This document shows, in pieces, positions 1 through 32,234 of a stretch of 32,234 nucleotides of DNA. Under the pieces are notes generated by a model, which was not told the origin of the DNA, made no database searches, and saw nothing but the letters and a program-made list of their open reading frames with translations. Location of the stretch: the NCBI GenBank assembly GCA_003022485.1, contig PXTS01000009.1, positions 1-32,234 on the forward strand. Reading direction: 5' to 3'. The translations under genes and the position numbers were made by a program. Origin of the DNA: Bacteroidetes bacterium QS_8_68_28 (GTDB lineage Bacteria > Bacteroidota > Rhodothermia > Rhodothermales > Salinibacteraceae). How positions within the stretch are numbered: the stretch's first letter is position 1; each line of letters starts with the position of its first letter.

Positions 1-1068
1 GTCGCCAGCGGAAAGCGAGCGCGCGAAGGCCACTTGCAGCTTCACGCACTGCTCCAGGTCACGCAGGTCCACCAGTTCGCTCATCGAGTGCATGTAGCGC
101 AGCGGCACGGACATTAGCCCCGAGGGCGTGCCCCCGCGCTGCCGGAAGATCGCGTCGGTGTCGGTGCCGGTGCGGCGGCTCGACGCCTCATGCTGGAGGG
201 CGAGGTTTTCGTCTTCGGCCACGTCCATCAGGCGCCCCACCACGCGCGGGTGGGCACTGGTGCCATGCGTCACCGAGGGGCCGTCGCCCATCTTCACCTT
301 GCCGTGCTTGGCCGGATTGAGGCCCGGCGTGTCCGTCGCATGGGTCACGTCGAAGGCCAGCGCCACGCTCGGCTCCAATTCGAAGGCCGCCATCGCCGCC
401 CCGTACCCGCCGATCTCTTCCTGCACGCTGTTGGCCGCGATGACGGTCGCCTCCGGACGCTCTCCCTCGCTGAGGCGGCGCAGCGTCTCGGCGATGACAA
501 AGCCGCCGAGGCGGTTGTCCAGCGCGCGCGCCACCAAGCGATGCTCGGTCACGTGCTCCGGGCCCTCCGCCGAGACGACCGGCATCCCCACGCGCACGCC
601 GCGCTCCCGTGCTTCCTCCGCGTCGGCCGCCCCGATGTCGATGTAAATCTCTTTCCACTCCGGCACGTCGTCGTCTTTGCGGTCGCGCAGGTGGATGGCC
701 GTGTGCCCGGTGACGCCGGGAATCGCGCCGTCGTCGGTGAGGACGCGCACGCGCCGCGCCTGGCTGATCTTGCGGTCCGACCCGCCGATGGGCGCGACGT
801 GCAGAAAGCCTCCGTCGGTGATGTGGCGTACCATCAGCCCGATCTCATCGGCGTGGGCATCGAGCATGAGGCGCGGGGCATCGCCGTTTTCGCTGTCGCC
901 GCCGCTGCCTTCGAGCACGGCGAAGGTGGAGCCGTAGGTGTTCGTCTCGACGCGGTCGGCCACGCCCGAGAGGTAGCCGGCCCACACGCGCTGCCCCTCC
1001 ATCTCAAAGCCGGTCGGGCTGGGCGTCTCCAGAAGCTCGAAGAGGAAGTCGTGGGCGTCGTCGGTCAT
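1..1068 (-). CDS. M42 family metallopeptidase (glutamyl aminopeptidase/endoglucanase-like), C-terminus cut by window edge
   Basis: Own reverse translation from CAT at 1066-1068: MTDDAHDFLFELLETPSPTGFE...LMLDAHADEIGLMVRHI...ALDNRLGGFVIAETL...VQEEIGGYGA...; open to position 1, so absent from the ORF track. Confidence 0.9.
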   Translation of the reverse strand, partial: MTDDAHDFLFELLETPSPTGFEMEGQRVWAGYLSGVADRVETNTYGSTFAVLEGSGGDSENGDAPRLMLDAHADEIGLMVRHITDGGFLHVAPIGGSDRKISQARRVRVLTDDGAIPGVTGHTAIHLRDRKDDDVPEWKEIYIDIGAADAEEARERGVRVGMPVVSAEGPEHVTEHRLVARALDNRLGGFVIAETLRRLSEGERPEATVIAANSVQEEIGGYGAAMAAFELEPSVALAFDVTHATDTPGLNPAKHGKVKMGDGPSVTHGTSAHPRVVGRLMDVAEDENLALQHEASSRRTGTDTDAIFRQRGGTPSGLMSVPLRYMHSMSELVDLRDLEQCVKLQVAFARSLSAGD

Positions 1069-1074
1069 TCGTTT

Positions 1075-1119
1075 GAGTGCGGCGGGCGGGAGTGCGGGAG
1101 GCGGGAGTGCGGCGGGCGT
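1075..1119. repeat. 3 x 15-bp tandem repeat in the M42 peptidase leader
   Basis: GAGTGCGGCGGGCGG / GAGTGCGGGAGGCGG / GAGTGCGGCGGGCGT. Confidence 0.9.
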
Positions 1120-1345
1120 GGCTGCTGCACTCGCCCGTGCCCTACTGCCGCGCCGGCGAAATGCTCCCGTGGCACCCGCGCGGCAGGGCAGGCCGGCCGT
1201 TCGCGTGGCCCAACAGCGCGCCGTCCCAGATGCGCCGGCAGCGTTGCCGGGATCTGCCGTCGCACCGGCCACCGACGCTCCAGCGACATGCGCGCCGCCG
1301 AACACGAAAGACCGCCGCCCACCGTCTGGTTCCGCGAGGGGCCAC

Positions 1346-2299
1346 TCACGCCGACACCGCCTCGCGTTGCTTCGCGTGCTTCGCGTCACGCGCCGTCTCC
1401 GCGTCGCGCGCCGTCTCCGCGTCGCCCAGGCGTTGCACAAGCGCCACGCCCGCCAGCACCAGCAGGCCGCCCACCAGCGCCATGAGCGTGGGCACCTCGC
1501 CGTGCCACCCCCACGCGATGGGCAGCGCCGCCAGCGGGACCAGGTAGAGCAGGCTCGTTCCCTTCGCCACCGACAATTCGGAGAGCACGTAGGCGTACGT
1601 CACGTACCCCACCGCGCCCGGCAGCACGCCGATGTAGGCCACCGCGAGCGTGGCCTGCGGCGGCGCGGCGGCCACCTGACCGGGCAACGCCGGCGCCCAG
1701 ACGAGCATCAAGAGCGTGCCCGTCCACATGGCGTAGGCGGTGATCTCCAGCGGCGAGTAGCGTTCCAGGAAGCGCTTCTGAAGCGTGAAGTACCCCGCCC
1801 CCGAGAGCGCAGCGGCCAAGACGAGAAGCGCTTCCGCCTCCAGCTTCGCCCCGCCCGCCTCGCCGAACGCAATCAGCGCCGCGCCGCCGAAGCTGAGCAG
1901 AATGCCCGCCCAGCCGATGTGGGAGAGGCGCTCCCTCAAGAACACCGCTGCCATCAGCGTGGCGAAGACAGGCGCCGTCTCCGTCAGAAAGCTCGCCGAC
2001 CCGGCCGTCACCGTGACCTGGCCGTAGTTGAGCGCTCCGTGGTAGAGCGTAAAGCCCAGCACGCCGAGCAGGACGATCCCCGGCCCGTCCCGCAGGCGCG
2101 GCAGACCGACGGACCGCACCAGCGCAATCACGACCATCGTCAGCGAGGCGAAGAGGTAACGCAAGAGCGCCAGTTGGCCCGGCCCGTAGGCGGCGAGGCC
2201 TGCCTTGATGCCGGGAAACGCCGACCCCCAGAGCAGCACGGTGGTCGCGGCAGCGGCGATGACTTTTTGCGTCGTGGTCATAGACGAAATAAAGAGCAT
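1346..2299 (-). CDS. EamA/DMT family transporter
   Basis: About 10 hydrophobic segments; WGSAFPGIKAGLAAYGPGQLALLRYLFA motif typical of EamA. Start may be the internal Met MTTTQK (about 2281). Confidence 0.88.
   Translation of the reverse strand: MLFISSMTTTQKVIAAAATTVLLWGSAFPGIKAGLAAYGPGQLALLRYLFASLTMVVIALVRSVGLPRLRDGPGIVLLGVLGFTLYHGALNYGQVTVTAGSASFLTETAPVFATLMAAVFLRERLSHIGWAGILLSFGGAALIAFGEAGGAKLEAEALLVLAAALSGAGYFTLQKRFLERYSPLEITAYAMWTGTLLMLVWAPALPGQVAAAPPQATLAVAYIGVLPGAVGYVTYAYVLSELSVAKGTSLLYLVPLAALPIAWGWHGEVPTLMALVGGLLVLAGVALVQRLGDAETARDAETARDAKHAKQREAVSA
1389..1424. repeat. 2 x 18-bp perfect tandem repeat near the 3' end of the EamA gene
   Basis: CGCGCCGTCTCCGCGTCG twice; encodes DAETARDAETAR. 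Confidence 0.95.
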
Positions 2300-2626
2300 G
2301 GACCGGGACGTAGGAACGAATTCGACGGAGGCTTCGCAAAGCCAACGCCGCGTCGCTCCCCGCGAGGGCTCTGCGACGATTGCCTGCGGGCATTCAGGCC
2401 ATACCCTGTAAGCTGAACCTCAAATGCAGATTCATGGATTTATATGGTCAGCGCGATAGCCAGCGGCGATCAAGCCGTAAGCCGCCGGCCCGGGCGGTGC
2501 AGCACGCGGGCGTTCGGGACCCGCTCTTGCCTGCTCGTCACGACGGGCGTCTTGACGACCGGGCGGCGGCGGGGCTATCTTTTTGTTTCCCCTGCTTGCG
2601 CCGTTTCGCTTGCCTCCGCCCTCACC

Positions 2627-3328
2627 ATGCCTTTCACCGTTCGGCGCTGCGCGCTGCCGCTTGCCACCGCGCTCGTGCTGCTGGGAAGCGCCGCCTGCGG
2701 GGATGCCGCCGGCACGAACTCGCGCCTCGGCGACACCTCCGTCGACAGCAGCGACACACGCGCGCATCGCGTCGCAGGACTGGTGACGGGCGTCGACACG
2801 CTGTCCACGCTCGCGCGGGCACTTCGCCGGGGCGGGCTACTCCGCGAGCTGCGGCGCGGCGGGCCGTACACGCTCTTTGCCCCCACCGACGACGCCTTTC
2901 GGCGCCACTGGCCCGGCTTCGACAGCCTGCTGGCCCCCGCCGGCACCTCAGGGGTTGCCGGAGGCCTCGCGGGCGCTTCCCCGGGCGGCACGCCTCCCGA
3001 GTTGTCCCCGCGCGACACTCTGCGGACCCTGCTCCGATTCCACCTCGTGCGCGGGCGCTTCGCCGCTCGCTCCCTCACCGACTCGCTGCGCCTGAGCACC
3101 CTCGCCGACAAGTCGCTCATGCTGGAACGCGCCCGCCGCCGTGGCTCGGGGCGGCGCGTGCGCGTGCGCGAAATGCCCCGCCCGGTGCCCGTTCGCCGCA
3201 CGCTGCGGGCACAGAACGGGGTCATCCACGTCCTGCCGCGCCCGTTGCGCATCCCCCCGCCGGACACCAGTGCGGAAGGCGCCCTCGGTGACACGACCGC
3301 CGCCGCGCCCTCCCCGAACGCCAACTGA
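2627..3328 (+). CDS. Fasciclin-domain lipoprotein (copy 1)
   Basis: MPFTVRRCALPLATALVLLGSAACGD lipobox; RRGGPYTLFAPTDDAF and TLLRFHLVRGRF, NGVIHVL fasciclin motifs. Start placed at ATG 2627 inside ORF 2444..3328. Confidence 0.82.
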   Translation: MPFTVRRCALPLATALVLLGSAACGDAAGTNSRLGDTSVDSSDTRAHRVAGLVTGVDTLSTLARALRRGGLLRELRRGGPYTLFAPTDDAFRRHWPGFDSLLAPAGTSGVAGGLAGASPGGTPPELSPRDTLRTLLRFHLVRGRFAARSLTDSLRLSTLADKSLMLERARRRGSGRRVRVREMPRPVPVRRTLRAQNGVIHVLPRPLRIPPPDTSAEGALGDTTAAAPSPNAN

Positions 3329-3381
3329 CCCGGGCCGCCCCCCGCCGCTGCTCTCTTCGCTTCGACTGGGCCCTGCGTTTC

Positions 3382-4086
3382 ATGCTTTCCGTTTGCCGTC
3401 TCCGCCGCGCGATGGCTGCGGCAGCGACCGTCCTGCTGCTCTCGGCCTGTGGGGGGGAGCGCCCGGCCCCCGGCGCCTCGGCGCTCGACAGCACATCTCT
3501 GCTCACGCAGGACACGACGCTCGACGCCTCCCTCGCCGAGGTGCTGCGACGCCGCGAGCGCTTTCGCGTCTTCTCGACGATGCTCGACTCCGCGCGGCTG
3601 CTCTCCAGGTTGCAGCGCGGCGGCTCCTACACCGTCTTCGCCCCTACCGATCCCGGCATCCAGAAGTTGCCCGAAGGCGTCGTCGAAGAACTCCTTTTGC
3701 CGGCCAACCGCGAGCGGCTGCGCCAGATCGTCGGCTACCACCTGCACCGGGGGCGGATCGCCCGAGACAGCCTGCCGGGCATGGACTCGATTTCCACGAT
3801 AGCCGGATCGGCCCTTCCCGTCGCCACCGAAGGCGGGCGCGTGCTCGTCGGCAATGAACGGATGGGCGAGTACGTGATCACTACCCGCAACGGGCGCATC
3901 TTTGCCCTCAACGTGCCGGTGATGCCGCCCCCCGACGCGGCGACCCGGACGCTACCCGACGGCGGGACCTACGATACCCTCGGCGCCGACGACGATACGG
4001 GCAACAGCAACGGGAACGGAGATGGCGGAAATGGTGCGGGGAGAGATGACACGGGCGGCAGCGACGGAGGAAACGACGAGGGCTGA
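3382..4086 (+). CDS. Fasciclin-domain lipoprotein (copy 2) with Gly/Asn/Asp-rich tail
   Basis: MLSVCRLRRAMAAAATVLLLSACGGE lipobox; LQRGGSYTVFAPTDPGIQKL, GYHLHRGRI; low-complexity C-terminus. Confidence 0.85.
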   Translation: MLSVCRLRRAMAAAATVLLLSACGGERPAPGASALDSTSLLTQDTTLDASLAEVLRRRERFRVFSTMLDSARLLSRLQRGGSYTVFAPTDPGIQKLPEGVVEELLLPANRERLRQIVGYHLHRGRIARDSLPGMDSISTIAGSALPVATEGGRVLVGNERMGEYVITTRNGRIFALNVPVMPPPDAATRTLPDGGTYDTLGADDDTGNSNGNGDGGNGAGRDDTGGSDGGNDEG

Positions 4087-4248
4087 CGAGCTGCCGCGTT
4101 ACGATCCTGACACGCCGGGCCGTGAGGGGAAGCGGGACGGATCAACGCCCGAAGAGATAGGATGCATACCTCTGAGGAGCCTGCGCCTCGCATATCGCGC
4201 GGGTTGCTTCTCGCCGTTTCTCTCTCTTGTAGTTCCTTTTTTTCTGCT

Positions 4249-5004
4249 ATGCCCGACGACCCCGACGACGCGCCCGTTTACGCCATCCTGGGGGCCACCG
4301 GCGGCATCGGCTCGGACGTGAGCCGCCGCCTCGCCAACGACGGCGCTCAACTCGTGCTGGGGGCCCGCTCCGAAGACGCCCTCGACCTGCTCGCCGACGA
4401 AACCGGCGGGGAGACCCATCCCCTCGACGCCACCGACTTCGAGCAGGTCCAGCAGTTCGTCGAGCACGTCACCGACACGTACGGGCGGCTCGACGGCCTC
4501 GTCAACTGCGTCGGCTCGATTCTGCTCAAGCCCGCCCACCTGACCAGCGTGGAAGACTTCAAGAAGACGCTGCGGCTGAACCTGCACACCGCATTTTTTG
4601 CCGTGAAGGCCGCCGCGCGCCCCATGATGAAGTCCGACGACGGGGGCTCGATCGTGCTGAGCGCCTCGGCGGTCGCGCGCAAGGGGCTCAAGAATCACGA
4701 GGCCATCGCCGCCGCCAAAGCCGGCGTCATCGGGGTGATGCGCGCAGCGGCGGCGACGTACGCGGGTCGGGACGTGCGCGTCAACGCCGTGGCGCCGGGA
4801 CTGGTCGAAACCCCCCAGTCGAAGGACCTTCTCTCCAGCAAGGAAGGCCGCAAACAGTCCGAAGCGATGCACCCGCTGGGCCGTCTGGGCCGCCCCGCCG
4901 ACGTGGCGCGCGCCATCTGCTGGCTCCTCGACAAGGAGGAGGCCGGCTGGGTCACCGGCCAGATCATCGGCATCGACGGCGGGCTGGGGACGCTGAGCGC
5001 GTGA
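4249..5004 (+). CDS. SDR family oxidoreductase
   Basis: LGATGGIGSDVSRRLA nucleotide-binding motif, NCVGSI, C-terminal VTGQIIGIDGGLGTLSA typical of FabG-like SDRs. Catalytic YxxxK appears altered (HEAIAAAK). Confidence 0.88.
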   Translation: MPDDPDDAPVYAILGATGGIGSDVSRRLANDGAQLVLGARSEDALDLLADETGGETHPLDATDFEQVQQFVEHVTDTYGRLDGLVNCVGSILLKPAHLTSVEDFKKTLRLNLHTAFFAVKAAARPMMKSDDGGSIVLSASAVARKGLKNHEAIAAAKAGVIGVMRAAAATYAGRDVRVNAVAPGLVETPQSKDLLSSKEGRKQSEAMHPLGRLGRPADVARAICWLLDKEEAGWVTGQIIGIDGGLGTLSA

Positions 5005-5140
5005 ACACAGCTCTCCGGCGGCCCCGACAAACGCCTGCCGTCGAGCCCCGAGCGCGACGGGGGGCGGAAGAGGGGCAGTAGCGCTTCGTCGTGCCGGCGC
5101 CCCGCCCGACCGGGAACGCCCGTCAGCGCGGGGCTGACCT

Positions 5141-5407
5141 TCATTCACTCGGAGCGGACTTTTTTTCCGACTCCGGCGACGACTGGTGCGCGCGCTGCTT
5201 CGGCGGGCGGTCGCCTTCCTTCGCATCAGGCGTCTCGCCGGTGAGGCGCTGGTACGTCGCCCAGTCGAGCAGCACAGCGTGCGGCTCGTTGTTTTTCTGG
5301 ATGAGCACGCCCTTCTGCTCGGTCCGCACGTAGTCGATGAGATCAGAGGTCTCCGAGCGCAGTTCAGTGATGGTGGCGATGGCGTCGACACCCGAGGTAT
5401 CGTACAT
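5141..5407 (-). CDS. Phd/YefM family antitoxin-like protein, no adjacent toxin ORF
   Basis: MYDTSGVDAIATITELRSETSDLIDYVRTEQKGVLIQKNNEPHAVLLDWATYQRL resembles Phd/YefM; start at CAT 5405-5407 preceded by AAGGAGG. Confidence 0.75.
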   Translation of the reverse strand: MYDTSGVDAIATITELRSETSDLIDYVRTEQKGVLIQKNNEPHAVLLDWATYQRLTGETPDAKEGDRPPKQRAHQSSPESEKKSAPSE

Positions 5408-5408
5408 G

Positions 5409-5419
5409 AGGAGCCTCCT
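5409..5419 (-). promoter_or_regulatory. Palindrome overlapping the Shine-Dalgarno site of the Phd-like gene
   Basis: AGGAGCCTCCT, 2 bp upstream of the start codon; on the minus strand reads AAGGAGGCTCCTCATG. Confidence 0.5.
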
Positions 5420-5424
5420 TCGAG

Positions 5425-5456
5425 GTAGAAAGCGTTCGATGTAGAAAGCGCGTGAG
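5425..5456. repeat. 2 x 16-bp degenerate tandem repeat in the antitoxin leader
   Basis: GTAGAAAGCGTTCGAT / GTAGAAAGCGCGTGAG. Confidence 0.6.
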
Positions 5457-5460
5457 GAAT

Positions 5461-5485
5461 GCCGGGGTAACCCCGGCTTGCTTTT
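5461..5485 (+). terminator. Terminator-like hairpin upstream of the antitoxin gene, plus-strand orientation
   Basis: GCCGGGG-TAA-CCCCGGC perfect 7-bp stem followed by TTGCTTTT. Confidence 0.6.
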
Positions 5486-5548
5486 AGACGCGAGGCTTCT
5501 CCGTTTGTTACCGCAGACACCTGCCCGCTCAGAAGAGCGCGCCCCCTT

Positions 5549-5562
5549 TCTCAAAATTGAGA
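5549..5562. promoter_or_regulatory. Inverted repeat, candidate operator
   Basis: TCTCAA-AA-TTGAGA in the AT-richer region upstream of the antitoxin gene. Confidence 0.35.
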
Positions 5563-5725
5563 CGACCCGTTACTTATTTTTTACTTCTCGAAGAATGGCC
5601 GCGCGCTTTTCTCGTTATCCCGTTGCCTGAAGGGCGTTTGGAATGAATATGCAAACGGGCGGGCTTCCCAAGCACGTCCCGGGGCAGAAACCGTCCTCCA
5701 ATTTTCTCTCCCGCAAAACGCAGGC

Positions 5726-6625
5726 TTATTTGAGAGATTCGTACGTGCTCAGGTGCGCCGCGTCGAGCTGGCTGAGCAGGGCGTAGGCCTCACTCTCCAT
5801 CGGCGACTCTTCGAAAAGCGCCGCCAGCTCCTCGAACTTCACGGCGAAAAACAAGTCGAGGACGTAGCGGCGCGACACGTCCTCATCGACCGTTCGGAGC
5901 GCCTGGAGCACCTCGAGGGCCGACTGCCGGGCCGCTTCCGTCTGGGCGACGAAGCGGTCGAGGCTGCGCAGGTGGTAGCGAAACAGCGCCCGGCGGAACG
6001 GCCGGTACCGCGAGTCCAGCAGCTGGGTGACGAGTGCGACGCGCCCCCGCCCGCCGACGGGCGTCCAGCCGGGAGCGCCGTTGGACTGGGCGAGCTCGGC
6101 AAGGTCGCGGGCCTGCTCGAAGTGCGGCGTGCCCCCGAGCTCGCTGAAGGTGTCGTAATCGTAGCCGAGCATCAGGTAGGCATAGAAGTCCAGCACCGTC
6201 GTGAGGTCGCCGTACTGCTCGACGTTGTGAGCGAGCGGCCGGCCTTCGGTATAGGAAAATTCCCAGTTCTCGTCGCGTAGGCGCGTGACCAGCGTCTGCT
6301 GGGAGGTCCCGTAGATCGGGCGGCGCGTGGCAACGACCAGCTGCGCGCGAAAGTCCGTCAGGCTGACCGCTTCTTGAAAGTAGATCTCAACGTTGCAACT
6401 GATGCGCTCGAAGTCCTGAAAGCGGTCGTCCGTCCACTTCTCGTTGTTGAAGTAGTCCTCGATCTTCCCCTCCAGTTCCTCCAGAAACGAAAACTCCGAT
6501 CCCGAAAGGTTCGAGTAGTCCACCGAGACGCTGCAATTCAATTCCTGTGCGCGCATGGTGGCGGGATGAGCGAACGCGCACGTGAGCAGTCCCGCGAACA
6601 GCGCGGCGAGCAGACGAGGCTTCAT
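5726..6625 (-). CDS. DUF4835 family protein (PorD-like, T9SS-associated family)
   Basis: Signal peptide MKPRLLAALFAGLLTCAFAHPATMRAQ then ELNCSVSVDYSNLSG...FNNEKWTDDRF...ERISCNVEIYFQE, ...LDFYAYLMLGYDYDTFSELGG, typical DUF4835. Confidence 0.85.
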   Translation of the reverse strand: MKPRLLAALFAGLLTCAFAHPATMRAQELNCSVSVDYSNLSGSEFSFLEELEGKIEDYFNNEKWTDDRFQDFERISCNVEIYFQEAVSLTDFRAQLVVATRRPIYGTSQQTLVTRLRDENWEFSYTEGRPLAHNVEQYGDLTTVLDFYAYLMLGYDYDTFSELGGTPHFEQARDLAELAQSNGAPGWTPVGGRGRVALVTQLLDSRYRPFRRALFRYHLRSLDRFVAQTEAARQSALEVLQALRTVDEDVSRRYVLDLFFAVKFEELAALFEESPMESEAYALLSQLDAAHLSTYESLK

Positions 6626-6651
6626 CGGAGCGGGCGCGGCAACGGAAGTGC

Positions 6652-6683
6652 AGTGCAGTACTCCAATAGTGCAGTACTCCAAT
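6652..6683. repeat. 2 x 16-bp perfect tandem repeat in the DUF4835 leader
   Basis: AGTGCAGTACTCCAAT twice, with a further partial AGTGC at 6647. Confidence 0.95.
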
Positions 6684-6832
6684 AGTAAGGAGGACAGGCG
6701 GTTTCACCCCCGGCGCGGAGAACGACTCGGAAGCAAATATTAATTTCAGGTTAACAAACAGGGCGCGGCGTTGCGCATCGGCGCCGGGGCGTGTCTTGGC
6801 CCATCCGTCTCCTCGCCCGTCCCCGCGTCTCC

Positions 6833-7684
6833 ATGCATTCCCGCATTGCCGTCTGGGTGAGCATCGGCCTGGGGTTGGTGCTCGCGGCAAGGCCGGCCTC
6901 CGCGCAACAGGCGCTCTCAATGGAGGGCGGGGCGCGCGTGGCCGCTCTCGCCGGCGCAGGCACGGCGCTCCCTGGTAGCGCCTGGGGATGGGGCAACCCC
7001 GCTGGGCCGGCCACACTCGGCGAGCGGGCGGTGAGCTTCTACGCCACGCAGGGCTTCGGGCTCTCGGAGCTGCGCCTGGGGGCTGCTCGCTACGCCGAGC
7101 CGACGGCCTGGGGCACGTTCGCGGCGGGCGCCCGCACGTTCGGGCACGACGCCTACCGCGAGACGGTCTTTTCGCTCGGATACGCGCGCAGCTTCCAGTT
7201 CGGAACCTCGCGGGGCGCGCAGGCGGGCCTGACGGCGCGCTACTACCGCCTCTCGCTGGGGAGCCGCTCGGACGGCGCCTCCTACGGAAGCGCCGGAGCG
7301 CTGGCGCTCTCGCTGGGGGCGCAGGTGCGGCTGCTTCCACGCCTCACGCTGGGCGCAGCGGCAGCCAACGTCAACGCGGCCCGCTACGCGGACGGGGCTG
7401 AGCTGGCCCAGACGCTCGCGGTGGGTCTGGCCTTCCGCGCCTCCGACCGCCTCCTCGTCCTCGCCGATGCCTTCAAGGACGTCGATCACGCGCTCTCGGG
7501 ACGCGCGGGGCTGGAGTTCGTGCCCGTCGAGGCGCTGGCGGTGCGCCTCGGCGTGGCCGGCGCCCCGGCGCGCGTGACGGCCGGCGTGGGGCTGCGCCTC
7601 AGCGTGCTTCGCGCGCGGTTGGCTTTCGAGCGCCACCGTACGCTCGGCTGGACCCCCGCCGCCGGCCTCGCGGTGCGCTGGTAG
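6833..7684 (+). CDS. PorV/PorQ-like outer-membrane beta-barrel protein
   Basis: Signal peptide ending ASAQQ; SMEGGARVAALAGAGTALPGSAWGWGNPAGPATL is the PorV/PorQ-type N-terminal pattern; Gly/aromatic-rich strands; ends LAVRW. Confidence 0.65.
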   Translation: MHSRIAVWVSIGLGLVLAARPASAQQALSMEGGARVAALAGAGTALPGSAWGWGNPAGPATLGERAVSFYATQGFGLSELRLGAARYAEPTAWGTFAAGARTFGHDAYRETVFSLGYARSFQFGTSRGAQAGLTARYYRLSLGSRSDGASYGSAGALALSLGAQVRLLPRLTLGAAAANVNAARYADGAELAQTLAVGLAFRASDRLLVLADAFKDVDHALSGRAGLEFVPVEALAVRLGVAGAPARVTAGVGLRLSVLRARLAFERHRTLGWTPAAGLAVRW

Positions 7685-7811
7685 CGCGCGCCGCTCGCGG
7701 AGGGCGGACCTGAACGGCGGACCTCTTCCGAGGCCCCCAGGTGGCTCGAGCAGATGCGTTTGCAGTCCGGCATACTCCCAAGCCTCCGCACACGCCTTCC
7801 CCCACGCTCCC

Positions 7812-10013
7812 GTGCACGTTCCACTCCTCATCGGCGTTGCTCTGCTGCTGGCCGTTCCCGCCGCCGCCCAACCGGCGGACACGACCGAGGCGTTCCCCGA
7901 CAGCGCCCGCGTGGCACGCGACGCCGAGGCCGCGCTCGACGACCTGGAGCGCAACGGCTCGGGCGCGGCGCAGCTGGCCGAGCGCCTCGCCACCCTCGTT
8001 GAGCAGCCGCTCGACGTGAACGCTGCCTCCGCCAGCGAACTGGCACAGATTCCGGCCCTTTCCCCATTTGCAGCGCGGAATATCACTCTTCTCCGCCAGC
8101 AACAGGCGTCCTTCGCGTCGCTGGGCGCGCTACGCGCGGCTCAGGGCGTAACCGGCGAGGTCCTCGCGCAGGCACGACCGTACCTGACCGTCGGCCCGGC
8201 GGCCCGTGCAGGACGGCGCTACCCGGCGTCGCCGTCGTTCGGCCAAGTTCTGCGCGGACTCGAGTTCAGCGCGATGCAGCGCGTGACGCGACGGCTCGAC
8301 CTGGGAAAGGGCTACGACCCGGCGGCCGTGCGCCGCGTGACCGCCGAAGGGGACACGATCTTCGCCACCCGCTACCGGGGCGGGCCGGAGCGCATTTACA
8401 CCCGCCTGCGTGCCCGCTACGAGCGCCGCGTGAGCCTCGCCCTGACGCTGGACAAAGATCCCGGCGAGCGCTTCGCCTGGGCGCCGGAGCACCAGTCCTT
8501 CGGCTACGACCACGTGAGCGGGCACGTGGCCCTGCGCGACTTCGGACGTCTCAAGACCGTCGTCGCGGGAGACTTTACCGCCGCCTTCGGCCAGGGACTC
8601 ACCTTCTCGGAAAGCAGCGTCTTTGGGAAAGGGCGCAACGCGGTACGCTCTGTGGCCCAAAGCGGTGGGGGGCTCGACCCCTACGGCTCGGCGGGCGAGA
8701 ACCGCTTCTTTCGCGGCGCAGCAGCCACGGTGCGCCTCACGCCCCGCTTCCGGGCGAGCGCCTTTGCCTCACGCCGCATGCTCGACGCCTCGCTGGTGGA
8801 AGCGGATACGACCTTGCCACGCTCCGGCCCCGACCCGCCCGGCACGGCCCGCGTCACGGCGCTGACGGGAAGCGGCCTTCACCGCACGCTCCGCGAGCTT
8901 TCCAAAAAGGACGCCCTCGGAGAAACACTGGCCGGCGGAGCGCTCCTGTACGACGGGACGGCCTTCCGCGCCGGGGCAACGGGCTACCGCGCCCGCTTCG
9001 ACGAGCCGATCCAGCCGGACACCGCGCGGCTCTTTCGGCGCTTCGACTTCAATGGGCGGCAGGCGACGGCGGCCAGCCTCTTCGGACAGGTTTTTGCGGG
9101 CGACTACCTCTTTTTCGGCGAGGTGGGGCGGGCGCCCGGCGGGGCCGTCGGCGGGATCGGGGGCGTCCAGGCGGAGGTGGGACGCTTCGCAGAGGCGGTG
9201 GTGCTGGCCCGCCACTTCCCACGCGACTTTACCGCGCTGCACGGCTCCGCCTTCGGCGAGCGCAGCGGCCCGCCCCAGAACGAGGCAGGCCTCTACACCG
9301 GCTTGCGCCTGAAGCCCGCGCGGCGCGTCACGGTGAAGGGCTACTTCGACCTGTACCGCTTCCCGTGGGGGCGCTTTGCCGTACCGCGCCCCTCCTCCGG
9401 CTACGACGCGCGCCTTGTCGCCGAGCACCAGCCGCGCGACTGGCTCTCCTACTACGTCCAGCTCCGCACCGAGACGCGCGGGGGCGGGACCGACGTGCTC
9501 GATCCCGCCGGGCGCCCCCTCAACGGGCTGATCGAAGAGACGCGCCAGTCTGCCCGGCTGCACGTGGACTACGAGTTTTCCGACGCGCTGCGGCTGCGCT
9601 CACGCATCGAGGGGGTGCGCTACGTCGAAGACGGGCCGCATTTCGCAAACGAAGATTTCGGCGCGCGGCGCGGTACGGACTACGGCACGCTCCTGTACCA
9701 GGACGTGCGCTGGCGGCCCTTCGAGGGGGTGCGGCTGGACGCGCGGCTGGCGTTTTTCGACACCGACAGCTACGCTGCGCGCGTCTACGCCTACGAAAAC
9801 GACCTGCTTTACGCCTTTAGCGTGCCGGCGCTCTCAGGGCAGGGGCAGCGCTGGTACTTGCTCGCTCGCTGGGCCCCTTCCAAGAACGTCGTGCTGGAGG
9901 CCAAGTACGCGGCCACGCACTTTCGCGGCGTCGAGACCGTCGGCAGCGGGCTGGCGGAGGTCGACGGCCCGCGCCGCCGCGAGATACGTGCACAGGTGCG
10001 GGTCACGTTTTGA
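7812..10013 (+). CDS. Helix-hairpin-helix (ComEA-like) domain protein with large C-terminal beta-barrel
   Basis: GTG start, signal peptide HVPLLIGVALLLAVPAAAQ; LDVNAASASELAQIPALSPFAARNITLLRQQQASFASLGALRAAQGV is a ComEA-type HhH; long barrel-like region ending REIRAQVRVTF with terminal Phe. Confidence 0.82.
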   Translation: MHVPLLIGVALLLAVPAAAQPADTTEAFPDSARVARDAEAALDDLERNGSGAAQLAERLATLVEQPLDVNAASASELAQIPALSPFAARNITLLRQQQASFASLGALRAAQGVTGEVLAQARPYLTVGPAARAGRRYPASPSFGQVLRGLEFSAMQRVTRRLDLGKGYDPAAVRRVTAEGDTIFATRYRGGPERIYTRLRARYERRVSLALTLDKDPGERFAWAPEHQSFGYDHVSGHVALRDFGRLKTVVAGDFTAAFGQGLTFSESSVFGKGRNAVRSVAQSGGGLDPYGSAGENRFFRGAAATVRLTPRFRASAFASRRMLDASLVEADTTLPRSGPDPPGTARVTALTGSGLHRTLRELSKKDALGETLAGGALLYDGTAFRAGATGYRARFDEPIQPDTARLFRRFDFNGRQATAASLFGQVFAGDYLFFGEVGRAPGGAVGGIGGVQAEVGRFAEAVVLARHFPRDFTALHGSAFGERSGPPQNEAGLYTGLRLKPARRVTVKGYFDLYRFPWGRFAVPRPSSGYDARLVAEHQPRDWLSYYVQLRTETRGGGTDVLDPAGRPLNGLIEETRQSARLHVDYEFSDALRLRSRIEGVRYVEDGPHFANEDFGARRGTDYGTLLYQDVRWRPFEGVRLDARLAFFDTDSYAARVYAYENDLLYAFSVPALSGQGQRWYLLARWAPSKNVVLEAKYAATHFRGVETVGSGLAEVDGPRRREIRAQVRVTF

Positions 10014-10014
10014 G

Positions 10015-10051
10015 GAAGGTTGTTCCTCGGGCCGAAGAACGTTCAACCTTC
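10015..10051. terminator. Hairpin between convergent genes (HhH barrel + / hbd -)
   Basis: GAAGGTTG...CAACCTTC arms with inner GTTCcTCGG/CCGAaGAAC pairing; lies between stop codons 10013 and 10064. Confidence 0.6.
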
Positions 10052-10063
10052 AGCTTCCCCCCT

Positions 10064-10918
10064 TCAACCATACCTGAAAAAGCCCTGTCCGGACTTGCGC
10101 CCAAGGTGGCCGGCGGTCACTTTCTGCCGCAAAAGCGGGCACGGGCGGTACTTATCGTCGCCCAGCTGAGTGTGAAGCACCTCCATGATCGAAAGGCACA
10201 CGTCCAGCCCGATAAAGTCTGCCAACGTGAGCGGCCCCATCGGGTGGTTCATGCCGAGGGTCATAACCGTGTCGATGTCTTCGGCGTCAGCGACGCCCTC
10301 CATTAGGCAAAAGATCGCCTCGTTAATCATCGGCATGAGAATGCGGTTGGAAACGAAGCCGGGAAAATCGGCCACTTCCACGGGGTCCTTGCCGAGGTCT
10401 TCGGCGAGCCCTTCGACGGTGTCGTAGACCGCGTCGGTGGTTTCGAGGCCGCGCACGATCTCGACGAGGCTCATCACCGGCACGGGGTTGAAAAAGTGCA
10501 TCCCGACGACGCGCCCGGCGCGCTCGGTCTGCGCCCCAAGCCACGTGATGGAGATCGAAGACGTGTTCGACGCGAGAATCGCTTCGGAGGGAGCGTGCTC
10601 ATCGAGCGCCCGGAACACCTCTTTCTTGACCGATTCCTGTTCGGTCACGGCTTCCACGACGAGATCCGCCTCCGCCGCTCCGCCGGCCAAGTCGATGCGC
10701 CGGGCCACGCGCCCGAGCGTCTGGTCGTGCTCCTCCTGCGTGATCTTCTCCTTTTCGAGCTGGCGGCCCAGGTTTTTCTCGATGGTCTCGACGCCGGCGG
10801 CCAGCAGCTCCTTGCTCTGGTCCACGAGCGTGACCGGGCGGCCCGCCTGCGCGAAGACGTGCGCGATGCCATTGCCCATCGTGCCGGCGCCGACGACGGT
10901 GACGTGCTGGATGTTCAT
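10064..10918 (-). CDS. 3-hydroxyacyl-CoA (3-hydroxybutyryl-CoA) dehydrogenase
   Basis: MNIQHVTVVGAGTMGNGIAHVFAQAG Rossmann motif, MHFFNPVPVMSLVEIVRG, DFPGFVSNRILMPMINEA, GMNHPMGPLTLADFIGLD. Confidence 0.93.
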   Translation of the reverse strand: MNIQHVTVVGAGTMGNGIAHVFAQAGRPVTLVDQSKELLAAGVETIEKNLGRQLEKEKITQEEHDQTLGRVARRIDLAGGAAEADLVVEAVTEQESVKKEVFRALDEHAPSEAILASNTSSISITWLGAQTERAGRVVGMHFFNPVPVMSLVEIVRGLETTDAVYDTVEGLAEDLGKDPVEVADFPGFVSNRILMPMINEAIFCLMEGVADAEDIDTVMTLGMNHPMGPLTLADFIGLDVCLSIMEVLHTQLGDDKYRPCPLLRQKVTAGHLGRKSGQGFFRYG

Positions 10919-11016
10919 GGGGCGCGGGACGTGGTTTGTGGGAGCGCTCGCCAAAGGGGCGTTGCGTGCGGGCGGAGCGCCAACCGACGAAGCGAGTTTT
11001 TTGCAAAATGCAGGGT

Positions 11017-11469
11017 TCAGGTCCCCCCGCGAGCCACGCGCTCGATCTCGGCGAGCGTTTCGCTGCCCAACTTCTCTTTCAGCGTGGCCGCTTCGCTGGC
11101 GGCGTCGAGCGAGAGCGGCGCTCCCTCGGCGGCGGCCCGGCGGCGCAGGAGGAGCGCTCGCGCGTAGCTCTTGCGGGCCTCGGCGGCACGGTTCTTCCCG
11201 GCCAGCAGGTCGCCCTCCACCTTCAAAAGATCGGCCACGGCGGTGGCGAGCTCTGGCTGGAACGCCTCACCGCGCCGGCAGAAGGCGAGCACCGTGCCGA
11301 GCGGACGCCCGCGCAGCGTGCCGTCGGCGTCTTCGTCAAGCGTGCCGAGGGCGCGGTGAACCGTGTGGAGCGCGGCTGCCGTCTCGCCCTGGCGGTGCAG
11401 GTCAAGCACTTCCTGGAGCGCCTGGATCAGCGTCTGGACCTGGCGCATCAGGTAGTCGCGCTGAATCAT
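11017..11469 (-). CDS. DUF6483-like protein
   Basis: MIQRDYLMRQVQTLIQALQEVL N-terminus; 4-bp overlap with the panD stop (11466-11469), suggesting an operon. Family assignment from recall only. Confidence 0.55.
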   Translation of the reverse strand: MIQRDYLMRQVQTLIQALQEVLDLHRQGETAAALHTVHRALGTLDEDADGTLRGRPLGTVLAFCRRGEAFQPELATAVADLLKVEGDLLAGKNRAAEARKSYARALLLRRRAAAEGAPLSLDAASEAATLKEKLGSETLAEIERVARGGT

Positions 11470-11894
11470 GCCACCACGGCTTCTTTGGGCACGTCTTCGG
11501 GCATGTCCTCCGGATGGGCGCGCTCTTCGGCGGAAAGGGCCAGCACGTCGTCAATCTCGTTATTCTCACCGACGAGGACGGCAGTGGCCTCGTGATGCTC
11601 GGCCTCCTCGGGCGTCATCTCCGCGTAGGCGATGGCGATGACCTCGTCGCTCTTCGCGGCCAGGCGGGCGGCGGGTCCGTTGAGGCAAACCGTGCGGCTG
11701 CCGTGCGCGGCGGGGATGGTGTACGTCCACAGCCGCCGCCCGTTGTTGACGTTGACGATCTGCACCTTTTCGTACGGAAGAATGCCGGCGGCCTCTAACA
11801 GCTCCTCATCGATGGTGATCGAGCCTTCGTAGTACAGGTCCGCCTCAGTGACGCGCAGGCGGTGCAGCTTGGCCCGGAACATGGTGACGGTCAT
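11466..11894 (-). CDS. panD: Aspartate 1-decarboxylase
   Basis: KLHRLRVTEADLYYEGSITIDEELLEAAGI with the Gly-Ser self-processing site; AKSDEVIAIAYAEM. Confidence 0.95.
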   Translation of the reverse strand: MTVTMFRAKLHRLRVTEADLYYEGSITIDEELLEAAGILPYEKVQIVNVNNGRRLWTYTIPAAHGSRTVCLNGPAARLAAKSDEVIAIAYAEMTPEEAEHHEATAVLVGENNEIDDVLALSAEERAHPEDMPEDVPKEAVVA

Positions 11895-11957
11895 GGGGAC
11901 GTTGGGAAGATTGGAGAGTTTGAAGGTGAGTGGCTGCGCGTCGCACCCCCTCCTTTC

Positions 11958-12854
11958 TCACCTTTCCCCCTTCTCGGCTTCCTCTTGGCTTCCGGCAGTG
12001 ACGAAGGCGTTGTCGATCAGGCGGGTGTCGCCGAAGAAGACGGCCATCGCGGCCAGCACGTCTTGGCCGGGGGCAATCGTCTCGACGGGCTGGAGGTCGC
12101 GCGCGCCGACGACCGCGACGTACTGCGGTTCTGCCAGCGGGGCCTCGGCCAGCGCGTCGCGCATCTGCCCAACCACCGCTTCGGCAGGCTGTTCCTCTGT
12201 GGTCCCGGCGATCAGGCCGTGCGCCGCACACACCGCTTCCGCGAGCACCGGCGCCTGCGCGCGCTCCTCTTGCGAAAGATATTCGTTGCGCGAGGAGCAG
12301 GCCAGCCCGTCGGCCTCGCGCTGGGTGGGCACGCCGGCAATCTCGACGCCGAAGTGCAGCTCTTCGGTCATGCGCCGCAGGATGACGAACTGCTGAGCGT
12401 CCTTTTCACCAAAAACCCCGACGTGCGGGCGGCACAGGTGAAAGAGTTTCGTCACGACGGTGGTGACGCCGCGAAAGTGCCCCGGGCGATGCGGGCCGTT
12501 GAGCGTGTCGACCAGCCCTTCGACCTCCACCCACGCCTGCGGTGCGCCGAGCGGGTACATCTCCTCCGCCGGGGGCGCGAAGACCACATCCACCCCCCCG
12601 AGCGTCTCGAGGGTGTCGAGGTCGCCGTCCAAGTCGCGCGGGTAGGCGTCCAGGTCTTCGCCGGGGCCGAACTGCGCGGGATTAACGAAAATCGAAACGG
12701 TGACGTGATCGGCCTCCTTTTTCGCGCGGCGCACGAGCGCGCAGTGGCCGTCGTGGAGCGCTCCCATCGTGGGCACGAGCGCCAGGCGCCGACCCGCGCG
12801 GCGCGCCTCGTCGGCCTCAGACTGCATCGCCTCGGCGGTCTGAATCATTTTCAT
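11958..12854 (-). CDS. panC: Pantothenate synthetase (pantoate--beta-alanine ligase)
   Basis: LALVPTMGALHDGHCALVRRAK, VSIFVNPAQFGPGEDLDAYPRDLDGDL, GVFGEKDAQQFVILRRM, GLACSSRNEYLS. Confidence 0.97.
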   Translation of the reverse strand: MKMIQTAEAMQSEADEARRAGRRLALVPTMGALHDGHCALVRRAKKEADHVTVSIFVNPAQFGPGEDLDAYPRDLDGDLDTLETLGGVDVVFAPPAEEMYPLGAPQAWVEVEGLVDTLNGPHRPGHFRGVTTVVTKLFHLCRPHVGVFGEKDAQQFVILRRMTEELHFGVEIAGVPTQREADGLACSSRNEYLSQEERAQAPVLAEAVCAAHGLIAGTTEEQPAEAVVGQMRDALAEAPLAEPQYVAVVGARDLQPVETIAPGQDVLAAMAVFFGDTRLIDNAFVTAGSQEEAEKGER

Positions 12855-13078
12855 GGGCGAGCGGGGGCGAAAGCAGCAACGCCTCCCCCCTTCCGACGAA
12901 CAAAGCGCGGAAGTGTTGCCTTCGGCAGAACGGGGCGGACCGCGAGGGCGGCGGACGGCGATCCTTCATGACGCGACCGGTCCCGCTGCGCTGAGCGACG
13001 CGACAGGGAACGCGCGTTGCCCTCTCCTTCGTTCTCCCCACTCCCCCAATCACCCACGCACCTACGCCCCGCGCTCCC

Positions 13079-14485
<1,407 letters not shown>

Positions 14486-14532
14486 TGGGGCTGCGGATGC
14501 TCCCCGCCTGCCCGCCTGCTGGCGAATACGGC

Positions 14533-14564
14533 AACACCAGAACACCTGAACACCGAAGCACTAA
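14533..14564. repeat. Octamer-period repeat in the htrA-like leader
   Basis: AACACCAG AACACCTG AACACCGA AGCACTAA. Confidence 0.8.
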
Positions 14565-14670
14565 AAGCTGGCACAGTTTTCCCTCCTTTTGGTACACAAA
14601 AGTGCTGACCGGCGCGTCTGACAGCGTGGCGTGCCGGCTTCCTGGTCTTTTCTTCCCCCTTCCCCGCGCT

Positions 14671-16221
14671 ATGAGCGTCAAAAAGAAAACGTCTGTCGCC
14701 CTTTTCGTCATTGCGGCCTTCCTGGCCGGGGTGTTCTTCACTACCGCCGGGGCCAACGTCTTCGACCTCGGCGAGGAGACGACCCCGAGCAGCCGCGCCG
14801 CCGGCACCACTCGGCTGGCCGGCGCCCCCTACGACTTCCAGTCATCGTTTACGAAGGTGGCCGAGGCGGTCAGCCCGACGGTCGTACAAATCCAGGCCGC
14901 AAAGGCCCCGGATCAGCGCCGCATGAATCCGCTCCGGCGCTTCTTTGGGCGCGGGAGGCCGGACGGCCAGCAGCCGTTGCGTCAGGGCGTCGGCTCGGGC
15001 GTCGTGGTGCGCTCCGACGGCTATCTCGTCACCAACAACCACGTAGTCGAAGAGGCCGAGGAGCTGACGGTGGTAATGCACGACGGCACCCAGTACGACG
15101 GTGAAATCGTGGGCACCGACCCGCAGAGCGACCTGGCCGTCCTCAAAGTAGACGCCGAAGACCTGCCGACCATCTCCTACGCCAACTCTGACAACGTGGA
15201 GGTCGGCGACTGGGTGATGGCCTTCGGCTCTCCGCTTTCGAGGGACCTGGAAAACACCGTCACCGCCGGCATCATCAGCGCGAAAGGGCGCGTGAGCCGC
15301 ACGACCTCAGAGATCAACCAGATCGCCGAGCTGCTCCAGACCGATGCGGCGGTCAACCCCGGCAACAGCGGCGGTCCGCTGGTGAACCTGCAAGGCGAGC
15401 TGGTCGGCATCAACTCGGCCATCGCCTCGCAGACGGGTGGCTACCAGGGCATCAGCTTTGCCATCCCGTCGAACCTCGTCGAGAACATCACGCGCCAGCT
15501 CATCGAGACGGGCGGCGTCGCGCGCGGCTACCTGGGCGTGCGCTTCCGCTCCGTTTCTCCGGCGCTGGCATCGGACCTGAACGTGCCGCGCGGGGCGGCG
15601 CAGGTCGCAGAAGTTACGTCGGGCAGCGCCGCCGAGGAGGCCGGCCTCCAGCAGGGCGACATCATCACGGAGATCAACGGCGAGGAGCTTTCCAACTTCA
15701 ACGAGCTGCGCACGACCGTCGGCTCGAAGCAGCCGGGCGACTCCGTGGAACTGACCGTCGTAAGTGGCGAGTCCGGCGAGGAGCGCACCGTCGACGTGGA
15801 GCTGGGGAACCGCCCGGAGGAGCTTGCTTCCAACAACTCCCCCTCCCGAGACCGAGACGATTCCTCGGGCGGCTCCGGCGCGGAGGAACAGCTCGACGAC
15901 CTGGGCCTGAGTCTCCGCAGCGTCACGCCGCGCTTCTTGCAGCGCCAGCGCCTGCCGGCCCGCGAGGAGTTTCGCGGTGCCGCCATCACCAGCGTGGAGC
16001 CGCGCAGCTATGCCTATCGGGAAGCCGAGCTGCGCCAGGGCCAGATCATCACGCACGTCGCCGGCCAGCGGGTGCGCAGCCTCGAAGAGTTCGTCGAGGT
16101 GTACCGCCAGGTCGAGCCCGGCACTTCGTTTCGCGTGCGCACCCTGCAAGTCAGCGCCAGCCGCGGCGGGGAAGTGCAGTCCGCCTCCGGCCTGACGGCG
16201 TTGCGCAAGCCGTCGAACTGA
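14671..16221 (+). CDS. Trypsin-like HtrA/Deg (Do) family periplasmic serine protease, two PDZ domains
   Basis: VTNNHVVEEAE (His), DPQSDLAVLKVD (Asp), AAVNPGNSGGPLVNLQGELVGINSAI (Ser), PDZ motif RGYLGVRF. Start placed at ATG 14671. Confidence 0.95.
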   Translation: MSVKKKTSVALFVIAAFLAGVFFTTAGANVFDLGEETTPSSRAAGTTRLAGAPYDFQSSFTKVAEAVSPTVVQIQAAKAPDQRRMNPLRRFFGRGRPDGQQPLRQGVGSGVVVRSDGYLVTNNHVVEEAEELTVVMHDGTQYDGEIVGTDPQSDLAVLKVDAEDLPTISYANSDNVEVGDWVMAFGSPLSRDLENTVTAGIISAKGRVSRTTSEINQIAELLQTDAAVNPGNSGGPLVNLQGELVGINSAIASQTGGYQGISFAIPSNLVENITRQLIETGGVARGYLGVRFRSVSPALASDLNVPRGAAQVAEVTSGSAAEEAGLQQGDIITEINGEELSNFNELRTTVGSKQPGDSVELTVVSGESGEERTVDVELGNRPEELASNNSPSRDRDDSSGGSGAEEQLDDLGLSLRSVTPRFLQRQRLPAREEFRGAAITSVEPRSYAYREAELRQGQIITHVAGQRVRSLEEFVEVYRQVEPGTSFRVRTLQVSASRGGEVQSASGLTALRKPSN

Positions 16222-16252
16222 TGACCGCCCCGCTTCTTTTGGACGACGCGAG

Positions 16253-16290
16253 ACCTGCCGGGCCGCAGACGACCCGGCAGGTTTTCTCGT
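16253..16290 (+). terminator. Rho-independent terminator after htrA-like gene
   Basis: ACCTGCCGGG-N10-CCCGGCAGGT (perfect 10-bp stem) followed by TTTCTCGTTT. Confidence 0.9.
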
Positions 16291-16291
16291 T

Positions 16292-16402
16292 TCACGCCTC
16301 CTCGCCGGCGGCGCGCAGCAGCTCCACGAGGTCGGTGTCGACAATTTCGATGCGGCCGGGCTCGAGGTCGCTTTCTTGGGCGACGGGAACGTCGGTGGGC
16401 AT
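16292..16402 (-). CDS. Putative 36-aa small protein
   Basis: Own translation: MPTDVPVAQESDLEPGRIEIVDTDLVELLRAAGEEA*; bounded by a strong terminator hairpin downstream and a short repeat immediately upstream of ATG. Coding status unproven. Confidence 0.35.
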   Translation of the reverse strand: MPTDVPVAQESDLEPGRIEIVDTDLVELLRAAGEEA

Positions 16403-16403
16403 C

Positions 16404-16440
16404 TTTCGATTGGCGACTTTCGTTGGCGATTTTCGATTGG
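16404..16440. repeat. 13/14-bp tandem repeat before the 36-aa ORF
   Basis: TTTCGATTGGCGAC / TTTCGTTGGCGAT / TTTCGATTGG. Confidence 0.85.
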
Positions 16441-16773
16441 GCAGCCCGCTGCCCTGCGTTTATCGGTGTGGCACGCAGCTGCGTACTTGAGATCGAGCAG
16501 ACGGGAGCACGGGTCCCAGAACGGCGCGCTTCTTACGAAGACGTTGAAGGCAGCAATCAGTGCAGGCGGTTCGTGGCGCGCCCGGCGTCCGGCAGGTGAT
16601 CGGTGCGGGCGACGGTTTCGGCGTGCCACATGTCGTTGCCCGCTTCTCTGTCAGAGCGACGCGGTTTCGCGGGGCTACGGAGCGAGTAGCCCGAAGCAGG
16701 CCCGCCTTCCGGCCGCGGCAACGACGGCTCCGTGGCTCGCCAGCAGGAACGGATCGCGGTGATCTCCGCATTA

Positions 16774-18720
16774 CTATCCCCCCACGACCAGCCCGATGTG
16801 GACACGTCCGCCATCGGGGCCGTCCTCGTCGTTGAGCGCGTAGCCGGCCTTGACGAGGCCGAGCGCCGACTCGAACTGGAGGCCGACGCCGAAGCCGGGA
16901 TGCCAGCCGCTCTGCGGAACGGACGCCCCCGGCAGTGCGGGGCGGCGCGCGTGGCCGACATCCAGGAACGCATAGGCGAAGGAGCGGCGGCCCAGCAGGT
17001 AGCGGTACTCCACCAGCGCCCGCCCCACGACATGCCCGCGAAAGCGGTCTTCATCGTAGCCGCGTAGCGAGCGCGCCCCACCGAGGAAAAACAGGTCGCT
17101 GCGGTCATAGCGGTCCGAGGCCATCAGCAGCGAGGCGTCCGCTCCAAAGGCGAGGACCTGGCGGGGGCGAAGGGCAAGGTAGGCGCGGGCGGTGCACTCG
17201 AAGCGCTGCTGTGTGAGGGTGCGGTCGGTGCGGAGGGTGTCGCTGCCGGAAGCGGGGACACGTCGAGCGCGGCGCGCTTTGCGCCCGAGGGAAACGTCGG
17301 CGTCGAGGCGGAGGCCCCCACGCGGGCTGGCCGTCGGGCCGCGCAGGCGGCGCAGGCGCACCCCCGCTCCGCCGAACCATGACGACGCCCACGCGACCCT
17401 CTGGCGACGCCCGCCGCCGGCACTGCCACCACCGGCGCTGCCACCACCGGCTGGGGCGGCCAGTCGGCGACCGGCGATGCCGGGGCGGGTGACCTCGCGG
17501 CTCACCTCCGCCCGCACGCGCAGGCCTCGCCCCACACGGTAGCCCGCGCCGAGGCGGTAGCGCTGGCGCCCGTAGGTGGAGTCTTCCTGGAGCCCTTCGA
17601 AGGCCAGCGCCAGCCGCAGCGGGGTGCCCCCCACGAACGGATTGGTGGCCTCGACCTCAAAGCGGCTCAGCGCGCCGGGGCGCCGGTCCAGGCGGAGCGC
17701 GGCGGTGCGTCCCGCGCCGAACGGGCTGCGCAGCGCCAGCGACCCGCTCCCCACGAGGCGCCCGCCCCGATCGCCAGAGGGCGGCAGGTACCCGAGCGCG
17801 AGATCGAACGTGGCGGGCGATTTCTCTTCCACCGGCACGCGCACGACGGCCCCGGTGCCCGCACTGTCGGCGCTTTCGGGCGCGAGGAGCAGCTCCGGCT
17901 CGCCGACGCGCTCGAACAGGTTCGTCTTGCGCAGGCGCTCGCGCACGGCGGCAGGGTCGTAGCCCGCCAGCGGGGTGCCCGTTTCCAGCCCGGCCGTGCG
18001 CGCCACGAAGGCCGGACGCGTGCGTCCCTCGCTTTCGACGGTCACGCGCGAGAGACGCGGCGCGGCTCCTTCGTCGATGGTGATGGTGAGCGCGAGCCGG
18101 GGCGGTGCGCTTCCGGTGAGGCGGACGGAATCCAGGCGCGCCCGGGCGAGCGGGAAGCCTTCGTCCTCGTAGCGGCGCAGGAGGGCGCGCAGGTCCGCCT
18201 TCAGCACGTCTTGGCGAAGCGGGCGCCCGGGGCGCGTCTCCATTAGCGCGCGGAGGGCTTTTCCCGAAAAGGTGCGGTTGCCGGCGAAGCGGATGCGCCC
18301 GACCTCCACGAGCGGCCCGGCGTGCACGTGGAGCCGCGCCTGCGGCGGGCCGGCGGCGCCCGAGTCGATGACGGCCGAGTCAAGGCGAGCGCGGTAGTGG
18401 CCCTGCGCCTGGACGTGGCGCACGGCGGCGCGGGCAGCGGCGCGCAAGCTGTCGAGCGGAAGGGCCGGAACCGAGCGCCAGGCCCGGCGCTCCCCGTCCA
18501 CCACCAGGCGCCACCGCGCACGTCCGTCGCGGGTCCCCCGGGCCTGCGTCGTGTCGGGCGGGGGGGCGGCCAGCGAGGCGGTCTCGTTCGGGGAGCCGTT
18601 CTCTTGGGCATGCGCCGTCGGGAGCGCCAGCAGCAGGGCCAGCAGCAGCGCGGCCCCTCCCGCGCGGCACTCCCGCCGGGGACGAGCGTTGGCAATGAGC
18701 CCGTTTGCCATGCCGACCAT
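16774..18720 (-). CDS. BamA/TamA family outer-membrane protein with POTRA-like repeats
   Basis: Signal peptide ALLLALLLALPTAHAQ; VEVGRIRFAGNRTFSGKALRALMETRPGRPL POTRA; barrel with DLFFLGGARSLRGYDEDRFRG (the conserved RGF/RGY region of Omp85). Confidence 0.88.
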   Translation of the reverse strand: MVGMANGLIANARPRRECRAGGAALLLALLLALPTAHAQENGSPNETASLAAPPPDTTQARGTRDGRARWRLVVDGERRAWRSVPALPLDSLRAAARAAVRHVQAQGHYRARLDSAVIDSGAAGPPQARLHVHAGPLVEVGRIRFAGNRTFSGKALRALMETRPGRPLRQDVLKADLRALLRRYEDEGFPLARARLDSVRLTGSAPPRLALTITIDEGAAPRLSRVTVESEGRTRPAFVARTAGLETGTPLAGYDPAAVRERLRKTNLFERVGEPELLLAPESADSAGTGAVVRVPVEEKSPATFDLALGYLPPSGDRGGRLVGSGSLALRSPFGAGRTAALRLDRRPGALSRFEVEATNPFVGGTPLRLALAFEGLQEDSTYGRQRYRLGAGYRVGRGLRVRAEVSREVTRPGIAGRRLAAPAGGGSAGGGSAGGGRRQRVAWASSWFGGAGVRLRRLRGPTASPRGGLRLDADVSLGRKARRARRVPASGSDTLRTDRTLTQQRFECTARAYLALRPRQVLAFGADASLLMASDRYDRSDLFFLGGARSLRGYDEDRFRGHVVGRALVEYRYLLGRRSFAYAFLDVGHARRPALPGASVPQSGWHPGFGVGLQFESALGLVKAGYALNDEDGPDGGRVHIGLVVGG

Positions 18721-18754
18721 CACCGCAGGCGCTCACCAAATCCGAAGAAGAGCA

Positions 18755-19180
18755 ATGAAACGAACCGCCCTGTTCTGCGTCGTCGCCGGCTGCGTGCTCT
18801 GGGCCAGTTCGGCCTCGCGCCCCGGCCTCGCGGAGGGGCGCCGGGCGCATCCGCTGCGCGCGTCGCCCTCGGCGCAAACGACGCCTCCCAAGGTGCGTTC
18901 CCACGCCGACACCACACGCCGCCGCGTAAAGGCCGGCGAGGTGCTCATCACGACCCTGCCAGCCCAAGTGAGCGGCCGGCGCGTGGTCGCCTACGACTTG
19001 CTGCGGGCGCCCGCCCTCAGCGACCTCGCCGGGCGCTCCTTTTTCTGGCGCACGCGCCCGAAGACCCGTACCGGGCGCTACCGGCTGCTCTTCCGCGCCC
19101 GCTTCGACACAACCGTGGCCCCCCGCAACGCTCCTGCCGACACGCTGGCGCTGATTGTCAGGGTCACCTCGTCGGATTGA
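18755..19180 (+). CDS. Hypothetical secreted protein
   Basis: MKRTALFCVVAGCVLWASSASRPGLAEG signal-like N-terminus; ATG 18755 within ORF 18551..19180; purine-rich GAAGAAGAGCA precedes the start. Confidence 0.6.
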   Translation: MKRTALFCVVAGCVLWASSASRPGLAEGRRAHPLRASPSAQTTPPKVRSHADTTRRRVKAGEVLITTLPAQVSGRRVVAYDLLRAPALSDLAGRSFFWRTRPKTRTGRYRLLFRARFDTTVAPRNAPADTLALIVRVTSSD

Positions 19181-19235
19181 AGGGGCGAACACGGGGGGCG
19201 TCCCTCTTTCCCTCTCTTCCACGCTCCCGTATCCT

Positions 19236-20402
19236 TTGCCCGACACCGCCAACGACGCCCCGCTCTCTCCCTCCAGCGAACACTACCAGGCGTTTAGCCA
19301 ACGCCTGCCCGACTGGTACGCCGAGCACCGGCGCGACATGCCGTGGCGCGGCGCGGCGGACCCCTACCGCATCTGGGTCGCCGAGGTGATGCTCCAGCAG
19401 ACACGCGTGGAGCAGGCCACGCCCTACTTTCGCCGCTTCGTGGACGCCTTCCCAACCGCCGAGGCGCTGGCGGAGGCCGACCGCGACGCCGTCCTGAAGC
19501 GCTGGGAGGGCCTCGGCTACTACGCTCGCGCACGCCATCTGCACGAAGCGGCCCGGATCGTGGTGGACGAGCACAGCGGCAACGTGCCCGACACGTGGGA
19601 GGCGATCTGCGACCTGCCGGGCATCGGGCCGTACACGGCAGCGGCGGTGCTCTCCATCGCCTACGACCGGCCTCACGCCGTGCTCGACGGCAATGTGGGA
19701 CGCCTGCTCGCGCGCGTCTTCGCGGTGGAGGAAGACGTAACCAAAAGCCGCACGCGCCGCCGCCTGCGCGACGCGGCCAATGTCCTGATGGCGGAGGCCC
19801 ACGATGCCGGCGTGTCCCCTGGCGCCTTCAACCAAGCAATGATGGAGGTGGGGGCGACCGTTTGCACGCCCTCCGCGCCGCACTGCCCCGCCTGCCCCGT
19901 GCAAAGCGCCTGCGCCGCCTTCGCCGAGGGAGCGCCGGAAGCCTATCCGCAGAAAAAGAAAAAAGCGCCCGTCCCCCACCACGACATCGCCGTGGGACTG
20001 CTGGAAAATGAGGCCGGTGAACTCTTCATCCAGCGCCGCCCCGACGAAGGACTGCTTGCGGGCCTCTGGGAGTTTCCCGGCGGCAAGCAGGAAGACGGCG
20101 AGACCCTGGAGGAAACCTGCCGCCGCGAGCTGCGCGAGGAAACGGGCGCCGCCGTCGAAGTCGGGCCGCTCTTTCACCGCCTCGACCACGCTTACTCGCA
20201 CTTCAAGATCACGCTGCACGCCTTCCGCTGCCGCCCGGCCGATGGAAGCGCCGCCCCCACCGCCGCCGAAGGCCAGCCGACGCGCTGGGCCGCCCCCGCT
20301 GCCCTCGACGAGTACGCTTTTCCTCGTGCCAACCGCCGCCTCATCGAGGAGCTGAAAGAACGCCGAACCCACCCCACCCTCTTCGACGCGGTGGAGCCGT
20401 GA
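19236..20402 (+). CDS. mutY: A/G-specific adenine glycosylase (HhH-GPD + FeS + C-terminal Nudix domain)
   Basis: MPWRGAADPYRIWVAEVMLQQTRVEQATPYFRRF, DLPGIGPYTAAAVLSIAY, C-x6-C-x2-C-x5-C cluster ligands (CTPSAPHCPACPVQSAC), Nudix box GKQEDGETLEETCRRELREETGA. Likely TTG start at 19236; ORF track opens at ATG 19155. Confidence 0.95.
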   Translation: MPDTANDAPLSPSSEHYQAFSQRLPDWYAEHRRDMPWRGAADPYRIWVAEVMLQQTRVEQATPYFRRFVDAFPTAEALAEADRDAVLKRWEGLGYYARARHLHEAARIVVDEHSGNVPDTWEAICDLPGIGPYTAAAVLSIAYDRPHAVLDGNVGRLLARVFAVEEDVTKSRTRRRLRDAANVLMAEAHDAGVSPGAFNQAMMEVGATVCTPSAPHCPACPVQSACAAFAEGAPEAYPQKKKKAPVPHHDIAVGLLENEAGELFIQRRPDEGLLAGLWEFPGGKQEDGETLEETCRRELREETGAAVEVGPLFHRLDHAYSHFKITLHAFRCRPADGSAAPTAAEGQPTRWAAPAALDEYAFPRANRRLIEELKERRTHPTLFDAVEP

Positions 20403-20515
20403 TCCGTGGTGCGCGTGTGCTCGGGCGGCGTCCGCGCCGCAGGTTGAACGGACGGACACGCTCCGAAGGACCGCCGCTGCGACGACGCTGCGAGCAGAGC
20501 GAGCGAGTGCTCCCC

Positions 20516-20545
20516 GGGGCGACCTGCGGTGGGGCGACCTGCGGT
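20516..20545. repeat. 2 x 15-bp perfect tandem repeat between convergent genes
   Basis: GGGGCGACCTGCGGT twice. Confidence 0.95.
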
Positions 20546-20560
20546 CCGCCGTCCGAAACG

Positions 20561-21238
20561 TCACTCGGGCGGCGGCGTGGCGGCGCCCTCCTCGGGCCTC
20601 GGACGGTACTCTTCCAACGCCTCCGATTCCGACGACCCCGAGCGGCGCGTCCCGGCCTCCTCGGGCGGCGGGGTGCGCGCCTGCTGCGGGCCCCCGGCCT
20701 GCGGGCGGTCGCCGGCGGGAGAGCGCGGGCCACCGGGACCGCCGTTCGTGCCCGGTCCGCCGTCCGGGGTGTCGCCCCCACGCTCGAAGACCGACGCTCC
20801 GATGGCGCCCCCGATGGCACCGAAGATGGCGCCGATGACGGCAAAAAGCACCGCGTACCCGACGTAGAACGCCGGCGACCCTACGATTCCCCGGGCCGCC
20901 TCCGCCTGCCCGGCGGGAAGCACGCCGGTGGCAATCGCCTGGTCAATCGACTCCGTCGGAGAAGGAATCAAGCCCGTCGTCCAGAGCGCAAACGTGAGCA
21001 GCGATACGACCACACCGGCCACCACGCCGGCCCCTGCGCCCATTCCGGCCCCCGTTCCACCGAGCACCGTGAGCGTGTGCGACTCGGCGTAGTGCCAGAC
21101 GGCCACCAGTCCCGCCGCCAGGTAGGCGAGACATCCCATGCATCCGCTCAAAAACGGAATCTGAACCACCGAGAAAATAACCGCTATGACGGCGGCCACG
21201 ACGCCACCGAGAAAGATGGATCGCGTCCTGCTGGGCAT
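20561..21238 (-). CDS. Multi-pass membrane protein with Pro/Gly-rich cytoplasmic-type tail (DUF-like)
   Basis: MPSRTRSIFLGGVVAAVIAVIFSVVQIPFLSGCMGCLAYLAAGLVAVWHYAE..., Gly-rich TM segments; low-complexity C-terminus. Confidence 0.7.
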   Translation of the reverse strand: MPSRTRSIFLGGVVAAVIAVIFSVVQIPFLSGCMGCLAYLAAGLVAVWHYAESHTLTVLGGTGAGMGAGAGVVAGVVVSLLTFALWTTGLIPSPTESIDQAIATGVLPAGQAEAARGIVGSPAFYVGYAVLFAVIGAIFGAIGGAIGASVFERGGDTPDGGPGTNGGPGGPRSPAGDRPQAGGPQQARTPPPEEAGTRRSGSSESEALEEYRPRPEEGAATPPPE

Positions 21239-21379
21239 TGGGTGAGAAGGCGAATTGGAAGAAAGAGCTACAGGGAAAGGGGCGCGCTCGCCAATCGACC
21301 ATTGAGCGAGGATAGCCGGGCGCATCGTCAATTCAAAACACGGCTGGCGTTGTGCGGCGTGGCTGCCGGATGCACGGAG

Positions 21380-21985
21380 CTATGGCGCGCGCGAGACCTC
21401 GGGGCGTTCTGAGGCGGCGTTTCGCGCCACACGCCTGCTCGCTACCTGCGCCATCGCCCGTGCGAAGAGCAGCCCCATCGCCACCCCCAGCAGCGCGCCC
21501 GTCGCCGTCCGGGTGAGCGCCGTGCTAGCCCAGAGGCCCGTCATGCCGAGCACCCAGTCCAGCGCGGCGGGCGTCCCGGCAGTTAGGATCAGTGCCCCGG
21601 CACGCTGCTCGATCCAGCTCCGCAGTCGCGCGGCCAGGAGCGGCCACGCCAACGTGCCCGCCAGGAGCCCCGCGTAGATTCCCAGGCAGCGATGCCCCAC
21701 TGCCAGCGGCACGCCCCCGATGGCAAACGAGCGCGACGGCAGTTGGTGGCACACCGGGGCGAACGCCTGTCGCGCCAGCACGCGCGCCGCTCCGTCCACC
21801 AGCGGCGGCAGAAGCGCGCCGACCATCAGCAGCGCTGCCGTCCCTACCGCAAGCAGCCAGCCGTATCGGTTGTCGGTTGTTGGTTGTTGGTTGTCGGTTT
21901 TCAGTTTTCGGAGGGGACAGTGGCTAAATTTCCGCGTTCGCACTGGGGCGACGGCGGTTCGCCGTCTTCGGTTCGCCGATCCCAA
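21380..21985 (-). CDS. DUF2085 domain-containing membrane protein
   Basis: [36 protein letters not shown] motif. Start uncertain: first about 40 codons include translated heptamer repeats ([14 protein letters not shown]). Confidence 0.75.
21867..21911. repeat. Heptamer array
   Basis: CGGTTGT CGGTTGT TGGTTGT TGGTTGT CGGTTTT CAGTTTT CGG. Confidence 0.95.
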
Positions 21986-22072
21986 ACATAAGACTCAGAT
22001 TAAAGCCCCACAAAGTTCGATAAAAGTGCGGGTTCGCCGGGAACCGGAGCCGGCGTCGCCTATTCCATGCGC

Positions 22073-22099
22073 TTGGCACTCGACGGCGGAGAGTGCTAA
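22073..22099 (+). promoter_or_regulatory. CIRCE operator (HrcA binding site)
   Basis: TTGGCACTC-GACGGCGGA-GAGTGCTAA; consensus TTAGCACTC-N9-GAGTGCTAA with one mismatch; upstream of groES. Confidence 0.95.
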
Positions 22100-22185
22100 C
22101 AGCATCATTTGGACGCGGGCGTGTCCCGGCGGCTCCGGCGGCGCGCTCCTCACTTTTCTTCCAGCCCAACTGCCCCAACGCCCCT

Positions 22186-22467
22186 ATGGCAAGCATCACC
22201 CCGCTCGGCGACCGTGTGGTCGTGGAGCCCATCGAAGACACGTATGAAGGCCCGCTCGAACTTCCCGAGTCGGCCAAAGAGAAACCGCAAAAAGGCACCA
22301 TCGTCTCTGTCGGCCCGGGCCGTGTCGAAAACGGCACCAAGGTCGAAATGAACGTCAGCGAAGGCGACGAGGTCATCTACGGCAAGTACGCTGGGACCGA
22401 CTTCACCCTCGACGGCGACGACGTGCTAATCATGCGCGAGAGCGACATCTTCGGCATCGTGAATTAG
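22186..22467 (+). CDS. groES: Co-chaperonin GroES
   Basis: [73 protein letters not shown]. Confidence 0.97.
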
Positions 22468-22546
22468 GACGGCGGACCGCAGACGACGGACGGCGGGTTT
22501 TCGCTCGAAACGTCGCGGCCCCCCTTACCGGGTTCGCCCAGCGTGA

Positions 22547-24298
<1,752 letters not shown>

Positions 24299-24348
24299 AC
24301 CGCTCGGGACCTTCGCGCCCCAGCCCTTCGCGCTGGACGCAGAACGAA

Positions 24349-24386
24349 AGCGGAGTCGCCGACAAACAGGCGGCTCCGCTTTTTCT
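24349..24386 (+). terminator. Rho-independent terminator downstream of groEL
   Basis: AGCGGAGTCGCC-gacaaaca-GGCGGCTCCGCT followed by TTTTT; 11 of 12 Watson-Crick pairs plus one mismatch/wobble. Confidence 0.9.
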
Positions 24387-24425
24387 ATTCCTACACCGTT
24401 CGAGCGGCGCGCGCGGGCAACGCGA

Positions 24426-24845
24426 TCAGCCGTCCATCGTCGACCCTCCACCGTCCAGTTCCCAAACCTCGGCGAGGCGCGCAAGCATGGCCTCCTCGGC
24501 CGCCAGCACGTGGCCGTCGGCTTCGGCCACGCGAGCGAGGTCTTCGTAGAGCAGGCGGCGGGCCGGCTCGGGCAGCTCGCTTTTGAGGCGCCTCGCGAGG
24601 CGCTCGGCCTCGTCCATCACGTCGCCGGTGTCCGCGAAGCGCGCCATCGCTTTCATCGCGGCGGTCTGCACGGTCGCGCGCTTCAGGTCGGGGTAGCGCG
24701 CGCAGAGCCGGTCGGTCACTTCCCGACGCTCGGCGTCGGCGAGTTCTTCGTCGGTGCCGTAGGCCACCACAAAGTACAGAAACGTCAGTTCCTGCAAGAG
24801 GCGTGGGGCCTCGACCTCGGAGGTGGTGGAGAGCAGCGGTTCCAT
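24426..24845 (-). CDS. TerB-like domain protein
   Basis: LLYEDLARVAEADGHVLAAEEAMLARLAEVWEL TerB-like helix; C-terminal DGGGSTMDG is heptamer-encoded. Confidence 0.6.
   Translation of the reverse strand: MEPLLSTTSEVEAPRLLQELTFLYFVVAYGTDEELADAERREVTDRLCARYPDLKRATVQTAAMKAMARFADTGDVMDEAERLARRLKSELPEPARRLLYEDLARVAEADGHVLAAEEAMLARLAEVWELDGGGSTMDG
24431..24458. repeat. Degenerate heptamer array at the 3' end of the TerB-like gene
   Basis: CGTCCAT CGTCGAC CCTCCAC CGTCCAG. Confidence 0.7.
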
Positions 24846-24891
24846 GCGCGAGGCGCGGGAAGCAGAGAAGAAAAGCGCGGATCGGCCTGCG

Positions 24892-26190
24892 CTATGCCGC
24901 CTTCGCGTGCAGGGACGGCGGCGGGCTGGAAGCGCACTCGGCCCGGGGCAGGGCGACGGTGAACGTGCTTCCTTCCTCTTTCCGGCTCTCTGCGCGCACC
25001 TCTCCTCCCAGGCGCTCCACGAGCCGCGTGGCGACGGTGAGCCCCATCCCCGAGCCCTGGTAGTCGCGCTCCATGCCGCTGGACTCCTGCGAGAACGTGT
25101 CGAAAAGCTGCGGCACGAACTCTTCGTCGATGCCGATGCCGGTATCGACGACCTTCAGCAACACGCGTTCTCCCTCGGCGTGGGCGCGCAGGGACACGCG
25201 TCCCTCGTCGGTGAACTTGACGGCGTTGTCGAGCAGGTGGCCCAGGGCCCGCGCGAGCAGTTCGGCGTCGACCTCGGCACAGAGCGCCTCATTGGGCAAG
25301 TGCGTCTCGAAGGTGAGGCCCTTTTCCTCCGCAAACGGACGGGTCGTGTTGGCCACGTTGTCGGCGACGTCGAGGACGTTTTGCGGGTAGGCGTCCACGT
25401 CGAGCGTGCCGCTCTCCAGCTGCGCGAGATCCAGGATCGAGTCGAGGGTCATCAGCAGGCGCTGCCCGCTCCGCTCGATGAGATCGACGAAGCGGCGGTG
25501 CGAGCCGTCGACGCCCTCGCGCAGGATGGAGGTGAAGCCGAGAATAACCGTCAGCGGTGTGCGCACCTCATGCGTCACGTTGGTGATGACGCTGGAGCGA
25601 AACTGCGCCAGGTCCTGCGCCTGCTCGTGAGCGCGTTTCGTTTCCTGCCGGGCCTCGTGCAGCGACCGCTCGGCCTGCTTGCGCGCGCTGATGTCCGCGA
25701 GCACGCTCAGCAGCGCCTCCGTCCCCCGCACGCGGAGCCGCTGAAAAGACGCCAGCAGCTCGCGCGTTTCGCCCGTCTTGGTTCGCAAACGCATCTCGCG
25801 GTCGTGCAGCGCGTCCTCGGCGTCGAGGCGCGCCCTCACCTCCTCATGCTCGCCGGGGTCCTCCCAGAGGTCCATTCCAGCGAAGGAGCGGCCCCGCAGC
25901 TCGCCGCGCTCGTACCCGGTGAGGCGGCACATCGCCGGGTTGACGTCGATGAAGCGCTTTTCCTCAAAGTCGCTCAGCGTGAGCGCCACGGGACTGGCGC
26001 GAAAGAGGCGCTGGAACAACGTCTCGCTTGCTCGCGGGAGGTCCTCCTCGGCGGAGGGGGAGGCTTCGGACGGCCCCTTCCCAGCAGCCGCCCCCGAGGG
26101 CTCGCCGGCGGCCCGTTCTCGGGCCAGCGCATCCCGCAGGCGCCGATTTTCGCTCAGCAGTTCGTCTCGCGTGAGGTGCGGCTCACTCAT
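24892..26190 (-). CDS. PAS domain sensor histidine kinase
   Basis: PAS: FRASPVALTLSDFEEKRFIDVNPAMCRLTGYERGEL; H-box THEVRTPLTVILGFTSIL; N-box LGHLLDNAVKF; G-boxes VVDTGIGIDEEFVPQLFDTFSQ, GSGMGLTVATRLVERLGGEV. Confidence 0.95.
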   Translation of the reverse strand: MSEPHLTRDELLSENRRLRDALARERAAGEPSGAAAGKGPSEASPSAEEDLPRASETLFQRLFRASPVALTLSDFEEKRFIDVNPAMCRLTGYERGELRGRSFAGMDLWEDPGEHEEVRARLDAEDALHDREMRLRTKTGETRELLASFQRLRVRGTEALLSVLADISARKQAERSLHEARQETKRAHEQAQDLAQFRSSVITNVTHEVRTPLTVILGFTSILREGVDGSHRRFVDLIERSGQRLLMTLDSILDLAQLESGTLDVDAYPQNVLDVADNVANTTRPFAEEKGLTFETHLPNEALCAEVDAELLARALGHLLDNAVKFTDEGRVSLRAHAEGERVLLKVVDTGIGIDEEFVPQLFDTFSQESSGMERDYQGSGMGLTVATRLVERLGGEVRAESRKEEGSTFTVALPRAECASSPPPSLHAKAA

Positions 26191-26541
26191 GGCATTTTTC
26201 GGTCGGGCGTCCCGCTGGGGGACGCGCCACTGGCCTTCTCCAAGGCTACTCGCTCCGGTGAAAACGTTCCGCCACTATTGCGTCTTCAGCGAGATAACGA
26301 AAGCAGGTGTGTGTGGTGCCTCCCGAGTCGAGGGATCGGGTTACGCTTTTGAAAAAGCCGTTCGCGGCAGCGCGCGACCCGCTCGGAAGGCCCCTTTTCC
26401 GGATTTCCGCCCCGGCCCGCTGCATCCTTGCGCGGCGCATACAGGCTCTTCGCAACAAGATTTTTCTGCACCGTCTCTTCCGGCGGTCTTTCGAACCGAT
26501 ACGCCGCTTTTGAAAAACGGCGGGCTGCCGTCTGCGGTCCT

Positions 26542-27894
26542 TCAGGGAAGCATTGCCTGCACGTCGGAGCCAGCAGACGGGTAGGCGTAGACGCTGGCTT
26601 TGAGGTCATTGACGGCAAGGCCGTGGCGAACCGCCTGAGCGAAGACGTTGATGGCCTCGTGCGCGTTCGGGTAAGCCAGGTGCGCCCCTACGATGCGCCC
26701 GCTGCCCGCCTCGGCGATGACCTTGTAGAAGGCGTGCTCCTGGCGGCGGTGGCGCGCGGTGTAAAAGCCGGAGGCGTCGCCGCTTTTCACGTCCAGGTCG
26801 AAGCCCTGCTTGCGCGCGGCCGCTTCGGTGAAGCCCACCGAGGCGAGACGCGGCGTGGTGAAGACGACCGTCGGCGTGCCCTCGTAGCGCGGCGGCTCGC
26901 CGTCTTCCAGAAGTGCCTTCTCGACCGCGCGGCCGTCGAGGTGAGCGACGGGCGTGAGCGGCGGCCCCTGCTGCGCGGCGTCGCCGGCGGCGTAGACGGC
27001 CGCGTTGCTGGCCGAGCGCAGGTTCTCGTCGAGCACGAGGCGGCCGTCCTCAGTACGTTCGATGCCGGCGGCGTCGAGGTCGAGGGCGCCGAGGGCGGGG
27101 ACGCGCCCGGCGCCGTGCACGACCGCGTCGGCGCGGTAGCTTTCAGCCTCGCCGGTTTTTTCCTTTGCAATAACAGCAAAACCGGCGCTGTCCGCTTCGA
27201 TGGCCTCTACTTGCCGACCGGTCCGAATGTCCACGCCCAGCGCGTCGGTGGCAGCGGCGACGGCTTCGACAGCCCCCGCCTCGAAGTTTTGCAGGATGCG
27301 GTCGGTCGTTTCCAGCACCGTCACCTTCTCGGCCCCGGCGCGAGCCGCCAGGTGCGCGAACTCCATCGAGACGTAGCCGCCGCCGACGAAGACGAGGCGC
27401 TCCGGCAGCGCCTCCAGTTCCAGAAAGTCGTCGCTGTACGTGAAGTGCTCCTCTCCCTCAATGCCCAGCGTGACCGGCTCGGCCCCGGTGGCGATGAGCA
27501 CGTGCTCCGCCTCGACGGCCGTTTCGCCGACGTCGAGGGTGCGCGCGCCGGTGAAGCGGGCCGGCTGGTGGAAGTAGTCGATGCCCGCTTCCGCGAAGTT
27601 TTCTTCCACGCCGTCGGGGACCGGCTCGGTGAAGGTGCGCTTGAAGGCCATCAGGTCGTCCCAGTCGATGCGCGGGTTGCTTTCGAGGCCGTAGCCGTCG
27701 AGGCGGCGCGCCTGGTCGGCCACGTGGGCAGCGTGGACGAGCACCTTCTTCGGGTCGCAGCCGCGCAGCGGGCAGGTGCCGCCGAAGGGGCGCGCGTCGG
27801 CGATGCCCACGTCCCAGCCCGCCTCGGCGCAGGCGCCGGCCACGTCCTGCCCGGCCAGCCCGGTGCCGATCACGAAAAGGTCGTATTTCGCCAT
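26542..27894 (-). CDS. NAD(P)/FAD-dependent class-I disulfide oxidoreductase (dihydrolipoyl dehydrogenase/glutathione reductase-like)
   Basis: MAKYDLFVIGTGLAGQDVAGACAEAGWDVGIADARPFGGTCPLRGCDPKKVL redox-cysteine motif; second Rossmann LVFVGGGYVSMEFAHLAARAG; C-terminal dimerisation domain. Confidence 0.9.
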   Translation of the reverse strand: MAKYDLFVIGTGLAGQDVAGACAEAGWDVGIADARPFGGTCPLRGCDPKKVLVHAAHVADQARRLDGYGLESNPRIDWDDLMAFKRTFTEPVPDGVEENFAEAGIDYFHQPARFTGARTLDVGETAVEAEHVLIATGAEPVTLGIEGEEHFTYSDDFLELEALPERLVFVGGGYVSMEFAHLAARAGAEKVTVLETTDRILQNFEAGAVEAVAAATDALGVDIRTGRQVEAIEADSAGFAVIAKEKTGEAESYRADAVVHGAGRVPALGALDLDAAGIERTEDGRLVLDENLRSASNAAVYAAGDAAQQGPPLTPVAHLDGRAVEKALLEDGEPPRYEGTPTVVFTTPRLASVGFTEAAARKQGFDLDVKSGDASGFYTARHRRQEHAFYKVIAEAGSGRIVGAHLAYPNAHEAINVFAQAVRHGLAVNDLKASVYAYPSAGSDVQAMLP

Positions 27895-27897
27895 AGG

Positions 27898-27986
27898 GTT
27901 CTGGTGTGTTCTGGTGCTCGGGCGCGACGGTACTGCGATGCTCCAGTGCTGACCTTCGAGACGTACTCTCCTTCGAGACGTACTAC
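27898..27986. repeat. Two tandem repeats between the oxidoreductase and glmM
   Basis: GTTCTGGTGT/GTTCTGGTGC (27898-27917) and CCTTCGAGACGTACTCT/CCTTCGAGACGTACTAC (27953-27986). Confidence 0.9.
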
Positions 27987-28007
27987 AGCACCCGCGCACT
28001 CCAACAC

Positions 28008-29402
28008 TCAGGGCGCCAGTTCCTGGAGCTCTTCTTTGAAGCGCGTGGCACGCCGGCGGGCGGCCTCTTCGGTCACGTCTTCGGCGTAGACGCGCAGGAT
28101 CGGCTCGGTGTTGGAAGGGCGCAGGTGCACCCAGCCGTCCGCGAAGTCGATCTTGACGCCGTCTACCGTCGAGATTTGCTCGCCGGAATAGCGGTCGGCC
28201 ATTTGCTCCAGGAGCGCTTCCGCGTGCATTCCGTCCAGCGGGAGCTTGTCCTTGACGATGGTGTAGCGCGGCAGGTCCACGTGCACGTCGCTCATCGCCG
28301 TGCCTTCGGAGGCGAGGTGCTGGAGGACCATCGCGGCGCCGACCAGCGCGTCGCGTCCGTAGTGCAGCTCCGGCAGGATGACGCCGCCGTTGCCCTCCCC
28401 ACCGAGGATCGCGCCGACCTCTTTCATCTTCTCGACCACGTTGATCTCACCGACGGCCGAACGGTGCACCTCGGCCTCGCGCCCATAGCGTGCGGCCACG
28501 TCCTCGATGGCACGCGAGCTCGACAGGTTCGTGACAAAGGGCCCGCCGCCGCGCTGCCGCCAGAGGAAATCTGCGCAGACGACCTGCGTGAGCTCTTCGC
28601 TGACGTAGGCGCCGGCGTCGTCGACGAGCGCGAGGCGGTCGGCGTCGGGGTCCACCGCGAGGCCCAGGTCCGCGCCATTTTCGGCGACGGCTTCGGTGAG
28701 ACCCGTCAGGTGCTCCGGCAGCGGCTCGGCGGGGTGCGCGAAGCGGCCCGTCGGCTCGGCGTTGAGCACGGTGAGGCGGTCGCCTTCGATGCCGAAACGC
28801 TCCAGCAGGCGCGGGAGCGCAACGGCGCCGACGGAGTTGATCCCGTCCACTACGACCGACAGGTTCGCCTCGGCGATCTGCCCCGCGTCGATGAAGTCGC
28901 GCGCGAGAATTTCGTCGACGTGGGCGCCCAAGAAGTTCTTTTCGCAGAAGCCGCCGACGGCGTCGTGGCTTGCCGTTTCCGCACCGCCCTCATCGGCGAG
29001 GCGCAGGACTTCTCGGCCGGCCTTATCGGAAAGAAACTCGCCTTTTTCGTTGAGCAGCTTGAGCGCGTTCCACTTCGCCGGGTTGTGGGAGGCGCTGAGG
29101 ACGATCCCGCCGGCGGCCTCTTCGAGAAGCACGGCCATTTCGACGGTCGGCGTGGGCGCGAGGCCGGCGTCTACCACGTCCAGGCCGCAGGTGCGCAGCG
29201 TGGCGGCGACGATCTGGGTGCACACCGGTCCGGTCGTGCGCGCGTCGCGGCCGACGATGATGTTCGGCTCCACGCCGGCGTTCTCGGCACGGCGGCGTGC
29301 CCACGTGCCGTAGGCGGCGGCGTAGCGGGCGAGCACTTCGGCGTCGAGGCCGTCGCCAAAGACGCCGCGAATACCGGAAATCGAGGCGATGAGGTTGCTC
29401 AT
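28008..29402 (-). CDS. glmM: Phosphoglucosamine mutase / phosphohexomutase
   Basis: ISGIRGVFGDGL, SASHNPAKWNALKLL phosphoserine loop, VDPDADRLALVD metal loop, EGNGGVILPELHYGRDAL, RPSNTEPILRVYAE. Confidence 0.82.
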   Translation of the reverse strand: MSNLIASISGIRGVFGDGLDAEVLARYAAAYGTWARRRAENAGVEPNIIVGRDARTTGPVCTQIVAATLRTCGLDVVDAGLAPTPTVEMAVLLEEAAGGIVLSASHNPAKWNALKLLNEKGEFLSDKAGREVLRLADEGGAETASHDAVGGFCEKNFLGAHVDEILARDFIDAGQIAEANLSVVVDGINSVGAVALPRLLERFGIEGDRLTVLNAEPTGRFAHPAEPLPEHLTGLTEAVAENGADLGLAVDPDADRLALVDDAGAYVSEELTQVVCADFLWRQRGGGPFVTNLSSSRAIEDVAARYGREAEVHRSAVGEINVVEKMKEVGAILGGEGNGGVILPELHYGRDALVGAAMVLQHLASEGTAMSDVHVDLPRYTIVKDKLPLDGMHAEALLEQMADRYSGEQISTVDGVKIDFADGWVHLRPSNTEPILRVYAEDVTEEAARRRATRFKEELQELAP

Positions 29403-29438
29403 GGCGATGGCTTGGGATGGGCAAGGGAAGCGTTCGTT

Positions 29439-29480
29439 TCTTTTCGGGAGCAGGGCTACTCTTTTCGGGAGCGGGGCTAC
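29439..29480. repeat. 2 x 21-bp tandem repeat spanning the DUF421 stop codon
   Basis: TCTTTTCGGGAGCAGGGCTAC / TCTTTTCGGGAGCGGGGCTAC, one mismatch. Confidence 0.95.
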
Positions 29481-30097
29481 GGGGCGCGCCCCTCCGACTC
29501 GTTCTCGTCTGCGGCGACGTTGGGCCTGCCGCGCAAGCGGTCGGCGTCGCGCACGCCGTCGAGCAGAGCAGGGTCGAGGTCGGGGCCGTCGGGGGCGGCG
29601 TGGATGACCGACACGTCACCAGTCGTTTCCATGACGACCGCACGCACCTGGTCTTCATGGACGACGTTGGCCCCGCGCAGCTTCGAGCGCAGGTCGCCGC
29701 GCGTCATCTGGGCGCGGCGCAGGTTCTCGTCGAGGACCTCGCTCCCGGCCATCAAAAGCAGCGCTTTGTTGTCCTGCACGGCGCTGAAGCCCGGCACGTG
29801 CTGGCGCAGAGAAGCGGCGGCAAACTGCACGGTGTAGAACGCCGCCAGCGCCACGGCCCCTTTCAGCAAGGAAACGGATTCGAGAACGACCGTGCTGGCG
29901 ATGGTCGAGCCGATGGCCACGGTGATGGCAAAGTCGAAGCTCGATATTTTCGAGAAGCTGCGCAGCCCGTGTAGGCGCGTCAGCAGAACAACGCTGAGGT
30001 AGATCCCCACCGCGGTGAGCGTCACCGCCGCGATGGCCGGCTCGGTGACGAAGAGCCACTTCGCGTAGGCCGGCCAGTCCCATTCCACAAAGTCCAT
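29477..30097 (-). CDS. DUF421 (YetF-like) membrane protein
   Basis: Three TM helices then LRSFSKISSFDFAITVAIGSTIASTVV; RAQMTRGDLRSKLRGANV, DVSVIH typical of DUF421. Confidence 0.88.
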   Translation of the reverse strand: MDFVEWDWPAYAKWLFVTEPAIAAVTLTAVGIYLSVVLLTRLHGLRSFSKISSFDFAITVAIGSTIASTVVLESVSLLKGAVALAAFYTVQFAAASLRQHVPGFSAVQDNKALLLMAGSEVLDENLRRAQMTRGDLRSKLRGANVVHEDQVRAVVMETTGDVSVIHAAPDGPDLDPALLDGVRDADRLRGRPNVAADENESEGRAP

Positions 30098-30203
30098 AAA
30101 GCGACAGTGCGAGCGTCCTCAGGAAGAAACCGACACCTTGTACAAGATTAGGCAGCGCGCTGCTTTTCGGACAGTGCCGGGCCGCCGGCTTTCATGCTTT
30201 TCA

Positions 30204-30256
30204 CCCTTCACGGCGTGTCCCCCTTCACGGCGTGCGCTGGTCACGGCGTGCGCTGG
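30204..30256. repeat. Tandem repeats spanning the SCO gene stop codon
   Basis: TCACGGCGTGCGCTGG at 30225-30240 and 30241-30256 (perfect); a further CCCTTCACGGCGTG at 30204. Confidence 0.95.
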
Positions 30257-31194
30257 GAAGCAGTCGGCGCTGCCCGGGCGCTCGCGGGGCCGGCCACGCG
30301 CTTGATGTCTGCCACCACGTCGGCGGGTTGCCAGTCGTTGCCGCGCCAGACTTCACGTAGCGTTCCCTCCGGCCCGATCAGCGCGGTGGTGAGGTTGTGG
30401 GTAATCTGCCCGCCTTCCTGCTCGGTAAAGACGCCGAAAAGCCCCGTCACGCGCTCGATTTGCTCTTTCGTACCCGTGGCGAAGGTCCAGTTCGAGAGGT
30501 CGCCCGTGTAGCGCGCGGCGTAGTCGGTGAGCACCGAGGGCGTGTCGTACTCGGGGTCGAAACTGATGGAGAGCAGCTCGACCTGCTCCTTTAGCTTTGG
30601 CGGGATCTGCTCCTGGAGGGTGGCAAAACGCTTCGACATCAGCGGGCAGTAGTCCGGCAGTGGACAGCGCGTGTAGATGAACGTGAGCACGAGGACGTCG
30701 CCCCGGTAGTCGGCGAGCCGGACGGGCTTGCCGTTCTGGTTTTGCGAAAGGGTGAAGCCGGGGACCTCGACGCCCACGCGGACCGGCTGGGGCGCGCCGG
30801 TCTGTGGGCCGTTCGCGGCGCCCGCCCGAACCGGGCCGGCCGGATGCCGCGCGACGGCGGTGTCGGGCAGGCGCTCGACGCCGGTGATCCACGAACTGTC
30901 CGCCTCCGTGTGAAGCCGAAAGCCAATGGCGTCGCCCACCGCCAGTCCGTCCAGCGCGGTGGAGTCCTTCGCCACGAGCGGCATCGTCATGGCGGGCATG
31001 TAGCCTTCGATGGCCTCGTGCTCGACGATCAGGCGGCGCGGGTCGTCGCTGAAGCCGACCACGCGGCCTTTTACGTCGTAGCCGCCCGCGCCGCGCTGGC
31101 GAAGCATCAGCAGAGCCCCGGCGGCGATGACGAGCAAGGCCAGCGCCAGCCCCGCGCCGATCAGGTAGATTCTTTTTGAAAGGCGATTGCTCAA
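30241..31194 (-). CDS. SCO1/SenC family protein fused to an N-terminal CusF-like copper-binding domain
   Basis: TM anchor RIYLIGAGLALALLVIAAGALL; IVEHEAIEGYMPAMTMPLVAKDST CusF-like; LVLTFIYTRCPLPDYCPLMSKRF, GGQITHNLTTALIGPEG SCO-like. Start likely TTG at 31194; the upstream ATG (31299) reads through intergenic repeat. Confidence 0.88.
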   Translation of the reverse strand: MSNRLSKRIYLIGAGLALALLVIAAGALLMLRQRGAGGYDVKGRVVGFSDDPRRLIVEHEAIEGYMPAMTMPLVAKDSTALDGLAVGDAIGFRLHTEADSSWITGVERLPDTAVARHPAGPVRAGAANGPQTGAPQPVRVGVEVPGFTLSQNQNGKPVRLADYRGDVLVLTFIYTRCPLPDYCPLMSKRFATLQEQIPPKLKEQVELLSISFDPEYDTPSVLTDYAARYTGDLSNWTFATGTKEQIERVTGLFGVFTEQEGGQITHNLTTALIGPEGTLREVWRGNDWQPADVVADIKRVAGPASARAAPTASQRTP

Positions 31195-31322
31195 GCGAGC
31201 GAGTGCTTCGGTTGGGCAGGGAAGTGCTCGTTCGTGAATTGTGGATGGGAGATGGTTCTTCATCGGCAAGCGCGTTGCCGGATGAAAACCCTCCACCATC
31301 TACTATCGAGCGAGCGGACGAA

Positions 31323-31685
31323 TCACGAATTGGCGTGCACCTCGGTGCCCTGCGGCGTGACGAGGTACCACTCCGCCCCGAAGCCCTCGATGTCCTGCCC
31401 TTCGAGCTGGCCGGAGCCCTGGTCTTTGGCGAAGTAGTAGAGTGGCCAGCCGTTGTAGGCCACCTGCATCGAGCCGTCGCGGCGCTCGAAGGTGCTCAGC
31501 AGCGAATCCGCCGCCGCGCCGGAAACCGACGGGGCGCCCTGCTCGGCGGTGAAGGGCGGCCACGCCCCGGCGCAGGCGTCGTAGCAGGTGCTCTCGCCGC
31601 TGTCCTGCTCGTCTTTGAGAAACAGGTAGAGCGCGCGGCCGTCCGCGTCGGTCAGGTAGGCGCCGAGCGTGTCGTTTTGCGCCAC
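31323..31685 (-). CDS. COG4315-type (secreted repeat, YxFWYxxD-like) lipoprotein; annotated frame lacks a secretion signal
   Basis: LGAYLTDADGRALYLFLKDEQDSGESTCYDACAGAWPPF and NGWPLYYFAKDQGSGQLEGQDIEGFGAEWYLV; in-frame upstream codons read SSSCGADTATTDTATADTAT but have no start codon. Confidence 0.78.
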   Translation of the reverse strand: MAQNDTLGAYLTDADGRALYLFLKDEQDSGESTCYDACAGAWPPFTAEQGAPSVSGAAADSLLSTFERRDGSMQVAYNGWPLYYFAKDQGSGQLEGQDIEGFGAEWYLVTPQGTEVHANS

Positions 31686-31722
31686 CTGGACGACGGTCCC
31701 TGCAGACGGCCCGGCGGGCCCC

Positions 31723-31767
31723 GTCGCGGTGTCGGCCGTCGCGGTGTCGGTCGTTGCGGTGTCGGCC
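31723..31767. repeat. 3 x 15-bp tandem repeat in the lipoprotein N-terminal region
   Basis: GTCGCGGTGTCGGCC / GTCGCGGTGTCGGTC / GTTGCGGTGTCGGCC; encodes ADTAT-TDTAT-ADTAT. Confidence 0.95.
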
Positions 31768-31875
31768 CCGCAAGATGAGGATTTTCGGAGCGGAAGCGGA
31801 TCGAATCATGGTCGAGTGGTTTTCGGTGGTCGGCGGGGGAATGCATTTGCGAAGGGGAATTTCACGGAGCCGGGG

Positions 31876-31899
31876 GCGAGCAGGATCCGTCCTGCTCGC
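31876..31899. terminator. Strong hairpin downstream of the TonB receptor gene
   Basis: GCGAGCAGGA-TCCG-TCCTGCTCGC, 10-bp perfect arms; no T-run on the minus side. Confidence 0.5.
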
Positions 31900-31913
31900 T
31901 CGCGCCGGCCTGC

Positions 31914-31955
31914 GGTTCACCGTTCGGGGTTCACCGCTCGGGGTCCGCCGTCCTC
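31914..31955. repeat. 14-bp tandem repeat just after the TonB receptor stop
   Basis: GGTTCACCGTTCGG / GGTTCACCGCTCGG / degenerate GGTCCGCCGTCCTC. Confidence 0.85.
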
Positions 31956-32234
31956 AGAAGTCGTACGCTACGCCCACGAAGAGGACGCGCCCCGGCTCGG
32001 GAATCGGCGCGCCGGAGTACGGGTTCTTCGCGTTGAGGTGGTTGACGTAGGCGGTGTCGGTGAGGTTGGTCACGCCGCCTTCGAGCGAGACGCCGCGCCC
32101 CACCTCGAGGCCGCCTTTGACGCCGAGCGTGACGTAGCCGCCCGTGGGCGTCTCGCCCAGCACCTCGGCCGCGCGGTCCTGCTCGGCGGTCGCTTCCAGC
32201 GTGCCCTCGACGTAGAAGCGGCCCTCCGGCGGCT
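31954..32234 (-). CDS. TonB-dependent receptor, C-terminal fragment (cut by window edge)
   Basis: GGLEVGRGVSLEGGVTNLTDTAYVNHLNAKNPYSGAPIPEPGRVLFVGVAYDF: NLTD..Y..H, PGR, terminal Phe. Confidence 0.88.
   Translation of the reverse strand, partial: PPEGRFYVEGTLEATAEQDRAAEVLGETPTGGYVTLGVKGGLEVGRGVSLEGGVTNLTDTAYVNHLNAKNPYSGAPIPEPGRVLFVGVAYDF

Follow-up and report, generated by a model that had tools for sequence, protein, structure and literature searches.

A widespread outer-membrane barrel with a degenerate ComEA-type helix-hairpin-helix module is a candidate component of DNA uptake in Bacteroidota

Introduction

Type IV pilus-based DNA uptake relies on the PilQ secretin for passage through the outer membrane. 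The competence protein ComEA, which receives DNA in the periplasm during natural transformation, carries a helix-hairpin-helix (HhH) module of the HHH_3 family. HhH-type modules also occur in PsbU and GspK/T2SSK, which are different proteins in different locations and in which the fold serves protein contacts. The PorV, PorQ, and PorP-like barrels of the type IX secretion system (T9SS) have a 14-strand FadL-type fold. In Riemerella, the subject of the one genetic screen that we found, the transformation proteins include RA0C_RS04915 and RA0C_RS04920 (CarboxypepD_reg barrel and DUF5689; RS04915 is TonB-receptor-like) and the HhH protein RA0C_RS02645, which is predicted to be periplasmic and has its HhH at residues 236–301; the DUF5689-domain protein is essential for transformation (PMC8459023). 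This pathway has a proposed outer-membrane barrel step, no known secretin, and an HhH protein, as does the system considered here. Its marker domain is absent from most of the phylum.

We analyzed 32,234 nucleotides of Bacteroidetes bacterium QS_8_68_28 (contig PXTS01000009.1; the window), in which an HhH module is fused to a large outer-membrane barrel. The barrel family is widespread and previously undescribed, and a literature search found neither a described HhH-barrel competence protein nor a mutant of the barrel gene. We consider it rather likely that the HhH-barrel serves DNA uptake at the outer membrane, as receptor or channel, in a system that passes DNA on to ComEA and ComEC.

Results and discussion

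The locus and its conserved gene order

Three open reading frames lie exactly where the original prediction, made from the sequence alone, had placed them, with the DUF4835 gene divergent from the PorV-like and HhH-barrel pair (Table 1). An Rfam scan of the window gave no match.

Table 1. Features of the HhH-barrel locus in the window.
Feature	Position	Strand	Basis
porD (DUF4835), T9SS extended-translocon protein	5726..6625	-	PF16119, NF052317
PorV-like 14-strand outer-membrane barrel, 283 aa	6833..7684 (ATG 6833; ORF from GTG 6791)	+	AlphaFold, Foldseek
HhH outer-membrane barrel, 733 aa, GTG start, C-terminal Phe (...RVTF)	7812..10013	+	ORF, AlphaFold
Putative signal peptide MHVPLLIGVALLLAVPAAA, GTG start	7812..7868	+	By eye from sequence
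ComEA-type helix-hairpin-helix module, residues 66–126	8007..8189	+	HHH_3, E 8.1e-10
Hairpin 1: Ala-Leu-Ser (Gly-Ile-Gly in DNA-binding ComEA)	8055..8063	+	Hairpin alignment
Hairpin 2: Gly-Val-Thr (Gly-Ile-Gly in ComEA)	8145..8153	+	Hairpin alignment
Barrel domain, about 24 long β-strands, residues 151–732	8262..10010	+	DSSP of AlphaFold model

The DUF4835 product matches Pfam PF16119 (E 1.2e-75) and scores above the cut-off of the NCBIfam model NF052317, "T9SS PorD" (265.7 bits, cut-off 170). Its reading frame extends to a TTG at 6682 (5726–6682, minus strand), and the likely start is the ATG 19 codons in, ahead of the signal peptide. A T9SS translocon occurs in the same genome, as the original prediction had proposed to check, with SprA found by profile match at G000 C24:19384–26748 (1650 bits).

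The neighborhood is conserved well beyond the window. Across the phylum, a PorV-like gene lies immediately 5' of the HhH-barrel gene at 35 of 41 loci, and porD is divergent at 26 of the 41. Named genomes were scanned with a narrower alignment, the family-wide one being too diverse, and these loci therefore lean to Sphingobacteriales and relatives; among them, the two genes adjoin in 61 of 76. When separated from porD, the pair is found in other places, including before comEC. The arrangement of PorV-like gene, barrel gene, and divergent porD is conserved far beyond chance, and the PorV-like/barrel pair is old and spans the phylum.

The PorV-like partner and type IX secretion

The PorV-like product is predicted by AlphaFold to form a 14-strand barrel of FadL type (pLDDT 92), whose best PDB match by Foldseek is the T9SS translocon protein PorV (8gl6_F, TM 0.75). 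At about 280 amino acids, it is shorter than the PorV, PorQ, and PorP-like barrels, and it differs from them in being paired with an HhH-barrel. Comparison with the PorV/PorQ family models (NF033709/10/11) gave 31.5 bits for the window protein against PorV_fam, below the cut-off of 90; the PorV_fam profile matches 27 of 33 relatives (best E 6.7e-23). The partner is tied almost exclusively to the co-presence of barrel and T9SS: it was found in 40 of 42 barrel genomes with T9SS and in one of nine without.

This dependence, the PorV-like fold, and the divergent porD would suit a T9SS accessory, in which the PorV-like protein carries substrates, the HhH-barrel serves as a second platform for assembly or anchoring in the outer membrane, and porD provides a functional link. 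The distribution of the barrel itself argues against this. We sampled 297 genomes (227 barrel-positive and 70 barrel-negative, as raw counts that ignore kinship); the negative class mixes loss with divergence, since families f5 and f12 and one f19 genome (G240), counted as negative at first, keep a strongly diverged syntenic copy. The barrel occurs without SprA in 66 genomes, almost all of them from the green sulfur family, and SprA occurs without a recognizable barrel in 68. On its distribution against SprA and PorD, we rejected the barrel as a T9SS core component. Family f7, from the window's own order, retains SprA and PorD but lacks the PorV-like/barrel pair beside porD (L186 and L187), and the pair can lie away from porD altogether. 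We thus regard the accessory role as unlikely. The T9SS connection proposed originally through the PorV-like protein survives in weaker form for that partner and is unsupported for the barrel itself.

Structure of the barrel and its link to ComEC

The 733-amino acid protein was expected to consist of an HhH module followed by a barrel ending in Phe. The HHH_3 match and the C-terminal residues agree with this, and AlphaFold predicts a confident barrel of about 24 long strands after the module (pLDDT 87.3, pTM 0.86). The lumen is lined by conserved charged residues of both signs; with 29 K+R and 19 D+E per protein (counted on alignment A1), the positions that face it carry a net positive charge. 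Unlike PilQ, with which it would share the step of bringing DNA across the outer membrane, this barrel is predicted to be formed by a single chain, and the Pfam matches of 39 family members include no secretin family. The top matches by Foldseek are generic (MtrB, AlgE, and BtuB; TM ≤0.37 to the query).

The gene downstream of the barrel in Sphingobacteriaceae encodes ComEC (PF03772, E 3.6e-60). In 35 of the 78 assessable named loci, with their lean toward Sphingobacteriales, comEC starts within 150 nucleotides of the stop codon of the barrel gene, and most starts fall between -12 and +7 nucleotides of that stop (Pedobacter, Arcticibacter, Sphingobacterium, Daejeonella, and others). Judged from this spacing, the PorV-like protein, HhH-barrel, and ComEC are encoded by one operon in Sphingobacteriaceae. 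The adjacency probably reflects a single event in one family; the barrel and comEC genes overlap in one further genome (L189).

Since ComEC is near-universal (288 of 297 genomes), only its loss is informative, and we dropped its presence as a simple phylum-wide correlate of the barrel. The nine genomes lacking it are all seven of family f7, one fragmented genome, and that of the window, where no ComEC match was found in an assembly only 62% complete. The barrel is likewise absent from 7 of 7 f7 genomes, and four of the seven have no ComEA-type HhH match whatsoever. Family f5, with its strongly diverged barrel, has a diverged ComEC as well (E 1e-31 to 1e-48, versus a typical 1e-50 to 1e-69).

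The generic structural matches and the mixed charges of the lumen could also fit import of some other substrate, such as a polymer or nutrient nucleic-acid fragments, with the proximity of comEC being incidental or reflecting nutritional use of DNA. Against this stand the overlap or abutment of comEC and the barrel gene across many genera and their joint loss. A survey of neighbors at 41 loci found no conserved transport or metabolism genes, and both photosynthetic and heterotrophic lineages have the barrel. We therefore judge a non-competence importer quite improbable.

The HhH module has lost its DNA contacts

The HhH family profile matches ComEA (8dss, E 2.8e-15), and also PsbU and GspK/T2SSK. 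Against the comEA model, the 733-amino acid protein scores 25.5 bits, below the cut-off of 152. The module, which we infer to be periplasmic, shares with ComEA the HHH_3 family and the company of competence genes in the genome, and differs from it in its fusion to a large outer-membrane barrel and in its degeneration at the DNA-contact hairpins. The GxG motif of hairpin 1 is present in 0 of 119 barrel family members versus 11 of 21 ComEA-like units, and that of hairpin 2 in 9 of 117 versus 12 of 21. The module is also acidic, with a net charge of -1.6 as compared to +2.9 for ComEA-like units. With GxG gone from hairpin 1 in 119 of 119 members and its overall charge negative, the module cannot be credited with DNA binding.

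The original prediction took the module for a DNA-binding motif and named systematic loss of the DNA-contact residues as evidence to the contrary; that loss is what we observed, and its alternative, an HhH repurposed for protein contacts, fits better. That the module truly binds DNA in the periplasm and draws it in like ComEA is highly improbable despite the profile similarity, given the hairpin counts and charge and the separate ComEA with intact hairpins (GVG/GIG) in the window's genome (L002 1324–1845). The HhH-barrel is also not the counterpart of RA0C_RS02645, given the position of the HhH and the predicted location of that protein and the separate ComEA-like protein here.

Distribution relative to the Riemerella system

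DUF5689 and the HhH-barrel have nearly complementary distributions. Strong DUF5689 matches occur in 40 of the 70 barrel-negative genomes, a class that mixes loss with divergence, versus 6 of the 227 barrel-positive ones (kinship ignored), so that both are present in only six genomes. The same holds within a single family (f21), where DUF5689 occurs in five of five barrel-negative and one of five barrel-positive genomes. The DUF5689 genes mostly lie beside a CarboxypepD_reg/TonB-type barrel gene of the same kind. This near mutual exclusivity is compatible with the replacement of one outer-membrane system by another. Against a role of the barrel in DNA uptake, ComEC is retained in one genus of Sphingobacteriaceae (g76) and in some other lineages that have neither the barrel nor DUF5689.

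Green sulfur bacteria, recognized by CsmA (found in 6 of 6 tested), carry the barrel without T9SS. Some of these bacteria are naturally transformable (PMC3613366).

A proposed route for DNA

Synteny with comEC, joint loss with ComEC, presence in green sulfur bacteria that include transformable ones, near exclusivity with DUF5689, and the net positive lumen make DNA uptake the best reading of the HhH-barrel. The original suggestion of DNA capture or uptake is supported to this extent, and not in its route through a DNA-binding HhH. The barrel probably fills the gap at the outer membrane in DNA uptake by the phylum, taken in a wide sense that covers green sulfur bacteria and the Rhodothermia-like lineage of the window. 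With its roughly 24 strands, such a wide barrel would cross the outer membrane and pass DNA on to ComEA and ComEC. As the ComEA fold is kept and the DNA-contact hairpins are lost, the docking target of the HhH module is most likely a partner, such as ComEA or, with the module as a gate, the protein itself, and not DNA. The PorV-like barrel would be the partner of the HhH-barrel and, being kept almost only where T9SS also exists, probably couples it to a T9SS-exported surface component, on the model of the PorV, PorQ, and PorP-like barrels that hold T9SS substrates. Such coupling suggests a possible link between protein secretion and DNA uptake.

More tentatively, a single-chain barrel with a ComEA-derived, non-DNA-binding HhH gate might form an outer-membrane DNA channel of a new class. 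It would stand in for the pilus secretin and, where T9SS is present, act together with a PorV-type barrel presenting a T9SS-exported, DNA-capturing surface protein; we hold this as possible, if on the doubtful side. For the passage of DNA across the outer membrane of Bacteroidota and green sulfur bacteria, the barrel offers a conserved candidate, present in some three quarters of the sampled genomes, and since these include transformable green sulfur bacteria, the question can be tested by deletion of one gene. The HhH module of the barrel also illustrates clearly how a DNA-binding fold can lose its DNA contacts.

Predicted folds of the HhH-barrel and its neighbors

The PorD encoded in the window scores above the curated NCBIfam cut-off. 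PorD is part of the extended translocon of the type IX secretion system (T9SS), in which SprE/PorW is its binding partner (PMC10994853, PMC8754138). The PorV-like product does not reach the NCBIfam cut-offs for PorV and PorQ. AlphaFold predicts a fold of 14 strands for it, and the top solved-structure match by Foldseek is PorV of the T9SS translocon (TM 0.75).

The HhH-barrel has a single ComEA-type HhH_3 module (residues 66–126, Pfam), followed by the barrel. As in the original prediction of an HhH module joined to a β-barrel, its AlphaFold model (pLDDT 87.3, pTM 0.86; 39 sequences) is helical up to residue ~149 and then forms ~24 long strands reaching the C-terminus, where the last residue is Phe. 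Both models are of single proteins and come from shallow alignments. Neither Pfam nor NCBIfam has a family covering the barrel part of the window protein, and Foldseek matched the model to generic barrels only (best, MtrB, TM 0.36 to the query).

Features of the window and of loci from related genomes
Feature	Location	Strand	Remarks
Fasciclin-domain proteins	window 2444-3328, 3382-4086		adjacent, same strand; N-termini resemble export signals
porD (DUF4835)	window 5726-6625	-	divergent from the next two genes
Perfect 16-bp tandem repeat AGTGCAGTACTCCAAT	window 6652-6686		2.2 copies; just upstream of likely porD start, within TTG-started extension of the ORF
PorV-like	window 6833-7684	+	
HhH-barrel	window 7812-10013	+	733 amino acids
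Omp85-superfamily barrel	window 16774-18723	-	one POTRA domain detected; possibly TamA/TamL-like
CusF copper-binding domain fused to SCO1/SenC domain	window 30241-31299	-	one protein
ComEA	L002 1324-1845		window genome
ComEC	L056 6908-9010		downstream of barrel
PorV-like/HhH-barrel ORF	L217 5197-6348		genome G001
PorV-like	L191 5253-6074 (G063 C1:448755-449570)		green sulfur bacterium

Gene neighborhood and linkage to comEC

The neighborhood is conserved across the phylum. In the window and 40 loci from other genomes, the PorV-like gene lies directly upstream of the barrel gene in 35 of 41 cases, and porD is divergent from the pair in 26. A second sample of 80 named loci, collected with an alignment led by a Flavihumibacter soli protein and hence skewed to Sphingobacteriales, has the PorV-like gene upstream in 61 of 76 assessable loci. 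At 35 of 78 assessable loci in this sample, comEC starts <150 nt from the barrel stop, mostly at -12 to +7 nt. The two genes also overlap in a further genome (G002), and the downstream gene of L056 is ComEC by Pfam (PF03772, E 3.6e-60). These links tie the HhH-barrel directly to DNA uptake. The adjacency probably reflects one event in Sphingobacteriaceae that has since been kept.

Distribution of the HhH-barrel

The 297 genomes surveyed across the phylum include 227 with the barrel (profile E below 1e-25) and 229 with SprA, the T9SS translocon marker; 161 genomes have both, 66 the barrel only, 68 SprA only, and 2 neither, counts that are uncorrected for relatedness and in which the barrel-negative class mixes true loss with strongly diverged copies. 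The barrel-only genomes are the green sulfur family (CsmA in 6 of 6 tested) and three others.

ComEC, the inner-membrane DNA importer, is found in 288 of the 297 genomes. Seven of the nine that lack it form one family (f7) of the window's own order, from which the barrel is also absent: the PorV-like/barrel pair is gone from both porD loci inspected, and the family profile gives no HhH match at all in four of the seven. In this order the barrel tracks ComEC rather than the T9SS, with few independent events, because f7 lacks barrel and ComEC yet has intact SprA and PorD, and because in a second family (f5) ComEC and the syntenic barrel have both diverged strongly. Correspondingly, ComEC is absent from 7 of 13 barrel-negative and 0 of 17 complete barrel-positive genomes of the order, again few independent events. 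The window genome has no ComEC match, which is uninformative because the genome is 62% complete.

Strongly diverged syntenic copies of the pair, missed by ordinary searches, lie beside porD at four loci (L182, L184, L190, and L218; f5, f12, and f19). In G001, both profiles match one ORF with no full barrel ORF after it, possibly a fusion, a broken gene or a sequence error.

A screen in Riemerella anatipestifer found ComEC, DprA, RecA, and ComF essential for transformation, along with four proteins without known competence homologues, among them a helix-hairpin-helix protein and a DUF5689 protein whose gene shares an operon with that of a CarboxypepD_reg barrel (PMC8459023). A strong DUF5689 match (E below 1e-20) was obtained for 46 genomes: 40 of the 70 that are barrel-negative and 6 of the 227 that are barrel-positive (Fisher p ~4e-24, uncorrected for phylogeny). 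Within the mixed family f21, DUF5689 is present in 5 of 5 barrel-negative versus 1 of 5 barrel-positive genomes (p ~0.05). Of four DUF5689 loci inspected, three resemble the Riemerella arrangement, with a CarboxypepD_reg or TonB-receptor family match in the gene before that for DUF5689; at the remaining locus this position is taken by a long gene that Pfam does not match. The simplest reading is that the HhH-barrel and the DUF5689 system are two alternative outer-membrane solutions to one task.

The HhH module

Of the two original readings of the module, DNA binding and protein contacts, its hairpins and charge argue against the first. Hairpin 1 could be aligned in 119 family members and has GxG in 0 of them; hairpin 2 has it in 9 of 117. 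The corresponding counts for ComEA-like units (same phylum plus two PDB sequences) are 11 and 12 of 21, and the mean net charge is -1.6 for the barrel family's module versus +2.9. The window genome, in contrast, encodes a separate membrane-anchored ComEA with hairpins GVG and GIG. The barrel family keeps the HhH fold and conserves a residue set of its own (P66, N70, L77, and R95 nearly or fully invariant), which together with the lost GxG is the sequence pattern expected of a protein-contact module. PsbU and GspK, in which HhH-type domains serve as contact modules, are matched by the family profile as well. Net charge is positive at the lumen-facing positions of the barrel and negative in the HhH and the N-terminal region, which fits, non-specifically, a gate or docking arrangement.

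In a 308-amino acid ComEA-like protein with three HhH units (L180, genome G122), GxG is likewise missing from the third unit, which reaches 63.7 bits against the barrel HhH profile; this unit and the barrel HhH may be a docking pair.

The PorV-like partner and a possible uptake route

A set of 80 genomes was screened for the PorV-like subfamily (E below 1e-25), which occurs in 41 of 51 barrel genomes versus 1 of the other 29, a group that includes diverged copies. Partner and barrel co-occur also when non-adjacent (e.g., G272, G005, and G125). Among barrel genomes, the partner is present in 40 of 42 with a T9SS versus 1 of 9 without (p ~6e-7, uncorrected for relatedness), and seems to be retained where both are present. 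A T9SS link is thus supported for the partner, but not for the barrel itself, given the many genomes with only barrel or only SprA. PorV holds T9SS substrates (PMC10994853), as do PorP-like barrels (PMC9143113); by analogy, the PorV-like protein may hold at the barrel a protein exported by the T9SS.

The proposal of DNA uptake draws support from comEC adjacency, ComEC co-loss in f7, and the complementary DUF5689 distribution, but not from a DNA-binding HhH; from this context we moderately favor DNA as the substrate. DNA would be bound at the cell surface, in T9SS bacteria perhaps by the exported protein, and would pass through the wide HhH-barrel. The HhH module might gate the channel or recruit ComEA, and ComEA and ComEC would carry out the remaining steps.

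A PorV-like gene also lies apart from the barrel gene in one green sulfur bacterium (L191), which has neither SprA nor PorD.
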